Shown here piece after piece: positions 1 through 64,000 of a stretch of 64,000 nucleotides of DNA. The stretch's first letter is position 1. Every line of letters begins with the position of its first letter. Both the position numbers and the translations under genes were made by a program. This stretch comes from Exiguobacterium acetylicum. Lineage in GTDB: Bacteria; Bacillota; Bacilli; Exiguobacteriales; Exiguobacteriaceae. The notes beneath the pieces were generated by a model. That model saw only the letters and a list, made by a program, of their open reading frames with translations, made no database searches and had not been told where the DNA came from. Where the stretch lies: positions 2,957,501 through 3,021,500 of the forward strand of contig NZ_CP082333.1 of the NCBI RefSeq assembly GCF_019890935.1, written 5' to 3'.

Positions 1-1675
1 GCTTCTCGACTGTTTTATATTGTTCCGGATGAATCGGCGTCCGGTCGAGCGGATGCGTACCTTCTAGAATTCGCAGGAATCCTGCAGCCTGCTCATATGC
101 CTTTGCACCAAGACGAGGAACTTTCAATAATTCCTGACGTGTCTTGAACGTCCCAAGTTCCGAGCGGCGTTCGACGATTTTTTTCGCTGTCGCCTTCGTG
201 ATTCCTGCGACATAACTCAAAAGCGGTTCTGACGCTGTATTAACATCAACTCCGACTTGGTTGACGACCGTCTCGACGACGAAATCAAGTGTCTCCTTCA
301 GTTTCGTTTGCGAGACATCATGTTGATATTGACCGACTCCGACAGACTGCGGGTCAACTTTGACGAGTTCAGCCAGTGGGTCCTGCAAACGACGCGCAAT
401 CGAAATCGCGGATCGTTGTTCGACTTGAAGCTCTGGAAACTCCGTCCGGGCAATCTCTGAAGCAGAATAAATACTTGCTCCTGCCTCGTCGACGATCGTA
501 AAGGCGATATCTTTTTGCCCCTGCATCCAGTCCGCAACGAATGCTTCTGTTTCCCGTGAAGCTGTACCATTGCCAATCGCAATCAACTCGATTCCATATG
601 TATCGACGAGCTGTGAAAGAGTTTGGCGTGCTTCTTTTGCTTTTTGCTCTGACATCGTCACGTAAATGACGCCGACTTCCTTCATTTCACCTGTCGGATC
701 GATGACTGCCCACTTACATCCTGTCCGGTAAGCCGGATCAAGACCCAACATGACTTTCCCTTTCATCGGTGGTTGCATGTAGAGTTGACGGAGATTCTTA
801 CCAAAGACGTCAATCGCTTGGAGCTCTGCCTTTTCCGTCAGTTCATTTCGAATTTCTCGTTCGATGGCAGGAAAGACGGATTTTTTATAGCCCGTCGTGA
901 TCGCTGCTTCGACGATATCACGTTTCTTTGGCGCCAGTTGTGCGTAGGAACGAAGCAATGTCGGTAAAACCTGTTGTTCCTCTAACACGACTTTCACAGA
1001 GACGATTTTCAATGCTTCCGCACGGTTGATCGCAAGAATCCGGTGCGGAACGATCTGTTGGATCCGCTCACTGTAGGCATAATACTGTGCAAAGACGCCT
1101 TTTTCATCGACTGCATCCTTTTTCTGTTTCGTGACGATTTCTGCTGAACGGCGCATTTGCTTACGAATGAACTCACGCACCGTCGCTTGTTCGCCCCACT
1201 CCTCGGAAATGATCGATTGTGCCCCAGTCAGCGCTTCTTCCGAATCCAGCCCATTGCTCAAGCGATGGAATGTCGCTTCATCATAAGCAGACTTGTCGCG
1301 GAGCCAGTCAGCAAGTGGTGCAAGCCCTGCTTCCCGTGCAATTTCCGCTTTCGTCCGACGTTTTGGTCGAAATGGTAAGTAGATATCTTCGACTTGCTGT
1401 AACGTCGTCGCTTCTTCAAGTGTTCGACGAAGTTCCGGCGTCAGTCCACCTTGTTCCTCAATCTTTTCAAGGACGTCGCTCCGTCTGCTTTCAAGTTGCG
1501 TTAATTGTTTATGTCGATCGAGAATCGCTTTGATCGCGACCTCATCGAGTTCACCTGTCTGTTCTTTCCGGTAGCGGGCGATGAACGGAATCGTACCGCC
1601 TTCTTCCGTCAATTGTAAGACTGCCTTCACTTGCGCAGGACGTACATTCAGTTCACTTGCGATTCTCTTTTCCAT
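1..1675 (-). CDS. tex: Tex family RNA-binding transcriptional accessory protein (C-terminus cut off)
   Basis: About 558 N-terminal residues are visible; the remainder, including the S1 RNA-binding domain expected in a roughly 720-residue Tex, lies outside the window. Visible parts are the helical N-terminal Tex domain (ending around residue 190), a YqgF/RNase-H-like fold beginning near MLGLDPAYRTG, and a helix-hairpin-helix segment with GVDVNTASEPLLSYVAGI. The ATG follows GAGGTG by 6 bases, and translation begins MEKRIASELNV. Tex binds nucleic acid and affects transcription; its exact role in Gram-positives is unsettled. It lies downstream of sigB, as ydcI does in B. subtilis, but a terminator separates them. 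Confidence 0.93.
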   Translation of the reverse strand, partial: MEKRIASELNVRPAQVKAVLQLTEEGGTIPFIARYRKEQTGELDEVAIKAILDRHKQLTQLESRRSDVLEKIEEQGGLTPELRRTLEEATTLQQVEDIYLPFRPKRRTKAEIAREAGLAPLADWLRDKSAYDEATFHRLSNGLDSEEALTGAQSIISEEWGEQATVREFIRKQMRRSAEIVTKQKKDAVDEKGVFAQYYAYSERIQQIVPHRILAINRAEALKIVSVKVVLEEQQVLPTLLRSYAQLAPKKRDIVEAAITTGYKKSVFPAIEREIRNELTEKAELQAIDVFGKNLRQLYMQPPMKGKVMLGLDPAYRTGCKWAVIDPTGEMKEVGVIYVTMSEQKAKEARQTLSQLVDTYGIELIAIGNGTASRETEAFVADWMQGQKDIAFTIVDEAGASIYSASEIARTEFPELQVEQRSAISIARRLQDPLAELVKVDPQSVGVGQYQHDVSQTKLKETLDFVVETVVNQVGVDVNTASEPLLSYVAGITKATAKKIVERRSELGTFKTRQELLKVPRLGAKAYEQAAGFLRILEGTHPLDRTPIHPEQYKTVEK

Positions 1676-1720
1676 CTGCTTCACCTCTCATTCATTATAC
1701 CGAAGAACGCATGGAAAAGA

Positions 1721-1747
1721 AAAAAGACTGACACGAGGTCAGTCTTT
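1721..1747 (-). terminator. Intrinsic terminator of the rsbV-rsbW-sigB operon
   Basis: On the minus strand the stem AAAGACTGAC / GTCAGTCTTT closes a 5-base loop and runs into six T. The first arm overlaps the last codons and stop of sigB. Confidence 0.8.
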
Positions 1748-2551
1748 AGAGAATACTTCATTTGGTTCGACTTTGATCGCTTCACGTAACTTCTGTAAAG
1801 CGCGTCGTTGAAGACGGGAAACGTGCATTTGTGAAATGCCGAGTAGTTCGCCCGTTTCTTTTTGACTCATATTGCGGTAGTAAGCACATTCGAGAATCGA
1901 ACGTTCGCGGTCCGTTAAGACAGCAAATGCCTTTTCAAGAATCAGACGCTGATCGACAGAATCGTAGCCGTTTTCTTGATTCCCGACAAGATCGAGTAAC
2001 GTAACGGTACTACCTTCCTGATCTGCCTCAATCGAACTATCAACGGATAACGCTTGATAGCTTTTACCCATTTCAAGTGTTTCGAGGACTTCCTCTTCCG
2101 ATACTTCAAGACGCGCAGCAATCTCATCGATGCGCGGAGAGCGTTGCAACTCCGTCGTCAACTCCTCGACTGCCTTCTTGATTTTCGGTCCAAGTTCCTT
2201 GATGCGACGTGGAACGTGAACGCTCCATGTTTTATCGCGGATGAAACGTTTGATTTCACCGATGATCGTCGGAACAGCAAACGATTCAAAACTGCGACCG
2301 AATTCCTTATCGAAGCGACGAAGCGCTGCGAGCAACCCAATCATTCCGACCTGAACGAGATCGTCATGAATCGGTCGACCACGCGAGAACTTCCGGGCCA
2401 AAGCTTCTACCAAGTCTGAATAACGCTCGAGTAATGCCGCATGCACTTCCTCATCTTGGTCGTCCTGCTGATACAAATCAATCAGTCGAAGTACTTCATC
2501 ATCACTGTGATGGCGTTGTTGAGACTTTGCTGGCACTTTGACCCACCTCAT
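1739..2551 (-). CDS. sigB: RNA polymerase general-stress sigma factor SigB
   Basis: A 270-residue protein of normal length, recognised by close similarity to B. subtilis SigB: region 2 has GRPIHDDLVQVGMIGLL and PTIIGEIKRF, followed by RDKTWSVHVPRRIKELGP, and region 4 has the helix-turn-helix QKETGELLGISQMHVSRLQR. It directs RNA polymerase to general-stress promoters. The chosen ATG overlaps the end of rsbW by 50 bases; a later start cannot be excluded, because conserved sequence begins only around residue 20. It is co-transcribed with its anti-sigma factor (rsbW) and the antagonist (rsbV). The rsbX gene that normally follows in Bacillus is absent, and tex comes next. Confidence 0.96.
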   Translation of the reverse strand: MRWVKVPAKSQQRHHSDDEVLRLIDLYQQDDQDEEVHAALLERYSDLVEALARKFSRGRPIHDDLVQVGMIGLLAALRRFDKEFGRSFESFAVPTIIGEIKRFIRDKTWSVHVPRRIKELGPKIKKAVEELTTELQRSPRIDEIAARLEVSEEEVLETLEMGKSYQALSVDSSIEADQEGSTVTLLDLVGNQENGYDSVDQRLILEKAFAVLTDRERSILECAYYRNMSQKETGELLGISQMHVSRLQRRALQKLREAIKVEPNEVFSKD

Positions 2552-2984
2552 CTCTATTCATATATTTTGTCATATGGACAGTGACGCCGTTCGCTTTCTC
2601 GATCGTTACTTGATCCATCAATGCTTCGATCATCAAGATACCGAGTCCTCCTTCATGCAAGGAATCGAGATCGTGTGCATCCGTAATCGGTTCACTTTGG
2701 CGTTTGACCTCATCTTTATCGAACGTAATGCCGTTATCCTTGACGACAATCTCAAGACGATCATCCGGATAGACATTACATGTCAAGGCGATGCTACCAT
2801 CTTCTTTTCCTTCGTACGCATGTTGAACAGCGTTCGCACATGCTTCTGAGACAGCGATCTTGATATCTTCGATGTCATCATACGTGTATCCCATACGGTT
2901 CGCGACACCTGAAACCGTCAGACGGGCAATGGCTACATATTCCGGTTTTGCCGGTAATGTCATGTTTAGTTGTTCGTTCTTCAT
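2502..2984 (-). CDS. rsbW: Anti-sigma-B factor and serine kinase RsbW
   Basis: 160 residues with a GHKL ATPase fold: N-box-like EACANAVQHAYEG near residue 50 and G-box KDNGITFDKDEV plus HEGGLGILMIEALMD. RsbW sequesters SigB and phosphorylates RsbV; dephosphorylated RsbV releases SigB. Its start codon overlaps the rsbV stop as ATGA, and its 3' end overlaps sigB, so the three are translationally coupled. This is the core partner-switching unit. Confidence 0.95.
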   Translation of the reverse strand: MKNEQLNMTLPAKPEYVAIARLTVSGVANRMGYTYDDIEDIKIAVSEACANAVQHAYEGKEDGSIALTCNVYPDDRLEIVVKDNGITFDKDEVKRQSEPITDAHDLDSLHEGGLGILMIEALMDQVTIEKANGVTVHMTKYMNRDEVGQSASKVSTTPSQ

Positions 2985-3307
2985 TGCGTTCCACCTCTTA
3001 CACCACTATCGATTGTAATGATGCTTGAAAGACCTGTGATTTCGAACAGACGACGGATGCGTTCAGAAACGCCGACGAGCGTGAACGATGTACCGTTCTT
3101 TTTCGCCGCTTTGAGTGCTCCGACGAACACGCCGAGACCTGTCGAATCCATGTAGTGTACTTCATCCAAATGGACGACGACATCGTTTGTTTCAACTGCC
3201 GGGACTAGTTCTTGGCGAAGCTTTGGTGCTGTATACGTATCAATCTCACCTGCGATATAAAGATGCGTCTGACCGTCTAGCTGCTCTGTTTTAATTGTTA
3301 AATCCAT
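2981..3307 (-). CDS. rsbV: Anti-anti-sigma factor RsbV
   Basis: STAS-domain protein of 108 residues. The phosphorylatable serine is in the signature YMDSTGLGVFVGALK. The ATG reading MDLTIKTEQ is preferred because GAGGAGG lies 8-9 bases upstream; the frame is open six codons further but without a ribosome site. RsbV binds RsbW and frees SigB. It is the first gene of the operon and lies behind a sigma-B-like promoter. No phosphatase or stressosome gene (rsbU, rsbP, rsbR, rsbS, rsbT) is adjacent, so the activating input must be encoded elsewhere. Confidence 0.95.
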   Translation of the reverse strand: MDLTIKTEQLDGQTHLYIAGEIDTYTAPKLRQELVPAVETNDVVVHLDEVHYMDSTGLGVFVGALKAAKKNGTSFTLVGVSERIRRLFEITGLSSIITIDSGVRGGTQ

Positions 3308-3395
3308 CTTCAAGTTCCTCCTCAAGGAAAATCTGTCTATGTGGTCTTGCTATTCATCCTACCTCATCCCTTTATAAAAAGGTCACTTGGGTATG

Positions 3396-3421
3396 TTTCC
3401 CCGTAAAGAAAACTTTAAAAC
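3396..3421 (-). promoter_or_regulatory. Probable sigma-B promoter of rsbV-rsbW-sigB
   Basis: On the minus strand GTTTTA (-35) is separated by 14 bases from GGGAAA (-10). This fits the sigma-B consensus GTTTAA-N12-15-GGGWAW and lies about 90 bases upstream of the rsbV start. Positive autoregulation is usual for this operon. Confidence 0.55.
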
Positions 3422-3443
3422 CCATTTTATAAAAAAAGAGGTC

Positions 3444-3472
3444 AAAAAAAGTCGCATACGCTAGTATCGACT
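3444..3472 (-). terminator. Intrinsic terminator of ndoAI-ndoA
   Basis: On the minus strand AGTCG-a-TAC closes a four-base loop with GTA-tg-CGACT, followed by seven T. It isolates the toxin-antitoxin genes from the sigB operon. Confidence 0.6.
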
Positions 3473-3501
3473 CTTCTTGTGTTGCGCTTCTATGTAAGTG
3501 C

Positions 3502-3852
3502 CTAAAAATCAACCAAGCCTAAGCTGATTGCGACGGCACTATTTACTTTCATCATCGTGTCTGGATCTAGATGTGTGACTTTATCCGTTAGACGGCGTTT
3601 ATCAATTGTCCGGATTTGCTCAAGTAAGATGACCGAATCACGTTCTAATCCGTGTCGCTCTCGATATACTTCCACATGGGTCGGTAGTTTGGCTTTGTCG
3701 ATCTGTGCCGTGATCGCAGCCACGATGACTGTCGGGCTGAATCGGTTACCAATATCATTTTGTAGAACAAGCACGGGACGAACTCCCCCTTGTTCCGATC
3801 CGACCACAGGTGACAAATTTGCATAAAACACGTCGCCACGTTTGACTATCAA
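3502..3852 (-). CDS. ndoA: EndoA/MazF-type mRNA interferase toxin
   Basis: A 116-residue protein matching B. subtilis EndoA almost throughout: [21 protein letters not shown] at the N-terminus, [12 protein letters not shown], and [13 protein letters not shown]. EndoA is a ribosome-independent endoribonuclease that cleaves single-stranded RNA at UACAU-type sites; the cleavage specificity is family knowledge, not visible here. The start is TTG with GGGGTG 6 bases upstream, three bases after the antitoxin stop, so expression is coupled. The locus between alr and the sigB operon is conserved in Bacillales. Confidence 0.95.
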
Positions 3853-3855
3853 AGC

Positions 3856-4080
3856 TTACACCCCGCTTACTTGACGTAGGAGTGAGAACTCCGCCTCCGT
3901 TTCAATCTGGAACATTTCGCCAACGATCGATAAATTGATTGCTGCCATTTCTTCGTAACCACGCTTCAATTCCTCACGTAGCTGACGCTTGCGTTCTTCG
4001 GTCGTATGGTTCGACTTCATCCCAATCGTCTCCTTCGCTACATTTCGCTCAACAAACTGCATTTCCCGTTGTTGGACCAA
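3856..4080 (-). CDS. ndoAI: EndoAI-like antitoxin, shortened at the N-terminus
   Basis: A 74-residue protein placed directly upstream of the toxin. The C-terminal half, RGYEEMAAINLSIVGEMF followed by EAEFSLLRQVSG, matches the toxin-binding tail of B. subtilis EndoAI. That protein is about 93 residues and begins with a ribbon-helix-helix DNA-binding domain; here only about 40 residues precede the RGYEEM segment and no clear beta-strand of that fold is visible. The start is TTG, supported by GGAGGT 9 bases upstream; reading upstream in frame gives no extension with a ribosome site. It neutralises EndoA; whether it still autoregulates is doubtful. Confidence 0.8.
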   Translation of the reverse strand: MVQQREMQFVERNVAKETIGMKSNHTTEERKRQLREELKRGYEEMAAINLSIVGEMFQIETEAEFSLLRQVSGV

Positions 4081-4219
4081 GATAATGGCACCTCCAGATT
4101 CACTGAAACCTTAACGAACGACTCACTTTCTACTTCAATATATCAGTCGAATTCAGAAAATACAATCAAAATTCAAACAAATAACATATTTTTGCCATCT
4201 TATTGATGTCTTGTACGAA

Positions 4220-5293
4220 TCATTGACGTGGAACACGCTTCGAGAATTGACAGAGAACTTCATAGTTGATCGTCCCGAGCCAATGGGCTGCTTCCTCGAT
4301 CGGTGCCCCTTCTCCAATCAAGATGACTTCCGTTCCAATCGGATATTCTCGCGGTAAACGAATCATGAGCCGATCCATGCAGACACGCCCGACGATTTCG
4401 CACGGTAGACCGTCTACGATCAACGAATAACCTTGGAACTTGCGTGACCAGCCATCCGCGTAACCAATCGGAACGGTACCGATCCATTCATCCGTCGGCG
4501 CGGTATAAGTCGCTCCGTAACTGATCGTTTGACCCGGTTCAACTTGTTTGACCTGCATCAGACGACTTTTCAGTGAAAACGCTGGTTTTAAAAATTCATA
4601 ATGACCTGCCATCTCATCGGACGGCATCGCCCCATATAATGCAATACCAACTCGAACGACGTTAAACGGTGCTTGACCTGCTAAGCGAATCGCTGCCGCC
4701 GAATTGGCACAGTGGACGTACCGGATATCCGGTACTAGTGCGACGTACGACAAAAACGTCTCGAGCTGGCGTTCAAACAACCGACTACTCAGCTCGTCAG
4801 CAGTCGCGAAATGCGTATAGATCCCTTCGAGTTCAACGAGATCATCATCACACTCAACAAGAATTCGCTTCAACTCATCGACATGTTGCAATCCGAGTCG
4901 CCCCATTCCCGTATCGACTTTGATATGCAAGCGGAGATGATCGACTTCCGTCAAATGACGTTTCGCTTCCTGAAGCCAATCGGCTGAAAAGACAGGGACG
5001 GCGACATCATAATTCGAAGCGACTGGTGCATGTTCCGGTAGTAAGGCTTCAAGCATCAGAATCGGTGCTTGGATGCCCGCTTCGCGTAACTCAATCGCTT
5101 CTTCGAGGAGTGCGACAGCGAGTAAGTCGGCTCCGTTCTCAAGAGCGATCTCAGCAACTGTCACTGCCCCGTGACCATAGCCGTCCGCCTTGACGACTGC
5201 CATCACCTGTTGTTCACCCATCCGTGTTTTGATTTCGCGTATATTATGTGCGATCGCTTCCCGATCGATTTCAATCCAAGTTGGTCGGTACAT
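4220..5293 (-). CDS. alr: Alanine racemase
   Basis: 357 residues, usual length. The PLP lysine is K35 in VVKADGYGHG; the C-terminal barrel partner contains ISYGATYTA and GRVCMDRLMI. The enzyme interconverts L- and D-alanine for peptidoglycan. GAGGGA precedes the ATG by 5 bases. The 5' end overlaps acpS by 23 bases, so the two are probably co-transcribed. About 140 bases separate it from ndoAI, enough for a separate antitoxin promoter. Confidence 0.97.
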   Translation of the reverse strand: MYRPTWIEIDREAIAHNIREIKTRMGEQQVMAVVKADGYGHGAVTVAEIALENGADLLAVALLEEAIELREAGIQAPILMLEALLPEHAPVASNYDVAVPVFSADWLQEAKRHLTEVDHLRLHIKVDTGMGRLGLQHVDELKRILVECDDDLVELEGIYTHFATADELSSRLFERQLETFLSYVALVPDIRYVHCANSAAAIRLAGQAPFNVVRVGIALYGAMPSDEMAGHYEFLKPAFSLKSRLMQVKQVEPGQTISYGATYTAPTDEWIGTVPIGYADGWSRKFQGYSLIVDGLPCEIVGRVCMDRLMIRLPREYPIGTEVILIGEGAPIEEAAHWLGTINYEVLCQFSKRVPRQ

Positions 5294-5651
5294 CCCATTC
5301 CCTCTTCTCTAATAAGACTTGCGCAGATGCATAATGCTCTGAATGTGTGATCGAGACGTGGATGACGCCATCGAATGGTCCACTCATGATCGGTCGCCCT
5401 GTCTCATCGTTTAAAATTTCAACATCTTGCCAAGAGACTTCTTTTCCGACGCCGGTTCCGAATGCTTTGACGAACGCTTCCTTTGCGGCGAAACGTCCAG
5501 CAAGATACTCGATGCGACGGTGTCCCGAGAGCGATTGAAATCTTTCCTGCTCTGCCTGTGTTAAGATTCTCCCAGCAAAACGTGGCTGTCGCTCGAGCGT
5601 TTGCTTGATTCGATTCAGTTCGACCAAATCGATTCCAATTCCATAAATCAT
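5271..5651 (-). CDS. acpS: Holo-[acyl-carrier-protein] synthase
   Basis: 126 residues from the ATG reading MIYGIGIDLVEL, chosen because GGAGG lies 8 bases upstream; the frame is open 13 codons further without a ribosome site. Signature motifs are GIDLVELNRI with the Mg-binding Asp, and FAAKEAFVKAFG. It transfers 4'-phosphopantetheine from CoA to apo-ACP. It overlaps alr, and is divergent from the rhomboid gene with a 68-base gap. Confidence 0.96.
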   Translation of the reverse strand: MIYGIGIDLVELNRIKQTLERQPRFAGRILTQAEQERFQSLSGHRRIEYLAGRFAAKEAFVKAFGTGVGKEVSWQDVEILNDETGRPIMSGPFDGVIHVSITHSEHYASAQVLLEKREWDVPTNLD

Positions 5652-5719
5652 CCGAGACGCCTCCACAGTTCTATTCTTCGCCATCTTCATATAGAATGAA
5701 GATGAAGCGAGGTGTTGTC

Positions 5720-6460
5720 ATGTTTAGTCGAACGGAAAACCTACAAACGTTCACACGTTCTTATCCGGTCGTTTCGTTGTTCATTTTAATCCAAGTCGCC
5801 CTGTTTGTCATCGAACAGTTGGGCCCACTCCTTAACCTGACATTCTCTCCTCTAAATGCAGGGGCATCCATCAATCTCTTAATCGAGCAAGGTGAATGGT
5901 GGCGTGTCGTCACAGCAACGTTCTTGCATTACGATTTTTGGCACATTGCGTTCAATACGTTTGCTCTCGTCATCTTCGCTCCACCGCTTGAGCGGATGAT
6001 CGGACATGGTCGATTTGCAGCCTTTTACTTGCTCGTTGGTACGCTTGCAAACATCTTGACGTACTTCACGAAAATCAATGAACCGTTTTATGGTCAAGCT
6101 GGAGCATCGGGTGCCATTCTTGGTTTGCTTGGTTTTTATGTGTACTTGAGTCGATTCAAGCGGACTGTCATCCTAGCAGACGATACACGTCTTGTGTATA
6201 TCTTTACTGCGGTCACGGCAGTCTTTACGTTACTTGGTTCAAATGTCGCTGTATTCGGTCACTTGTACGGTTTCGTCCTCGGATTCCTCTTCGGATTCGT
6301 CTTTGGTAATCGTGCCGTTCCATTCACACGTCCGTTCCAAACTGGTCGTCGATCGAGCGGTGGACCTGTCTTCGTAAGCGGTTCTGGTCAACTCGGTCGG
6401 ATCTTCTTCTATATCATCATCGCGTTTGCCGTACTCGGATTATTCTTCCGCTACTTGTAA
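5720..6460 (+). CDS. Rhomboid family intramembrane serine protease
   Basis: 246 residues from the ATG with GCGAGGTG 5 bases upstream (MFSRTENLQ). About six membrane segments. Catalytic serine S130 lies in GQAGASGAILG, its histidine partner H181 in FGHLYGFVLG, and the N79/H75 region in HIAFNT. Rhomboids cleave transmembrane substrates inside the membrane; the substrate here is unknown. It corresponds in position to ydcA of B. subtilis, next to acpS. Confidence 0.93.
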   Translation: MFSRTENLQTFTRSYPVVSLFILIQVALFVIEQLGPLLNLTFSPLNAGASINLLIEQGEWWRVVTATFLHYDFWHIAFNTFALVIFAPPLERMIGHGRFAAFYLLVGTLANILTYFTKINEPFYGQAGASGAILGLLGFYVYLSRFKRTVILADDTRLVYIFTAVTAVFTLLGSNVAVFGHLYGFVLGFLFGFVFGNRAVPFTRPFQTGRRSSGGPVFVSGSGQLGRIFFYIIIAFAVLGLFFRYL

Positions 6461-6470
6461 ACCAGCATAC

Positions 6471-6505
6471 AAAAAGGACTCCGCTACACGCGCGAGTCCT
6501 TTTTT
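6471..6505. terminator. Bidirectional terminator between rhomboid and YtxH-like genes
   Basis: AAAAAGGACTC pairs with GAGTCCTTTTTT across a loop of about 12 bases; T-rich on both strands between convergent genes. Confidence 0.85.
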
Positions 6506-6507
6506 GC

Positions 6508-6771
6508 TTATTTGCGAAGTACTTCTGCTAAGTCCTTCACGTCGTCAATCAGGTTATGGATCGTCTCCTGATTATCCGTATAGAGTGCTTTTAGTTCCTC
6601 AAAGCGCCCTTTTGGATCTTGTTTGACAGCAGACAATTGTGTTCCTGCGCCGCTGAATGTCCGTTTCACTGCTGCGAACTGCGCTTGGCGCGTATCTTTA
6701 TGCAGTAGTGATAAAGTAGCGCCGACGAGTGCGCCACCGAGTGTTGCTACGACAAAATAGTTCTTCTTCAT
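6508..6771 (-). CDS. Small YtxH-like membrane protein
   Basis: 87 residues: one N-terminal membrane segment with the glycine-rich pattern VATLGGALVGATLSLL followed by a charged helical tail. This is the architecture of YtxH/YhaH-type stress-envelope proteins; similarity is by pattern only. AGGGGGA lies 7 bases upstream of the ATG. It is the last gene of an apparent phhB operon, 20 bases after the previous stop. Function unknown. Confidence 0.6.
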   Translation of the reverse strand: MKKNYFVVATLGGALVGATLSLLHKDTRQAQFAAVKRTFSGAGTQLSAVKQDPKGRFEELKALYTDNQETIHNLIDDVKDLAEVLRK

Positions 6772-6790
6772 CTGTTAGTCCCCCTGCATC

Positions 6791-7291
6791 TCACTCATTT
6801 GTTGGTGGTACGATTTGATACCGTTTCATGACGGGAGAAGGCGCGAACGACTTCCCTGCCTCTTCAGCATACTGGTCTACCGTAAGACGTTCAACTGATT
6901 TTGCATAACGAGCTCCGTCCCCTGTCTCTTGGAACTGAATCAATAAGGCAAGATCCGTTCCCTTCTCGACACGTCCAATCCGAAACGCCTGGAAGCCACC
7001 GTATTCTGCTCCGATGACTTTCGGATTCGACATCACTTGATGTACAAATAGATCCCCGCTATTTTGATCTGCCGGAATCGACCAGTAGAAGAGACTGCCT
7101 TCATCCGAAAAATTGCCACGTGATTCAAGCAACGTGTAGGTATTGCCACTTTGAAAAGGTGATTTCGAGTCCGTCTCCATCCAGAGGATGGCATCGCCGC
7201 TTCCGCTAGCGACACGAATATGAGCATCACGGGAACGAATTTGTTCAACGAACGAACCGCTACCGAATGTAATCGAAAGTTTAGATGGCAT
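6791..7291 (-). CDS. HmoB-like ABM-domain protein (putative haem monooxygenase relative)
   Basis: 166 residues from the ATG reading MPSKLSITFG, with GGAGG 6 bases upstream; it overlaps the end of phhB by 11 bases. Its length and order of segments align well with B. subtilis HmoB: ITFGSGSF at the start, GDAILWMET, FQSGNTYTLLES, then GGFQAFRIGRV and ALLIQFQET. HmoB degrades haem to release iron. In HmoB a histidine in the helix after the WETE-like motif ligates haem; the equivalent QYAEEAGKS here has none, so catalysis is uncertain. Recognition is from memory of HmoB, without a search. Confidence 0.5.
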   Translation of the reverse strand: MPSKLSITFGSGSFVEQIRSRDAHIRVASGSGDAILWMETDSKSPFQSGNTYTLLESRGNFSDEGSLFYWSIPADQNSGDLFVHQVMSNPKVIGAEYGGFQAFRIGRVEKGTDLALLIQFQETGDGARYAKSVERLTVDQYAEEAGKSFAPSPVMKRYQIVPPTNE

Positions 7292-7556
7292 CACAGGCCT
7301 CCGCAAGTTGAAAGTCTTTTTCCGTCAATCCGTTTTCATCATGAGTCGTCGCTGCAAGTGTGACGTTTTTATAGTCGATCACGATTCGTGGATGATGATT
7401 CAAGTTTTCAGCGATACTTCCGACTTCCTGTACGAAATCCAGTGCCGCAGGGAACGATGCAAGTGTATAGGTCCGGACGATTTCATCATCCACGACACTC
7501 CAATCCTGCAACCGCTCAAGACGCTCTTCCACTTCATACTCATTCAACCTAGCCAT
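7281..7556 (-). CDS. 4a-hydroxytetrahydrobiopterin dehydratase-like protein (PhhB/PCD)
   Basis: 91 residues. The PCD signature is seen as AENLNHHPRIVIDYKNVTL with the paired histidines and TTHDENGLTEKDF at the C-terminus. The ATG reading MARLNEYEVE is preferred because GGAGGAG lies 6-7 bases upstream. The family recycles pterin cofactor; no aromatic amino acid hydroxylase is present here, so the physiological substrate may be another pterin. First gene of the three-gene minus-strand operon ending at 6508. Confidence 0.85.
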   Translation of the reverse strand: MARLNEYEVEERLERLQDWSVVDDEIVRTYTLASFPAALDFVQEVGSIAENLNHHPRIVIDYKNVTLAATTHDENGLTEKDFQLAEACDAI

Positions 7557-7719
7557 CCCTTTCTCCTCCTCTACTATCATTTTCGTCCTATACCTTATAC
7601 CCCATTCTTTTACTTCTCTATACCTGTTTGTATCCGATTTCTTCCTTTTGCCTTCTGTGTGAGATAGAGTACAATGTGAAAGAGAACACTAATTCAAAAT
7701 CGGAAAGGGGCTTACGCAT

Positions 7720-8253
7720 ATGCGCGCTCTGATTGTCATTGATTACACGATCGATTTCGTTGCTGACGAAGGAAAGCTGACTTGTGGAAAACCAGGACAA
7801 GCGATTGAAAATCGAATTGCTACGTTGATGGAGGAATTTTCAACGGAAGATTACGTCGTCATCGCCAACGATATTCACGAAGAAGGCGATACGTTCCACC
7901 CGGAAACCGTCCTCTTCCCGCCACACAATATCCGCGGAACACATGGACGTGATCTGTTCGGAAAAGTCGCAGCCATGGCACGGGTCGCCGATCACGTCAT
8001 CGACAAGACGCGTTATAGTGCGTTCGCCGGGACGGACCTCGATTTACGCTTGCGTGAACGCGGTATCCGCGAAGTCCACCTCGTCGGTGTCTGTACGGAC
8101 ATTTGTGTCCTTCATACAGCTGTCGATGCCTACAATCTCGGGTATCGTATCGTCGTCCATGCCGATGCGGTCGCAAGCTTTAACGCGACTGGTCACGAGT
8201 GGGCGCTTACACACTTTAAACAATCGATCGGCGCTGAAGTCGTCGGCGAATAA
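7720..8253 (+). CDS. pncA: Nicotinamidase (isochorismatase-like hydrolase)
   Basis: 177 residues. Catalytic triad in the expected places: D8 in LIVIDYTIDF, lysine in DKTRYSAF and the nucleophilic cysteine in VGVCTDICVLHTAV. It deamidates nicotinamide to nicotinate in NAD salvage. A possible promoter (TTTGCC-N17-TACAAT, near 7650-7675) lies upstream. It is followed 17 bases later by pncB, the next enzyme of the pathway, which supports the assignment over a generic isochorismatase. Confidence 0.92.
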   Translation: MRALIVIDYTIDFVADEGKLTCGKPGQAIENRIATLMEEFSTEDYVVIANDIHEEGDTFHPETVLFPPHNIRGTHGRDLFGKVAAMARVADHVIDKTRYSAFAGTDLDLRLRERGIREVHLVGVCTDICVLHTAVDAYNLGYRIVVHADAVASFNATGHEWALTHFKQSIGAEVVGE

Positions 8254-8270
8254 GAAGGGATCTGTCCGTC

Positions 8271-9722
8271 ATGTTACAACGTAATCTTGCACTCCATACC
8301 GATCTGTACTTACCACGGTGGATGTATATCTATTGGAAAGAAGGACGTCATAATGAACGCGCCGTCTTTGATGTTTACTACCGTTCGAATCCGTTCGCAG
8401 GAGGCTATGTCGTCTTTGCGGGTCTCGAAAATATCATCGAGTACATTCAAACACTCCGTTTCACGGAAGAAGATATCACGTACTTGCAAGAGATGATTGG
8501 CTTCCCGGATGAGTTCAAGGATGAACTGCGTCAGTTCAAGTTCAATGGTTCGATCTCAAGTGTCAAAGAAGGCGAGATCGTCTTCCCGAACGAACCACTG
8601 ATTCGGATCGAGGCACGCATCTTTGAAGCGAAGCTCTTACAGACCGCGATTCTGAACATCGCGAACCACGAATCGCTCATCGCGACGAAGTACGCACGGA
8701 TTCGTCAATCGGCTCCCCGTGCGAAGTTCCTCGAAGCTGGCGCCCGTCGCGCGCAAGGCATCGATGCCGCTTACTTCGGTACGCGTGCTTCGTACCTGGC
8801 TGGTTTTGACGTCACAAGCCTTGCTTCAGCAGGACGCGACTTCGGCATTCCGTGTGGTGGAACGATGGAACATGCCGACATTCAATTCCACGATGACGAA
8901 TTGACGGCATTCCGGACATTCGCTTCTCATTATCCGGATCAGGCGACATTACTCGTCGATACGTACGATACGCTCAAGAGTGGTCTTCCGAATGCCATCA
9001 CGGTTGCGAAGGAACTCCAAGCCAAAGGGCATAAACTGCGTGGCATCCGAATCGATTCTGGCGACTTATCTTACTTGTCAAAACGTGCCCGCAACATGCT
9101 GGACGAAGCCGGCTTCCCGGAAGTCGACATCGTCTTATCAGGGGACCTCGATGAGTACGTCATCCAGGACTTACGCATCCAAGGTGCCCAAGCCAATACG
9201 TTCCTCGTCGGAACACGCGGTATCACAGCCTACGAACAACCGGCTCTTGGAATGGTCTATAAACTAGTCGCGCGTGAAGTAGATGGCGAGCTCGCACCCG
9301 TCATTAAAGTATCCTCGTCAAAAGCCAAGACGACGACGCCCCATATCAAGGAAGTGTATCGCATCATCGATCCGGTGACGGATAAGTTCAAAGGCGATTA
9401 CGTCACGTTGATGGACGAAGATCCGTCGACACTTGAAGCTGTCGATCTCATCGACGTCCGGGACCCATCGTTCCGAAATCGCATCGAACAGTTCAAGGTC
9501 GAGCGGTTACTTGAACCAATCTTTAAAGATGGAGAACTGGTCTATACGGTTCCGACGATCGAAGAGAGCCGCCACTTCCACGAAACACAGATTGGTCGTC
9601 TGTGGGAAGAGTACAAACGGCTGCGTTTGCCAGAGATTTATGCTGTCACATTCAGCGATCGTCTCTGGAAGCTCAAACTCGACATGATTCGGGATACTCG
9701 ACTGGCAAGTGGATTAAAATAA
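8271..9722 (+). CDS. pncB: Nicotinate phosphoribosyltransferase
   Basis: 483 residues, normal for the Gram-positive type. Recognisable segments: [16 protein letters not shown] at the N-terminus, [32 protein letters not shown] and [14 protein letters not shown] with the phosphate-binding site. It joins nicotinate and PRPP, with ATP hydrolysis, to make nicotinate mononucleotide. Paired with pncA upstream as a two-gene NAD salvage operon closed by a strong terminator. Confidence 0.95.
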
Positions 9723-9728
9723 ATCGCC

Positions 9729-9771
9729 AAAAAGCGCCGTTCTTCCTCCATCGGAATGAACGGCGCTTTTT
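9729..9771. terminator. Bidirectional terminator after pncB
   Basis: AAAAGCGCCGTTC pairs perfectly with GAACGGCGCTTTT across a 15-base loop, between convergent genes. Confidence 0.9.
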
Positions 9772-9772
9772 C

Positions 9773-10099
9773 TCATGTTAATCCTGCTTCGTTTCCGACA
9801 GGTGTCATTTCTGTTGGCGCTTGTTCCATCTTCTTACGAAAGTACCATGCGAAGCCAAGTGCACCTCCGATGAAGACGATATACGTGATGCGTTGACCGA
9901 ATTCAGCTAAGGAATCCGCGTAGAAAATACTGATTAAATGATCACTTCCACTAATGAGTAGCAAACAGGCAATCAGGAGCGCAATGCGATATGCAAGCGT
10001 CGGGCGGTCTGTCGGTTCAGCATGCCAATACATGATGATATGGTGGGCAAGTAGAACGATACCCAGGATTCCTAATATTCCAATGAGTACTTGCGGCAT
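9773..10099 (-). CDS. Small integral membrane protein of unknown function
   Basis: 108 residues with three predicted membrane segments: residues about 4-24 (LIGILGILGIVLLAHHI), 37-56 (AYRIALLIACLLLISG) and 70-88 (ITYIVFIGGALGFAWYF), then a short charged tail. AGGAGGA is correctly spaced from the ATG. I do not recognise the family. It stands alone between the pncB terminator and the divergent ywpF-like gene. Confidence 0.7.
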   Translation of the reverse strand: MPQVLIGILGILGIVLLAHHIIMYWHAEPTDRPTLAYRIALLIACLLLISGSDHLISIFYADSLAEFGQRITYIVFIGGALGFAWYFRKKMEQAPTEMTPVGNEAGLT

Positions 10100-10241
10100 A
10101 ATGAACGATCCTCCTGTTTAGTAGTATCTAGTCTTATTTAAACATAGTTCATACGAATTTCGTCAGGAAAAGTTTCCCGTCTTACATTCCTCACGGTATA
10201 CTGTAGGAAAATCGTAAGCGATCAAGGGAGGGTATTTTTTC

Positions 10242-10733
10242 ATGAAAACCTTTAAGTTATGCACATTACGCATTTTAATGGATGAGTCAGGACGTGATAC
10301 GACGATTCCCGTCGCCATTCAGGACGGATTGACGGTCAGTACCGAACAGACGGCACAGTGGGTTGCAGAAATCGTCGTTCCTCCGACGGATCAGCCGATC
10401 GTCGATGAATTGTTCACAAAACATTTACGTGCTTTGATTGAAATCACGATCTCACGACCTGATAATGACCCTGCCGCGATGATCGTCACGCCTCTTGAAC
10501 GGACTGTCTTAAGCGAAAACGTCTCATATGTCTTCACGGGTAAGATGGTCATGATGAAAAATGATTTATCTGAATCGATCTTACGCGAAGTCGTCGAAGA
10601 TGGATTCGCTGGCGAAGAACTCGTTCAAGAGTATAAGGATCGTCGTTCAAAACGTGGCGCCCATATCACAAGTATCGCTAAAGAAACGTTCAAACAATAT
10701 TTGACCGAGCATCCGAACGCACCTGTCTCTTAA
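10242..10733 (+). CDS. YwpF-like family protein
   Basis: 163 residues. The N-terminus MKTFKLCTLRIL and the internal ISRPDNDPAAMIV and VFTGKMVMM segments resemble B. subtilis YwpF, a small soluble protein of unknown function; identification is from memory of that family. GGGAGGG precedes the ATG by about 9 bases. Its stop overlaps the convergent histidine-phosphatase gene by four bases, so no terminator fits between them. Confidence 0.6.
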   Translation: MKTFKLCTLRILMDESGRDTTIPVAIQDGLTVSTEQTAQWVAEIVVPPTDQPIVDELFTKHLRALIEITISRPDNDPAAMIVTPLERTVLSENVSYVFTGKMVMMKNDLSESILREVVEDGFAGEELVQEYKDRRSKRGAHITSIAKETFKQYLTEHPNAPVS

Positions 10734-11320
10734 GGTTTTTCAACCTCGTCCGTGATGTGGTCCGCTACGTTGATGCGGTCAATCGTATAGTGATCCGTAT
10801 GCTGGATATAATTCGCACACGCGTTTTTCAAAGGTGTCCGGTAACTAAATGTCGCATCAATCGACGATAATGCTGCCTTGATCGTATGCGAGTGACAGAC
10901 GATTAGAATTCGTTTCCCTTCATACGTGCGTGTCACTTCCTGTAGCGCCTCGAACACGCGATCTTGGATGTCTTGTTCCGTTTCAAGACCTGGCACAAGT
11001 GTCGTATCGTTCGCTTGAACGGCTTCGTAAATCGCTGCGACCGGTTCACCGGAAGCGGCTCCGAATTCGCGTTCGACAAGTCGCTCATCTGTCGCTGTGA
11101 TCGTTAAACCAACAGCACGACCGATGATTTCTGCTGTCTCAACGGCACGTGATAGGGGGCTTGCTAACAAGACATCCCACTCTTCATTCGATAGATAAGC
11201 GGCGCTGAGTTCCGCTTGTCTTCTTCCTGTTGCATTCAACGGGATATCTTCTCTTCCTTGAATCCGTTCGTTTAAGTTCCAATCCGTCTGACCATGCCGC
11301 ACTAAACAAATTTCAGTCAT
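10730..11320 (-). CDS. Histidine phosphatase family protein (phosphoglycerate-mutase-like)
   Basis: 196 residues. The catalytic RHG motif is LVRHGQTDWNLNERIQG at residues 6-22, the second arginine is in ASPLSRAVETAE and the second histidine in ILIVCHSHTIKAAL. Such proteins dephosphorylate small molecules or act as phosphoglycerate mutases; the substrate cannot be read from sequence. GGGAGA lies 7 bases from the ATG. It lies 17 bases downstream of the esterase gene, so the two may be one transcript. Confidence 0.88.
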   Translation of the reverse strand: MTEICLVRHGQTDWNLNERIQGREDIPLNATGRRQAELSAAYLSNEEWDVLLASPLSRAVETAEIIGRAVGLTITATDERLVEREFGAASGEPVAAIYEAVQANDTTLVPGLETEQDIQDRVFEALQEVTRTYEGKRILIVCHSHTIKAALSSIDATFSYRTPLKNACANYIQHTDHYTIDRINVADHITDEVEKP

Positions 11321-11337
11321 GTCTCTGTCTCCCTCAT

Positions 11338-12327
11338 TTAAGAAATATGACTGATTGTATCATGTTTTCCATTCGGAAGTTGTCGCGGTGGCAACAGTAG
11401 CACCTGACAGGTGAAACGTTCAATTCGTTCAAGCAATCGCTCAATCTTTAACGGATTTTCCGTCTGAGCGAAACTGGCAAGTGAGTGGGTGCCATTCGGA
11501 AAGGAAAACAAACGAACATCGGCTCCGACATCCGCTCCCTTCTCAACGAAATGCAAAGCTTGAGAAAACGGGACGATCGGATCTTTTTTACCGTGCAAGA
11601 GCATGATGGGCGGGGCATCCGACGATAAATGTGTGACGGGTGAGACGTGCGTCATCAGCTTGCGCCATTCTTCTCGTCCCCCCTTGTAGAACTTAATGTG
11701 GGCAATCCAAGTCTGAATGAAATTAAACAACAAAAAGTTCGTCGGTGGATATAAAGCGATCACACCACTGATCAATGGCATGTGGCGCTCATCACGCTCA
11801 CCAACGAAAGCAGATGGGGCAAGTGCCGTCGTCAGCATGAGTGCAGCTCCGGCTGAGTCTCCCCATACCATCATCCGACCTCTTAGAATGCGAAGATCCT
11901 CCGCTTCCTTGTTCAAAAAACATAATGCATCCCGTACATCTTCGAGGTTATCCGGAAAATAACTGCCCTCTTCGAACAAACGATAATCGATACTACAGAC
12001 AGCAACTCCGAGTTCAAGCAGACGGTCGACGATTGGACTAAAGCAGAATATGTCATCACGCTCCCCACGAACGAATGCACCGCCGTGTGCGTAGATGGCA
12101 ACTGGAAACGGTCCCTCACCCGGTGGATAATAGAGATCGAGCTGTAAGATGCGGTCTCCCACCTGCTTATAGGTGAGCGTCCGCGGTGCCAGTTGTTTTT
12201 CTGTGTGTGGCAAGGCGGGTTCGGTCCACCGGAGCAGTGCACCGTAATTGTTCCAAATACTCGCTCCCGCTGCTGCCGTCGTCAATAACGCAGCTCCCCC
12301 CATTAGCCATGCAGTTTCACGTTTCAC
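11338..12327 (-). CDS. Alpha/beta hydrolase (HSL/BD-FAE-type esterase) with N-terminal membrane segment
   Basis: 329 residues. Oxyanion motif YAHGGAFVRGE near residue 80, nucleophile serine in VWGDSAGAALML, acid in GKKDPIVPF and histidine in FPNGTHSLASF. Residues 7-27 form a hydrophobic segment that could be an anchor or signal, placing the enzyme at the outer membrane face. The start is GTG with GGAGGTG suitably spaced. The substrate is unknown; carboxyl ester hydrolysis is the family activity. Confidence 0.85.
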   Translation of the reverse strand: MKRETAWLMGGAALLTTAAAGASIWNNYGALLRWTEPALPHTEKQLAPRTLTYKQVGDRILQLDLYYPPGEGPFPVAIYAHGGAFVRGERDDIFCFSPIVDRLLELGVAVCSIDYRLFEEGSYFPDNLEDVRDALCFLNKEAEDLRILRGRMMVWGDSAGAALMLTTALAPSAFVGERDERHMPLISGVIALYPPTNFLLFNFIQTWIAHIKFYKGGREEWRKLMTHVSPVTHLSSDAPPIMLLHGKKDPIVPFSQALHFVEKGADVGADVRLFSFPNGTHSLASFAQTENPLKIERLLERIERFTCQVLLLPPRQLPNGKHDTISHIS

Positions 12328-12416
12328 TTGATCACCTCCAAAAGACGTACCAGTTTCTTCACTTTATTATCCTTTTACCCCGTTTTAAAAGATGTCGAAC
12401 GTCTCGGTATTCCTAC

Positions 12417-12476
12417 TTGACGCTTCATCGGCGTTCCGCTATAGTGAGAAAGTCCAAATCGGAATAGTTACGTTTT
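12417..12476 (+). promoter_or_regulatory. Sigma-A promoter with Zur box for the zinc-binding lipoprotein gene
   Basis: TTGACG (12417-12422), a 17-base spacer and TATAGT (12440-12445) form a strong promoter. A 21-base near-palindrome follows at 12456-12476, with half-sites AAATCGGAAT and GTTACGTTTT around one central base. It differs from the B. subtilis Zur consensus (TCGTAAT-N-ATTACGA) at three core positions. It would cover the transcription start and early transcribed region, so zinc-bound Zur would repress. Confidence 0.75.
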
Positions 12477-12496
12477 AATAATGGAGGTATCATATA

Positions 12497-13510
12497 ATGA
12501 AAAAAATCATTCCTGCTTTAACGGTCGCCTTCGCGAGTGCAAGTGTCCTCGCTGCTTGCGGTTCAAATACCGATTCATCGACTTCAGATAAAACCCAGAC
12601 AGAAGTCTATGCATCAACGTTCGCGACGGCTGCTATTGCCCGCGAAATCGGTGGCAATCAAGTCGACGTCAAGATGATCGTTCCACCTGGAGCAGACCCC
12701 CACTCTTACGAGCCAACGTCAAAACAACTCACTGAGATTGCCAAGGGCGACTTGTTCCTCTTAACCGGTACGACGCTCGAGCCGTATTCGAAAAAAATCC
12801 AGGAGAGTCTAAAAGGCACGGATGTCCGCTTCGTCGAGACGAGTAAGGACGTCAACTTGCTAGAGTCGGATGCTACACTTCATGCACATGAAGAAGAAGG
12901 GCATACAGAAGACGAACATGCCCACGAAGAAGAAGGGCATGATGATCATGCAACAGATGAACATGCGCATGAAGAAGAGGGTCATGACCACGGAAAATAC
13001 GATCCACACGTCTGGCTCGACCCTGTCAACGCAAAAGCAATGGCACGCTCAATTACAACTGCTCTATCAAAAGAAGTACCAAAAGACAAAGCAACATTCG
13101 AGAAAAACTTAAAAGCGTTCGATCAACAAGCTGACGCACTCGATGAAGAGTTCAAACAAGCGGTCGCTGATGGATCGAAAAAAGAGCTTCTCGTTACGCA
13201 TGCCGCTTACGGTTACCTCGCAGAACGATATGGCTTCACACAACTGCCGATCGCGGGAATTTCTCCTTCTGATGAACCGTCACAAAAGCAACTGGCCGCT
13301 TTAGTGAAAGAAGCACGGATGCATGATTTAAAATACGTCGCGTTCGAAGAGACAGTCTCACCTAAGGTTGCACGTGTCATCCAAAAAGAAATCGGAGCTG
13401 AATCCGTGACGATTCATAATCTAGAGTCGGTCACGAAAGCGCAACAAAACAGCTCTTATTTCAAGTTGATGGAAGAAAACGTCCAAACATTGAAAAAGGC
13501 ACTTCAGTAA
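12497..13510 (+). CDS. znuA: Zinc ABC transporter substrate-binding lipoprotein (ZnuA/AdcA-like)
   Basis: 337 residues with a lipoprotein signal ending VLAACGSN (Cys20). Metal-site histidines are in PPGADPHSYEP, in DPHVWLDPVNAK and in VTHAAYGYLAERYGF. Between them is a flexible loop with three HAHEEEGH-type units, the histidine/acid-rich loop typical of zinc rather than manganese binders. It captures Zn outside the membrane for an ABC importer. No permease or ATPase gene lies next to it, so it must work with a transporter encoded elsewhere. Control by Zur is indicated by the upstream operator. Confidence 0.92.
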   Translation: MKKIIPALTVAFASASVLAACGSNTDSSTSDKTQTEVYASTFATAAIAREIGGNQVDVKMIVPPGADPHSYEPTSKQLTEIAKGDLFLLTGTTLEPYSKKIQESLKGTDVRFVETSKDVNLLESDATLHAHEEEGHTEDEHAHEEEGHDDHATDEHAHEEEGHDHGKYDPHVWLDPVNAKAMARSITTALSKEVPKDKATFEKNLKAFDQQADALDEEFKQAVADGSKKELLVTHAAYGYLAERYGFTQLPIAGISPSDEPSQKQLAALVKEARMHDLKYVAFEETVSPKVARVIQKEIGAESVTIHNLESVTKAQQNSSYFKLMEENVQTLKKALQ

Positions 13511-13517
13511 AGTACAG

Positions 13518-13546
13518 TTGACACGCGTTACTCAATGCGGTACGGT
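13518..13546 (+). promoter_or_regulatory. Sigma-A promoter of the SAM riboswitch transcript
   Basis: TTGACA, a 17-base spacer and TACGGT, beginning only 7 bases after the znuA stop and ending about 30 bases before the aptamer. Confidence 0.6.
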
Positions 13547-13575
13547 AAGAAACGTGTTTTACAACAATTGAATGA

Positions 13576-13738
13576 CTTCTTTTTATCGCGAGAAACGGAG
13601 GGACTGGCCCAATGATGTTTCGGCAGCGGACGATTTGATTCGTACTGTGCCAAATCCAGCAAGCGAAAGCTTGAGAGATAAGAAGAGCGTCTTTATTTCA
13701 TAAAGACCTCCTTCTTTCTTGCGAAGGGGTCTTTTTTT
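13576..13738 (+). promoter_or_regulatory. SAM-I (S-box) riboswitch with transcription terminator
   Basis: The aptamer (about 13576-13687) has the S-box core: ACGGAGGGACTGGCCC, a GGCAGC segment, then GTGCCAAATCCAGC, and closing GATAAGAAG pairing with the 5' CTTCTTTTTATC. Downstream, AGACCTCCTTC pairs with GAAGGGGTCT (13704-13732) followed by seven T: the terminator. The alternative antiterminator is visible: AGAAGAGCGTCTTTAT can pair with ATAAAGACCTCCTTCTT. High S-adenosylmethionine should therefore stop transcription before the downstream carrier gene. Confidence 0.95.
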
Positions 13739-13765
13739 GTATCTTTGAGAAACGAGGTGTTAACA

Positions 13766-15076
13766 ATGAATGAAACGATCACGCCTAACAAATGGGCACT
13801 GCTTCCTCTCGTCGTATTCCTGGTTCTCTTCATCGGAGCCGGGATCTTCTATGACGACTTTTACAAATTTCCGATCCTTATCGCCGCACTGATCGCTTTG
13901 ATTTTTGCTGCAATCACGACGAAAGGATCCATCAATCAAACGGTCGAACGAATTGCAACGGGTGCCGGAAATCCCGATATCATGATCATGGTCTTCATCT
14001 TCTTACTAGCCGGTACGTTTTCTGGAACAGCAGAAGCAATCGGCGCCATCGATGCGACCGTTAATGCCGCTTTGACGTTCCTACCTCCGTCGCTCCTGAT
14101 GAGTGGTCTGTTCATCATCGCTGCCTTCATCTCGATGGCGATGGGGACATCTACCGGAACGATTGCTGCACTCGCACCGATCGCCTTCGGTATTCATGAA
14201 GCGACAGGCATCAACGTTGCGATCGCAGCGGCTGCTGTCGTTGGTGGATCGATGTTTGGCGATAACTTGTCGTTCATCTCGGATACGACGATTGCTGCCG
14301 TCCGTACCCAAAAAACGAACATGCGCGATAAATTCCGGACGAACTTCATGATCGTCCTGCCGGCTGCTATTTTGACAGTCATCCTGCTCGCATTCGTTTC
14401 TGGTTCTGGTGACGTCGTCGAAGCAAAAGCATTTGAATTCTACAAGTTGATTCCATATCTCGCTGTCATCGTCCTTGCACTATTTGGCGTCAATGTCATT
14501 CTTGTCCTCATTGGTGGTACGTTACTCACCGGCATCATCGGTATGATTGATGGTAGTTTCGGCTTGAGTGGCTTCGTCCTCTCGATGTCCGAAGGAATGA
14601 TGGGGATGGCGGAAATCTCCATTTTGACGCTCCTCATGGGTGGTCTCGTCAGCTTGATTACGTTCAACGGTGGAATTGCTTACTTGAAAGAGACGCTGAC
14701 ACGCAAGATTTCACAGCGTCGGGGTGCCGAATTCAGTATGGCGGCACTCGTCAGTGCAACGAATCTCGCGACAGCAAACAATACGATCTCGATTCTCGTC
14801 GCTGGACCACTAGCAGCTGAAATTGCCGATACGTATGAAGTCGATCGCAAGAAATCAGCGAGTATCCTTGATATCTTCTCTTGTGGTATTCAAGGCATCA
14901 TTCCGTATGGGGCACAACTTTTGATCGCAGCAGAATTGACGAAAACAGCTTCTCCTGAACTGATTCCGTATCTGTTCTACCCGTTCCTCCTCTTCGTCTG
15001 TGGATCAATCGCCATCTTCTTCGGTTTGCCACGCATGAAGAAGACAGCGACGAAGCAAGAAAAAATTTCTTCGTAA
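13766..15076 (+). CDS. metT: NhaC-superfamily carrier, probable methionine transporter (MetT-type)
   Basis: 436 residues from the ATG with CGAGGTG 6 bases upstream (MNETITPNKW). About 11-12 membrane segments and NhaC-family motifs such as SMAMGTSTGTIAALAPIAF and GSMFGDNLSFISDTTIAA. The superfamily exchanges Na+ and H+ or organic acids. Because it is controlled by a SAM-I riboswitch, the likely substrate is methionine: comparative genomics proposed MetT, an NhaC-superfamily protein, as an S-box-controlled methionine importer. The family is seen in sequence; the substrate is inferred from regulation. Confidence 0.85.
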   Translation: MNETITPNKWALLPLVVFLVLFIGAGIFYDDFYKFPILIAALIALIFAAITTKGSINQTVERIATGAGNPDIMIMVFIFLLAGTFSGTAEAIGAIDATVNAALTFLPPSLLMSGLFIIAAFISMAMGTSTGTIAALAPIAFGIHEATGINVAIAAAAVVGGSMFGDNLSFISDTTIAAVRTQKTNMRDKFRTNFMIVLPAAILTVILLAFVSGSGDVVEAKAFEFYKLIPYLAVIVLALFGVNVILVLIGGTLLTGIIGMIDGSFGLSGFVLSMSEGMMGMAEISILTLLMGGLVSLITFNGGIAYLKETLTRKISQRRGAEFSMAALVSATNLATANNTISILVAGPLAAEIADTYEVDRKKSASILDIFSCGIQGIIPYGAQLLIAAELTKTASPELIPYLFYPFLLFVCGSIAIFFGLPRMKKTATKQEKISS

Positions 15077-15080
15077 CTAT

Positions 15081-15118
15081 AAAACAGGTCCAATCGCGTC
15101 GACGATTGGACCTGTTTT
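15081..15118. terminator. Bidirectional terminator after metT
   Basis: AAAACAGGTCCAATCG pairs perfectly with CGATTGGACCTGTTTT around a 6-base loop. Confidence 0.92.
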
Positions 15119-15119
15119 A

Positions 15120-15323
15120 TTATTTTTTCTGCTTCGCTTGTCGTTCTAAGATTAAATAAGCGATTGCCGGAAGCGGGAATTGAACGAGTCCAGCGCCTCC
15201 CCAAACCCATGGATTACGTCCTGACTTTCGCGCACTAAGAAACAGACCCACTGCCTGCGTTACTAACAATGCGCCAATGCTAAGCCAAGTACATTTGGAT
15301 AGCTTTTTATTCTTTTGAGCCAT
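15120..15323 (-). CDS. Small two-helix membrane protein of unknown function
   Basis: 67 residues with hydrophobic segments at about 13-30 (LSIGALLVTQAVGLFLSA) and 42-59 (GAGLVQFPLPAIAYLIL), basic ends. GAGGGGGAG lies 5-7 bases before the ATG, which supports real translation. No family recognised. Confidence 0.6.
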   Translation of the reverse strand: MAQKNKKLSKCTWLSIGALLVTQAVGLFLSARKSGRNPWVWGGAGLVQFPLPAIAYLILERQAKQKK

Positions 15324-15480
15324 CTTTTCTCCCCCTCTTTTAACACACGATTAAATCTCATGATTCTTTTCTATTTTACCTTATTTTGTTCCTCCATGAG
15401 CATGGAAACGGACGTCTTCGTTCGTTCATGCTAAACTAAACGAGCAAATCTAAACTATGTTTTATGAGGAGGAGTAACAC

Positions 15481-16293
15481 ATGCAATACGCAAAACTTTC
15501 AAACGGTATTACGATTCCCCAAATCGGATTCGGTGTCTGGCAAGTAGATGAAGAGACAGAAGCACCTGCTGCTGTCGCTGAAGCATTACGTGTCGGCTAT
15601 CGTCATATCGATACGGCTGCTGTCTACAAAAACGAGCGCGGTGTCGCAAAAGGAATCAAGGAAAGCGGCGTGAAACGTGAGGATCTCTTCTTAACGTCAA
15701 AAGTCTGGAACGATGATATTCGTGCCGGTCGGACGAAGGAAGCATTCGCAGAATCGCTCGAACGTCTCGAAACAGATTATCTTGACCTCTATCTCATCCA
15801 CTGGCCGGTCGAAGGCTATATCGAAGCGTGGAAAGCAATGGTTGAATTGTACGAAGAAGGCAAGATCAAAGCGATCGGTGTCTCGAACTTCAAGGAACAT
15901 CACCTCGATACATTGGCAGAAGAGGGCTTGATGGCTCCAATGATCAACCAAGTCGAGTTGCATCCACAATTGCCGCAACACGAACTGCATGAATACTTGC
16001 AAGATCACAACATCCAAGTCGAAGCATGGAGTCCACTCATGCAAGGGAAATTCCTCGAAATTAACGATTTCAAGGAAATCGCAGAGAAACACGGCAAGAC
16101 ACCTTCACAAGTCGTCTTACGTTGGCATCTCGACAACGGCATCGTCGCTCTTCCAAAATCCGTTACACCAGCACGCATTGCGGAAAACTTCGACGTCTTT
16201 GATTTCCAACTCGATGCTGATGATCTTGAGAAAATTGATCGTATCGCAACGGATGTCCGCCTCGGACCGGATCCGGACGAAATCGATTTTTAA
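15481..16293 (+). CDS. Aldo/keto reductase (YvgN/diketogluconate-reductase type)
   Basis: 270 residues, a single AKR barrel. Catalytic Asp-Tyr-Lys-His are seen in HIDTAAVYKNERG, FLTSKVWND and LYLIHWPVEGY. The NADPH-binding end has ALPKSVTPARIAENF. It probably reduces small aldehydes or ketones such as methylglyoxal with NADPH. GAGGAGG precedes the ATG by about 7 bases. Monocistronic, closed by a strong terminator. Confidence 0.94.
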   Translation: MQYAKLSNGITIPQIGFGVWQVDEETEAPAAVAEALRVGYRHIDTAAVYKNERGVAKGIKESGVKREDLFLTSKVWNDDIRAGRTKEAFAESLERLETDYLDLYLIHWPVEGYIEAWKAMVELYEEGKIKAIGVSNFKEHHLDTLAEEGLMAPMINQVELHPQLPQHELHEYLQDHNIQVEAWSPLMQGKFLEINDFKEIAEKHGKTPSQVVLRWHLDNGIVALPKSVTPARIAENFDVFDFQLDADDLEKIDRIATDVRLGPDPDEIDF

Positions 16294-16357
16294 TCTGGCA
16301 ATTCACGTAAAAGAGAACATCTTCCATATGAAGACGTCTTGATTCATCTGAACGACG

Positions 16358-16402
16358 AGAGACCCGTTTCCAGTCTAAGACTTGGAAGCGGGTCTCTTTT
16401 TT
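16358..16402 (+). terminator. Terminator after the aldo/keto reductase
   Basis: AGAGACCCGTTTCCA pairs with TTGGAAGCGGGTCTCT (one mismatch) followed by six T. A separate short palindrome AAGACGTCTT lies a few bases upstream. Confidence 0.88.
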
Positions 16403-16416
16403 ATGATTGAAGCTGA

Positions 16417-16878
16417 TCAGACATAATAAATTAAAATCGTATCTTCCGCTTCTTCTGCTTTTTGAAAATAGGCGCGTAAATCGGCGAACTGTTCCCAAAC
16501 ATCCTCGAATTCGCCTGGTGTTCCAGCTTCATCATGAATCGAAGCGAGTGCCCGCTGATCAAAGTTCCGCATCACTTCAGCGGAAATGATCAGAAGCGGT
16601 AAAGGAAGAATCCCGACGATCGCCGCTTTCTCTTCATTAACGATCAACTCTTCGCCAACAATCGCTCGTCCCAGGTTGTAATGTGTGTCTTGATCAATGT
16701 AGATATCGATTTGATTCATCAAATGATAGATGGCGTTCGTCTGTTCGAGAGCGAATAATTGTTCATGATCGGGTTGTGTCTCATGAATGAATAAAATCCA
16801 GTCCATGATGATGTGGGGATCGTTTCCGAACGACTCCCAGACCGCATCCGTGACGCGGACGAAATGTACGTTTTCCAT
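16417..16878 (-). CDS. Hypothetical protein, possibly DUF1877/YfbM-like
   Basis: 153 soluble residues. NLGRAIVGEELI in the middle and LRAYFQKAEEAEDTILIYY at the end recall the DUF1877 (YfbM) pattern, but the match is weak and from memory. GGAGG with 6-base spacing supports the ATG. Transcribed alone. No catalytic motif is visible. Confidence 0.6.
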   Translation of the reverse strand: MENVHFVRVTDAVWESFGNDPHIIMDWILFIHETQPDHEQLFALEQTNAIYHLMNQIDIYIDQDTHYNLGRAIVGEELIVNEEKAAIVGILPLPLLIISAEVMRNFDQRALASIHDEAGTPGEFEDVWEQFADLRAYFQKAEEAEDTILIYYV

Positions 16879-16929
16879 TCTCCCCCTCCCTTCTGTACTC
16901 TGTATTCCCTTTTTAAATTCGTTCTATAC

Positions 16930-16956
16930 AAAAAAAGAGCCAGATTTCTCTGACTC
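16930..16956 (-). terminator. Terminator of the agcS gene
   Basis: On the minus strand GAGTCAGA-GAAA-TCTGGCTC (one G-T pair) is followed by seven T, 8 bases after the stop. Confidence 0.85.
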
Positions 16957-16963
16957 CCTTTCC

Positions 16964-18409
16964 TTAGATCGCTTTTTCATCTTCTTTTGATTCCTGCCAT
17001 GCTTCAAGCGTATCTTTCCCTGGCAAGTTTGGAATCGAGTCCGCATAAAACCGTGGCTCTTTCCCTGCTTTTCGTTGTGTCATGTAATCATCTAGGGCAA
17101 GCTTCGCAATCTTTGCGAGACGGAAAATCGCATACAGATTGACGATCGCCATGAGTCCCATGAAGATGTCCGCTAACGCCCACACGAGACTAGCCGACTC
17201 GACAAGTGAACCGAAGACGATCATGACGAGGACGAGTACGCGGTATGCCATCATGACTTGTTTATTTTCACGGATGAAGTTGATGTTCGATTCACCGTAG
17301 TAGTAGTTTCCGACGACGGAACTAAACGCAAATAGGAAGATGGCGAGTGCCATGAATCCTGTCGCAAATGATCCGACTTGTGATGCAAGTGCGCCCTGTG
17401 CTAAATCAATACCAGCTAAGGCATCTCCATTCGCATCTTTTGTCGGAACCCCACTGACGAGAACGATCATCGCTGTCGCCGAACAGACCATCAATGTATC
17501 GACGAAGACCGCGAATGATTGAATCAAGCCTTGTTTGACCGGGTGAGAGACTTCTGCTGTTGCCGCTGCGTTAGGTGCTGAACCCATACCGGCTTCGTTC
17601 GAGAACAAACCGCGACGAATACCATTCAGAACGGCCGCCCCGATTGCTCCCCCTGCTAACGTCTTAAACTCGAATAATCCTTCTTGGAAAATCAATTTAA
17701 AGACACTTGGTAATACTTCAAGATTCGTCACCATGATATAGAGGGCGATTAAGATATAACCACCTGCCATGATCGGAACCATGAACGAAGCGACTGTCGC
17801 AATACTGCGGACACCGCCAAAAATGATCAGTGCCGTCAAGACGACCAATCCGACCGTAATCCACATCTTATCCACGCCATATTGACTTTGTAGAGAAAGC
17901 GAGATCGTATTCGATTGGACAGAGTTGAAGACAAAACCAAATGAGATCGTGATCAGAACACTAAAGATGATTCCTAACCAACGTTGTCCAAGCGCTTTTT
18001 CCATGTAATAGGCTGGACCACCACGCCATTCTTTTCCGTCACGTACTTTGTAAATCTGAGCAAGCGTACTTTCGACGAATGCTGACGCCGATCCAATCAA
18101 AGCAATTAACCACATCCAGAAGACTGCTCCCGGACCGCCGAGTGCGATTGCAGCCGCTACACCCGCGATGTTTCCGGTACCGACACGTGCTGCCGTACTG
18201 ATCGCGAATGCTTGAAACGGGGAGACACCGTCTTTTCCATCATCTGTCCCTTGGAACAATAAGCGAATCATCTCCGGAATCATCCGGAATTGAACGAATC
18301 GCATCCGAAATGTAAAATAAATGCCTAACACGACGAGTAACGTGATCAATACATTTGTCCATAACAAATCACTGACTCTATTCACTAACGTCATTAATTC
18401 CTTTTCCAT
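16964..18409 (-). CDS. Sodium:alanine (amino acid) symporter, AgcS family
   Basis: 481 residues, about 11 membrane segments. Family signatures: FQAFAISTAARVGTGNIAGV near residue 70, GGPGAVFWMW, and RRGLFSNEAGMGSAPNAAA. It imports alanine or glycine, in B. subtilis AlsT also glutamine, driven by Na+. The ATG after GAGGAG was chosen; an in-frame TTG immediately precedes it. A second, partial AgcS-like gene sits at the right edge of the window. Confidence 0.93.
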   Translation of the reverse strand: MEKELMTLVNRVSDLLWTNVLITLLVVLGIYFTFRMRFVQFRMIPEMIRLLFQGTDDGKDGVSPFQAFAISTAARVGTGNIAGVAAAIALGGPGAVFWMWLIALIGSASAFVESTLAQIYKVRDGKEWRGGPAYYMEKALGQRWLGIIFSVLITISFGFVFNSVQSNTISLSLQSQYGVDKMWITVGLVVLTALIIFGGVRSIATVASFMVPIMAGGYILIALYIMVTNLEVLPSVFKLIFQEGLFEFKTLAGGAIGAAVLNGIRRGLFSNEAGMGSAPNAAATAEVSHPVKQGLIQSFAVFVDTLMVCSATAMIVLVSGVPTKDANGDALAGIDLAQGALASQVGSFATGFMALAIFLFAFSSVVGNYYYGESNINFIRENKQVMMAYRVLVLVMIVFGSLVESASLVWALADIFMGLMAIVNLYAIFRLAKIAKLALDDYMTQRKAGKEPRFYADSIPNLPGKDTLEAWQESKEDEKAI

Positions 18410-18530
18410 CAAATCTCCTCACTTCCATCCATCTTTTCTCTCTATTTGTATGTAAGTTTTTTTCACATGTGATTTATCATACGCAATTTTTTTTGAAAAA
18501 TCAAACTCATCTATACCTCAGATCATAAAA

Positions 18531-18571
18531 AACGTGTCAAACCTCACATCAGATGTCAGGTTTGACACGTT
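18531..18571 (-). terminator. Terminator of the sulfur-transfer fusion gene
   Basis: AACGTGTCAAACCT pairs perfectly with AGGTTTGACACGTT; the loop contains a smaller palindrome CATCAGATG. On the minus strand the stem runs into six T. Confidence 0.88.
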
Positions 18572-18590
18572 CACATAAACAGTTTTTAGA

Positions 18591-21044
18591 TTAGATGAAC
18601 AGATTCAGATTGGCACCGTCCGTTGCACCAAGGTAACTCGCGACACCACCGTAATCAATGCCGTCGAGGAGTTCTTCCTTCTTGATGCCCATGATATCCA
18701 TCGACATCGTGCAGGCGATCATCCGGACACCGGCTGCTTGCGCTTTTGCCATCATCGTCTCGAGTGCATCGACTTGTTTATCCTTCATGACTTTTTTCAT
18801 CATTTTTTGACCGGCGCCTGCCATGTTCATGTTCGAGAGCGGTAACTCCCCGGCATGCTTCGGCATCATCATGCCCATCATCCGTTCAATGCCGGCTTTC
18901 TCGACTGCCGGTGCGTCTGGTTTTCGAATGATATTCAAGCCCCAGAACGTAAAGAACATCGTCACTTGTTTCCCCATCGCTTGTGCACCTTGTGCGATGA
19001 CGAAAGAAGCGAGTGCTTTATCGAGATCACCACTGAAGACGACCATCGTCGCATCATCTGCTGGATTGACTTGAACCGGCGCTGGAGCTGGTGTCTCTCC
19101 TTGCCCTTTTTCAAGCATAACCTCGACGACACCTTGATTCATCTCCGCTGAATGAACTGTGTGACCTAGTTTTTTCGCCCATGCTTGAACGTCTGGTAAG
19201 AATCCTGGGTCCGACGCCTTGACGAAAATTTGCTCGCCGTCCGTCATCTGATCAATTTTTGTTTTCAGCTCTAAGATTGGACCTGGGCACTGTAAGCCGC
19301 ACGTATCGAGCAGCGTCACTTGTTCTGGTGCAGTCTTCGTTGTTGGCTCACGTTTCGTTACCGTCACAGCAGTCTCCTCCTTCGCTTGGCTTCGTGCTTC
19401 TTGATCACGACGCACGACCGACCATGTTTTGTATCCGCCGCTTAAGTTTTTCACATCATAACCGTGTTGTTGCAACAGTTGACTCGCAACATATCCACGT
19501 AATCCGACTTGGCATGTCACATAGATCGTTTGATCCTTCGGCAGATCAGTCAACTTCTCACGTAACGTCGGTAACGAGATATTAATCGATCCCGGAATCG
19601 CGCCTAACTCGTTTTCCGATGGTTCACGGACATCGAGTAATAAGCCACCGTTGGCGACGATCGCATCGATTTCGTGCCAATGAACGTTCGCACTGTCACC
19701 AAGCACGATGTTCGACGCAATATATCCTGCCATGTTGACCGGATCTTTTGCTGAACTATATGGCGGTGCATATGATAGTTCGAGATCTGGTAGATCAAGC
19801 ACTGTCAATCCACCTTTAATCGCTGTCGCGAGGACATCGATTCGTTTCTCGACACCTGTCATGCCGATTGCCTGCGCTCCGTAGATCGTTCCTTCGATTG
19901 GATCAAACAGTAGCTTCATCGAAATCGGACTCGCCCCTGGGTAGTATCCCGCATGAGATCCCGGGTGGAGATGCACGGCTTCATAACGAAGACCGAGCTG
20001 ACGCAACCGTTTTTCATTGTTACCGGTCGAAGCGACCGTCAAATCAAAGACTTTTGCTACCGCTGTTCCGAGTGTGCCACTGTACCGAACGTCGCGTCCA
20101 GCGATGATGTCAGCAACGAGGCGTCCTTGACGGTTTGCCGGCCACGCGAGTGGAACGTGTGTCGCTTCCTTCGTGATATAATCTTTAACTTCAATCGCGT
20201 CACCAATCGCAAAGATCGATGGATCGGATGTCCGCAATTGATCGTCGACTTGAATCGTCTGTTTGATGCCAAGTGTTAAACCAGCATCTGCTGCGAGCGT
20301 ACTCTCCGGTGCAACACCAATTGATAAGATATTCATCTCTGTTTCGATCACGCGTCCGCTTGTCAGGACGACGCGGCGACCTGCCTCTTCAAAACGAGCG
20401 ACACCATCTTCTAGAATCAACTCGACGCCTTTCGCACGCAGATGTTCATGAACGATGGCTGCCATTTCCGGGTCGACCGGAGCCATGACTTGATCCGCCA
20501 TCTCGACGAGGGTGACGTGCGCCCCACGTTCGACGAGGTTTTCTGCCATTTCGAGACCGATGAATCCTCCACCGATGACGACTGCCCGCTCTGGACGCGT
20601 CGTATCGACGTATTCCCGCATCCGGTCCGTATCCGGAATGTTCCGTAACGTAAAGACGTTTGTTGCATCTTCAAGTCCTGGAATGTTTGGACGGATCGGT
20701 TTTGCGCCTGGAGAAAGAATCAGATGATCATACGATTCATCGTATTCTTCACCCGTTTCGACGTTGCGGATCGTGACCGTCTTCGCTTCACGGTTGATCC
20801 GAATCGCTTCCGACAAATTGCGGACATCTAAATTAAACCGCGCGTGCATGCCTTCTGGCGTTTGGACGAGTAATTTATTGCGATCCTTGATAACGTCTCC
20901 GATATAGTAAGGCAGTCCGCAGTTCGCGAACGAAATCTCTTTTCCACGCTCGAGTAAAATGATTTCAGCCGTTTCGTCAATCCGGCGCAGTCGCGCTGCT
21001 GCCGTGGCGCCGCCTGCGACGCCGCCTACGATGATCGTTTTCAT
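18591..21044 (-). CDS. CoA-disulfide/persulfide reductase fused to rhodanese, TusA-like and DsrE-like domains
   Basis: 817 residues from the ATG MKTIIVGGVAGG (AAGGAGG upstream). Order: FAD/NADH-dependent reductase (1-450) with redox Cys42 in FANCGLPYYIGD; rhodanese (about 470-555) with active-site Cys in YVTCQVGLRGY; TusA/SirA-like sulfur carrier (about 590-660) with TCGLQCPGPILE; DsrE/F-like domain (about 680-817) with MIACTMSMDIMG. The first two domains are the CdrA-RHD type that reduces CoA disulfide or persulfide with NADH; the others carry persulfide sulfur. The fusion probably detoxifies or relays reactive sulfur species. The upstream palindrome suggests repression by a CsoR/CstR-type sensor. 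Confidence 0.93.
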   Translation of the reverse strand: MKTIIVGGVAGGATAAARLRRIDETAEIILLERGKEISFANCGLPYYIGDVIKDRNKLLVQTPEGMHARFNLDVRNLSEAIRINREAKTVTIRNVETGEEYDESYDHLILSPGAKPIRPNIPGLEDATNVFTLRNIPDTDRMREYVDTTRPERAVVIGGGFIGLEMAENLVERGAHVTLVEMADQVMAPVDPEMAAIVHEHLRAKGVELILEDGVARFEEAGRRVVLTSGRVIETEMNILSIGVAPESTLAADAGLTLGIKQTIQVDDQLRTSDPSIFAIGDAIEVKDYITKEATHVPLAWPANRQGRLVADIIAGRDVRYSGTLGTAVAKVFDLTVASTGNNEKRLRQLGLRYEAVHLHPGSHAGYYPGASPISMKLLFDPIEGTIYGAQAIGMTGVEKRIDVLATAIKGGLTVLDLPDLELSYAPPYSSAKDPVNMAGYIASNIVLGDSANVHWHEIDAIVANGGLLLDVREPSENELGAIPGSINISLPTLREKLTDLPKDQTIYVTCQVGLRGYVASQLLQQHGYDVKNLSGGYKTWSVVRRDQEARSQAKEETAVTVTKREPTTKTAPEQVTLLDTCGLQCPGPILELKTKIDQMTDGEQIFVKASDPGFLPDVQAWAKKLGHTVHSAEMNQGVVEVMLEKGQGETPAPAPVQVNPADDATMVVFSGDLDKALASFVIAQGAQAMGKQVTMFFTFWGLNIIRKPDAPAVEKAGIERMMGMMMPKHAGELPLSNMNMAGAGQKMMKKVMKDKQVDALETMMAKAQAAGVRMIACTMSMDIMGIKKEELLDGIDYGGVASYLGATDGANLNLFI

Positions 21045-21079
21045 CTGATGATTCCTCCTTGAATTTCTATCTGTCACCT

Positions 21080-21108
21080 AATATACCCTGTTAGGTATGT
21101 CATTTCAA
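21080..21108 (-). promoter_or_regulatory. Promoter with CstR/CsoR-like operator for the sulfur-transfer fusion gene
   Basis: On the minus strand TTGAAA and TATATT are separated by exactly 17 bases. The inverted repeat ATACC-N6-GGTAT (21083-21098) fills the spacer and touches the -10. Known CstR sites in staphylococcal persulfide-response operons have the form ATACC...GGTAT. No csoR/cstR gene lies in the window. Confidence 0.65.
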
Positions 21109-21244
21109 GTCAATTGCTCGTAGATTCACAAACAAGACATATCTCTGCTCTTTTGTATTTTCTTCCTATCTTAACGGACATTAGTTGCAATTCCTTCTGA
21201 AATGCTTGAAACTGAATTTATAGTATATAAAGGGGGATTTTGCA

Positions 21245-21772
21245 ATGGACCAGGAACGTAACTCGAACGAATCAAACGAGAACAATAAAGTGACACCGAT
21301 TCACCAAGATCGTCAACCCGAAACAAACGAACAAGGAATCGCGCCACAACAGCAACAACACTTGGAAGCATTCCAAGCTTTCCTCGTTGAAAAAGGCATT
21401 CCAATGGAAGCACGTGAGAATGAGACACACGTCTTCTTCATGACACAAGAAAAAACACCTGCAGGAGCAGAACCGATGATGATGATCGTCTTCAGTAAGA
21501 CGACGACAGATGTCGAATTGTTCGCTCGTACGGTGACACACGTACCAGACGGTGTCGAGGATCTCCCGATTCTGAACGCCATCAATGACTTCAACCAAGA
21601 ATTCAAATACTTCCGCGTCGTTCTCGACAGCGACCGTGATGTCACGATCGCATCAACGATCGATCTTGATCACGGCTTCAACCCAGCTGCGATCTTCGGA
21701 CATTCTGTCATGATGTTCCAAGCATCAGACGAAGTCTACACGTATTTGACAAAACTGTACGAACAGTTCTAA
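21245..21772 (+). CDS. YbjN-domain protein
   Basis: 175 residues. A 40-residue polar, Gln/Asn-rich N-terminus is followed by a compact alpha/beta domain with FQAFLVEKGIPMEAREN, FARTVTHVPDGV, AINDFNQEFKYFRVVLD and a hydrophobic end; this pattern resembles YbjN/type III chaperone-like folds. The family binds partner proteins; the role is unknown. AAAGGGGGA with 7-base spacing supports the start. Single gene followed by a terminator. Confidence 0.65.
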   Translation: MDQERNSNESNENNKVTPIHQDRQPETNEQGIAPQQQQHLEAFQAFLVEKGIPMEARENETHVFFMTQEKTPAGAEPMMMIVFSKTTTDVELFARTVTHVPDGVEDLPILNAINDFNQEFKYFRVVLDSDRDVTIASTIDLDHGFNPAAIFGHSVMMFQASDEVYTYLTKLYEQF

Positions 21773-21783
21773 TTTCTCATTTT

Positions 21784-21820
21784 AAAACGGCTTTGGAGCC
21801 CTGCTCCGAAGCCGTTTTTT
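21784..21820 (+). terminator. Terminator after the YbjN-domain gene
   Basis: AAAACGGCTTTGGAG and CTCCGAAGCCGTTTT pair with one T-G pair, followed by seven T; it separates this gene from the iron-regulated operon. Confidence 0.9.
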
Positions 21821-21834
21821 TCTTTAAAGTTCAA

Positions 21835-21863
21835 TTGACAATGAGAATTATTCTCGCTATAGT
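21835..21863 (+). promoter_or_regulatory. Fur-boxed promoter of the FTR1/glycan operon
   Basis: TTGACA (21835-21840), a 17-base spacer and TATAGT (21858-21863). The spacer contains a 7-1-7 palindrome TGAGAAT-T-ATTCTCG (21842-21856), close to the Fur consensus TGATAAT-N-ATTATCA. A bound repressor would block polymerase, so the operon should be derepressed under iron limitation. PerR or Zur sites have related sequences, but Fur fits best with the FTR1 gene downstream. Confidence 0.8.
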
Positions 21864-21928
21864 TAGATTTGTGAAAACGACTACATGACGGAAAACGTCT
21901 TATTAATTCTTCTGGGGGAATCACGATT

Positions 21929-23113
21929 ATGAAAAAACGTTTAAAAGTAGCTTCGATCTTCATGGTAGCCGGTATCTTGGCTGCCTGCGGTTCGAATGAA
22001 ACGGATACGACTGCACCGAAAAAAGAGAAAACGGAACAGTCGACCGAAACTAAATCAGCAGATGCGGGGATCGCTGCAACGACACTGACAGATGAATTGA
22101 CGATCTTCAGCTCAATCAAAACAGAACTCGACAAAGCAAAAGAAGGACAAGCGATCGATTGGAAGATGGTCACGACAAGTTATGAATCGAAACTAAAAGG
22201 TGGTGTCGAGACGACAGCACCAGAAATCGAACAAGTCATCCAGTCTGCTTTAGCAGGTGTAGATGCGAAGGATCTCGATGAGAACATCGCTCGTCAACTC
22301 GTGGATAAAGGTCTACAATCGTATTTCTATAAATTACAAAAAGCAACACAAGCAAAAGCTGAAGAAGCACTCGTAGCTGGTAAACCGGAAGCTGCAACGG
22401 AAGCACTCAAGGACGTGGAAGCGATGGCGAAGACCGTCTTCATTCCGACAGCTGAAAAACGGGACGCGAGCTACGGCTTCAAAAACGAAGACGCCATCGC
22501 TCAAGCGATCACATCAGGTCTTTCAGCTCAGCAAGAAGCCATCGACGCGAAAGAAATCGGTGACTTCAATGTTGCGAAACAAGTAACGGATAAATCGATT
22601 TATCGTTCCTTCTATTTAGCTGCACTCGGTTATGCACAAAAAATCGAGGATGGCGTCAAAGCCGGTACGGACGAAAAAGAATTACAAATGGAGCAGGCAG
22701 AGGGATATGGCTTCCTCCTCGCGATCGAAGAATCATTAGCGGGCGGAGACGAAGAAGCTGTCAAAACGCTGAAAGAGCGCTATGATTTCTCGAAAACAAA
22801 ACCAGCTGATGTCTCTTACAAAGAAATCGAAGGATTGTTCGCAAAAGCGTTGACGGAAAAAGTCGACGGGTATCATGAAGAGGCACAAGAAGCGATCGAG
22901 AAGAAAGACGTCGATACAGCACGTGCCGAAGCAATGGAAGCGAACATGTTCGTCGTTGCGATGAAACCGACGCTTGAGAATCGTCTTGGCAAGGACAAAG
23001 CAGCGCAAGTCGCAAAAGACGCAAACGAATGGTTCGCACTCGTCGAAAAAGGCGACGTCAAGGCTGAAACGACAGGTGAACGGATTACAGACGCACTCGA
23101 ACCACTTAACTAA
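21929..23113 (+). CDS. Helical lipoprotein, first gene of the Fur-boxed operon
   Basis: 394 residues. Lipoprotein signal ends ILAACGSN (Cys20), then a polar linker and an acidic, almost entirely helical body. There are related segments such as DKGLQSYFYKLQKATQAKAEEAL and DKSIYRSFYLAALGYAQKIE followed by a glutamate-rich MEQAEGYGFLLAIEES, so internal duplication is likely. The layout recalls the extracytoplasmic helical domain attached to many FTR1 iron permeases, or EfeO/EfeM lipoproteins; I cannot prove either. Expected at the outer face of the membrane, possibly binding iron through acidic helices. GGGGGAA lies 8 bases from the ATG. No terminator before the next gene. Confidence 0.75.
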   Translation: MKKRLKVASIFMVAGILAACGSNETDTTAPKKEKTEQSTETKSADAGIAATTLTDELTIFSSIKTELDKAKEGQAIDWKMVTTSYESKLKGGVETTAPEIEQVIQSALAGVDAKDLDENIARQLVDKGLQSYFYKLQKATQAKAEEALVAGKPEAATEALKDVEAMAKTVFIPTAEKRDASYGFKNEDAIAQAITSGLSAQQEAIDAKEIGDFNVAKQVTDKSIYRSFYLAALGYAQKIEDGVKAGTDEKELQMEQAEGYGFLLAIEESLAGGDEEAVKTLKERYDFSKTKPADVSYKEIEGLFAKALTEKVDGYHEEAQEAIEKKDVDTARAEAMEANMFVVAMKPTLENRLGKDKAAQVAKDANEWFALVEKGDVKAETTGERITDALEPLN

Positions 23114-23139
23114 GAAGGAAATGGAAACGGAGGGATAAG

Positions 23140-24051
23140 ATGAATATCGGAATCACAGGAGGTGCCGGCTTCATTGGCGCCGCCCTCGCCCTCCGGCTCC
23201 AGCAGCACCATACCGTCCATGTCCTTGATGCTTTCACGGACTACTATGATGTCCAGTTAAAAGAAGAACGAGCAGATGAACTAAGACGTGCCGGTGTTAC
23301 CGTTACGACGGGTGACGTTCATCACGATCTCGACGCCTGGATGGAGAGGTCGTTCGACGCTGTCTTTCATCTCGCAGCACTTCCTGGTGTTCCGCGCTCG
23401 CTCGAAGAACCGCATCACTATATTCGTGAGGACATCGATATGACGGTGACCTTGTTAGAAGCCGCAAAAAGACATGGCATGCCGCATGTCTTTTTCGCGT
23501 CTTCTTCTTCCGTTTACGGGGAGCAGACAGGTCCACTGAAAGAGGAACAGGCAACAGGACACGTCGCCAGTCCTTATGCGGCAGCCAAGTATAGTGCCGA
23601 AAGCTTTTGCCATGCTTATGCTCATTTATATGATGTAAACGTGACGCTGTTTCGCTTCTTTACGGTCTATGGTCCATCGGGTCGTCCCGATATGGCGCTG
23701 TTTCGTTTCATTGAACAGGCATTACGCGGAGAGACACTCACCGTCTTCGGTGATCCAATCCGTGACTTCACGTATATCGATGACATCACCCGTGGAATGG
23801 AACAGGCGTTGCTGGCTCGTGCAGTCGGGACGTATAACCTCGGTGCGAATCAGCCGGTCTCCGTCCGCACGCTAGCTGAACGGATCGGTCAACGGTTTGA
23901 TGTGCCTGTGCAGACTCAAACTGCACGACGCGGAGACGTGACGATGACATGGAGTGATACGACGGCAGCACAGAAAGCCTTCGGTTACCAACCGTCAATC
24001 GAGATCGATGTTGGACTGGAGCAGGTGATCACGTGGCATCAAAACCGCTGA
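23140..24051 (+). CDS. NAD-dependent sugar-nucleotide epimerase/dehydratase (extended SDR)
   Basis: 303 residues. Rossmann motif GGAGFIGAALA at 7-17; catalytic serine and YAAAK in SSSSVYGEQTGP and SPYAAAKYSAE; substrate segment GDPIRDFTYIDD. Closest in layout to UDP-glucuronate 4-epimerase or UDP-glucose 4-epimerase. It would supply an activated sugar to the glycosyltransferases of the same operon. CGGAGGG precedes the ATG, 26 bases after the lipoprotein stop. The exact sugar cannot be read. Confidence 0.88.
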   Translation: MNIGITGGAGFIGAALALRLQQHHTVHVLDAFTDYYDVQLKEERADELRRAGVTVTTGDVHHDLDAWMERSFDAVFHLAALPGVPRSLEEPHHYIREDIDMTVTLLEAAKRHGMPHVFFASSSSVYGEQTGPLKEEQATGHVASPYAAAKYSAESFCHAYAHLYDVNVTLFRFFTVYGPSGRPDMALFRFIEQALRGETLTVFGDPIRDFTYIDDITRGMEQALLARAVGTYNLGANQPVSVRTLAERIGQRFDVPVQTQTARRGDVTMTWSDTTAAQKAFGYQPSIEIDVGLEQVITWHQNR

Positions 24052-24887
24052 TTCGAACGTTTCTGTACCTGACGCTTACCGGACTTGTCATCTTTTTACT
24101 GCTCCGTTTTTTCTTGGAGTTACCGGTTTCGTATCGGTACATTGAAGCTTTATTCAAGAGTCCGTGGACGATCCTTGCGACCTTGACGTATGCGATCGCC
24201 TTTTATTTACGGGCGGTCGCCTGGCGCCGCGCCGATGCAAAACGTGCACCGACCGCTGTATACCTGTCGAGCCTGTATCTCGGACTGACGATCAATCATC
24301 TCTCACCGGTCAAACTGGGAGAGATGATCCGACTCGTGACGGCGAGAGCCGTCGGAAGTCCATGGAAGCAGACGAGCGCGATCTTCGTCTTACAACGAAG
24401 TATTGACTTGATCGTTCTGTGTACCTTCATTTTGATCGGTTGGTTGTTTCACCCGATCGTCTTGCTCGTCGCGCTCCTTGCGACCGCGTTATTGTTCGTG
24501 TTACGCCGACATGTTCCGCATCTCCCATCGCTCGTTCTGTTCGGAACGCTCGCTTGGACCGTCGAGGCTCTCGCCGTCTTCCTCCTCTTGCACGGAGCCG
24601 GTATCGATGTGTCTTTCCCGACGACATTGATCGCGATGAGTGCCGGTGTCCTGTCTGGTGTGATTCAATTCACGCCGGGTGGACTCGGTACGTACGAACT
24701 CGCGATGGGTACGGTGTTACGGCAAGCCGGTGTTGCTCATGCGTACGATGTTGCCTTGATGACGCACTTCTTTAAATATGCCTTTGCTTTTCTCATCCCG
24801 CTGTACGTTCTCATTCGGCATCCGGCTACACTTCGGTTGTTGGTTCGTCAGCTCAAATACACTGATTGGAAAGGAGGAAGACGATGA
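24033..24887 (+). CDS. UPF0104/LPG-synthase-TM-like membrane protein (flippase-like)
   Basis: 284 residues, 7-8 membrane segments. Family motifs: SPVKLGEMIRLVTAR in the first half and FTPGGLGTYELAMGTVL near the end. The family covers the membrane half of MprF and AglD-type proteins, and flippase-like proteins often found with lipid-linked sugar genes. A role in moving a lipid-linked sugar across the membrane is inferred from context only. The start is GTG, overlapping the epimerase gene by 19 bases; its end overlaps the next gene as ATGA. Confidence 0.85.
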   Translation: MASKPLIRTFLYLTLTGLVIFLLLRFFLELPVSYRYIEALFKSPWTILATLTYAIAFYLRAVAWRRADAKRAPTAVYLSSLYLGLTINHLSPVKLGEMIRLVTARAVGSPWKQTSAIFVLQRSIDLIVLCTFILIGWLFHPIVLLVALLATALLFVLRRHVPHLPSLVLFGTLAWTVEALAVFLLLHGAGIDVSFPTTLIAMSAGVLSGVIQFTPGGLGTYELAMGTVLRQAGVAHAYDVALMTHFFKYAFAFLIPLYVLIRHPATLRLLVRQLKYTDWKGGRR

Positions 24888-26320
24888 AAAGTGCTTCTCG
24901 CTTTGAAAAAGTCGCAGCACGCGCCTGGAACTTACTCAATGAAGGAAAACCCTTCACACCCATTTTTACGATCGGCGTCTTTTTGACGTACGCCTTATGG
25001 ACGCAGATGCCACTCGCAGAAGCTGGTCTTGGTTTCATCGTGACGCTTCCTTTGTTTATCTTGCTTTGGCGTTATGATTTTCCGTTATTTTTACGAAATT
25101 ACCTTTGGATTCCAGTCATCGTTTGGCTGTTCCTTCGGGGTACGAATGCAGATTATTTACCTTTGTTCGCCTATGGCGCAGGTCTCTATTTCTTCTTTAC
25201 GATATTTTTCTGGGGGACAATCTATTATCATCTCCGGATCGGAACGCGCTGGACGAACTTCACGCGCTTTTGGAAACTCGTTCTAAAGAATAGTGATTCG
25301 ACAAGTGGTAACGCGCAGGAGCAACTGCCTAAGGTTGCTCTGTTGCTCATGTACTGGTGGACGGCAAGTGACGCGTCGACACTCGACATGACGTTCATCT
25401 GGTTCCCAATTGGTCTATTCGTCTTTGCATGGATCCTGCATCACTACCTGTTCGACTGGAAACCGAAGTTGCCCGAGGCAATGACGGTAGATGCCAATCT
25501 TCCGACTTCAGAAAAAGTCTATGTCCTGATTGTCGACGGGATGCGTAAAGATCGCTACATGGCAGCAAACACGCCGTTCCTCGAGCGATTGCGTCAGGAA
25601 GGAACGGAATATACGAATATGGAGACGGTTTACCCTGCCCGGACCGTCGTCTGCTTCAGTTCGATGTTCACCGGTGCTCGTCCGGAAGATCACGGCATTC
25701 ATTCGAACATGGTCTGGAATACGACCGGCGTTAAAACGGATACCGTCTTCGATCGCCTCCGTGCCGTTGATAAGTCAGGAAAAATCCTTGGTATCGCACA
25801 CCTTGTCGATGCGTTCGGTTCAACTGACGTACGGACCGTCACGGCAGTCATGCATAACGATGTTGCGGATCGAAATATCGTAGAGCGTGCCAAACAAATC
25901 GTCCATGAAGAGGATCCGGATCTGCTCGCGATTCAGTTGATTGGAACGGATCAAACAGGACACAGTCGAGGCACTCTCTATTCCGAGTATGTCGAAAAAA
26001 TCGAGGAAGCGGATGCGCTCCTTTCCGAGTTTTGTGAGGAGCTCGATCGCCTTGGTAAACTCGAGGATGCGACACTCATCGTCATGGCGGATCACGGTCA
26101 AGCGGACGGAATCGGTGGACACGGTCACTTGGATGAAGGCGAACGGTTCGTCCCGTTCTGGATGTATGGTAAGAACGTTCATGCCGGTCTAAAAGTCGAT
26201 ACGCACCGTCATATCCTGTCACTCGGACCGACGATCACCAAAATCCTAGGGGCAGACATCCCGCACGATAGCCGCGGTGTGCTATTGACAGAAGCGTTCA
26301 AGGAGGCGAAGTCTAAATGA
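24884..26320 (+). CDS. Membrane-anchored alkaline-phosphatase-superfamily hydrolase (phosphodiesterase type)
   Basis: 478 residues from the ATG with GGAGG 5-6 bases upstream; an earlier TTG lacks a ribosome site. Residues about 22-190 hold several membrane segments. The C-terminal half is a metal-dependent domain: VDGMRKDRYM, nucleophile threonine in PARTVVCFSSMF, GTDQTGHSRG, MADHGQADGIGGHGH. The two-metal residues of nucleotide pyrophosphatase/phosphodiesterases are present. It may act on a lipid-linked sugar phosphate or modify an extracellular glycan; the substrate is unknown. Overlaps its neighbours on both sides by four bases. Confidence 0.85.
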   Translation: MKSASRFEKVAARAWNLLNEGKPFTPIFTIGVFLTYALWTQMPLAEAGLGFIVTLPLFILLWRYDFPLFLRNYLWIPVIVWLFLRGTNADYLPLFAYGAGLYFFFTIFFWGTIYYHLRIGTRWTNFTRFWKLVLKNSDSTSGNAQEQLPKVALLLMYWWTASDASTLDMTFIWFPIGLFVFAWILHHYLFDWKPKLPEAMTVDANLPTSEKVYVLIVDGMRKDRYMAANTPFLERLRQEGTEYTNMETVYPARTVVCFSSMFTGARPEDHGIHSNMVWNTTGVKTDTVFDRLRAVDKSGKILGIAHLVDAFGSTDVRTVTAVMHNDVADRNIVERAKQIVHEEDPDLLAIQLIGTDQTGHSRGTLYSEYVEKIEEADALLSEFCEELDRLGKLEDATLIVMADHGQADGIGGHGHLDEGERFVPFWMYGKNVHAGLKVDTHRHILSLGPTITKILGADIPHDSRGVLLTEAFKEAKSK

Positions 26321-27045
26321 AGATCATCGTCTTTTTACCAGCTCACAATGAGGAAGTGTCGCTCCCGCTCGTCTTAAAACGAATTCCGGACATGATTGAC
26401 GGCATTCCAGTCGAGACCCTCGTCATCGACGACGGCTCAGTGGATGCGACGAGTACGATCGCGCGTCAACACGGCGCACATGTCTATCGGTTCGAGCAGA
26501 ATCAAGGACTCGGCGCTGCAGTCCGGGAAGGACTCCGCCAGTCCTACGAGCTCGGCGCTGATGTTGCTGTCATGATTGATGCCGATAACGAATATCCGGC
26601 CGATCAAATTCCGGATATCGTCCGACCAATCTTACACGATCAGGCCGACTACGTATTCGGTTCCCGCTTCCTCGGTACCGTCGACGGGATGCGGCTCTAT
26701 CGCTATATCGGCAATCATGTCTTCACGTGGTTGCAATGCCTTTTATTGAAACGTAAAATCCATGATGGTCAAAGTGGGATGCGTGCTTTTTCACGCGCAG
26801 CGTGTCACCATGCTGAGATCATTCACGATTATAACTATGCCCAAGTATTGACCCTCAATCTCGTCCGAAAAGGCTTCCGCCTTCACGAAGTTCCGATTCG
26901 TTATCGGGTCCGGGAAGCAGGAAAGTCCTTTATCCGTCTGAATTATGTCCAACGTGTCCTCCCAGCGATTTACCGGGAGTGGCGACGACCGATCACACAG
27001 CTTAGCGTTGAAGAACGCATGGAACGAAAGGAGCACCTCGGATGA
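26317..27045 (+). CDS. Family 2 glycosyltransferase (polyprenyl-phosphate sugar synthase-like)
   Basis: 242 residues: FLPAHNEEVSLPLVLKRIP, TLVIDDGSVDATS, the DXD-type VMIDADNEYPADQI and the acceptor segment HDGQSGMRAFSR. No C-terminal membrane domain, as in soluble DPM1-type enzymes that transfer a sugar to polyprenyl phosphate at the inner membrane face. It would make the donor for the GT-C enzyme encoded at the end of the operon. ATGA overlaps at both ends. Confidence 0.9.
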   Translation: MKIIVFLPAHNEEVSLPLVLKRIPDMIDGIPVETLVIDDGSVDATSTIARQHGAHVYRFEQNQGLGAAVREGLRQSYELGADVAVMIDADNEYPADQIPDIVRPILHDQADYVFGSRFLGTVDGMRLYRYIGNHVFTWLQCLLLKRKIHDGQSGMRAFSRAACHHAEIIHDYNYAQVLTLNLVRKGFRLHEVPIRYRVREAGKSFIRLNYVQRVLPAIYREWRRPITQLSVEERMERKEHLG

Positions 27046-27776
27046 AACGCCTTCTTTTGCTACCGCTCCTCCTGCTCTCACTATTCGTGAGCACTTCCAC
27101 TGTTTCCGCTTATAGTTACGGAGACCCAGGAAAGGAAGCTTTTGCGGAAGCGTATAAACAATTTGAAGAACAACTCGATGCTAAAGATTACGCGCTTGCG
27201 AAAGAGACGCTTGCCGCCTATGATAAAGAATTCAAACTGTATTTCCCTGAAGCGAAAGCGAAGATCGATACGGCGCTTGAACAAGAAGATGCCGAGGCTG
27301 CCAAACAAGCGTACCGCGTCGCTCTCCGTCAAAATATCGAACGTCGCCTGCACTTTGCTGAAGAGCAGTTCGAGGACTTCGGTCAAGCGAAGCTCTTACT
27401 TGCGAAAGCCCGCGGGACATACGATGTGCTCGCGCCTTACGTCAAGGAAAGCAAGGATGCACAAACATCCGATGACGTGTATACTGCATTTGATGAATCC
27501 TTAAAAGCACTCGGAAATCCTGGTCTGTTTGGGGTCGGGAAAAAAGCGAGTGACGAAGAATCCTTCAAGAAAAACATTACGATGATCGAAGATACGTTGA
27601 CTCCTCTCTTCGTCCTGCCGGGTGAAGAAAAAACAGGCGTCTTCACGGAAGAAGACTCCTTCCTCGGTCAAACGTTCGGAACGGACGCGATTTGGAAATT
27701 GATTGCGCTCGGACTCGTCATCGTACTCATCGTCATCGTCGTCATTGGTCAATGGAAGAAGAAACGCCGCTCATAA
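27042..27776 (+). CDS. Secreted helical protein with C-terminal membrane anchor, FTR1 partner candidate
   Basis: 244 residues. Signal peptide with cleavage near VSAYSYGDPGK; a helical, acidic body (about 25-200) with FEEQLDAKDYALAKETL, HFAEEQFEDFGQAKLLLAKA and repeated Glu/Asp; one membrane segment (WKLIALGLVIVLIVIVVIG) and a KKKRRS cytoplasmic end. The body resembles the extracytoplasmic N-terminal domain fused to some FTR1 permeases, here encoded separately just before FTR1. Direct iron binding is an inference. Overlaps the GT2 gene as ATGA; FTR1 starts 12 bases later. Confidence 0.78.
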   Translation: MKRLLLLPLLLLSLFVSTSTVSAYSYGDPGKEAFAEAYKQFEEQLDAKDYALAKETLAAYDKEFKLYFPEAKAKIDTALEQEDAEAAKQAYRVALRQNIERRLHFAEEQFEDFGQAKLLLAKARGTYDVLAPYVKESKDAQTSDDVYTAFDESLKALGNPGLFGVGKKASDEESFKKNITMIEDTLTPLFVLPGEEKTGVFTEEDSFLGQTFGTDAIWKLIALGLVIVLIVIVVIGQWKKKRRS

Positions 27777-27788
27777 GGAGGAAGACAG

Positions 27789-28706
27789 ATGGATTTTCAA
27801 GCGTTTTTGATTACGCTTCGGGAGTGTCTCGAGGCTGTTCTCATCGTTGGGTTGATCTTAGGTTATCTCGATCGATTGAACGCTCCACAATATAAAAAGT
27901 GGGTCTACGCAGGTGTCGGATTGGCACTTCTCGCTAGCCTTGGTGTCGCGTTCCTGTTCCAAGTCGTCTTTACGAGTTTTGCGAGCTTCGGAAGCGATAC
28001 GTATCTGCGTCTCGGCATCATGATGGTCTCCGTCCTGCTCTTGACACACATGGTCCTCTGGATGGGGAAGGAAGCGAAAGAGAATCAACAAGCCTCCCAA
28101 GCGAAGGTTGCCGCTGCCGTCTCGACGGGTAGTGCCATCACGATGATCATCCACTCCTTCCTCGTCATCGTTCGAGAAGGAATTGAGACCGTCTTCTTCT
28201 TCGCTGCCATCTCAGGTGGGGAAATCGAAAAAGTACTGACGAGTTATGGTGCGGTTTCCGGTCTGTTACTCGCCTTGATCTTCGGATACTTATTCGTTTC
28301 CGGCTCCATGAAGATTCCCGTCAAACGTTTCTTCCAAGTGACGGGCGTACTCATTCTATTCATCGCAGCCGGCATGCTCGTCCAAACGATTGGACGCTTC
28401 CAAGATCTTGGTTTGCTCGGTAGTCTTTTGATGAATGCTGACGGCACACCAGCTGCTGTATACAATATCGTCGGCTTCATGCCGGAGCACTACATCGATC
28501 AGGTGCAATACTTGCGTGATACAGGAAATTCAACATTGATCAGTGGACAGATCGGAACGTTCATGGGTGCGATGTTCGGGTACAGCCATAACCCATCGCT
28601 CGAACAAGTCGTCGCTTGGTGGGGCTACTTCGCCTTTGCCGGTTGGATGTTGCTCCGTCAAAACAAACCATCGAAGTCATCAAAGTCCTTACAGGAGGTT
28701 TCTTGA
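27789..28706 (+). CDS. FTR1 family high-affinity iron permease (EfeU-like)
   Basis: 305 residues, seven membrane segments. Both iron-path REXXE motifs are intact: RECLE at 11-15 and REGIE at 129-133. FTR1 proteins move iron through the membrane, usually with an oxidase or periplasmic iron-binding partner. No DyP peroxidase (EfeB) or cupredoxin EfeO gene follows, so the two helical extracytoplasmic proteins of the same operon are the best partner candidates. GGAGG with 8-base spacing. The stop overlaps the TTG start of the next gene. Confidence 0.94.
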   Translation: MDFQAFLITLRECLEAVLIVGLILGYLDRLNAPQYKKWVYAGVGLALLASLGVAFLFQVVFTSFASFGSDTYLRLGIMMVSVLLLTHMVLWMGKEAKENQQASQAKVAAAVSTGSAITMIIHSFLVIVREGIETVFFFAAISGGEIEKVLTSYGAVSGLLLALIFGYLFVSGSMKIPVKRFFQVTGVLILFIAAGMLVQTIGRFQDLGLLGSLLMNADGTPAAVYNIVGFMPEHYIDQVQYLRDTGNSTLISGQIGTFMGAMFGYSHNPSLEQVVAWWGYFAFAGWMLLRQNKPSKSSKSLQEVS

Positions 28707-30079
28707 CCGTCCGAAGCGATCGTTCACGTCCGCGTGGACGGTCGCTTTTTTGGATCACGTTGCTATTTATCGGTGGCTGGATTGGTTTACGGATCAGTTA
28801 CGTCAGTCCCTTCATCGCGAGCTACGATATTGCGAACTTCACGCTCGCTGTGACCGATTATGATCTGGCTGATTTACGTCCGCACTTTCCTGGTTATCCC
28901 TTTTTCATCTTATTTGCCAACCTATTTCTGCCGCTGATGATACCTGTCAAAGCGCTCGGACTCGTCTCTACACTAGGACTGGCAAGTGCGCTCTTGCCAC
29001 TCTACTCGCTTTTCCGCCGTCATACCTATGATACGACTCGACTGATCGCTGCCTTTACCGTTCTCTCCACTGCCTCACTCGTGACGTTCGCTGCAACCGG
29101 GATGTCGGATGGGCTCGCCCTCGGACTACTCGTCTGGTACGGCTGGAGCATCGAACGCGCACGGCATCAGATTCGTCGCTGGCTTCCGTATCTTCTGTTC
29201 GGTTTACTGATGGCGACTCGCCTATCCTACGCGCCGTTTGGTTTCATGTTGCTTGTCCTGCTGTGGCAGGTGCGAAAGGATTACTGGCAACTCTTATCCG
29301 AGTGCGCCCTTCTTGTTCTGGCACAGCTTGCTTGGTTGCTCCCGGTCGCTTTTTCTGTCGGTGGACCCTATTCGTTTCTTCAATTATCACTCCGCTTCGT
29401 CAGCGGTCATTTTTCCGATTGGGGTGGTTCTGCTCAGACCGATGATGCTTCCATCGTTCAACGATTTGTTCAGACGCTTCAACAACTCTTCTGGCATGGG
29501 ATCGGTTATGGCACGTGGATCGGACTAGTGTCTGGACTGCTGCTGTTCTTACGCAGACGTTGGGCGGTCGATGTCGCTTGGGGAGCGACGGCTGGACTCT
29601 ATTTCGTCTGGGTCTGGCTCGGACAAAATATCGATAAACCCCGTCATGTCTTACCGCTTGTCCTATTGCTACTCATCTGGTTGATCCGTCAGCTTCCGTT
29701 GCGGATGTATCTGCCGTTTTTAGTCATTCAGTTGACGATCGGTAGCCTCGCGTTGAACGAGCAAGCAACGCGTCCTCCGGCGACGATTGAACTAGCACGT
29801 TACGTAACGACTCTTCCAATCGGCGCGACAGTCTTTACCGACGAGGAAGCTCGCCAATTCCAGTCCGAACGACCGGATGCCGCAATCGTTCCGATCGGTT
29901 CGGTCAGTAAATGGAATGCAGAACCAAAATCCGACCAGAGTTACGTGACCGGTCGATTGCTCGAGCGTCTTCACGCTCAAGGCGTACGACCAAACGTCAA
30001 ACAAGTCGTCCGCTTCACGAGTGATGCCCGCTACGAACCAGAAGACGCGCAAGCGATGCTGTATCAATTAACGCCTTGA
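28703..30079 (+). CDS. GT-C type polytopic glycosyltransferase (GT39/ArnT-like)
   Basis: 458 residues from a TTG that overlaps the FTR1 stop (TTGA), with AGGAGG just upstream; the open frame begins earlier but inside FTR1. About 10-11 membrane segments. The first outer loop has acidic residues (SYDIANFTLAV) and PHFPGYPFFIL, the layout of GT-C enzymes that take sugar from polyprenyl phosphate and add it to acceptors outside the membrane. A soluble C-terminal segment of about 100 residues follows. The acceptor is unknown; operon context suggests surface proteins or lipids linked to iron uptake. Confidence 0.82.
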   Translation: MTVRSDRSRPRGRSLFWITLLFIGGWIGLRISYVSPFIASYDIANFTLAVTDYDLADLRPHFPGYPFFILFANLFLPLMIPVKALGLVSTLGLASALLPLYSLFRRHTYDTTRLIAAFTVLSTASLVTFAATGMSDGLALGLLVWYGWSIERARHQIRRWLPYLLFGLLMATRLSYAPFGFMLLVLLWQVRKDYWQLLSECALLVLAQLAWLLPVAFSVGGPYSFLQLSLRFVSGHFSDWGGSAQTDDASIVQRFVQTLQQLFWHGIGYGTWIGLVSGLLLFLRRRWAVDVAWGATAGLYFVWVWLGQNIDKPRHVLPLVLLLLIWLIRQLPLRMYLPFLVIQLTIGSLALNEQATRPPATIELARYVTTLPIGATVFTDEEARQFQSERPDAAIVPIGSVSKWNAEPKSDQSYVTGRLLERLHAQGVRPNVKQVVRFTSDARYEPEDAQAMLYQLTP

Positions 30080-30100
30080 TGGCACAACTGCATGCATACG

Positions 30101-30151
30101 AAAAACCATGCGATTCCCGAATGACACCGTGGAAATCGACATGGTTTTTTT
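30101..30151. terminator. Terminator closing the FTR1/glycan operon
   Basis: AAAAACCATGCGATTCC pairs with GGAAATCGACATGGTTTTT with small bulges, followed by T7; probably also serves the convergent GNAT gene. Confidence 0.85.
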
Positions 30152-30717
30152 CATTGCTGCGTATCGTAACGACGTTCCATATAATCAAAGGTACCGCCGC
30201 TGATTTCAATCGTCCGAATCGGTTCGAAGCCGAGACGGCGATACAGGCGCTGTGCCCCGGCATTCGTTTGATCCGCATTTAAGGTGAACGCTTGTAGTCC
30301 TCGTTTCTCGCCCTCTTCCGCCGCTGCCTGCAACAGTTCCGTACCAATTCCTTTTCCGCCATGACGCGCATCAACCGATAAGGTATCCAGGTAATAGACC
30401 GGTCCTTCCGTCTCGATATCGATCTGGATATCTTGACCCGTCCAGCGCTTCAGTTGGTCTTTGATCGGTTCGTCGAGTCGTTCCGCATCCGTCCCGGCAT
30501 ACGCAATGACGATACCCGCTACTTCATCCTCGATGATTTTCACGAGGATGTTTTCATGACTCAATCGGTTTCCTGTTTCAGCGACGAAGTACGCGAGTCG
30601 CTCTAGAACTTCCTCCCGCTTTGTCGTTCCCGTCAGTGTCTCAGCAATCTCATGAATCGCTTGCTCAATCAAGGGGGCAATCTGTTGCGCTTCAGAAGCA
30701 TGTGCTTGTCGAATCAT
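30151..30717 (-). CDS. GNAT family N-acetyltransferase
   Basis: 188 residues, one GNAT domain. The acetyl-CoA loop is VDARHGGKGIGTELLQAA; the family end motif is NAGAQRLYRRLGFEPI. The acceptor substrate is not predictable. AAAGGAG lies 9 bases from the ATG. It lies downstream of the yitT terminator, so it is probably transcribed alone. Confidence 0.88.
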   Translation of the reverse strand: MIRQAHASEAQQIAPLIEQAIHEIAETLTGTTKREEVLERLAYFVAETGNRLSHENILVKIIEDEVAGIVIAYAGTDAERLDEPIKDQLKRWTGQDIQIDIETEGPVYYLDTLSVDARHGGKGIGTELLQAAAEEGEKRGLQAFTLNADQTNAGAQRLYRRLGFEPIRTIEISGGTFDYMERRYDTQQ

Positions 30718-30757
30718 CTCATCCTTCTCCTTTCGTTTTTTCTAATCCATGAACCTG

Positions 30758-30788
30758 AAAAATCGGACTCGACGGTGTCGAATCCGAT
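30758..30788 (-). terminator. Terminator of yitT
   Basis: On the minus strand ATCGGATTCGAC pairs with GTCGAGTCCGAT (one G-T pair) around three bases, followed by five T. Confidence 0.85.
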
Positions 30789-30816
30789 ACATGATTTTTT
30801 TAGACATTCGTTCGTC

Positions 30817-31434
30817 TCACTGCGTGACTTTTTGTACGACAGGTGCCGGTACGATGACAGGCTCCCGTGTCATGACAGCCACGACACGTCCAGCGATTGC
30901 TACAGCCAGTAACGTATATAACGTTAAGCTGAGCGGCAGATAGACGAGTGAGATGACTAACACGATGGCATCGAGTCCGAACAAGATCGTTCCGATCGAT
31001 AGACCTGTCAGTTTGCTGAGTCCCATCGATAGCAAATCGTCTCCACCTGTTGCCGCTCCACTTTTCAAAACAAGTCCGAGACCATATCCGGTCACGATTC
31101 CGCTAGCGATCGCTGCGATGAGCGTCGCTGGCCAAGCCTGTTCTGGAAAGTGGAACAAATCGAGTCGGTGCCACATCTCATAAAAGACTGATAATGCACC
31201 TGCTGAAAGTAACGCTTCGCTGACGAAACGTTTTCCTTTGAAGTACAAGGCACCAATGAAAAATGGAATATCGAGCACGATCATTGAAATCGAAGGATTG
31301 ATATCAAAAAAGTATCGACCGAGCAACGATAATCCGATGAAGCCACCTTCTGCTAATCCGAACTGTTCATTCAATGTGTAGTAACCGAACGCCATGATCA
31401 GCGTACCGGTTAAGATGGTTGCGATTCGTTTCAT
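30817..31434 (-). CDS. YitT family membrane protein (short form)
   Basis: 205 residues with five to six membrane segments. Family features: FGYYTLNEQFGLAEGGFIGL near the start and LKSGAATGGDDLLSMGLSKL in the middle. The C-terminal DUF2179 domain of full-length YitT proteins is missing, so this is the short form. Function unknown. The only ribosome-site candidate, AGAGGA, lies 9 bases from the ATG and inside the second arm of a stable hairpin; see the leader entry. Confidence 0.85.
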   Translation of the reverse strand: MKRIATILTGTLIMAFGYYTLNEQFGLAEGGFIGLSLLGRYFFDINPSISMIVLDIPFFIGALYFKGKRFVSEALLSAGALSVFYEMWHRLDLFHFPEQAWPATLIAAIASGIVTGYGLGLVLKSGAATGGDDLLSMGLSKLTGLSIGTILFGLDAIVLVISLVYLPLSLTLYTLLAVAIAGRVVAVMTREPVIVPAPVVQKVTQ

Positions 31435-31634
31435 GTTTTATTGTCCTCTCCCGTTTACATCGTGGGAGAGGTTTTATACGTCCCGTTTGGGTATTCATCT
31501 ATTTTCGCTCTCCCTGATTTTTATAAGCCATTACCGTCTGTTCGTTATGACCGGTACTGCTAAAAATCAGGTAAGCTGAATAGATGATTGGTCCTCTCGG
31601 TATCCATCGGTTTCCACCCCTTCATTAAAAATCT
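31435..31634 (-). promoter_or_regulatory. Long structured 5' leader of yitT, candidate RNA switch
   Basis: A perfect -10 TATAAT (minus strand, 31646-31641) has a weak -35, giving a leader of about 200 bases. The leader holds three stacked helices: P1 pairs 31579-31589 with 31493-31503; P2 is 11 perfect pairs, 31561-31571 with 31513-31523; P3 pairs 31552-31556 with 31532-31536. Next to the gene, CCTCTCCC (31471-31464) pairs with GGGAGAGG (31452-31445), which contains the ribosome site. A second GGGAGAG (31514-31508) beside P2 could pair with the same CTCTCCC and free the site. I do not recognise the class. Confidence 0.6.
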
Positions 31635-31757
31635 ATTTTCATTATAACCCGAATTTCAGTAACTAAAACAGTTTTACGCATTCTTCACATAATCCAAACA
31701 CTTTTGCTCACTCATTCACAATTTAGACAAGATTATGCTCAACATTGAACAAACAAC

Positions 31758-31818
31758 TTGAAAATGACCTTGTGAAGGATTACACTAAGTATATCAAATG
31801 AATGTGATATTTATCACA
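31758..31818 (+). promoter_or_regulatory. Promoter and Rex/Fnr-type operator of the NADH oxidase gene
   Basis: TTGAAA (31758-31763), 17 bases, TACACT (31781-31786). Downstream at 31803-31818 is a perfect palindrome TGTGATA-TT-TATCACA, which fits both the Rex pattern TTGTGA-W6-TCACAA (one end base differs) and the Fnr/CRP pattern TGTGA-N6-TCACA. Its position after the start site implies repression, favouring Rex, an NADH sensor. Confidence 0.65.
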
Positions 31819-31844
31819 AACAAAACACAAAGGAGACTTTACCC

Positions 31845-33194
31845 ATGAAAGTAGCAGTCATCGGATGTACACACGCAGGAACAGCAGCAGTCAAAGAACT
31901 CGCTTCACAACAAGACGTCGAGATCACCGTTTATGAGCGGAATGACAATGTATCGTTTCTCTCTTGTGGAATCGCGCTTCACGTCGGTGGTGTCGTCAAA
32001 CATGCGGAATCACTTTTCTACTCATCACCAAGTGAACTCGCTGAACTCGGCGCTGAGATGCGTCTGAAACATGATGTGCTTGAAATCGATAGTGAACGCC
32101 AAACGATCGTTGCGAAAAACCTCATGACTGGTGAAGTCGTTCACGATACGTACGATAAACTCATCATGACGACAGGGTCATGGCCAATCATTCCAATGCT
32201 TCCTGGCATTGAGTTGAATCAGATCGAGCTCTGTAAAAACTATCACCACGCTCAAACAATCATTGAAAAAGCGACAGATGCAGAGCGGATCACTGTCGTT
32301 GGTGCAGGGTATATCGGTGCTGAACTCGTCGAAGCGTTTGAAGCATACGGAAAAGACGTCACGTTCATCGATAGTGCGGATCGCATTCTCAACAAATACC
32401 TCGACCGCTCGTTCACTGATGTCATCGAACGTGAATTGACAGACCGTGGTATTCGCCTCGAACTCGGACAAACTGTCCAAAGCTTTAAAGGGGAAAATAG
32501 CTCCGTGACACACGTCGTCACAGACAAAGGAACGTTCGAAACGGATCTTGTCATTCTCTGTGTCGGCTTCCGCCCAAGTACGGAACTCTTAAAAGGACAG
32601 GTCGATATGCTACCGAACGGTGCCATCATCGTTGACGATTATATGCGGACAAGCAACCCAAACATCTTTGCTGCTGGTGACAGCTGTGCCGTCTATTACA
32701 ATCCAGCTCGGACACACGCCTATATTCCACTCGCAACGAATGCTGTCCGGATGGGAACATTGATCGGTAAAAACTTACGCGCACCAAAGATTCGTTACCA
32801 AGGAACACAAGGCACATCAGGTCTTCGCCTATATGATTTGAACATCGCGTCGACTGGTTTGACAGAAGAAGCGGCACCCTTGTTCGGACTCGAAGTGAGT
32901 AGCACGACAGTCACAGATGCGTACCGCCCAGAGTTCATGCCAACAGCAGAAGACGTCCAATTGAAGCTCGTCTTCGAGACAGCAACCCATCGTGTCGTCG
33001 GTGCACAAATCATCTCAAAAGTAGATTTGACACAGGCGATGAACACACTTTCTGTCGCGATTCAAAATGATATGACACTTGAAGAGCTCGCTTTCGTCGA
33101 CTTCTTCTTCCAACCGCACTACAACAAACCGTGGAACTTGCTGAACCAAGCAGCTCTGCAAGCGATGAATGAGCGTCAATCCGCTCGTGTCTAA
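31845..33194 (+). CDS. nox: NADH oxidase (FAD-dependent, CoA-disulfide-reductase family)
   Basis: 449 residues. FAD motif VAVIGCTHAGTAA; redox-active Cys41 in SFLSCGIALHVGG; NADH motif TVVGAGYIGAEL; second FAD motif NPNIFAAGDSCAV; C-terminal dimer domain ends FFFQPHYNKPWN. The single cysteine and closeness to streptococcal/lactococcal Nox suggest four-electron reduction of oxygen to water, regenerating NAD+. The operator matches redox control. AAGGAG precedes the ATG by 9 bases. A CoA-disulfide or polysulfide reductase role is the main alternative. Confidence 0.88.
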   Translation: MKVAVIGCTHAGTAAVKELASQQDVEITVYERNDNVSFLSCGIALHVGGVVKHAESLFYSSPSELAELGAEMRLKHDVLEIDSERQTIVAKNLMTGEVVHDTYDKLIMTTGSWPIIPMLPGIELNQIELCKNYHHAQTIIEKATDAERITVVGAGYIGAELVEAFEAYGKDVTFIDSADRILNKYLDRSFTDVIERELTDRGIRLELGQTVQSFKGENSSVTHVVTDKGTFETDLVILCVGFRPSTELLKGQVDMLPNGAIIVDDYMRTSNPNIFAAGDSCAVYYNPARTHAYIPLATNAVRMGTLIGKNLRAPKIRYQGTQGTSGLRLYDLNIASTGLTEEAAPLFGLEVSSTTVTDAYRPEFMPTAEDVQLKLVFETATHRVVGAQIISKVDLTQAMNTLSVAIQNDMTLEELAFVDFFFQPHYNKPWNLLNQAALQAMNERQSARV

Positions 33195-33221
33195 GCGCAT
33201 TACACGATCAATCAAATGAGG

Positions 33222-33455
33222 CTGACTCAAAAAAAAATGACGCGTCTTTTCACGCCCTTTCCTCAGGCGAGACACAAGCCCGTTTTCCTGCTTCGTTGAA
33301 GCAGGAAAGCGGGTCTTGTTCGTCTCTGACAGCGCATAAATGCGCTTGTTCCTGTAGGAGTGGCGTGTGACGCGTCATTCTTTTTGTTACGAGATAAGGA
33401 TGGCAGATCATCATTCTGCCACACTTATCTTTGTAGAGACTGACTTTTGAGTCAG
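33222..33455 (+). repeat. Interspersed repeat family A, copy A1 (full length)
   Basis: 234 bases with terminal inverted repeats CTGACTCAAAA and TTTTGAGTCAG. Inside is a tree-like fold: TGACGCGTC/GACGCGTCA, CACGCC/GGCGTG, then one arm GAGAC-ACAAG with CTTGT-TC-GTCTC capped by a 16-pair hairpin, and a second hairpin AGCGCAT-aa-ATGCGCT. A further hairpin (GGCAGA/TCTGCC) lies near the right end. It begins 27 bases after the nox stop. Confidence 0.88.
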
Positions 33456-33478
33456 CACCGTTTTAGACTGAAGACAAC

Positions 33479-33601
33479 GTGCAATTTTTCTCTAACGAGA
33501 AGGATTGCACTTTTTTGTTCGTCTCGCATCGTTTTCCTGGGACAAGCATCGCGCCGCTTCGCTTCAGGGTCGCTCCTGCTTGTTTTTCCCTAGGAAGCGA
33601 T
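33479..33601 (+). repeat. Interspersed repeat family B, copy B1
   Basis: 123 bases, nearly identical to an inverted copy at 42571-42698. It opens with a hairpin GTGCAAT ... ATTGCAC followed by six T, then a second imperfect hairpin whose outer arms are ATCGTTTTCCTGGG and CCCTAGGAAGCGAT. It lies 23 bases after repeat A1 and just beyond the 3' end of the VOC gene. Confidence 0.85.
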
Positions 33602-33619
33602 TTCGAATGAAAATACCAG

Positions 33620-34102
33620 TTATGTCGTCTTTTTCTCCGATTCAGTCTCAAATAGATGCTGCCAGTCTTGATACGGCATCGTGCCATTCACTGTTTCCAT
33701 GTCAAAGCGTAACGGTGCAATCAACTCGAGTGAATTGCCATCTGGATCCTCGAAGTAGATCGCCGCGTGCGCATGTGGATGGTTATCGAGAACAAGCGGT
33801 TGATCGGCTGCCGCTACACCAAAGGCCGATCGGACTTCAATTCCTCTCTCCTTTAACCAGTCCTGTGCTTTATCGATATTTTCTTGCTCCATTCGAAACG
33901 CCACATGTCGAATCGATGGGTGATACGGTAACTCGGCTTGACCGGCTTTCCATAAACCTAACCAACTCTTGCCATGCTCGATCCAAAAGAAAGCGACGCG
34001 TTCATTTTGGAACGCACATGCAAGTCCCAATTTTTCATAAAAGGCAATTGATCGTTCGAGTTCTTTGACCGGTAAATGAGCTTCATATAATCCAGCAATC
34101 AT
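33620..34102 (-). CDS. VOC (glyoxalase/bleomycin-resistance/dioxygenase) family protein
   Basis: 160 residues from the ATG reading MIAGLYEAHLPVKEL, with AGGAG 10 bases upstream; a GTG three codons earlier is too close to the ribosome site. Two beta-alpha-beta-beta-beta modules: ELERSIAFYEKLGLACAF at the start and HAHAAIYFEDPDGNSLELIAP in the second half, with the typical metal-site glutamate. Could be fosfomycin/bleomycin-type resistance or a glyoxalase; substrate unknown. Flanked by repeat elements. Confidence 0.85.
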   Translation of the reverse strand: MIAGLYEAHLPVKELERSIAFYEKLGLACAFQNERVAFFWIEHGKSWLGLWKAGQAELPYHPSIRHVAFRMEQENIDKAQDWLKERGIEVRSAFGVAAADQPLVLDNHPHAHAAIYFEDPDGNSLELIAPLRFDMETVNGTMPYQDWQHLFETESEKKTT

Positions 34103-34166
34103 CTTCTTCACACTCCTCTTTTTCTAGTGTAAACCATCAATTTCCAAATTTACTATCATCAGAAAC

Positions 34167-34191
34167 GTTTAATCCGACCTATTGAGGGAAC
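34167..34191 (+). promoter_or_regulatory. Probable sigma-B promoter of the SDR gene
   Basis: GTTTAA, a 13-base spacer and GGGAAC, matching the sigma-B consensus; about 43 bases before the ATG. The B. subtilis relative YdaD (GS39) is a sigma-B general-stress protein, which supports the assignment. Confidence 0.7.
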
Positions 34192-34233
34192 ATACACCCT
34201 ATACCAAAACCAACTTTCAGGAGGAATGTTTAC

Positions 34234-35118
34234 ATGGCTGCATCGAAAAATCCGTTAACCCAATACTTTAATGACGATTTCCCAAAACAATATCAGGACG
34301 CACCAGCGGTTCAAGCAAAAATGGAACCTGTTCCCGATTGTGGCGAAGAGAGTTATAAAGGCTCTGGCAAATTGATCGGCAAAAAAGCACTGATTACGGG
34401 TGGCGACTCCGGCATCGGCCGAGCAGCAGCCATCGCTTACGCTCGTGAAGGAGCTGACATCGTGCTCAACTACTTACCGGAAGAACAACAAGATGCAGAA
34501 GAAGTCAAAGTACTCGTTGAAGCAGCGGGACAAAAAGCATATCTTTTACCTGGTGACCTAAGTGATGAAGCGTTCTGTGGACAACTCGTCAAAGAAGCAC
34601 ACGAATCGCTCGGTGGACTCGACATTTTGGCGCTTGTCGCAGGGAAACAACAAGCTGTCGAAGATATTCTCGACCTGTCAACGGAGCAATTACGTAAGAC
34701 ATACGAAATCAATGTCTTCTCCCTCTTCTGGGTCGTCAAAGCAGCCTTGCCACTCTTAAAAGAAGGGGCTTCGATCATCACGACGACATCCGTTCAAGGA
34801 TACAACCCAAGCGCGAACCTCTTGGATTATGCATCGACGAAGTTTGCCATCAACGGATTCACGCGCGGACTCGCTAAACAAGTCGCGCCAAAAGGAATTC
34901 GTGTCAACTCCGTCGCACCTGGTCCGATTTGGACACCGCTTCAAATCTCGGGTGGTCAGCCAAGCGAAAACATTCCAGAGTTCGGACAGGAAACACCACT
35001 GAAACGAAGTGGTCAACCGGTCGAACTGTCGGATGTTTATGTCTTCCTCGCTTCAGACGCTGCGAGCTATGTTACGGCGCAAATCTATGGTGTCACAGGC
35101 GGAATCGAATTAGCATAA
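34234..35118 (+). CDS. SDR family oxidoreductase, general-stress type (YdaD/YhdF/YhxC-like)
   Basis: 294 residues. The extra N-terminus [16 protein letters not shown] is typical of this SDR subfamily. Cofactor motif [15 protein letters not shown] at about 52-66; catalytic serine in [12 protein letters not shown] and YASTK near residue 194. C-terminus [10 protein letters not shown]. Likely an NAD(P)H-dependent aldehyde or alcohol oxidoreductase induced by stress. AGGAGG with 7-8 base spacing. A2 repeat lies 19 bases after the stop. Confidence 0.92.
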
Positions 35119-35137
35119 GAATTGCATTTGACGGGAA

Positions 35138-35369
35138 TGACTCAAAAGTCAGTTTCTACAAAGACCAGGGTGGCAGAATGATAATCTGCCACCCTTTTCT
35201 CGTAAAAAAAGAAGTGCTCGTTACACGCGACTCCTACAGGAAAAAGCGCATTTTTGCGCTGTCAGAGACAAACAAGACCCGCTTTCCTGCTGAAGAAAGC
35301 AGGAAGGCTGGCTTGTGTCTCGCCTGAGGAAAGGGCGTGAAAAGACGAGTCACTCTTTTTTGAGTCAGC
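35138..35369 (-). repeat. Interspersed repeat family A, copy A2 (full length, inverted)
   Basis: About 232 bases, inverted relative to A1, ending in TGACTCAAAA and TTTTGAGTCAG. Stem positions differ from A1 in a compensating way: the outer helix reads CTCGT/ACGAG instead of CGCGT/ACGCG, and the fifth pair of the capped hairpin is C-G where A1 has T-G and A3 has T-A. A1 and A2 flank repeat B1, the VOC gene and the SDR gene as inverted copies. Confidence 0.88.
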
Positions 35370-35459
35370 CCCCTTTACGTATATCTTAACGGGATATCAG
35401 TTGCATCACCGGGTACCATTTAGTCTAATGAAAGTAATAACGATGAAGGAGTGAATCAG

Positions 35460-36011
35460 ATGACTGAAAAAGAAAAGATGATTCAAGGGGAACTCTACTT
35501 AGCACAAGATCCGGAACTCGTAGCTGACCGTATCCGGGCACAATCGCTCTGTTATGAGTTCAATCAATTGAGTGTTCATGATGGGACTAAACGGAAGGCA
35601 CTTCTTCAACAATTATTCCAGACGGAGCAAGCCGACTTTTACATTGAACCGACCTTTAAATGTGACTATGGCTATAACATCACTTTAGGGGCTCGCTTTT
35701 ATGCCAACTACGACTGTGTCTTGCTCGATATTTGTCCGATCACGATTGGTGACAACTGCATGCTTGCTCCAGGAGTACATATCTATACTGCGACCCATCC
35801 ACTCGATCCTGTCGAGCGCAACAGCGGTTATGAATTCGGGAAACCGGTCGTCATCGGGAATAACGTCTGGATCGGTGGACGCGCGGTCATCAATCCCGGT
35901 GTGACAATCGGAGATAATGCTGTCATCGCCTCAGGTAGTGTCGTCGTCAAGGATGTACCGGCAAACAGCGTCGTCGGTGGAAATCCAGCCCGAGTCATCA
36001 AAACAATCTAA
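35460..36011 (+). CDS. maa: Maltose O-acetyltransferase-like hexapeptide acetyltransferase
   Basis: 183 residues from the ATG (AAGGAG 8-9 bases upstream; a GTG three codons earlier is less well placed). N-terminal Maa helix region with [17 protein letters not shown]; left-handed beta-helix with [17 protein letters not shown], catalytic histidine in [12 protein letters not shown], and [25 protein letters not shown]. It acetylates maltose/glucose with acetyl-CoA in characterised members. Monocistronic. Confidence 0.92.
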
Positions 36012-36030
36012 TTCTCATCAAATTCTAATC
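36012..36030 (+). promoter_or_regulatory. Direct-repeat site, candidate response-regulator binding site
   Basis: TTCTCATC and TTCTAATC start 11 bases apart, the spacing of OmpR-family dimer half-sites; weaker repeats TTCCTCAG and TTCCTTTC follow. It lies about 95 bases upstream of the gene that leads the two-component operon. Confidence 0.4.
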
Positions 36031-36108
36031 TGTTCCTCAGCTTCCTTTCACGTGGTCTGGTTATTCTATGTATAAGAACAACAGCCACTACTAAAGGAGG
36101 ACATCATC

Positions 36109-36993
36109 ATGACTGAAAAACGAACAGATAAAGGGAATAAACGTTTCAAAAAAGGAATCGCTACACTTGCCGTAACGGGTACAGTCTTAACAGGAGCCGG
36201 AGCGTTTCTCCTCTTCACAGGTCCAGGACACTCTCTCGTCAACTCGACGGTCACCACTTCACAGCAGGCAGAGCAAAAAGTCGAAGCTGCTTCGCGCCAA
36301 GTCGAACAAAAGCTTCCTGCTTCGATGCGTGACGATCAAGAAATCGAAGGCACATTACAAAAACTATCGGATCGTTCAATGACAATTGACGTCAACGGTG
36401 ACACTCAGACGTATGACTTCGCTTCGTCAGTCGAACGCGAAGCCGTGCAAGAAGGCGATTGGGTCAAAATCGATCTGAATGCGAATCAGCAAATCACGGA
36501 ACTGGAGCGAGAAGATCAAGACGATCGGAATGACCGAGAGGACGATGGCAATCGCTCAGATGATTCATCAGACGATGCGAATGAACGATACGGCATCCTT
36601 CGTGCCCTATCACAAAGTGAATTGACACTCGAACAAGATGGACAAGAGACGGTTTACGCGATTGCGGATCGTGCGGAACGTGATGCTGCGAAATCTGGGG
36701 ATATCGTAAAAATCGAATTGAATGCAGACGGTCAAGTCCGTGAAATCGACCGTGAAGATGACGACGAAGATCGTAATGCTACACGCGACGAAGACCGTGA
36801 CGATGCACGGGAACAAGAAGTCCGCGGCACGCTCGCTAAAATAACGAATCAAGAGATCATCATCGAACAAAACGGTGCACAAAAGTCATACTCTCGTGCA
36901 TCAAACATGGAACAAGATGATGACGTCCGCGTCGGTGGTTCCGTCAAACTTGAGTTGAACGCGTCAGACGAAGTGACAGAAATCGATGAATGA
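36109..36993 (+). CDS. Membrane-anchored or secreted acidic protein with three repeats
   Basis: 294 residues. Basic N-terminus then a hydrophobic segment (about 17-38), so it is anchored or exported. Three repeats of about 55 residues follow: GTLQKLSDRSMTIDVNG..., GILRALSQSELTLEQDG... and GTLAKITNQEIIIEQNG..., each ending in a KIDLNANQQITEL-like strand, resembling small beta-barrel DUF5666-type units. They are joined by Asp/Arg-rich linkers such as DDRNDREDDGNR. The linkers could bind cations. It is 19 bases upstream of the response regulator start, with AAGGAGG at its own start; probably part of the same operon and a likely target or co-sensor. Confidence 0.75.
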   Translation: MTEKRTDKGNKRFKKGIATLAVTGTVLTGAGAFLLFTGPGHSLVNSTVTTSQQAEQKVEAASRQVEQKLPASMRDDQEIEGTLQKLSDRSMTIDVNGDTQTYDFASSVEREAVQEGDWVKIDLNANQQITELEREDQDDRNDREDDGNRSDDSSDDANERYGILRALSQSELTLEQDGQETVYAIADRAERDAAKSGDIVKIELNADGQVREIDREDDDEDRNATRDEDRDDAREQEVRGTLAKITNQEIIIEQNGAQKSYSRASNMEQDDDVRVGGSVKLELNASDEVTEIDE

Positions 36994-37012
36994 TCATTAA
37001 AGGAGGATGTTT

Positions 37013-37696
37013 ATGCCAACCACCATCTTAATCGTTGAGGACGATGCGAAAATCGCACGCCTCCTTGAACTCGAACTCCAATATGCCGGGTACGCGACAC
37101 GTGTCGCCCCCAACGGAAAAGATGGTCTCGCTGCCGCTGAGCATTCGGTTGATCTCGTCTTACTCGACGTGATGATGCCGGAGCTGAGCGGCTTCGAGGT
37201 GTTGCGCAGGCTCCGTGGAAAAGGTATTCATGTCCCCGTCATTATGCTAACGGCACGTGGAGAAGTTTACGATAAAGTCGCAGGACTCGATCTTGGTGCG
37301 AATGATTATGTGACGAAACCGTTCGAGATGGAGGAACTCCTTGCCCGGATCCGGGCGTTACTCCGCACCCCGACTTCAACGAATAACGCATCGCGCACGT
37401 TACAGTTCGCCGATCTTGTACTCGACCTTGATCGACATGAAGCATTCCGCAACGAATTGCGACTCGATTTGACACCACGCGAGTTCGAACTCCTGACGTA
37501 TTTACTCGAAAACAAGGAGCATGTCCTGACACGCGAACAAATTCTAAATCGCGTCTGGGGGTACGATTACTTCGGCGAGACGAATATCGTCGACGTCTAC
37601 ATCCGTTATCTTCGGAAAAAAGTCGATGCTCACCCTCCTGCTTTGATTCAGACCGTTCGTGGGGTGGGTTATGTGCTACGGGAGGCGACGCCATGA
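37013..37696 (+). CDS. OmpR-family response regulator
   Basis: 227 residues from the second ATG, which is 6 bases from AAGGAGG; the first ATG touches the ribosome site. Receiver domain with phosphoacceptor D52 (LLDVMMPELSG), MLTARGEVYDK and the switch lysine in DYVTKPFEM; C-terminal winged helix with LTPREFELLTYL, VWGYDYFGETNIVDVYIRYL. Activates or represses promoters after phosphorylation by the kinase encoded next, which it overlaps by four bases. Confidence 0.95.
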   Translation: MPTTILIVEDDAKIARLLELELQYAGYATRVAPNGKDGLAAAEHSVDLVLLDVMMPELSGFEVLRRLRGKGIHVPVIMLTARGEVYDKVAGLDLGANDYVTKPFEMEELLARIRALLRTPTSTNNASRTLQFADLVLDLDRHEAFRNELRLDLTPREFELLTYLLENKEHVLTREQILNRVWGYDYFGETNIVDVYIRYLRKKVDAHPPALIQTVRGVGYVLREATP

Positions 37697-38964
37697 AGCT
37701 TCGAACGAAACTCGCTTTATCCGTCACCGCCTTTACGACACTCTTGTTGTTACTTTCGTTTATCGTCGTAACCTTCGTCGTCCGCAATCATTTGATTGAA
37801 TCCCGTTATACGCAGCTTGAACAGGCAGAGGAATTGATGGAGGATGATTCATCAGTCCGAGCATTACTGACGCTTCATGAGGATTCTGTCGTCTTATCGA
37901 ACGAAGATGGACGATGGGTCATTTCAAATGATGAAGAGGATGACGACTCGTCTACCGTTAATGGAGACGTACAAGCGAGTGACCTCCCCGGTATTCCACG
38001 TTCGAATGAGCCATTCAAGTCTGGCGATTGGTTCGGTATCGTCTATCAGGATCAAGCCTATTTGTTCGAAGATGAGAGCGTCGATGATACGGTCTCGACA
38101 CTCATCTTGACCTTTACCATCGTGTTGGTCGTCGGAATCGTCATCGCGTTCATCAGTAGCTTCTGGATTGCGTATCAGACACTCCGCCCGCTCAGACAAC
38201 TGAATGATACGATGCAACGGATCTCGTCTTCTGGAACGCTTGAGACCGTGCAGACCGAACGCGATGATGAGATCGGTCGCCTCGGTCATGTCTTCAATCA
38301 GATGATTGGGCGTGTCGATCAGACAATGGAACAACAACGGCAATTCGTCGCCGATGTCTCGCATGAGATGAAGACACCATTGACGGTCATCGAAGGCTAT
38401 ACACAATTGTTGAAACGATGGGGAAAAACGAAGCCGGACGTCCTCGATGAATCGATTGAACACATCTTGCAGGAGACGCACGCGATGCGGACGACCTTGA
38501 TCGAGCCCATGCTCGAACTGTCTCGTCTCGGCTATGAGGAAACGTCTGTTGAAGAGATCGACTTAGCGGAGCTTGGCAGCGAACTCGCCGATCGGATGTA
38601 TCACGCGACAGGGACAATCATACCTGTTGATGCCTCTGGAACGATTCGGGCGAATCGCGAAGCGGTGCTACGCATCTTGACGATTTATATCGATAACGCC
38701 CTAAAATATGCCACTTCTCCTGAATTGCATCTGCGCAAGGAGCGACTCGCTGTTCTTGACCGCGGGACATCTTTAACAAACGAAGAACGTGCCCGGTTAT
38801 TTGATCGGTTTTACCGACTTGATGCAGCACGCGATCGTTCAGGAAGTGGACTCGGATTGTCGATTGCCGCTGCACTTGCGACGACACACCATTTTCAGGT
38901 CGGTAGTGAAGCGCGTCAGCCAGATGGCAGTTGTTTCTATCTGATTCCCGAGCAGTCTAAATGA
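37693..38964 (+). CDS. Sensor histidine kinase
   Basis: 423 residues. Membrane segments at about 8-31 and 135-160 enclose a 100-residue extracellular sensor rich in Asp/Glu (EEDDDSST region). HAMP domain, phosphoacceptor H224 in DVSHEMKTPLTVIEGY, N-box YIDNALKYATS, and G-box GSGLGLSIAAAL. The ATP lid is short. The acidic sensor and the acidic partner protein suggest response to cations or cell-wall charge, which is speculative. ATGA overlap with the regulator. Confidence 0.94.
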   Translation: MKLRTKLALSVTAFTTLLLLLSFIVVTFVVRNHLIESRYTQLEQAEELMEDDSSVRALLTLHEDSVVLSNEDGRWVISNDEEDDDSSTVNGDVQASDLPGIPRSNEPFKSGDWFGIVYQDQAYLFEDESVDDTVSTLILTFTIVLVVGIVIAFISSFWIAYQTLRPLRQLNDTMQRISSSGTLETVQTERDDEIGRLGHVFNQMIGRVDQTMEQQRQFVADVSHEMKTPLTVIEGYTQLLKRWGKTKPDVLDESIEHILQETHAMRTTLIEPMLELSRLGYEETSVEEIDLAELGSELADRMYHATGTIIPVDASGTIRANREAVLRILTIYIDNALKYATSPELHLRKERLAVLDRGTSLTNEERARLFDRFYRLDAARDRSGSGLGLSIAAALATTHHFQVGSEARQPDGSCFYLIPEQSK

Positions 38965-39031
38965 AACTTTTTCTACATTTGTGTCGTACACTTAAGGAAG
39001 AACGTCACATGATGAAAGAAGGAATTTCACG

Positions 39032-40105
39032 ATGGCTAAAAAACGTTGGGGTGGACTTGCTGTTGCCGGCGCCTTTCTCTTAACGAAAGGAAAGGTCATC
39101 CTTGCCTTATTGAAATTTTCGAAGTTTGGAGGCACTCTGATTTCGTTCGGAGTTTCGCTTCTCTTTTACGCTCAAGTATTCGGCGTCTGGTTCGGGGTCG
39201 GATTGCTCTATCTCCTATTCATTCATGAGATGGGACATCTACTTGCTGCGAAACGACTCGGTTTTAAAACGGGTCCCGCGATTTTCGTACCGTTCATGGG
39301 AGCCGTCATCGGGATCAAAGATACGTTCCGGACACCAAAACAAGAAGCGATTCTTGCGTACGGTGGACCACTCGCGGGTCTCGTGTCCCTGATTCCGCTT
39401 GCGATTGGATACGCTGTGACCGGAAATGACTTTTGGCTCGTCATCTTCCATCTCGGAGCTCTATTGAATCTCTTCAACCTACTTCCCGTCAGTCCGCTTG
39501 ACGGCGGACGGATTCTTGCGGGACTTCCGATCATCGTTTGGGTTGCAGGTCTTGCTGCCTTGATTGCTTACGGCATCACGAACTTCAGCTTGATTCTGCT
39601 CTTGATCGCTTTCTTCGGCGGTAGTGCTGTCTGGAAACGGTATAAGTTCGCAAAACAATATGAAGAGAACCGATCGACCTTGATGTTATACCGTGCTGCA
39701 CGCGAACGCGTCTTACGCGCAAAGGCGGAGCAAGAACGTGCAAACGCGGAAGTCGCTCTTGCACCGGAAGTGGAGGAAGAACAAACGGTCGAAAGTACGT
39801 ACGACCCGATTGCTTGGTCACTTCGTCTCGATTTACAAGATTTGCGACAAGCGAGTCCGGAAGAGGCACGTCAGGAAGCGGACGATCTGTTACGGTATCA
39901 ATATGATGCTGCGAACGACTACGATGCGTTGTTGCGACGAATCGATCAGCGGATCGAACCGCTCCGACTCGCTGAAGAGTCCGTCCAGTATCACCAGATG
40001 CCGAAAAAACAACAAACGATCACACTCCTTGCTTACTTGGCGCTCGGTGCCATTTTATTCATTGCTTTTGAGTACTCGAAAGGGTACTTGCCTACCCCCT
40101 CTTAA
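39032..40105 (+). CDS. Site-2-protease family (M50) membrane metalloprotease
   Basis: 357 residues. Zinc motif HEMGHLLAAKRLG at about 66-78 and the third-ligand motif LLPVSPLDGGRIL at about 150. Four to five membrane segments, a cytoplasmic alpha-helical region (about 205-325), and a last C-terminal membrane segment. Such proteases cut membrane-anchored regulators; the substrate is not apparent. AGAAGGAA precedes the ATG. It follows the two-component genes but has a 67-base gap. Confidence 0.9.
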   Translation: MAKKRWGGLAVAGAFLLTKGKVILALLKFSKFGGTLISFGVSLLFYAQVFGVWFGVGLLYLLFIHEMGHLLAAKRLGFKTGPAIFVPFMGAVIGIKDTFRTPKQEAILAYGGPLAGLVSLIPLAIGYAVTGNDFWLVIFHLGALLNLFNLLPVSPLDGGRILAGLPIIVWVAGLAALIAYGITNFSLILLLIAFFGGSAVWKRYKFAKQYEENRSTLMLYRAARERVLRAKAEQERANAEVALAPEVEEEQTVESTYDPIAWSLRLDLQDLRQASPEEARQEADDLLRYQYDAANDYDALLRRIDQRIEPLRLAEESVQYHQMPKKQQTITLLAYLALGAILFIAFEYSKGYLPTPS

Positions 40106-40118
40106 ATCGAGTTCCATC

Positions 40119-40146
40119 GGATGCGCTTCGTGGCGCATCCTTTTTT
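40119..40146 (+). terminator. Terminator after the M50 protease gene
   Basis: GGATGCGC-ttcgtg-GCGCATCC followed by six T. Confidence 0.92.
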
Positions 40147-40255
40147 CATGGAACGAACACATTGACTAGAGTGATTTCTTGCATCTCATCAAAGAAGCGA
40201 CTACTCTGAGTAAAACCCTACTTACCACTTGTCTAAAAAAGGAGGCTCTCCTTCC

Positions 40256-41644
40256 ATGAATAAAAATACTGCCCGCCTGGGTGAAGCACCTGTCAATCAG
40301 CTCTTACTTAGTCTCTCTTTACCGGCGATGGTCGGGATGCTCGTCACGGCACTCTACAATATCGTCGATACGATTTTCGTCGCTCAAGGCATCGGTACGG
40401 CTGCCGTCGCCGCCGTCGGAATCGCTTTCCCGGTCCAGCTTGTATTGATGGCGATCGCTAACTCAATCGGTATCGGAGGTGCTGCAATTGCGTCACAACG
40501 GCTTGGTCAAAAACAAACGGATGGTGCCAGTCGTGCTTATGCCAACGTCTTGATAGCGGTTTTTTTCATCAGTATGCTCGCCATCATCAGTGCTTTCATC
40601 TTCGTCGAACCGTTACTTCGTCTCTTTGGAGCGACAGATGAGATCATGCCGTATAGTATCGATTTCTTACGCGTCCTCTTGATCGGATCTCCGTTCTTCA
40701 TGTTGACGATGGCGTCGAGTGCCATGTTACGTGCAGAAGGACGCGCGAACTATCAGATGCGCGTCATGCTGACGACGGTTGCGATCAACATCGTCCTGAC
40801 ACCGCTGTTCATCTTTGGTCTTGATTGGGGCATCCAAGGTGCTGCACTCGGGACAGTCGTTGCGCAAATCGTCGGTGCTGCACTTGTTTTCCGATTCTTC
40901 TTTACGAAACGTCGGCAAACGGGGTTAACACTCGATAGAAATGCTTTCAAACCCGATTTCCGTTTAACGTTTCGGATGATGCAAATCGGATCGTCGTCTT
41001 TCATCATGCAGGTTTCTCAATCGATTTTGTTCATCACTGTCAACCATATGCTCGTCCGGTACGGGGGTACGACAGAACTAGCGACGTTTGCGGTCATCAA
41101 TAAGTTCATGGCGCTTGTCGGTATGCCGATCATGGGGATCGTACAAGGGATGCAACCGATCGTCGGGTATAATTTCGGTTCTCGGCAATTTAGCCGGATG
41201 TCGCTTGCCATCAAACTCGCAATCCGTTACGGCTTATCGTTATCAATCAGCTTGTGGTTACTGATTCAACTGTTCCCCCGTTTTTGGGTCGGCTTGTTCA
41301 CGGAAGAAGCAGCACTGCTGCAGGAAGGTTCGAGTGCGATGCGCATCTTATTCGCTCTATCGTTCGTCTACGGGATTCAAATGATTATCAACGGGATGTA
41401 TCAATCGCTCGCCAAAGCAAAAGTCGCTTTATTCTTGTCCTTGTCACGCCAAACGTTATACACGATTCCACTCGTCCTGATTTTACCCCTGTTCTTCGGT
41501 GTCAACGGGGTCTGGTTCGCTTTCCCGATTGCTGATGCGATGGCTGTTTTGACGGCCCTTGTCTTCGCCTATAAAGATCGCGTTCTGTTATTTAAACCGG
41601 AGGAATACGTCGCAGAGGAACAAAAAGTCGCCACCGCGAAGTGA
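40256..41644 (+). CDS. MATE family multidrug efflux transporter
   Basis: 462 residues from the ATG with AAGGAGG about 10 bases upstream; an upstream TTG precedes the ribosome site. Twelve membrane segments; MATE landmarks PAMVGMLVTALYNIVDTIFV in helix 1-2 and MLRAEGRANYQM after helix 5, with the equivalent MGIVQGMQPIVGYNFG in the second half. Exports cationic compounds with Na+ or H+. Confidence 0.93.
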   Translation: MNKNTARLGEAPVNQLLLSLSLPAMVGMLVTALYNIVDTIFVAQGIGTAAVAAVGIAFPVQLVLMAIANSIGIGGAAIASQRLGQKQTDGASRAYANVLIAVFFISMLAIISAFIFVEPLLRLFGATDEIMPYSIDFLRVLLIGSPFFMLTMASSAMLRAEGRANYQMRVMLTTVAINIVLTPLFIFGLDWGIQGAALGTVVAQIVGAALVFRFFFTKRRQTGLTLDRNAFKPDFRLTFRMMQIGSSSFIMQVSQSILFITVNHMLVRYGGTTELATFAVINKFMALVGMPIMGIVQGMQPIVGYNFGSRQFSRMSLAIKLAIRYGLSLSISLWLLIQLFPRFWVGLFTEEAALLQEGSSAMRILFALSFVYGIQMIINGMYQSLAKAKVALFLSLSRQTLYTIPLVLILPLFFGVNGVWFAFPIADAMAVLTALVFAYKDRVLLFKPEEYVAEEQKVATAK

Positions 41645-41658
41645 CTGGAATGGATATC

Positions 41659-41687
41659 AGATCATCTGCCTTGCAGATGGTCTTTTT
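41659..41687 (+). terminator. Terminator after the MATE gene
   Basis: AGATCATCTGC-ctt-GCAGATGGTCT (one T-G pair) followed by T5. Confidence 0.88.
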
Positions 41688-41752
41688 TAATGGACTTCTA
41701 TAATACGAACATGTATTCTGTTACTAGTGAATGACAGAAAGGGGTCTGCTGT

Positions 41753-42319
41753 ATGTATACATTAGCGATTGACTTTGAAACGGCAAATCGGAATAGCCGA
41801 AGCATTTGTGCGTTTGGGTGGTCCGTCCTCTCCAACGGTCGCGTCACGGAGAGTAAACAGGTCTTAATCAATCCAGAAGAGAACTTCGACGCCGGAAACA
41901 TCCGGGTTCATGGAATTCGTCCGAGTGATGTCTTCGATGCACCGACGTTACCTGAAGCGATGGAAGCACATGGCTTATACGATTTAATCGCAGGTGCTCA
42001 ACTGGTCGTCGCCCATAATGCATCATTTGATATGGGGGCGCTCCAAAAAGCGATTCAAAAATATGATATGTACCAGATGCCCGCTTTCACGTACGGTTGC
42101 ACGGTCAAATTATCCCGCAAACTGTATCCGTGGTTGCCGAATCATCGATTGAATACGATGGCAGAATTCCTCAACGTCTCTTTCCAGCACCATGATGCGA
42201 AAGAGGATGCCTACGTCTGTGCCTTGCTCTTAAACGATATGTTGGAACGAACGAACCTACAGGATCCTGTCACCTTGCATACGTTTTGTGGCGTTCGGAT
42301 GGGACAGGTTGCCTATTAA
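41753..42319 (+). CDS. DEDD 3'-5' exonuclease (DnaQ-like)
   Basis: 188 residues. ExoI motif AIDFETANRNSRSI (Asp, Glu), ExoII VVAHNASFDMGAL, and ExoIII HHDAKEDAYVCALL with the catalytic histidine and aspartate. A stand-alone epsilon-like nuclease, not fused to polymerase or helicase; role in repair or RNA trimming cannot be decided. AAAGGGG lies about 9 bases from the ATG. Confidence 0.92.
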   Translation: MYTLAIDFETANRNSRSICAFGWSVLSNGRVTESKQVLINPEENFDAGNIRVHGIRPSDVFDAPTLPEAMEAHGLYDLIAGAQLVVAHNASFDMGALQKAIQKYDMYQMPAFTYGCTVKLSRKLYPWLPNHRLNTMAEFLNVSFQHHDAKEDAYVCALLLNDMLERTNLQDPVTLHTFCGVRMGQVAY

Positions 42320-42328
42320 ACAAAAAAA

Positions 42329-42357
42329 CACTCTAGACACAAAATCTAGAGTGCTTT
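42329..42357. terminator. Terminator after the exonuclease gene; direct-repeat copy 1
   Basis: CACTCTAGA-cacaaaa-TCTAGAGTG followed by CTTT. The same 29 bases recur at 42718 with one change (cacaaaa to cacgaaa); the two copies bracket repeats A3 and B2. Confidence 0.8.
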
Positions 42358-42377
42358 CAGATTGTAGACAACAAGGA

Positions 42378-42532
42378 TGACTCCAAAAAATGACGCGTCT
42401 TTTCACGCCCTTTCCTCAGGCGAGACACAAGCCAGTTTTCCCGCTTCGAGCAGGAAAACGGGTCTCGTTTATCTCTGACAGCGCATAATGCGCTTTTTCC
42501 TGTAGGAGTGGCGTGAAACGCGTTATTTTTTT
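42378..42532 (+). repeat. Interspersed repeat family A, copy A3 (truncated)
   Basis: About 155 bases in the same orientation as A1. It keeps the left end (TGACTCCAAAA), outer helix (11 pairs, AAATGACGCGT with ACGCGTTATTT), both arms and the AGCGCAT hairpin. It lacks the right third with the GGCAGA hairpin and right terminus. Confidence 0.85.
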
Positions 42533-42570
42533 CTAGAAGAAGGATTCGAGAAGCGTTTTGTTCACTCGAC

Positions 42571-42698
42571 ATCGCTTCCTAGGGAAAAACAAGCAAGAGC
42601 GACCCTGCAGCGAAGCGAAGCGGCGCGATGCTTGTCCCAGGAAAACGATGCGAGACGAACAAAAAAGCGCAATCCTTCTCGTTAGAGAAAAATTGCAC
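42571..42698 (-). repeat. Interspersed repeat family B, copy B2 (inverted)
   Basis: 128 bases, minus-strand copy of the element at 33479-33601, differing by a 5-base GCTGC insertion and a few substitutions. The T-tailed leading hairpin is kept on the minus strand. Confidence 0.85.
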
Positions 42699-42717
42699 TT
42701 TACCTTCAATCTCAAAG

Positions 42718-42748
42718 CACTCTAGACACGAAATCTAGAGTGCTTTTT
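42718..42748. terminator. Terminator of the OYE gene; direct-repeat copy 2
   Basis: CACTCTAGA-cacgaaa-TCTAGAGTG with CTTTTT on the plus strand; on the minus strand it ends the OYE gene 13 bases after its stop. Confidence 0.8.
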
Positions 42749-42760
42749 GATGCTGTTCTA

Positions 42761-43876
42761 TTATTTGCTTGTTTGTTTGATCGGGAACCAGCCTGGACGA
42801 CTTGTGATGCCTGCCCATAATGCATCTGGAACGACGAGTTCTGCTTGTGCTTCTGGATCAAGTTCTGTCCGGATTGACGCAAGATCACCCGCTTCGACTT
42901 TTTCAACCCACTTCGGTTCCATGATCAGTTCACGACCGAGAGCGATCATTGGAACGACAGCCAAACCTTGTTCGACTTCGTCCGCTGTGTGCAGCGATCC
43001 GACACCGATGACAGGTACTTGTTCGCCAACACGTTCTTGGACGAGCGTGATTGGTGATGTCGTTGCATTTTCGTCACGAATCGAACCTGCGAAGAAGTCC
43101 ATTACGGAAACGTGCAAGTAATCTAGGTCTTTTTTCGCCAGCTCATCGACGAGGCGCATCGTATCATCGAGTGTGATTCCTGGATTTTCGATCTCTTCTG
43201 GAGAGAAACGGTATCCGACGATGAACGAAGGATCCTGTTTCGCGACAGCTTCGACTGCATCCACGACCGCTAATGGGAAGGCGAGACGTTTTTCTAAGCT
43301 ACCGCCCCATTTGTCTTCGCGACGGTTTGAGTGTGGTGAGAAGAATTGTTGAATCAAGTACGTGTTCGCACCGTGAATCTCAACACCATCAAATCCAGCT
43401 TCCATCGCACGACGTGTCGCTTGACCGAATGCTTCAATGATTGCTTCAACTTCTTCTGCCTCTAACGCACGAGGTGTCATTGCCCCTTCACGTACAGGTG
43501 CGACAGCACTTGCACTGACTGTTTGCCCACCGACGAGTTCTGGTGGTGCCATACGACCAGCGTGGAAGATTTGTAAGATCGCTTTTGCGCCTTTATCTTG
43601 AATCGTTTTTGCAAGTCGCTTCAGACTTGGAACGAGATCGTCACGATGCGCACCGAACTCATTCGGGAATCCTTGACCGTCTGCCGTGACGTTCGCACAT
43701 GCTGTAATGACCGCACTGACGCCACCTGAACGTTCTGCATAGTACGCGAGTTCCGCATCCGATACTTCGCCGTTCTCTTGTGCCGCATAGTTCGTCATCG
43801 GTGCCATCAAGACGCGGTTTTTCAGCGTCACACCGTTTGGTAATGTAAATGGTTCAAACATTGCTTGAGTTGCCAT
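42761..43876 (-). CDS. NADH:flavin oxidoreductase, Old Yellow Enzyme family
   Basis: 371 residues from the ATG reading MATQAMFEPFTL, with GAGGAGG about 11 bases upstream; the frame is open 32 codons further but those residues are not family-like. FMN barrel: LKNRVLMAPMTNYAA, ILQIFHAGRMAP, DGVEIHGANTYLIQQFFSPHSN with substrate-binding His/Asn, and ALGRELIMEP. Reduces activated C=C bonds of electrophilic compounds. It follows the MMPL transporter gene by 92 bases on the same strand. Confidence 0.93.
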   Translation of the reverse strand: MATQAMFEPFTLPNGVTLKNRVLMAPMTNYAAQENGEVSDAELAYYAERSGGVSAVITACANVTADGQGFPNEFGAHRDDLVPSLKRLAKTIQDKGAKAILQIFHAGRMAPPELVGGQTVSASAVAPVREGAMTPRALEAEEVEAIIEAFGQATRRAMEAGFDGVEIHGANTYLIQQFFSPHSNRREDKWGGSLEKRLAFPLAVVDAVEAVAKQDPSFIVGYRFSPEEIENPGITLDDTMRLVDELAKKDLDYLHVSVMDFFAGSIRDENATTSPITLVQERVGEQVPVIGVGSLHTADEVEQGLAVVPMIALGRELIMEPKWVEKVEAGDLASIRTELDPEAQAELVVPDALWAGITSRPGWFPIKQTSK

Positions 43877-43968
43877 GAGTGAAGTGCCTCCTCTAATTTC
43901 TTGAATTGAATATCGACAGTATACGCTCGTCTTCCTCTGAATAGCTACTGATGTGCTTACGCGATGTG

Positions 43969-46059
43969 TCACTTGCGGATCGCTTTACGACGACCACCCG
44001 GCCACCACCAGTTCCAGTGACCAAATAGTTTCATCAGTGCGGGGACGAGTAACATCCGGACGATCGTAGCATCAATAAATATCGCAAGCGCGATACCGAC
44101 GCCAAGTTGTTTAATTGGACTGACGCCCGTGAAGGCAAACGCTCCAGTGACGACGATCATGATCAAGGCAGCAGACGTAATGATTTTACTCGTCTTCGCA
44201 AGCCCCATCTCGGTCGCGTAATCGTTATCGCCTGTCTCGTCATAATACTCTTCCATTCGCGAGACGAGAAACACTTCATAATCCATCGATAAACCAAAGA
44301 CGAGTGAGAAGATGAAGACCGGTGTCAGAATGCCGATCGTCTCCTGTGGAAGAACTGCGCCGGACTCGAACAAGATGACGAGTAATCCGAATGTCGCTCC
44401 TAGACTAAGCAAATTCATTAGAATCGCCTTGATCGGAATCAAGATGGACCGGAACGCAATCAGCAGGATGATGAACGTTGCCAAAACGACGACACCGACT
44501 GCTAGTGGGAGTTTCGATTCAATGGCATCATAAATTTCCTGATTGAAGGCTGCCGGTCCCCCGACAAGATAACCGTCCGCTTGCATCTTTCGCACCCAGT
44601 CTTGCGAAGCAGCATCGCCGGGATCTCCTTTTAAGTTAACGTCAATCCGTGCTTGGTCGTTCTCTGATAGAAATGCCGTCAAAGCTTCGCGCCCGGCCGG
44701 AACAGCGACTAACTGCTCGAGCGGCACTTGTTGCTGTTCGGCAATCGTTGCGGCGGATACGACGGAACGTACATCGGGATCCGACTCGAGTCGAATCGTC
44801 ACGTCTTCGATTTTTTCTCGTCCCACCTCTGAGGAAGCATCAGCAGATAAGATGAGGACGGCGTCCGTTCCATCGTTTCCGAATGTTTTTTCCCACGACT
44901 CAAAAGCGAGACGCGACGGATACGATTCCGGTAAAGCAGTCGCTTGCGGAATATTCAACGTCAAGTCACGTAACGGCAATAAACAAGGTAACAATAGCAA
45001 TAAGGACAAAATCGTGACTGCGACCGGGTGCTTCATGACGAAACGAGCGAGGCGACGCCAACGATCTTCACTACGACCTGCTCGTTGCCGGAAGAGTCGT
45101 CCTTTCTCTAATACCTTCCCGAAGACGATCAATAGTGCTGGTAGTAACGTTAATGCACTGACGACTGCCCCGAGGACCGAAACGAGCGTCCCGATTGCGA
45201 CAGCGCGGAAGACATCCACATCAATCAGTAATAGCCCGGCAAGTCCGACGAATACACAGATTCCAGAAAATAAAATCGAACGCCCTGCCGTCTCGACCGA
45301 ACGGATCGCCGCCTTCCGAATATCTTGTCCGTCCTGCCGTTCTTCTCGGAAACGGTTGACGTATAACAGCGAAAAATCAATTCCGAGCGCCAGCGAAATC
45401 ATCGCGACCGCATTCAAGACGAAGATTGATAACTCTTGTTGTCCGGCGACGAAATAAAGAACACCGGCACCAAAGACAAAAGTGACGAGTCCCATGATCA
45501 ACGGTAGGATGGCGGCAACCGGAGTACCGAAAACGAGTAGCAAGACGATCAACGCTGCTGGAATTCCAATCAACTCAGCCCGGATGAGGTCATTTTTTGA
45601 CGCTGTATTCAAATCATCGACGACGACCGGTTCACCCGTTAACCGAATCGTTCCCGTGTCATCCAGCTGACGTGTGACCGCAGCTGCCCATTTCGCATCA
45701 AGTGTCGGTACCCCGACCGTCACGTATCCCTTATCGTCCCGAATCGCTCGCGGATTTTCAACAGGACCAGTGACGTTCCCGACGCCTTTGATGTCACGGA
45801 AGCGCTCGACATGTTGCACCATCGTTTGTTGTAGGTTCTCTTGATTCTCAAATAGGACGATGATCGTATGCGGATCCTGACCGAAGTCTTGATCGAGTAC
45901 TGTCTCGACGCGTTGAAAATCACCATCACGCGTAAATCCGTTTCCTTCTAGACGATCGGGTAATTGATAGGCGAAATAACCAAGCACGACGAGCAGGATT
46001 GCCCAAACGATTAACACTCCTCGAAAATACGTACTTATCAGATGACCAAGCCGTTCCAT
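43969..46059 (-). CDS. MMPL family (RND-type) transporter
   Basis: 696 residues from the ATG MERLGHLISTYF, with AAAGGGGA 6 bases upstream. Two repeats of one membrane helix, an extracellular domain of about 130 residues, and five further helices, 12 membrane segments in total. MMPL signatures: LGIDFSLLYVNRFREE in the first half and FGLSMDYEVFLVSRMEEYY in the second. Related to B. subtilis YdfJ; exports lipids or drugs. A basic GGRRKAIRK tail ends the protein. Confidence 0.92.
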   Translation of the reverse strand: MERLGHLISTYFRGVLIVWAILLVVLGYFAYQLPDRLEGNGFTRDGDFQRVETVLDQDFGQDPHTIIVLFENQENLQQTMVQHVERFRDIKGVGNVTGPVENPRAIRDDKGYVTVGVPTLDAKWAAAVTRQLDDTGTIRLTGEPVVVDDLNTASKNDLIRAELIGIPAALIVLLLVFGTPVAAILPLIMGLVTFVFGAGVLYFVAGQQELSIFVLNAVAMISLALGIDFSLLYVNRFREERQDGQDIRKAAIRSVETAGRSILFSGICVFVGLAGLLLIDVDVFRAVAIGTLVSVLGAVVSALTLLPALLIVFGKVLEKGRLFRQRAGRSEDRWRRLARFVMKHPVAVTILSLLLLLPCLLPLRDLTLNIPQATALPESYPSRLAFESWEKTFGNDGTDAVLILSADASSEVGREKIEDVTIRLESDPDVRSVVSAATIAEQQQVPLEQLVAVPAGREALTAFLSENDQARIDVNLKGDPGDAASQDWVRKMQADGYLVGGPAAFNQEIYDAIESKLPLAVGVVVLATFIILLIAFRSILIPIKAILMNLLSLGATFGLLVILFESGAVLPQETIGILTPVFIFSLVFGLSMDYEVFLVSRMEEYYDETGDNDYATEMGLAKTSKIITSAALIMIVVTGAFAFTGVSPIKQLGVGIALAIFIDATIVRMLLVPALMKLFGHWNWWWPGGRRKAIRK

Positions 46060-46088
46060 GATGCGTCCCCTTTCTGTATAAACGTACA

Positions 46089-46126
46089 AAAAACATCCTT
46101 CTTGCTGAAAAGCGAAAAGGATGTTT
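46089..46126 (-). terminator. Terminator after the 46.1-46.9 kb hypothetical gene
   Basis: On the minus strand AAACATCCTT pairs with AAGGATGTTT across a loop of about 18 bases, ending in T6. Confidence 0.7.
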
Positions 46127-46128
46127 CG

Positions 46129-46923
46129 TTACGTCTTTTGAAAAATTTGAACCCATGTGTTGCCGAATGTCGCCGATGTCGATACGATCGCAAGACGTCG
46201 CGCCTCTTCATCGAGTAACACACTTTTGAGTAAAACGGAGGAATGACATCCCTCGAACTTATATTTCAGCTGATTCTTCTCATACAAGTAAAAACGAGAT
46301 GAATCGGTGATCGAAAACAATTGGTGCCGGTGATCAACGAGTGAGTACTCCGCGTAATCTGAAAAAGGAATAATCGATTCCTGATTCGTCGCAGCGTCCC
46401 AAATCACATACCGTTCTTTTAGATCATCATAAGAAATGATTGTCGTAGGTGCGATGAATCGTTCGAACGTCAAACGTGTATCATATCCTCGCTCCACTAA
46501 GCGTCCGAACAGTGGCGCCTCTTCATAATTTGAGTACCGCCAGTCCCCTGTTTGAACGTTCACACAGACGACGTCTGTTTCTGCCGTGTACAGGAAGATC
46601 TCATCGTCTTGCCACAAGAATAAATTACTGAACCATGCTTCGGAAAAAGCAGCGGGTCGCTTGATATAATCTAAATGCCCTTGCTCTAAATCTAGTAAAC
46701 CAAAATAAGCTGACTCTTCAAATACGATGAACAATCGTCCACCGCCTGGCTCAATGTACCAGGAGAATGGAACATACGCACATGCTGTTTCCCATAGTGG
46801 TCTTAAATCCGCATCACATTTCATAAATCCGTGGCGATCTCGAAAAAGAAGCAAATCCTCCCCGATTCGATCGAACAGTGAGACGGATTCATGGAGTAAC
46901 AGCTCTGCAGCAGGTTTATACAT
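46129..46923 (-). CDS. Hypothetical protein, beta-propeller-like
   Basis: 264 residues from the ATG MYKPAAELLLHES (AGGAAG 9 bases upstream; GTG and ATG codons just before are less well spaced). Repeating strands such as GGGRLFIVFEESAYFGLLDL, DEIFLYTAETDVVCVNVQTG, KERYVIWDAATNQESI and LFSITDSSRFYLYEKNQL suggest a small propeller of about five blades. No signal peptide. I do not recognise a family or function. Confidence 0.7.
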   Translation of the reverse strand: MYKPAAELLLHESVSLFDRIGEDLLLFRDRHGFMKCDADLRPLWETACAYVPFSWYIEPGGGRLFIVFEESAYFGLLDLEQGHLDYIKRPAAFSEAWFSNLFLWQDDEIFLYTAETDVVCVNVQTGDWRYSNYEEAPLFGRLVERGYDTRLTFERFIAPTTIISYDDLKERYVIWDAATNQESIIPFSDYAEYSLVDHRHQLFSITDSSRFYLYEKNQLKYKFEGCHSSVLLKSVLLDEEARRLAIVSTSATFGNTWVQIFQKT

Positions 46924-47038
46924 ATGCATCACTTCCTACTTCATACGGTATCAACCTTCTCAGTTTCTCGCTACTATTGATGCGCTCGACTTGCACCTCC
47001 TGTTATACTAACTTCATGGAAAAAGGAGGACGAACACG

Positions 47039-47212
47039 ATGAAACCTTTACAATTATCAGCAGAGACGGCTGTCGAACTCGCAAAACGTCTGAACGTACC
47101 ACTTGAACAACTGATGCATATGCCGCGCCATATCTTGATTCAAAAGCTCGTCGAACTCGAGCAGGAACAAGCGAAAACGGAATCGGATTCGTCTAGCGAA
47201 TCGAAATCCTGA
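47039..47212 (+). CDS. Small YycC-like protein
   Basis: 57 residues in a gap between convergent genes, with AAGGAGG 9 bases before the ATG and a terminator after it. The sequence starts MKPLQLSAETAVELAKRL and continues VPLEQLMHMPRHILIQKL, matching what I recall of B. subtilis YycC (about 49 residues, beginning MRPLQIS and with LMHMPQHIL). The extra acidic/serine tail is not conserved. Function unknown. Confidence 0.72.
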   Translation: MKPLQLSAETAVELAKRLNVPLEQLMHMPRHILIQKLVELEQEQAKTESDSSSESKS

Positions 47213-47216
47213 GTAA

Positions 47217-47250
47217 AAAGCCTCTTTTCCAATGACGGAAAGAGGCTTTA
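47217..47250. terminator. Bidirectional terminator after the yycC-like gene
   Basis: AAAGCCTCTTTTCC pairs with GGAAAGAGGCTTT with one unpaired base, between convergent genes. Confidence 0.85.
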
Positions 47251-47258
47251 ATCTTCGT

Positions 47259-47741
47259 TTAAGATTGTGGATGATAGTCGGATTTACCGTAACGGAAGAC
47301 ATTGATGATCGCTTTTCCATCACTCGGATAACCATTCGGATGATCGATTGGGAAGAGTGAGAAAAAGACGAAATAAAACGAGAAATACGCAAATTGGTAC
47401 GTAAAAATCGACGCCTCGAACACGCCGGCATATATGAGACCATTTACGACTAAGATACTCACCAAGTTCGCGATCGATCCACCAGCGTAGACCATGATAT
47501 TAGCAAACTTCGTTTCATGACGTAGTGCCTCATACTGACACCAGCCATCCCAAAAATAAACACGATTCAGTCGAATCGGACCAACACGAAGCAATGACTT
47601 GCCTGAACCAATATTGATTTCCATGTTTCCACCGAATAATCGGGCGAAAAAGTAATGACCCATCTCATGAATCAATGTCACGATAGGCAGCAGCAAAAAG
47701 AACGACAAAAAGAATTTCCATAAGTCACCGAAACCGAACAT
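47259..47741 (-). CDS. M50-like membrane metalloprotease family protein, small
   Basis: 160 residues. N-terminal membrane helix carries the zinc motif LIHEMGHYFFARLFGG at about 23-38. The usual NPDG third-ligand region is replaced by FPIDHPNGYPSDGKAIINV, with an aspartate in a comparable place. Three to four membrane segments. It may be a protease or a non-catalytic relative. GAGAGGGTG about 8 bases before the ATG. Confidence 0.8.
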   Translation of the reverse strand: MFGFGDLWKFFLSFFLLLPIVTLIHEMGHYFFARLFGGNMEINIGSGKSLLRVGPIRLNRVYFWDGWCQYEALRHETKFANIMVYAGGSIANLVSILVVNGLIYAGVFEASIFTYQFAYFSFYFVFFSLFPIDHPNGYPSDGKAIINVFRYGKSDYHPQS

Positions 47742-47881
47742 ACACCGTACACCCTCTCACTTCAAAACAACATCTTAAATACTACATATGAATTTTCCCG
47801 AAAGATGTATCTTCAAACAATGTTTCGATGATTTTCGCAAGTCAATTGCATGACAGACTGACATCGGACTGTCATCCACGT

Positions 47882-47916
47882 AAAAAAAGGACGAAGCCCT
47901 ATAGCGCTCCATCCTT
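47882..47916 (-). terminator. Terminator of the pullulanase gene
   Basis: On the minus strand AAGGATGGAGC pairs with GCTTCGTCCTT (G-T pairs included) and runs into T7. Confidence 0.8.
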
Positions 47917-47922
47917 CTTTAT

Positions 47923-49929
47923 TTAATCGGTTTTCTTACGACGTTTGTTCGCTGCGTACAACAATCCGATGATCGTTAGTGCTGCACCGCCTGCTACCGC
48001 GTATTTCTTGTAGTCTGCTTTTCGTTCGGCGATGACCGTCGTCGTCAATGCTTGGACGACCAACTGTTTCTCTTCATGCAGTCGTGGTGCGTGCAACTTA
48101 ACAGCACCCGACTCCACCAATACCTCGAATTCACCGTTTGGCAATTCAATCGTAATATCCTCTTCCGTCGCATTGTGATAGACACGCTGCCGTTCGATGT
48201 ACCCTTCATAGGTGCGCTTCAGTTCAAAGGCAATGACACCTTCCCCTTCTTCAAGGAAGCGTAGATGTTTTTTGATCATCGCTGCGTTTGCGAGACGGAA
48301 CATCGGATACTGACGACGGAGGGCAATCAATCCTTTGACGTACTCAACTGCCGGACGCTCTGTTTCCGCCCGTTCATAGTCAAGACGATTGACGACTTCA
48401 CCCGCATTGAAGCTGTCACGAATTCCGTCCTTCGTCCGGAAGAACTCTTGTCCGGCATGGAGGAACGGAATCCCTTGCCCCGTCAAGATGATGGCATTTG
48501 CGAGCATTTGCCGTTTCCGGCGAATCGCTTCCGTATCCTCTGGACGAGACACCGTTAATTTATCCCAAATCGTCAAATCATCGTGTGCTTCGACGTACGA
48601 GACGACCTGATTTGGTTCATCGGCAAATCCTTGCGAAGAGACGTTGCCGGCGATTCCCCGTTTGACTTCACTCGTCCGGTCGAATGCGCCACTGATGAAA
48701 CCGCGGTCTTCCGGCGTTTGAACATCGCCTTTGACCCCGTCCCGTAAGCCGTTATTAAAATGAGCGATTCCTGGCATCTTCGGTGCATTGAAGTAGTTCG
48801 CTTTTTCTTCCGGATCAAGTGGCGTATCGAGATCCCAGCCTTCACCAATGATTAGAATCGACGGATCGATCCGGTCAAGTGCATGGCGCACCTGATTCAT
48901 CGTCTCGACATCATGCAGTCCCATCAAATCGAATCGGAAACCATCCAGATGGTACTCTTTCGCCCAGTACGTAACACAATCAAGAATGAACTTCCGCATC
49001 ATCAAACGTTCGGATGCCGTATCATTCCCACAGAAACTACCGTTCGACAGGCTACCATCCGCCTCTTGACGATAGAAGTATCCAGGAACGAATTGACCAA
49101 GTGGAACCGTTGCTGCATCATACGTATGATTGAAGACGACGTCCATGATGACACGAATCCCGCGGTCATGTAACGCTTGTACCAATTGTTTTAATTCAAG
49201 GATCCGCGTTCGTGGATCATCCGGATTCGATGAGTACGAACCTTCCGGTGCAAAGTAGTTCACCGGATCATACCCCCAGTTATAGTTATCCGGGTCGTTC
49301 GGCGCTGTCTCATTGACTGAGCCAAAATCATAGATCGGCAGTAACTGGACATGTGTCACACCGAGATCCGCTAAATAATCAAGTCCCGTCAATCCGCCAT
49401 TTGGTGTCCGAGTCCCTGCTTCCGTCAATCCAGTGAACGTACCACGTGCGACGACACCACTAGCCGGATGACTCGTTGCATCGCGCACATGTAATTCATA
49501 CACAACTGCATCTTGCGAAGAATGGAACAGTGGGCGTTCTTCGATCCATCGTTCTGGTGTCACACTTGTCGGGTCAATCAACGCACCGCGTTTTCCATTC
49601 GTTCCGACGGCTTTTGCATACGGATCGACCGCCTCGACCTTTTGTCCGTTGATGCTCGCTTGAAACGTATAGAAATAACCTTCATATGCCGCTCGATCGA
49701 GTTCAACGACGTACGTTCCCCGTTCGCCTGCCACCATCTCGACCTCTTCGACTTTTCGTGCGCGTAGTGTCTTGTAGAGACGAATCACGACACGTTCTGC
49801 CGTCGGCGCCCACAAGCGCACGCGAATCGCTGTCTCTGAGAAGGTCGCTCCTAAATCATTTCCACTATAGGCAAATCGCTCATCCAGTTCTTGCGGTGTG
49901 AGCGTCAACATGTCTGCTGTTTGTTTCAA
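47923..49929 (-). CDS. pulA: Type I pullulanase with C-terminal membrane anchor
   Basis: 668 residues. N-terminal CBM48 (about 28-115, VRLWAPTAERVVIRLY), the pullulanase signature YNWGYDPVNYF, catalytic Asp in DGFRFDLMGLHD, Glu in ILIIGEGWDLD and the transition-state Asp in YVEAHDDLTIWD. It cleaves alpha-1,6 bonds of pullulan and branched dextrins. There is no signal peptide, yet the last 30 residues are a hydrophobic segment (AVAGGAALTIIGLLYAA) and NKRRKKTD, with no LPXTG. That fits a tail-anchored cytoplasmic enzyme. The start is TTG, 7-8 bases from AAAGGGG; an ATG six codons later is too far from it. Confidence 0.93.
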   Translation of the reverse strand: MKQTADMLTLTPQELDERFAYSGNDLGATFSETAIRVRLWAPTAERVVIRLYKTLRARKVEEVEMVAGERGTYVVELDRAAYEGYFYTFQASINGQKVEAVDPYAKAVGTNGKRGALIDPTSVTPERWIEERPLFHSSQDAVVYELHVRDATSHPASGVVARGTFTGLTEAGTRTPNGGLTGLDYLADLGVTHVQLLPIYDFGSVNETAPNDPDNYNWGYDPVNYFAPEGSYSSNPDDPRTRILELKQLVQALHDRGIRVIMDVVFNHTYDAATVPLGQFVPGYFYRQEADGSLSNGSFCGNDTASERLMMRKFILDCVTYWAKEYHLDGFRFDLMGLHDVETMNQVRHALDRIDPSILIIGEGWDLDTPLDPEEKANYFNAPKMPGIAHFNNGLRDGVKGDVQTPEDRGFISGAFDRTSEVKRGIAGNVSSQGFADEPNQVVSYVEAHDDLTIWDKLTVSRPEDTEAIRRKRQMLANAIILTGQGIPFLHAGQEFFRTKDGIRDSFNAGEVVNRLDYERAETERPAVEYVKGLIALRRQYPMFRLANAAMIKKHLRFLEEGEGVIAFELKRTYEGYIERQRVYHNATEEDITIELPNGEFEVLVESGAVKLHAPRLHEEKQLVVQALTTTVIAERKADYKKYAVAGGAALTIIGLLYAANKRRKKTD

Positions 49930-50040
49930 AGCTAAGCACCCCTTTCATTTCATGGTTTTTATTATAACAAAATTTCAAAGCAGTGGACGCTTCCGGTATT
50001 CCTCTCTAAAATAGAGAGTGGAATGAAAGGGGAGATTAAC

Positions 50041-50535
50041 ATGGCAGCAAAAGATAATTCATTTGATATCGTGTCACAAATCAACATCGAGGAAGTCAAG
50101 AATGCAGTTCAGATCGCACTAAAAGAAATCACGAACCGCTTCGACTTCAAAGGTTCAAAGAGCGACATGAAGCTCGAAAAAGAGGATTTGATTCTAATCT
50201 CAGATGACGATTTCAAACTCGATCAAGTCAAAGATGTCTTAACAGCAAAATTGATCAAGCGCGAAGTCCCGACAAAAAACCTGCAGTACGAAAAAGTCGA
50301 ACAGGCTGCTGGCAATACGGTTCGCCAACGCGTCATCCTGAAAAGTGGAATCGACCGCGACGATGCGAAAAAGATCAACAATGCCGTCAAGGAATCGAAA
50401 TTAAAAGTGAAGACACAGATCCAAGATGATCAAATCCGCGTTACAGGTAAATCACGTGACGACTTGCAACAAGTCATGCAAATCGTTCGTGAGCTTCCGT
50501 TATCGGTCGACGTTCAATTCATTAACTTCCGTTAA
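50041..50535 (+). CDS. yajQ: YajQ family nucleotide-binding protein
   Basis: 164 residues from the [16 protein letters not shown], with AAGGGGAG about 5-6 bases upstream. Signature: [21 protein letters not shown] near the start and [16 protein letters not shown] at the end, the usual full length. Some homologues bind cyclic di-GMP; the nucleotide bound here is unknown. Monocistronic. Confidence 0.94.
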
Positions 50536-50585
50536 TCTACTCGCGTCAAATCGGCTGAACGTTCTTGTTCAGTCCATCAAACAAA

Positions 50586-50630
50586 AAAGGGAGGTGCTTT
50601 CTGGATCGTATCCAAAAAGTACCTCCCTTC
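50586..50630. terminator. Terminator between yajQ and the hydroxybutyrate dehydrogenase gene
   Basis: AAGGGAGGT and ACCTCCCTT pair perfectly; an inner GGAT/ATCC stem lies in the loop. On the minus strand it is followed by T6. Confidence 0.85.
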
Positions 50631-50644
50631 ATTTATAGTGTTGC

Positions 50645-51430
50645 TTATTGCGCTGTGTAACCACCATCGAGAACGACAGCTTGACCCGTGACACCTGCTG
50701 CTTTGTCACTTGCAAGGAAAATAGCGTAATCCGCGATTTCTTTGACTTGGAGTAACCGTTGTTGCGGGACAAGTGGGTAGATGACTTCTTCTAATACACG
50801 TTCGAGTGGTACATTCCGTGTTTCAGCGAGCGAAGACAATTGGTTTTGGACGAGTGGTGTATCGACATATCCTGGGCAAATCGCGTTGACCGTGATACCT
50901 GAAGTTGCTCCTTCTAATGCTGCGACTTTCGTTAAACCGATGACGCCGTGTTTCGCACTATTATAAGCAGCTTTCCCTGCAAAACCAATCAATCCGTTGA
51001 TCGATGACATGTTCAAGATTCGTCCAGAGCCTTGTTTTTTCATGATCGGGAAGACATATTTTGTATAAAGGAATGGTGCACGAAGCATGATGCTTTGAAG
51101 CAAGTCGAATTTCTCAGTCGAGAACTCTTCGATTGGTGAGACGTGTTGCATACCCGCATTGTTGATGACGATATCAATCGTTCCGTAGTGTGCGACAGTC
51201 TGTTCGATACTTGATTTGATTGCCTCTTCATTCGTCACATCACCTGCGACGGCAAACGCATCGAAGCCTTTTTCACGAAGTGTTTCAGCAGAGCGTTTTG
51301 CAGCTTCTTCCTGAAGATCGACGATAACGACCTTCGCACCTTCTTGGGCGAATTCTTCAGCGATCTCAAGACCGATTCCGCTTGCTGCTCCTGTAATTAA
51401 TGCAACTTTTCCTTCGAGTTGTTTCATCAT
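50645..51430 (-). CDS. 3-hydroxybutyrate dehydrogenase-like SDR
   Basis: 261 residues. NAD motif ALITGAASGIGLEIA, NNAGMQHVSPIEEF, catalytic serine in LNMSSINGLIGF and YNSAKHGV; the substrate loop ITVNAICPGYVDTPLVQNQL and the C-terminus LDGGYTAQ are typical of 3-hydroxybutyrate dehydrogenases. It interconverts 3-hydroxybutyrate and acetoacetate. GAAGGAA precedes two adjacent ATG codons. Divergent from a LysR gene 121 bases away, which probably controls it. Confidence 0.88.
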   Translation of the reverse strand: MMKQLEGKVALITGAASGIGLEIAEEFAQEGAKVVIVDLQEEAAKRSAETLREKGFDAFAVAGDVTNEEAIKSSIEQTVAHYGTIDIVINNAGMQHVSPIEEFSTEKFDLLQSIMLRAPFLYTKYVFPIMKKQGSGRILNMSSINGLIGFAGKAAYNSAKHGVIGLTKVAALEGATSGITVNAICPGYVDTPLVQNQLSSLAETRNVPLERVLEEVIYPLVPQQRLLQVKEIADYAIFLASDKAAGVTGQAVVLDGGYTAQ

Positions 51431-51551
51431 GATGGATTCCTTCTTTCTTTATCTTTACGTGTTCGGTCTCTTTACTGTACGCTGATTGAAAGAATAATAA
51501 AAATGAATACTTGTTATGACATCTATAACTCAAAAGAATAGGAGAATACTG

Positions 51552-52430
51552 ATGGATTTCCGCCAACTGGAATACTTTACGGAAGTGGCACGCTTCAAAA
51601 GCTTCACTCGTGCTGCTGAACATCTCCACGTCACGCAACCGACACTCAGTAAAATGGTCCGTCACTTAGAAGAAGAACTTGAGATGGAATTATTCGATCG
51701 GAGTAAACGACAAATCGTCCTGACGGATGCCGGTGAGACCTTATTGATTGAAGGTGAAAAGATTCTGCGGCAGTTATCTGACCTGCCTTCCCACCTTTAT
51801 GATGTCATGCATTTGACGAAGGGAACGATTCGGCTCGGTGTGCCCCCACTGATCGGTTCGCTGTTTTTCCCGGGTCTCTTGCGTCACTTCGAAGAGATGT
51901 ATCCGATGATTCAAATCGAATTAATCGAAGCCGGTGGACATGCGTTAGAAAAAGCGGTCGTCGCCGGTGAAGTCGATTTGATCGCAACGGTGCTGCCTTC
52001 GGATGAGCATTTAACGACGCACCCCTTCATTGAAGAAGAATTGCATTTGTTCTTACCAAATGATCATCCACTCGCTGATCGGTCGATGATTGCATTAGAA
52101 GAAGTTTCCGACATGCCGTTCGTCTTGTTCAACGAAACATTCTCACTACACGATGTCGTCTTGAATGCTTGCCAAGATGCCGGGTTTACGCCTAACGTGT
52201 CGCGAGTGAGCTCGCAATGGGACTTCTTATGTTTACTGGTTGCAGAAGGAAATGCCGTGACCGTCCTGCCGCGTTCGATCGCGGATCGCTTTTCGATTCG
52301 TGGCGTCAAAACGATTCCGCTTGAAACACGTGTTCCGTGGCACTTAGGAATCGCCGTCCCGACCGGTCGCTATCAATCGTACGTGACGCGGAAATGGATC
52401 CAATTCGTCAGCGAGATGTATTCCAAATAA
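51552..52430 (+). CDS. LysR family transcriptional regulator
   Basis: 292 residues from the ATG MDFRQLEYFTEV, with AGGAGA 6 bases upstream. N-terminal winged helix-turn-helix SFTRAAEHLHVTQPTLSKMV at about 18-37; C-terminal periplasmic-binding-like sensor with GTIRLGVPPLIGS and AEGNAVTVLPRSIA. Most similar in style to CidR/CatR-type regulators. Probably regulates the divergent dehydrogenase gene in response to an acid metabolite. Confidence 0.92.
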   Translation: MDFRQLEYFTEVARFKSFTRAAEHLHVTQPTLSKMVRHLEEELEMELFDRSKRQIVLTDAGETLLIEGEKILRQLSDLPSHLYDVMHLTKGTIRLGVPPLIGSLFFPGLLRHFEEMYPMIQIELIEAGGHALEKAVVAGEVDLIATVLPSDEHLTTHPFIEEELHLFLPNDHPLADRSMIALEEVSDMPFVLFNETFSLHDVVLNACQDAGFTPNVSRVSSQWDFLCLLVAEGNAVTVLPRSIADRFSIRGVKTIPLETRVPWHLGIAVPTGRYQSYVTRKWIQFVSEMYSK

Positions 52431-52447
52431 GCATACCTTTCATAAAA

Positions 52448-52485
52448 ACCATGTATTTGTAGCATGGTATTTCTTCCTTTACGAT
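52448..52485 (+). promoter_or_regulatory. Promoter with inverted repeat for the carboxymuconolactone decarboxylase-like gene
   Basis: TTGTAG, a 17-base spacer and TACGAT. The inverted repeat ACCATG-N9-CATGGT (52448-52468) covers the -35, as expected for a repressor site; the regulator is unknown. Confidence 0.45.
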
Positions 52486-52521
52486 AAGAACATCGTTAAA
52501 AAAGAAAGGAAGTCCTTTACC

Positions 52522-52935
52522 ATGGCAACTCATTTTGAATCACGTCACGAAACCGGCGTAAAAAAACTCAGCGAATTCACAGACGCAAACGCCGCACAAT
52601 CTACGCATGACAAAATCTCTGAATCCCTGAAAGATATCGCTCCAGCAGTCGGTGAGTGGATCACGGATTTCGCATACGGTGAAGTTTACAGCCGCGATGG
52701 TCTCGTCAATCGTGACCGCGCAATCGTTACGATTGCTTCTCTCGTCACACAAGGTACAGAACCACAGCTCGCTCTCCACATCAATACTGGATTGACAGCT
52801 GGTTTAACAGGAAACGAAATCGTCGAAGCTATCATGCATCTTGTTCCTTACACTGGATTCCCACGTGTCTTGAACGCACTCGAAGTCGCAAAAGTCGTCT
52901 TCGCAGAACGTGGCGTCACAGTCGAAACAGAATAA
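52522..52935 (+). CDS. Carboxymuconolactone decarboxylase family protein
   Basis: 137 residues, single all-helical CMD domain: GLVNRDRAIVTIASLVTQG, LALHINTGLTAGLTGNEI and VPYTGFPRVLNALEVAK. The AhpD-type CxxC motif is missing, so it is not a peroxidase reductase. Related proteins in Gram-positives occur with quinone or aldehyde stress genes. AAGGAAG precedes the ATG. The exact reaction is unknown. Confidence 0.88.
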   Translation: MATHFESRHETGVKKLSEFTDANAAQSTHDKISESLKDIAPAVGEWITDFAYGEVYSRDGLVNRDRAIVTIASLVTQGTEPQLALHINTGLTAGLTGNEIVEAIMHLVPYTGFPRVLNALEVAKVVFAERGVTVETE

Positions 52936-53011
52936 GATAGGTACGACTTAATTGAAAAAAGATGGGCATGACGCATTTTCGGGTATCTCCTTAACAAAGG
53001 AGTGGTCGATC

Positions 53012-53605
53012 ATGCGTTATGCCCTTTTTGCGGATCTTCACAGCTCATTAGCCGACACAGCGGCTGTCCTAGCTGACATACGGCGGCTCGCTCCCGATGC
53101 GCATTTGTTTTGTCTCGGTGATGTTCATGAATGCCATGTCGGTAAAAAACGAGCGAAGCGCTATTCTTTCGAATCGCTCTCCCTCGTCGTGACGCTCGAT
53201 GATGATTTTTTAAAGCTAATTGATTTTAAGACGTTACTGGGTAATCAAGAAGAGCGCATCCTGTCGCTCGTTCCACCACATCTGTCTCCTGTCATCGATG
53301 CATTACGCGATTGCCCTCGAAAACAACGGATCGAGGGGGCGTTATTGATTCATGGAGATCAACTCAGTTGGTCGCGGGATTTTCTACCCGACCTGTCACA
53401 ACAACGCGAACCGTTACTGTTTTTTGGTCATAGTCATATCAGAGGTTTGTTTCGAAATGGCATCGCGAAACCGAGCCCACTAGGTCAAACTTTATCCATC
53501 AAAGACAAACGGTATGCCGTCAATCTAGGTCCCGTCGTCTTCGAACGAGAATGGTGTCTTTACGATTCAGAGCAACAAACGATCGTATTCCATCAGGCGA
53601 ACTAA
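53012..53605 (+). CDS. Metallophosphoesterase family protein
   Basis: 197 residues from the ATG MRYALFADLHSSLAD, with AAAGGAG 9 bases upstream. Dimetal motifs: FADLHSS (Asp, His), FCLGDVHE, LLGNQEERIL (Asn), LIHGDQ and FFGHSHIRGLF. This is the YfcE/DHH-like small phosphodiesterase layout. Substrate unknown. Followed by a shared terminator. Confidence 0.88.
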   Translation: MRYALFADLHSSLADTAAVLADIRRLAPDAHLFCLGDVHECHVGKKRAKRYSFESLSLVVTLDDDFLKLIDFKTLLGNQEERILSLVPPHLSPVIDALRDCPRKQRIEGALLIHGDQLSWSRDFLPDLSQQREPLLFFGHSHIRGLFRNGIAKPSPLGQTLSIKDKRYAVNLGPVVFEREWCLYDSEQQTIVFHQAN

Positions 53606-53616
53606 GAAGATACAAC

Positions 53617-53649
53617 AAAAGCCGTCGGGCACAGGGCTCGACGGCTTTT
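53617..53649. terminator. Bidirectional terminator after the metallophosphoesterase gene
   Basis: AAAAGCCGTCGGGC-acag-GGCTCGACGGCTTTT with one mismatch, T-rich on both strands. Confidence 0.9.
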
Positions 53650-53667
53650 GTTCATGCATCTTATTGA

Positions 53668-54273
53668 TCAGAGATAACGGACAAGCGATGCCTTGACGAC
53701 ATCCACTTGTGTGAAGTTCGTCTCTTCCGCGAATGTTTCGATGACTTGACGGACATCCCCTTGACGACGTACGAAGCTCGTCGGGACTGGTGTCGTACCG
53801 ACAAGTTGCTCATGCAGACTCGTCAATCGATGATCATCGATGATCGTCGTCATCAAATCAAGGAACAGGAGAACATGCAGACGGTTCAAATAATCCCACG
53901 GCTTGTCTTCCGAACGGAATTCATTTCGGGCGAGCCACTTTTTCAATCCGATCGCATCGATTTGACTCAACGTCTCTGTCGTGCGTGCCGACTTCCAAAG
54001 CGTCAACAATTCCCCAAGTTTTTTTCGTGTCTGTTTCTTACGCATGAAGAATTCAAAATTATCTTTCGTCCGTAATGCGTCTCCTTCGATCGGAGCAATC
54101 AAATCGGCTTCCGGCGCCGTCACGAAATCGTGAACGAAATCGACAGACTCTCCCGGTAACCAAGCAGCGACTTTCCCGTGAAAATCAGCCATGAAGGCGA
54201 CCGTTTCTGCCAAAGGCTCCTGCTTCATTTGTGAAGCAGCTTGCTGTAATCGTTCTTTCGTCTCAGTCTTCAT
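53668..54273 (-). CDS. Hypothetical cytoplasmic protein
   Basis: 201 residues, largely helical, no signal or membrane segment. A conspicuous basic stretch FFMRKKQTRKKLGELL lies in the middle. No family recognised. A GAGGT element 5 bases before the ATG supports the start. It lies 30 bases downstream of argS on the same strand and may share its transcript. Confidence 0.7.
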   Translation of the reverse strand: MKTETKERLQQAASQMKQEPLAETVAFMADFHGKVAAWLPGESVDFVHDFVTAPEADLIAPIEGDALRTKDNFEFFMRKKQTRKKLGELLTLWKSARTTETLSQIDAIGLKKWLARNEFRSEDKPWDYLNRLHVLLFLDLMTTIIDDHRLTSLHEQLVGTTPVPTSFVRRQGDVRQVIETFAEETNFTQVDVVKASLVRYL

Positions 54274-54303
54274 AATCTACCTCTTCTTATTCGTGGATTG
54301 GTC

Positions 54304-55986
54304 TTACATTTCTTCCGGAGCGCCGACACCGAGTAAACGAAGACCCTCTGTCAAGACAATCGTGACCGACTTGACGAGTGCAAGACGCGATTGTTTTGCT
54401 GCGTCATCTTCGAGAACACGGACGTGTCCGTAGTATTTATTGAAGCTTTGTGCAAGATCTAAGACGTAGCGGCTGATGATTGATGGCTCGCGACGTGTGA
54501 ACGCGCGATCGATGACCGTCGAGAATTGGTTCAGCATCGAGACGACACCCCATGCATGATCATCGGCACTACCAGCGAATGGTGTGCCATCATAGCCACC
54601 TTTACGGAGCAACGAGTGCGCACGGGCATTCGTGTACTGGACATACGGTCCTGTTTCGCCTTCGAATTTCAACATCTGCTCAAGATCGAACTCGATGTTG
54701 TTCATCCGTTCGTTCTTCAAGTCGTGGAAGATGACGGCGCCGACACCTACTTGACGAGCCGTTGCTTCGGCATTCGCTAAGTTCGGATTTTTTTCCGCGA
54801 TATTTTGCTTCGCAACGTCGATCGCTTCTTGTAGTACTTCTTCAAGTAAGACGATCCGACCTTTACGCGTCGACATTTTCTTTCCGTCCTTCATGATCAG
54901 ACCGAACGGCACATGGTGCATTCCATCGACGTTCTCAAATCCAAGTTTCTTCAAGACTGCGAACAATTGCTTGAAGTGAAGCGCTTGTTCCCCACCGACG
55001 ACGTAGAACGCTTGCTCAAAGCGGTACGTTTCGAGACGATAGACGGCAGCTGCTAAGTCACGTGTCGCATAAAGCGTTGCGCCATCTTTCTTTTTAATCA
55101 AGGCAGGTGGCATACCCTCTGCTTCGAGGTCGACGACCATTGCCCCTTCTGATTCGACGAGGAGATCTTTTTCTTCGAGCAAATCGATGACGTGTTGCAT
55201 CTTATCGTTGTAGAAGGCTTCTCCGTTCAAACTATCGAATTTAACACCGAGCATCTCATAGACACGGTTGAACTCAACGAGTGAGACTTCACGGAACCAC
55301 GTCCAAAGCGTCGTTGCCTGCTCATCACCTTGTTCGAGTTTTTTGAACCAGAGACGTCCTTCGTCCTCAAGTGCCGGATTTGTTTCCGCTTCTTCGTGGA
55401 ACCGGACGTATAATTTCAACAATTCCTTGATTGGTTCTGCACGGACCGCTTCTTCCTCACCCCACATCGTGTAAGCCACCATCAATTTCCCGAACTGTGT
55501 TCCCCAGTCCCCTAAGTGGTTGACACCGACGACGTCGTACCCTTTTTTACGTGAGATTTGGTTGAGCGCGTTCCCGATGACCGTCGAACGCAAGTGCCCC
55601 ATCGAGAATGGTTTCGCGATGTTTGGTGATGAAAAATCAGTGACGATCGTTTTTCCATTCGCTTCACTTGATCCGAACGCCTCTTGCTCCGTCAGGACTT
55701 GGTTGACGATTTCTTGCGAGACGACTTCCCGGTTCAAGAAGACGTTGATGTAAGGACCAACAGCTTGAACGTTCGAGAACAACGGCGCGTCAATTTTTTC
55801 TGCGAGCTCCGAAGCAATCATGTTCGGTGCTTTACGGAATGCTTTAGCGAGCATGAAACATGGGAATGCCAGATCTCCATGATCTTCATGTTTCGGTTGC
55901 TCGATCAGTTGTTCGATTTGTTCAACCGATAAGGCACCTTCCATGACGTGATGTAATACTTCTGCATACTGCGCTTTATAACTCAT
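54304..55986 (-). CDS. argS: Arginyl-tRNA synthetase
   Basis: 560 residues from the ATG MSYKAQYAEVLHHV, with AGGAGG 8 bases upstream; an in-frame extension of 21 codons would read through the T-box terminator and is rejected. HIGH-type motif NIAKPFSMGHLRSTVIGN, KMSK-type motif GKKMSTRKGRIVLLEE, and the anticodon-binding DALR domain with FNKYYGHVRVLED at the end. Charges tRNA-Arg. Controlled by an upstream T-box leader. Confidence 0.97.
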   Translation of the reverse strand: MSYKAQYAEVLHHVMEGALSVEQIEQLIEQPKHEDHGDLAFPCFMLAKAFRKAPNMIASELAEKIDAPLFSNVQAVGPYINVFLNREVVSQEIVNQVLTEQEAFGSSEANGKTIVTDFSSPNIAKPFSMGHLRSTVIGNALNQISRKKGYDVVGVNHLGDWGTQFGKLMVAYTMWGEEEAVRAEPIKELLKLYVRFHEEAETNPALEDEGRLWFKKLEQGDEQATTLWTWFREVSLVEFNRVYEMLGVKFDSLNGEAFYNDKMQHVIDLLEEKDLLVESEGAMVVDLEAEGMPPALIKKKDGATLYATRDLAAAVYRLETYRFEQAFYVVGGEQALHFKQLFAVLKKLGFENVDGMHHVPFGLIMKDGKKMSTRKGRIVLLEEVLQEAIDVAKQNIAEKNPNLANAEATARQVGVGAVIFHDLKNERMNNIEFDLEQMLKFEGETGPYVQYTNARAHSLLRKGGYDGTPFAGSADDHAWGVVSMLNQFSTVIDRAFTRREPSIISRYVLDLAQSFNKYYGHVRVLEDDAAKQSRLALVKSVTIVLTEGLRLLGVGAPEEM

Positions 55987-56022
55987 CTTTATTTCCTCCT
56001 GCTTCACTGATTTTTTGGCAAT

Positions 56023-56273
56023 AAAAAACGCCCCTTGCGCCACGCGCAAAGAGACGGAATGACCGCGGTACCACTCTTCTTGGTGTCATTTCGACACCCA
56101 CCTTGTTCGGGGATAACGGGGTTCCCCCGGCTACGCCTTTTCCATCAGGAATCGGGTAGCGTCTCAGAAGTGCGTTTCACGACCGGTTCGTCCTCAGGCT
56201 TCCACCATTCCCTGATTCGCTAGTTGACGAATATCAACCGTTACTCTCTTCATCATTGACTGTATTCGATATC
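56023..56273 (-). promoter_or_regulatory. T-box leader of argS
   Basis: On the minus strand the T-box sequence AAGAGTGGTACCGCGG lies at 56078-56063. The terminator that follows is CGTCTCTTTGCGC-gtg-GCGCAAGGGGCG with T6 (56055-56023). Stem I upstream has AACGGTT/AACCGGT, and its 3' side holds GTCGTGAAACGC with Arg codons CGT and CGC as specifier candidates. Uncharged tRNA-Arg should favour read-through into argS. Confidence 0.93.
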
Positions 56274-56279
56274 TTTCAC

Positions 56280-56308
56280 ATTATACGCAATTCTTTCTTT
56301 TCTCTCAA
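56280..56308 (-). promoter_or_regulatory. Sigma-A promoter of the argS leader
   Basis: On the minus strand TTGAGA, a 17-base spacer and a perfect TATAAT. Confidence 0.85.
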
Positions 56309-56394
56309 CCTTATTTTTTTGGTAAATGGCTTATCAAAATTTCCACAATTCGGGTATAGGAATAAAAGATACTTCTCAGGGGGAGGGATGTTTC

Positions 56395-58071
56395 ATGCGC
56401 TACTACCAACATGTAGCCCGGACGAGCTGGATCGTCTTCGGTCTCGTCGCCTTGACATTATTAGTGATCGGCATCGTTCATCCACCAACCTTCCATCCTT
56501 CTGTCTCCATCATCAACACCCTTTATTTATTCGGACTCGTTCTCCTGTTTCAGTTCGATAATGTCCGTCGTGGTGGCATTTACTATACATTCCAAGAAGG
56601 AATCATCTTATTTTTATTCCTCAATTACGGTTTAACGTACGCCTTGATTTTAAGCCAAATCGGTATTCTCGTCTTTCAATTCATGTCCCATCGAAAAGCG
56701 ATTCGCTGGAAACGTTTCGTTTATCTTTACCCGATCAATGCCTTATTCGATTTAGTCTACATCTCGCTTCCGGCCTTTGCGTATTATGCGCTCGGCGGAC
56801 CGATCGGCTCAAACTTTACGTATACGAAAGCCTTGCTCCCTTTCACCGGCTTTTTGATCACCGTCTTCCTTGTCTCTTACTTCCAATGTCTATTCGTCAA
56901 TCGATTCCTCTACTTGAAATACGATTGGCAACGTCTCGTAAAGCTTCAGTCCCTCGTCTATGGAATCAGCATGTTAAGTGCTCTACTCGGAATCTGGTTC
57001 TACGATGAAAGTCCGCTCGTCGCGGCTACAGTTTCCGCCTTGATTCTCTTTTTGTTCAAACGTCTGTTGCAAGAGCGTGGCGACTCCCTTGAAGCAAACG
57101 ATAATGCCAAGCGATTCGATGATGCGAAGGAACACTTGTTGATTTCCCGCTTCGAACGCGAGACGATCGATTCACTGCTCCTCGATTTACCACATCTGTT
57201 GCCGTTTTCTGAAGGTTGGATCTCAATTCAACAACAGCGGAAACAAGTCATCTATAACATTCGGACGAAACAACCGATTGACGTGTTACCACTGTTTCAT
57301 TCCTTGTCAGCCGACGATTTGCATACCCCGATCATCTATGGTCTGCGTTGCGACTGGGGAAACGATATTCAAATCGGATTGCCTGTCGATCGTCACTCGA
57401 TGTTAGCGATTCCTTCGATTACAAGCGGTGAGGTCGATGTTTCAATCATCCTGTTCCATCAAGTCGCAGACGCCTATGATGCGACGAATGCCGACGAATT
57501 ATCTCGTTTGCTCCGTATCTTTTGTCGCGTCTTAGAACGCTCACGTGAAACGGTCCAACTCTATACAGAAAGTCGGACCGATGCCTTGACCGAGTTACCG
57601 AATAGTCGGGCTTTTTATGAACACGGTCGGCAGGAATTTGCCGCTGACTGCTATCCGCTCTCCGTGATCCTGTTCGATATCGATCATTTCAAACGTGTCA
57701 ATGATACGTATGGTCATAAAGTGGGCGATCTCGTCCTTCGTGAACTCGGTCGACGTATCCAGGCGATCCAATTGCAATATGATGATGTCTTTGCTGCTCG
57801 TTATGGCGGGGAGGAATTCGTGCTTCTGTTGCGAAATGGTAGTCAAGAGGCTGCTATCCAGATTGCCGAGACGGTCCGCCATGCGGTCATGGATCGTCCC
57901 TTCCTCGTCGATGGTCACCGACTGTCCTTAACGGTCAGTCTCGGAATTGACACAGTGGAGGAAAGATATCAACGGACGTTCGAAGAGTCGTTACGTCAAG
58001 CCGATCATGCACTCTATGTCGGCGGAAAACACAACGGACGCAATTGTACCGCGCATTACGCAAATCTTTGA
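56395..58071 (+). CDS. Membrane-bound diguanylate cyclase (GGDEF)
   Basis: 558 residues from the ATG MRYYQHVARTSW, with GGGGAGGG about 7 bases upstream. Six to seven N-terminal membrane segments (about 10-215), a GAF-like middle part (about 245-395), then a GGDEF domain: DALTELPNSRAFYEHG, FDIDHFKRVNDTYGHKVGD and active-site RYGGEEF. It should make cyclic di-GMP. No EAL domain. The next gene starts within 16 bases, so the esterase is probably co-transcribed. Confidence 0.92.
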   Translation: MRYYQHVARTSWIVFGLVALTLLVIGIVHPPTFHPSVSIINTLYLFGLVLLFQFDNVRRGGIYYTFQEGIILFLFLNYGLTYALILSQIGILVFQFMSHRKAIRWKRFVYLYPINALFDLVYISLPAFAYYALGGPIGSNFTYTKALLPFTGFLITVFLVSYFQCLFVNRFLYLKYDWQRLVKLQSLVYGISMLSALLGIWFYDESPLVAATVSALILFLFKRLLQERGDSLEANDNAKRFDDAKEHLLISRFERETIDSLLLDLPHLLPFSEGWISIQQQRKQVIYNIRTKQPIDVLPLFHSLSADDLHTPIIYGLRCDWGNDIQIGLPVDRHSMLAIPSITSGEVDVSIILFHQVADAYDATNADELSRLLRIFCRVLERSRETVQLYTESRTDALTELPNSRAFYEHGRQEFAADCYPLSVILFDIDHFKRVNDTYGHKVGDLVLRELGRRIQAIQLQYDDVFAARYGGEEFVLLLRNGSQEAAIQIAETVRHAVMDRPFLVDGHRLSLTVSLGIDTVEERYQRTFEESLRQADHALYVGGKHNGRNCTAHYANL

Positions 58072-58086
58072 AAGGTCGTGACTCTA

Positions 58087-58869
58087 TTGTCGATTACGGA
58101 AATTGAAATGACGCTACCGACATCACAAGCTCACCGGACGATTCGGATTCATCGGCCGCCCCATTTAGATCCTTCTGAAGCGTTACCAGTGATTTATATG
58201 CACGATGGACAAAACGTCTTCAGTGGAGAAACCGCCTCGTTCGGAAAAGGCTGGGAGATTCATCTTGCGCTACAACAGACACAGATTCCGGCAATGGTCG
58301 TTGCGATTGATAGTCCAGAAGACGGCATGGACCGTTACGACGACTACGCTCCTTGGAGTGATGAAGCTTTATTGATGCGGACCGCTTATCCTTCGCACCG
58401 GAAGTCGATCGGGGGAAACGGTAAGGTCTACATGGACTGGATCATTCGCGAGCTAAAACCATACATTGATGCCAACTACGCGACACGCCCTGACGATACG
58501 ACGATGATTGGCAGCTCGATGGGTGGCGTCATCTCGCTTTATGGATTATTCGCGTATCCGGAAGTCATCACGCGTGTCGCTGCCCTGTCGACTGCCGGAT
58601 GGGCAAACTTCTCCTCACTGCTTGAATTCATCGAGCGCAGTCCGTCGCTGTCTACTGCCCATCGCTGTTATATGGATGTCGGGACAAAAGAAGTGAGTGG
58701 TCCGATGACCGAAACGGATTATTTACACACAAATGATGTCTTAGCACGCGCGGTCGAACAGAAACTTACTCAAAGTCGCTATACGATCATCCCGGAAGCG
58801 ATTCATCATGAAACGGCCTGGGCCGAGCGTTTACCGGATGTTTTGCGTTACTTGTTTCCTTCCTCGTGA
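58087..58869 (+). CDS. Esterase-D-type alpha/beta hydrolase
   Basis: About 260 residues. Early motif IRIHRPPHLDPSEALPVIYMHDGQNVF, nucleophile elbow MIGSSMGGVISLYG, acid in the DVGTKEVSG region and histidine in EAIHHETAWAERLP. This is the enterochelin-esterase/esterase D fold (COG2819 type). The TTG at 58087 is chosen because AAAGG lies 11 bases upstream; GTG at 58078 is almost on it, and an ATG near 58108 is possible. In a siderophore-free window, siderophore hydrolysis is only one possibility. Confidence 0.82.
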   Translation: MSITEIEMTLPTSQAHRTIRIHRPPHLDPSEALPVIYMHDGQNVFSGETASFGKGWEIHLALQQTQIPAMVVAIDSPEDGMDRYDDYAPWSDEALLMRTAYPSHRKSIGGNGKVYMDWIIRELKPYIDANYATRPDDTTMIGSSMGGVISLYGLFAYPEVITRVAALSTAGWANFSSLLEFIERSPSLSTAHRCYMDVGTKEVSGPMTETDYLHTNDVLARAVEQKLTQSRYTIIPEAIHHETAWAERLPDVLRYLFPSS

Positions 58870-58875
58870 ATACAC

Positions 58876-58918
58876 AAAAAGCCGGGCGATTTCTACTAAA
58901 GAAATCCTCCGGCTTTTT
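58876..58918. terminator. Bidirectional terminator between the esterase and trhO genes
   Basis: AAAAAGCCGG-gc-GATTTCT and AGAAATC-ct-CCGGCTTTTT pair with a small internal loop. Confidence 0.9.
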
Positions 58919-58927
58919 ACGCGTGCC

Positions 58928-59851
58928 TTATACTAATTCTTCTTGTTGCTCTTTTTCATAACGGTTGCGCGGATGCTCCCGGCATTCATCGGAACACGAA
59001 CGCATGACTTTTGGTTCGCATTCTTCACAGCAGAAGTGCTGTCGATTACATTCCGGGTTTGCACAATTAACGTAGCGCGTCTCCGGTTTTCCACAGTAGT
59101 AACATTCTGAGACGACAGAAGGATTGACGGCATTGACAGGAACTTGTACACGCTCATCAAAGACGTATAGTTCGCCTTCCCAGTCTTCTCCTTGCGTCTG
59201 TTCATCTTTTCCGTACATGACAACTCCGCCTTTTAGGTGGAAGATATCATCACTCTGTTGCCGTTTACGGAAGTACGCCGTGAATTTTTCACAACGAACA
59301 CCACCCGTACAGTATGTGAGAACCTTTTTTCCTTCAAACAAATGCTCGTTCTCGTCAAGCCACTCCGGGAATTCCCGTGAAGCCTCGACATCGACTTTTA
59401 CAGCATTCTTGAAGTGTCCGAGGTCGTATTCATAGTTGTTGCGTACATCGAGAATGACGACATCATCTTGTTTCATCATTTCTTTCCACTCTGCTGGTTC
59501 AAGATACGCAGCGTGTTCTTCTGGTACGTTGAATTCATCCTCAAAACGCCATGTGACGAGTTCTTTTTTGTAACGGACGAACGTCTTTTTGAAGGCGTGC
59601 TCTTCGACTTCATCGATTTTGAATTCGATGTCAGCGAATCGTGGATCCGCCGTCAAGTCCTTCATGTATTGTTCCGTTTGTTCGACCGTTCCAGAGAGTG
59701 TGCCGTTGATTCCTTCTGGTGCGATCAAAATCCGACCTTTAATACCGAGCTCTTTACAGTAAGCAAGATGCTCTTTCGTTAGCTGTTCCGCATTTTCGAT
59801 CGGAACATACTTATAAAATAATAGTACGCGATAAGGTTTCATATTCCTCAT
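58928..59851 (-). CDS. trhO: tRNA uridine-34 hydroxylase TrhO (rhodanese family)
   Basis: 307 residues. N-terminal YceA-type domain with VLLFYKYVPIENAEQLT and GRILIAPEGINGTLSG; rhodanese domain with active-site Cys in VLTYCTGGVRCEKFTAY; C-terminal zinc-like cysteine cluster (CYYCGKPETRYVNC, CCEECEPKVMRSC). It hydroxylates U34 of some tRNAs using oxygen and prephenate-derived chemistry. Two starts, ATG at 59851 and 59842, share a poor GAGGA/GGGGG context, so the exact start is uncertain. Preceded by a structured leader. Confidence 0.93.
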   Translation of the reverse strand: MRNMKPYRVLLFYKYVPIENAEQLTKEHLAYCKELGIKGRILIAPEGINGTLSGTVEQTEQYMKDLTADPRFADIEFKIDEVEEHAFKKTFVRYKKELVTWRFEDEFNVPEEHAAYLEPAEWKEMMKQDDVVILDVRNNYEYDLGHFKNAVKVDVEASREFPEWLDENEHLFEGKKVLTYCTGGVRCEKFTAYFRKRQQSDDIFHLKGGVVMYGKDEQTQGEDWEGELYVFDERVQVPVNAVNPSVVSECYYCGKPETRYVNCANPECNRQHFCCEECEPKVMRSCSDECREHPRNRYEKEQQEELV

Positions 59852-59868
59852 TAGCCCCCATGTCAGTT

Positions 59869-59980
59869 TTTTGCAGTAAAACGAACGTTGGCAAACGAAG
59901 CGTCTAGCTATTGACTAGCTGGGAACGCCTGCAAAACGCACCCATTTAAGTATAATACCAACTCCCTTTCGAATGTACAA
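59869..59980 (-). promoter_or_regulatory. Promoter and structured leader of trhO
   Basis: On the minus strand TTGTAC (59980-59975), 17 bases, TATTAT (59957-59952). The leader of about 95 bases folds with an outer helix TTTTGCAG/CTGCAAAA (59936-59929 with 59876-59869) enclosing a hairpin GCGTT-ccc-AGCTA / TAGCT-ag-ACGC (59928-59900). No terminator is evident. Function unknown. Confidence 0.5.
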
Positions 59981-60080
59981 TCTACAATTCCTGAATCCCT
60001 TTCAAGGAATTTCATTCCCTTTCTGAATCAGAAAGAGTTAAAATAAAACACAGTAGTACATCTCGCAAGGAGGATTCCGA

Positions 60081-60728
60081 ATGCTCCATACACTTCGTGA
60101 CTGGATCGAGCAGATGATTTTCTTTCTCCAAGACTTACCTGGAGGAGCTGCCACCGGTTTGATTGCCCCGTTTCTTGAGTCTCTATTTCCTTTCCTGCCA
60201 CTCGTCCTGATCATTTCCGCGAATGCGGCAACCTATGGTTTTGGTATGGGTGTTCTCGTATCATGGGTCGGGAGCATGCTTGGATCACTCGTCGTCTTCG
60301 CTTGTATTCGATATCTATTTCGTCGTCCGGTCACGCGTTGGCTTGAAAAACACCATGCCGCGCAACAGTGGATCGAACGTGTTCGTCACATGAGTCCCAT
60401 CTCACTCGGATTCTTTTTCTCGCTTCCGTTCATGCCTGCGTTCATCATCACGTCCATTTCCGCTATGATTCAACTATCGTTGCGGACGTATTTGATCGCT
60501 GCTGGTGCGGGTCGTCTGATCGTCGTCATCATCTTCTCGCTAATCGGAAAGGAATGGTCCACGTTCCTTGAACGTCCGATGCGTCTTGTCCTTCTATTTT
60601 TGATTTTACTCGCTATCTGGGGAGTCAGTCGTGGGACGGAAGAATGGCTGAAGCGTCGTGCGCTCTCAAAACGTGCGGATCATTTACGGGAAATCGAAGA
60701 TAAGATCGAACGTCCATCTGAAAAATGA
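60081..60728 (+). CDS. VTT/TVP38-TMEM64 family membrane protein
   Basis: 215 residues, five to six membrane segments. FLESLFPFLPLVLIISANA at the start and FFFSLPFMPAFIITSISA before a re-entrant loop match the VTT (DedA-related) pattern; basic C-terminus. Homologues are linked to lipid scrambling and envelope homeostasis. AAGGAGG lies 8 bases before the ATG. Confidence 0.82.
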   Translation: MLHTLRDWIEQMIFFLQDLPGGAATGLIAPFLESLFPFLPLVLIISANAATYGFGMGVLVSWVGSMLGSLVVFACIRYLFRRPVTRWLEKHHAAQQWIERVRHMSPISLGFFFSLPFMPAFIITSISAMIQLSLRTYLIAAGAGRLIVVIIFSLIGKEWSTFLERPMRLVLLFLILLAIWGVSRGTEEWLKRRALSKRADHLREIEDKIERPSEK

Positions 60729-60731
60729 CTC

Positions 60732-60766
60732 AAGCCTGTCTATGATTCTATAGGCAGGCTTTTTTA
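60732..60766 (+). terminator. Terminator after the VTT gene
   Basis: AAGCCTG-t-CTATGATTCTATAG-g-CAGGCTT followed by T4-6. Confidence 0.9.
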
Positions 60767-60855
60767 AGCTGTTCTCATTTTCCGAGGACTAGGTCTTTTG
60801 AATCATTTTGAAATGTAATTAATATACAAGAATAACGTTCAAACAATGTTCAATA

Positions 60856-60900
60856 TTGCAAACGCTTACATTAAATTGGTATGACCAAGATTAGTATAAT
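60856..60900 (+). promoter_or_regulatory. CcpA cre site and promoter upstream of the acetate symporter genes
   Basis: TTGCAAACGCTTACA (60856-60870) matches every defined position of the cre consensus WTGNAANCGNWNNCW. A perfect -10 TATAAT lies at 60895-60900 with a weak -35 next to the cre, so CcpA binding could repress or, less likely, activate. About 90 bases of leader follow. Confidence 0.7.
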
Positions 60901-60992
60901 AATGAGCATTTCTTCTTAAAAATTAGGATAGCTTTTCCAGAAACGACATCCTTATAATGAATTTACATTCATTCCTTGAAGGAGGCGTCCTC

Positions 60993-61319
60993 ATGCATCA
61001 AGTATCCGAAGTCCAGAAAAATGAAGCGACTCAATCTGCTCCAGCAATCGTCGAGAGCGCTACCTTTCAACAATTGATGCGTCAAAAGAATGGCTTCATT
61101 CTTCCAGCCATCAGTTTCTGTCTTATTTTTTATTTTACGCTTCCGATTTTGACAAGCTACTTTACGATTTTAAATCAGCCGGTATTCGGTGATATTACGG
61201 GTGCTTGGATCTTCGCTTTTGCTCAGTTCATCATGACGTGGACGTTCTGCATGATGTATAGCAAAAAAGCACGTGCCTTTGATCGACTTGTCGAACAGAT
61301 CAAGGAGGAGTCGAAATGA
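60993..61319 (+). CDS. DUF485 membrane protein
   Basis: 108 residues from the ATG MHQVSEVQKNEA, with AAGGAGG 7 bases upstream. Two membrane segments (about 40-62 and 75-97) and the family pattern FQQLMRQKNGFILPAISF at the first helix. DUF485 proteins (YjcH type) are encoded next to acetate/SSS symporters and are probably accessory subunits. The stop overlaps the symporter start as ATGA. Confidence 0.9.
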   Translation: MHQVSEVQKNEATQSAPAIVESATFQQLMRQKNGFILPAISFCLIFYFTLPILTSYFTILNQPVFGDITGAWIFAFAQFIMTWTFCMMYSKKARAFDRLVEQIKEESK

Positions 61320-62872
61320 ATTATACTGCCGTTGCTTTATTTGCGGCGATCGTCGGTTTGACGCTCGTCATTACATACTTTGCTGCTCGTAAAACCAAAA
61401 CTGCTAATGACTTTTATACAGCGGATGGTGGACTCACTGGTGCACAAAACGGGATGGCGATTGCCGGCGACTATATGTCTGCTGCCTCGTTCCTCGGAAT
61501 TGCTGGGATGATTGCCTTAGCTGGATTCGATGGGTTTTTCTACTCGATCGGTTTTCTCGTTGCTTATCTCGTCGTCTTATACCTCGTTGCCGAACCACTT
61601 CGGAACCTTGGGAAATACACGATGGCGGATATGATTGCCGCTCGTTTCAATGCTTCAAAAGTTCGCGGTGTCGCCGCCATGAACTCCATCGCGATCTCGA
61701 TTTTCTATATGATTGCGCAACTCGTTGGTGCGGGTGCCTTGATTGAATTGTTATTAGGAATTCCTTACACGACGAGTGTCATCATCGTTGGTATCTTGAT
61801 GACAGTCTACGTTGTCTTCGGTGGTATGACAGCGACCTCATGGGTTCAAATCATCAAAGCGATTCTCTTGATGGCAGGAACAGCGGTCATTTCGTTCATG
61901 GTATTCGCCAAGTTTGATTTTTCGATCTTCAAGATGTTTGCAGAAGTAAAACAAGCGACACCACTCGGTGATTCATTCTTGAATCCCGGAAACAAGTTCA
62001 AATTACCGCTTGATACGATTTCATTGAATCTCGCACTCGTTCTCGGAACGGCTGGATTACCACATATCTTGATTCGTTTCTTTACTGTTAAGGATGCTCC
62101 GACTGCTCGTAAATCCGTCGTATATGCGACATGGATCATCGGTGCTTTTTATATCTTGACGATTTTCCTCGGCTTTGGTGCCGCTGCTTTCGTCGGTTCT
62201 GAAGATATCATTGCTGCCAATGCTGCTGGTAACATGGCGGCACCACTTCTCGCCCAAGCACTCGGTGGTGATTTACTCTTCGCGTTCGTTGCCGCGGTAG
62301 CCTTTGCGACGATCCTCGCCGTTGTTGCGGGACTCGTCTTATCTGCAGCATCCGCCTTTGCCCATGACTTCTATAGTCATATTCTTCGCAAAGGACAAGC
62401 AACGGAAAAAGAACAGATGACGGCAGCACGACTCGCTTCCATCGCCGTCGCCTTGATTTCGATGGTACTCGCATTGTTCGCACAAACGATGAACGTCGCG
62501 TTCCTCGTTTCACTTGCCTTTGCTGTCGCGGCAAGTGCCAACTTGCCAGTCATTCTCTTGACGATCTTCTGGCGCCGTTTCAATACTGGCGGAGCTGTCA
62601 CAGGTATGATCGTCGGGTTATTCTCTTCACTGATTCTCGTCGCACTCAGTCCAAACCTTTGGGCAGTCGACGGTTCAGCCTTGTTCGTCGGGGAAGCCCT
62701 CTTCCCGCTGACGAATCCAGGAATCGTCTCCATCCCACTTGGCTTCCTCGGAGCCATCGTCGGGACATTGTTGACGAAATCGAACGAAGTTGCCGGTAAC
62801 TTCGAGCGTATCTTAGTCAAGGCCAATACCGGTATCGATGCAGCCACGGAAGTCGCCGCATCAAAAGAATAA
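61316..62872 (+). CDS. Cation/acetate symporter (SSS family, ActP-like)
   Basis: 518 residues, 13 membrane segments. SSS motifs: ADGGLTGAQNGMAIAGDYMS, FFYSIGFLVAYLVVLYLVAE, LGTAGLPHILIRFFTVKDA. It takes up acetate or related carboxylates with Na+ or H+. Paired with DUF485 as in E. coli yjcH-actP. Catabolite control is indicated by the cre site, fitting use of acetate after glucose is consumed. Confidence 0.93.
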   Translation: MNYTAVALFAAIVGLTLVITYFAARKTKTANDFYTADGGLTGAQNGMAIAGDYMSAASFLGIAGMIALAGFDGFFYSIGFLVAYLVVLYLVAEPLRNLGKYTMADMIAARFNASKVRGVAAMNSIAISIFYMIAQLVGAGALIELLLGIPYTTSVIIVGILMTVYVVFGGMTATSWVQIIKAILLMAGTAVISFMVFAKFDFSIFKMFAEVKQATPLGDSFLNPGNKFKLPLDTISLNLALVLGTAGLPHILIRFFTVKDAPTARKSVVYATWIIGAFYILTIFLGFGAAAFVGSEDIIAANAAGNMAAPLLAQALGGDLLFAFVAAVAFATILAVVAGLVLSAASAFAHDFYSHILRKGQATEKEQMTAARLASIAVALISMVLALFAQTMNVAFLVSLAFAVAASANLPVILLTIFWRRFNTGGAVTGMIVGLFSSLILVALSPNLWAVDGSALFVGEALFPLTNPGIVSIPLGFLGAIVGTLLTKSNEVAGNFERILVKANTGIDAATEVAASKE

Positions 62873-62882
62873 GTTCCCCTTA

Positions 62883-62913
62883 ACGGCTCCTTCAACCCCC
62901 TTGAAGGAGCCGT
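62883..62913 (+). terminator. Hairpin after the acetate symporter gene
   Basis: ACGGCTCCTTCA pairs perfectly with TGAAGGAGCCGT; only CCCCTTTTA follows, so termination may be partial. Confidence 0.75.
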
Positions 62914-62986
62914 CCCCTTTTACATTCTTCTCATTCATTGCCATACTAAGTGAAGAATAGAGAAGAACAGGAAAGGAAGACTGTAC

Positions 62987-63844
62987 ATGGATCTCGCTTT
63001 TTATTATTTCTTAATCCTCGGATTTTTTATTGGAATCATCTCCGGCTTTTTCGGAATCGGTGGCGGTATCATCTTGACGCCCCTACTACTCATTTTAGGA
63101 TATGCTCCAAGCGTTGCGATCGCGACCAGTCTCATGTTGACTCTCGGATCAACCGTTTCAGGTACGCTCTCTCACTTACGTCTTAAAAATGTCGTCTGGC
63201 GCGATAGTCTTGTCGTCGGGGGTGTTGGAATCATCGGTTCGACGATCGCGACACCACTTGTCCTTCGTTTAGAGGAAGTCAACGGTGCTCATCTCGTCAT
63301 CTCGATCGTTTATATCGGACTCTTACTCTACTTCGCAAATAAGTTCTTACGCCCGAAAGCAACGACCGGTGAACAGACGGGTTGGAAAAATCGATATCTT
63401 GCCCTTGCCTTCACTGGTCTGTTCGCTGGATTCATCTCTTCGCTTCTCGGTGTCAGCGGTGGATTCATCATCACACCGTTACTCGTCGGGATTGTTGGCT
63501 ATGAGTTGAAACGTGCGGTTGGAACGAGTATTGCCTCCGCGTTACTGATCGTCTTATCGGGACTCGTCAACTATACGGTCGCGAGCACGAATATCGATAT
63601 CCTCGTCGGGATCATGCTGATCGTCGGCGCCTTGCTCGGAGCACCGATTGGCGCGAAACAGTTGACGCATTTCGAAAGTCCGTTCGTCAAAAAGTACCTC
63701 GGTATCTTCTATTTGACAGTTGCGGTCAGTGTCCTACTCGAAGTCATCGGCTGGAACGTCGCTTCACTCTCTGTCCTCGTTGCGCTTAGTTTGATTTTCT
63801 TACTGACGCTCCTCATCTACAGCCGTCGTCGAACGAATGGATGA
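62987..63844 (+). CDS. TauE/SafE family sulfite/anion exporter
   Basis: 285 residues, eight membrane segments in two repeats: FFIGIISGFFGIGGGIILTP in the first and LFAGFISSLLGVSGGFIITP in the second, the family hallmark. Members export sulfite, sulfoacetate or other anions; substrate not predictable. AGGAAAGG upstream of the ATG. Single gene with a strong terminator. Confidence 0.92.
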   Translation: MDLAFYYFLILGFFIGIISGFFGIGGGIILTPLLLILGYAPSVAIATSLMLTLGSTVSGTLSHLRLKNVVWRDSLVVGGVGIIGSTIATPLVLRLEEVNGAHLVISIVYIGLLLYFANKFLRPKATTGEQTGWKNRYLALAFTGLFAGFISSLLGVSGGFIITPLLVGIVGYELKRAVGTSIASALLIVLSGLVNYTVASTNIDILVGIMLIVGALLGAPIGAKQLTHFESPFVKKYLGIFYLTVAVSVLLEVIGWNVASLSVLVALSLIFLLTLLIYSRRRTNG

Positions 63845-63857
63845 ATCGTCTCATCAG

Positions 63858-63895
63858 AAAAGCCGTGGTGCCTGTTGAAAGGCATCACGGCTTTT
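63858..63895. terminator. Bidirectional terminator after the TauE gene
   Basis: AAAAGCCGTGGTGCC and GGCATCACGGCTTTT pair with one G-T pair; lies between convergent genes. Confidence 0.92.
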
Positions 63896-63901
63896 GTTCG
63901 T

Positions 63902-64000
63902 TTAAGCGACTCGTTTATGACCCGTCCGTTCGTAGTTCCTCGTTTGTTCAATGACCAAGTGCGACAAGAACAACATTCCAATCAAGTTCGGAATCATCAT
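63902..64000 (-). CDS. C-terminal end of a membrane transporter, probably AgcS family (partial)
   Basis: Only the last 32 codons are present, open to the right edge. They read IPNLIGMLFLSHLVIEQT then a charged tail and stop. The IPNLIGLLLLS-type helix followed by a basic tail is characteristic of the C-terminus of sodium:alanine symporters, but so little is visible that the call is tentative. Confidence 0.5.
   Translation of the reverse strand: MMIPNLIGMLFLSHLVIEQTRNYERTGHKRVA

Follow-up and report, generated by a model that had tools for sequence, protein, structure and literature searches.

Known partners of FTR1 permeases are ferroxidases (fungal Fet3) and the EfeO/EfeB proteins. In the window, i.e. 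the whole 64,000-nt stretch of Exiguobacterium acetylicum DNA (NZ_CP082333.1) that was analyzed and to which all coordinates refer, an FTR1 gene is part of an operon that carries the genes of a predicted extracytoplasmic glycan pathway. This operon resembles EfeUOB/EfeUOB-M by its FTR1/EfeU permease with two RExxE motifs, its Fur-like control and its extracytoplasmic helical partners. It differs by the added glycan pathway, by an FTR1 of a distinct clade and by having neither M75 EfeO nor DyP EfeB: no operon protein reached the M75 cut-off and none of the eight matched DyP peroxidase. Indeed, the operon is distinct from EfeUOB, which is located elsewhere in this genome as a separate locus with M75, DyP and long FTR1 genes. 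Among glycan systems, rhizobial RgtE/RgtA-D transfers galacturonic acid to lipid A; polyprenyl-phosphate galacturonate from a DPM1-like GT2 is used by GT-C enzymes. The operon would follow the same polyprenyl-phosphate galacturonate route with a DPM1-like GT2 and a GT-C, whereas RgtE/RgtA-D has a Gram-negative LPS acceptor and no FTR1. A likeness to PMT (GT39) and TMEM260 (GT117) is seen in weak family matches of the GT-C homologues (PMT_2 in 24 of 38, TMEM260-like in 18 of 38). However, the GT-C of the window has no match to either family at E 0.1, and the operon donor is probably a uronic acid instead of mannose. With three-component extracytoplasmic glycosylation (PMC11127046), the operon has in common a sugar-setting epimerase, a GT-C, a GT2 resembling polyprenyl-phosphate sugar synthases and a candidate flippase. 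Compared to that system, its candidate flippase is of the UPF0104 type and not MATE, and an iron permease, two helical proteins, a phosphodiesterase and Fur-like boxes are added. A search of titles and opening abstracts of open-licence articles returned no description of this system, and PMC4744853 is unrelated to it.

Eight consecutive plus-strand genes occupy positions 21929-30079 (Table 1). The sequence-only reading had seen here a tight operon behind one Fur-boxed promoter, and this was borne out: the seven junctions measure +26, -19, -4, -4, -4, +12 and -4 bases, and the promoter upstream of gene 1 has a Fur-like box inside it. The start of the phosphodiesterase gene was refined to ATG 24884 and that of the GT-C gene to TTG 28703, giving a four-base overlap with the FTR1 stop. 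The protein names proposed earlier hold as well, with Pfam matches for the epimerase, the flippase-like protein, the phosphodiesterase, the GT2 and FTR1; the lipoprotein, the helical protein and the window GT-C have no Pfam match over cut-off. All terminator-like matches within the operon fall in coding sequence, and 17 were counted on both strands of the region (10.1 ± 3.1 in shuffles). Internal promoters are possible, because promoter-like matches on both strands numbered 12 compared to 6.7 ± 2.5 in shuffles.

Table 1. Positions of the operon genes and flanking signals in the window.
Feature	Position	Strand	Remark
Terminator-like hairpin of upstream YbjN-like gene, operon boundary	21784..21818	+	strong, 16-pair stem
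Sigma-70-like promoter TTGACA-17-TATAGT	21835..21863	+	11/12 matches
Fur-like box GACAATGAGAATTATTCTC, inside promoter	21837..21855	+	15/19 compared to consensus
Gene 1, helical lipoprotein	21929..23113	+	without Pfam family
Gene 2, nucleotide-sugar epimerase, predicted UDP-glucuronic acid 4-epimerase	23140..24051	+	PF01370
Gene 3, UPF0104/PF03706 flippase-like membrane protein	24033..24887	+	PF03706
Gene 4, membrane protein with ENPP-like phosphodiesterase domain	24884..26320	+	PF01663
Gene 5, DPM1-like GT2, predicted polyprenyl-phosphate sugar synthase	26317..27045	+	PF00535, 5mlz
Gene 6, exported helical protein, C-terminal membrane anchor	27042..27776	+	YSYG...LGNPGLFG motifs
Gene 7, FTR1 permease, distinct subfamily	27789..28706	+	PF03239
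Gene 8, GT-C glycosyltransferase, PMT/TMEM260-like	28703..30079	+	matches of homologues
Terminator-like hairpin 3' of operon	30126..30145	+	weak, weaker than upstream hairpin

Identical genes in identical order were found in the window and in all 16 FTR1-bearing loci of the genus that were compared. A class survey covered 398 genomes of Bacilli. The FTR1 subfamily is present in 54 of these, from 18 families (447-541 bits, next best 178), and all 54 also have the GT-C (Fisher p ~1e-63, a value that ignores kinship); in 50, both are held by a single locus. GT-C without the FTR1 subfamily was seen in three further genomes, as a pseudogene, a relic or on a truncated contig. Glycan genes were absent from all 17 loci that carry an FTR1 of another type. 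In an 80-locus sample, chosen by the phosphodiesterase (best 80 of 219 relatives), GT2 was present at 80, GT-C at 78, FTR1 and the helical protein at 77 each, the flippase-like protein at 75, the lipoprotein at 72 and the epimerase at 68 loci, the latter being absent from 12. Another 38 loci were chosen by GT-C. Because some genomes are common to both samples (e.g. L161 and L265, whose contigs are equally long and whose dehydrogenase scores are identical), they are not summed as independent, and the total of 118 counts loci, not genomes. The phosphodiesterase had no match among 72,556 plasmid records. The operon of eight genes is genuine; first noticed in one genome, its gene set is conserved widely beyond it.

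The genes are also lost together. In two relatives (G010 and G011) genes 2-8 are gone and the promoter and Fur-like box have decayed. The leftover lipoprotein drifts, with a dN/dS of 0.43 between the two losers compared to 0.009-0.034 among four full-operon genomes. The dS of the relic lipoproteins is raised (0.55-0.67), which may partly reflect a divergent origin. In genomes other than Exiguobacterium, the half with the glycan genes can lie at a different site from the half with FTR1; in G166 and G195, GT-C lies with the phosphodiesterase and GT2, apart from FTR1 and the helical protein.

Fur-like boxes were scored as matches to a 19-position consensus, with a threshold of at least 14/19 in the locus survey. 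With a box at its promoter, the operon is a predicted member of the Fur regulon. A box before the first gene was found at 74 of the 80 loci (best 80 of 219) and was absent from six; among 1918 control windows, 24 had one. At 68 of 68 non-Exiguobacterium loci of this sample, the half with the helical protein, FTR1 and GT-C has a second box in front of it. Boxes are also kept where the genes are scattered: the lone FTR1 genes of G166, G195 and G059 scored 15, 14 and 15 out of 19, and the GT-C modules scored 17 in G166 and 16 in G195. Scores were lower at the donor modules of G092 (10) and G130 (12) and at the lone helical gene in G166 (11). The sequence-only reading had named separate promoters for the glycan genes as an argument against itself. 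Outside Exiguobacterium each half indeed has its own Fur-like box, but both halves are boxed and are therefore under the same predicted control. Its central proposal, that FTR1 and an extracytoplasmic glycan pathway form a single iron-responsive system, finds strong support in a gene set that is conserved, co-inherited, co-lost and Fur-boxed; these are computed observations, as are the intact active-site motifs described below. As a more tentative part of that reading, the glycan might build or protect a layer for capturing iron, or might decorate two candidate iron-binding proteins.

The sugar can be approached through the epimerase (PF01370, 2.1e-52), whose top solved match is 5u4q, labelled dTDP-glucose 4,6-dehydratase. 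It aligns over residues 1-295 (E 3.6e-43) with the UDP-glucuronic acid 4-epimerase of B. cereus, whose structure we take to be PDB 6zl6, and both enzymes have the Arg in the motif TVYGPxxRPDM. Arg185 of the B. cereus enzyme binds the carboxylate of UDP-GalA, according to PMC12338863. The RPDM arginine is present in 109 of 109 operon epimerases, aligned with Arg185 (four of them have VFGP or VYGT before RPDM), and the Ser-Tyr-Lys active-site pattern is likewise found in all 109. With this active site and a predicted carboxylate-binding arginine, gene 2 is predicted to have UDP-glucuronic acid 4-epimerase activity. At 12 of the 118 loci a nucleotide-sugar dehydrogenase gene lies on the same strand at most 153 bases away; nine of these 12 dehydrogenases were tested, and all nine scored over the nucleotide-sugar dehydrogenase cut-off. 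The arginine aligned with the UDP-GalA-binding Arg185 and the dehydrogenases together indicate, with good support from sequence, that the sugar is probably a uronic acid.

Gene 3 matches PF03706 (3e-21, 76.6 bits, cut-off 33.4) and stays below the cut-off of the flippase-like model TIGR00374. In gene 4 (PF01663, 5.2e-30) the predicted metal ligands and the nucleophile Thr254 are intact. Gene 5 (PF00535, 5.3e-23) has dolichol-phosphate mannose synthase 5mlz as nearest solved chain (1.6e-16) and is a predicted GT2 polyprenyl-phosphate sugar synthase. The motif PHFPGYP occurs in 115 of 115 GT-C proteins and Asp44 is invariant; gene 8 is classed as a putative GT-C glycosyltransferase. The likely carrier of the uronic acid is polyprenyl phosphate, from which this PMT/TMEM260-like GT-C probably transfers it outside the cell.

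Gene 7 is a predicted member of the FTR1 iron permease family, with an FTR1 domain (PF03239, 1.3e-39, 136.7 bits) and two RExxE motifs. RExxE and REG[VI]E are both present in 110 of 110 sequences, and the subfamily forms a distinct clade (41 members, support 0.94). The lipoprotein (gene 1) has a lipobox Cys20 that is invariant in its alignment (A7), and its model has a pLDDT of 88.8. The stalk of gene 6 is long and rich in Ser, Thr, Pro and Ala in Paenibacillus members, and short (19 residues) without Ser/Thr richness in Exiguobacterium. Comparison of gene 1 with gene 6 by hhalign gave 97 and 94 percent, values that helical composition can inflate; the two may be distantly related. A relationship of the helical proteins to EfeO is rejected here as unproven. 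Of 53 gene 6 homologues, 23 have a weak match to PF09375 (M75) at E ≤ 0.1, which spans ~35 residues and at best reaches 18.7 bits, under the cut-off of 23.5; Foldseek places EfeM, Algp7 and EfeO at ranks 2-4 for the gene 6 model with E 0.65-1.0. Comparison with 15 M75 proteins (of 21 loci) by hhalign gave 9 and 18 percent, and the match between lipoprotein and M75 is limited to the N-terminal signal and linker. The idea that a helical protein derives from an N-terminal domain split off from long FTR1s was also rejected, as hhalign gave 16 percent with gene 6 and just 0.6 percent with gene 1. Foldseek returned no match at E ≤ 0.001 for either helical-protein model, the best VIA Z values (10.1 and 9.7) lie inside the range that carries a warning for helical bundles, and profiles built from genes 1, 6, 7 and 8 had no convincing match among PDB sequences.

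Our main reading, with a probability of roughly 0.55, is a Fur-controlled iron uptake system in which the FTR1 permease is combined with a dedicated extracytoplasmic uronic-acid glycosylation pathway. At low iron, Fur would be released from the operon. A nucleotide-sugar dehydrogenase, whose gene in some cases belongs to the cluster, would supply UDP-glucuronate; gene 2 would convert this to UDP-galacturonate, and the GT2 (gene 5) would load the uronic acid onto polyprenyl phosphate. Gene 3 may assist the membrane crossing of the polyprenyl-phosphate uronic acid, and the GT-C (gene 8) would then attach the uronic acid to an acceptor on the extracytoplasmic side. The likeliest acceptors are the stalk of the anchored helical protein (gene 6), for which the long Ser/Thr/Pro/Ala-rich stalks in Paenibacillus speak, the lipoprotein (gene 1), or both. 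We infer that the anionic glycoprotein beside FTR1 would gather iron or hand it over, taking the place that EfeO/EfeB have in EfeUOB. The phosphodiesterase might perhaps trim the glycan or take part in phospho-decoration. Points against this reading are the loci and modules with no box or a low-scoring one, the short stalk in Exiguobacterium, the position of GT-C in G166 and G195, the dehydratase label of 5u4q, the 12 loci without an epimerase, the operon dehydrogenases below the TuaD cut-off and the raised dS of the relic lipoproteins. It is a tentative extension that this is a glycan-dependent metal permease, i.e. that the product of the Fur-controlled uronic-acid machine is required for FTR1 iron handling and replaces EfeO/EfeB across many genera of Bacilli.

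Alternatively, the GT-C might add the uronic acid to a wall or surface polysaccharide, giving an iron-binding wall in iron starvation, which we regard as rather unlikely. Teichuronic acid, made under phosphate starvation, would be a parallel, and the added dehydrogenases have TuaD of teichuronic-acid synthesis among their closest curated models, with scores below its cut-off; no operon dehydrogenase tested reached the TuaD equivalog cut-off. While the linkage of GT-C with the phosphodiesterase and GT2 in G166 and G195 leaves its acceptor unfixed, and GT-C enzymes of three-component systems modify polysaccharides (PMC11127046), 24 and 18 of the 38 GT-C homologues show a likeness to protein O-glycosyltransferase families, and in the majority of the 80 loci (best 80 of 219) one Fur-boxed unit holds GT-C, the helical protein and FTR1. 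In addition, domain searches recognised no polymerase or polysaccharide exporter among the eight operon proteins. Less probable still is a protective or folding role without iron binding, with a glycan that keeps the exposed helical proteins or the permease stable or shielded. The obligate co-inheritance with FTR1 would need only a dependence of the permease complex on the glycan, and protein O-mannosylation serves stability in other systems, but a probable uronic acid would be an unusual choice for mere shielding, which is an argument of plausibility only. It is very unlikely that the two functions share only their regulation, with remodelling of the envelope and uptake of iron each helping in iron starvation but not acting on each other. 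The two halves are separately Fur-boxed and sometimes apart outside Exiguobacterium, but among the 398 genomes this FTR1 subfamily was always accompanied by GT-C, even with the parts scattered, the 17 loci of other FTR1 types lack glycan genes nearby, and genes 2-8 are lost as one.

If FTR1 indeed works with a dedicated uronic-acid glycosylation pathway, that pathway would be a different way of presenting iron to the permease at the Gram-positive surface. Functions would be given to two unnamed helical protein families and to the PMT/TMEM260-like GT-C, and iron starvation would be linked to protein or wall glycosylation. The gene set hints at a sugar-assisted iron uptake in many Bacillus relatives, with a sugar that is apparently acidic.

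The eight-gene plus-strand operon behind a Fur-boxed promoter that the sequence-only reading had described is borne out by coordinates, junctions and promoter and box matches. The gene junctions are +26, -19, -4, -4, -4, +12 and -4, and the operon has a single promoter (score 11/12). The named loci closest to this operon come from Exiguobacterium, so its genome is Exiguobacterium-like. Among the window proteins, the epimerase, the PF03706 flippase-like protein, the phosphodiesterase, GT2 and FTR1 passed the Pfam cut-offs; in the same scan no family cut-off was reached by lipoprotein, helical protein or GT-C. The neighbouring oxidoreductase keeps its position across the genus and, by eye, has apparent rhodanese, TusA-like and DsrE-like parts.

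Coordinates of the operon and associated features
Feature	Position	Strand	Remarks
Long fused oxidoreductase	window 18591-21077	minus	adjoins the operon
Fur-like box	window 21837-21855		overlaps the operon promoter; 15/19 against a Fur-box consensus
Operon	window 21929-30079	plus	genes 1-8: lipoprotein, epimerase, flippase-like, phosphodiesterase, GT2, helical protein, FTR1, GT-C
Canonical EfeUOB-like locus	G000:C1:1629000-1647000 (L100:5600-9310)		separate locus in the window's genome; M75 protein, DyP peroxidase, 582-residue FTR1 with N-terminal helical domain

The conservation search that had been proposed as a check showed that the gene set extends beyond this genome. Within Exiguobacterium, FTR1 of the operon type and the GT-C were each present in 17 of 19 genomes, and the 16 other loci fetched contained all eight genes in identical order. 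In all 19 genomes of the family's second genus, neither an FTR1 of any kind nor the lipoprotein was found. The GT-C, used as sole query across 398 genomes of the class, matched in 57, of which 40 lie outside the genus. Reading of 38 non-genus GT-C regions revealed FTR1 (33), the helical gene (35), phosphodiesterase (34), GT2 (34), lipoprotein (29), epimerase (24) and flippase-like gene (23), all at E <1e-8. A profile of the system FTR1 separated the class cleanly (54 genomes at 447-541 bits, all others ≤178), and GT-C was present in 54/54 genomes with this subfamily. The resulting co-occurrence table (54/0/3/341) gave a Fisher p of ~1e-63, or ~3e-48 after removal of Exiguobacterium (37/0/3/339), relatedness being ignored in both. 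These 54 genomes are spread over 18 families, several of which (e.g. f8, f12, f14, f15, f17, f22 and f36) include genomes with other FTR1 types only. Of 58 FTR1s placed in a midpoint-rooted tree, the 41 belonging to the system formed an exclusive clade (support 0.94). Genes 2-6 and 8 were absent from 17/17 control loci around non-subfamily FTR1s (L100, L200-L215), three of which gave weak lipoprotein-profile matches (20-21 bits); these were short, and some of the matched stretch was signal region. That the genes form one co-inherited system under Fur-like control is highly probable.

The phosphodiesterase profile yielded 219 relatives, the best 80 of which served as named loci. These 80 carry 23 genus names, including Bacillus, Geobacillus, Anoxybacillus, Paenibacillus, Rossellomorea, Fictibacillus, Pontibacillus and Tepidibacillus. 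They contain GT2 (80), phosphodiesterase (80), GT-C (78), FTR1 (77), helical (77), flippase-like (75), lipoprotein (72) and epimerase (68) genes; phosphodiesterase adjoins GT2 in every one, and 50 keep the window's gene order. In many Bacillaceae (L226, L237, L255, L263, L279, L287 and others) the system lies between what look from their sequences like an electron-transfer-flavoprotein/thioredoxin-like pair and a UvrC-like gene. This slot is fixed in at least 14 of 23 UvrC-flanked loci; the Exiguobacterium system sits elsewhere.

Among these best 80 of 219 relatives, a Fur-like box of ≥14/19 preceded the first gene in 74 loci, compared with 24 of 1918 equally sized control windows taken outside the operon; at ≥15/19 the counts were 65 and 3. 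Internal genes of the same 80 were rarely boxed (epimerase 2/60, flippase-like 1/67, phosphodiesterase 1/80, GT2 0/80, FTR1 4/77, GT-C 5/78), the exception being the helical gene with 66/77. Measured from its conserved YSYG codon, a box of 15-18/19 was found in 68/68 helical genes from outside Exiguobacterium and in 0/9 from within it; the loci picked by GT-C had a helical-gene box of ≥14/19 in 22/35. Since boxes occur at the first and helical genes and seldom elsewhere, two Fur-controlled units, [lipoprotein + donor genes] and [helical-FTR1-GT-C], are predicted in most Bacilli. In Exiguobacterium both are fused via a four-base overlap.

Scattered parts of the system mostly retain Fur-like boxes. 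This holds for the lone FTR1s of G166, G195 and G059 (15, 14 and 15 of 19), the GT-C modules of G166 and G195 (17 and 16) and the permease modules of G305, G092 and G130 (17, 16 and 15). The lone helical gene has 15/19 in G195 and only 11/19 in G166. The donor genes of G305, G092 and G130 are present at a second genomic site, boxed in G305 (15/19) and without box in the other two (≤12). In these split donor modules (L327-L329) a gene of ~335-350 residues follows GT2; the two scanned gave a weak, below-cut-off match to the UDP-glucose/GDP-mannose dehydrogenase C-terminal domain.

Only three genomes of the 398 had GT-C without the system FTR1. In G115, a 4.7-kb contig runs out within GT-C, after the lipoprotein and helical genes. 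In G390 the GT-C is reduced to a short fragment, and the phosphodiesterase is a relic interrupted by stops. The GT-C of G366 has six in-frame stops, and FTR1, phosphodiesterase and helical gene were not found in that genome, where the whole system has apparently been lost a second time; this pseudogene (L157) adjoins a UvrC-like gene. Within Exiguobacterium, G010 and G011 kept the lipoprotein and lack genes 2-8, and a short GT-C 3'-end remnant shows that these were deleted. Their promoter and box have decayed (12/19). Lipoprotein dN/dS between the two is 0.43 (small counts) versus 0.009-0.034 among four full-operon genomes; for the adjacent YbjN and YitT genes it does not exceed 0.053. Against full-operon genomes dS of the relic lipoprotein is raised, so part of the signal may reflect divergent origin. 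Both genomes retain a long FTR1.

The best solved relatives of the epimerase are 5u4q (labelled dTDP-glucose 4,6-dehydratase), MoeE5 and 6zl6, presumably the B. cereus UDP-glucuronic acid 4-epimerase. All share TVYGPxxRPDM, absent from the UDP-glucose 4-epimerase 4zrm. RPDM is found in 109/109 operon epimerases (four with a preceding VFGP or VYGT variant), and its arginine aligns to residue 185 of 6zl6. According to PMC12338863, Arg185 of the B. cereus enzyme holds the UDP-GalA carboxylate. Flank gene clustering, independent of this motif, turned up a nucleotide-sugar dehydrogenase, by a home-made profile ≤153 bases from a system gene on the same strand in 12/118 loci. Ten were scanned (nine of the 12, plus one lying farther off in L143); all passed the NDP-sugar dehydrogenase cut-off and none reached the TuaD equivalog cut-off. 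The window's genome encodes four NDP-sugar dehydrogenases above cut-off, elsewhere than the operon. As such dehydrogenases make uronic acids, the sugar donor is probably a uronic acid. Among solved chains the GT2 comes closest to dolichol-phosphate mannose synthase. A polyprenyl-linked uronic acid is a reasonably likely glycan donor.

GT-C homologues matched PMT_2 in 24/38 and TMEM260-like in 18/38 cases. The phosphodiesterase is ENPP-like, with Asp218, Thr254, Asp356, His360, Asp403, His404 and His413 invariant in 35 sequences. Gene 6 is predicted to be exported with a C-terminal anchor. Several Paenibacillus-type loci have a long stalk before it (116-121 residues, 23-25% Ser+Thr in three measured; comparably long in L147, L150 and L159), while the other 47 measured, window included, have 18-32 residues. 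The long Ser/Thr stalk suggests glycosylation. A copper-amine-oxidase N1-type domain lies at the gene 1 C-terminus in 3/3 scanned Paenibacillus-type proteins (L150, L159, L249), and gene 1 of L150 and L159 has no lipobox; gene 6 of G195 (L336) seems, by eye, to end in a similar domain and not a membrane anchor. Tentatively, and at slightly less than even odds, the acceptor would be a protein, gene 6 and/or gene 1.

Like EfeUOB, the operon carries an FTR1 permease, but it has neither an M75 nor a DyP protein. Its glycan half is predicted from the genes to work like the three-component polyprenyl-phosphate pathway of PMC11127046, from which it differs in the type of candidate flippase. The literature searched contained no published description of the operon system. 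Taken by itself, the idea that the glycan handles iron directly is somewhat less likely than not. The leading reading, at a probability of roughly 55% for the whole and not for every step, is that the operon would combine Fur-controlled FTR1 uptake with uronic-acid glycosylation of a protein acceptor, the glycan serving in iron handling.
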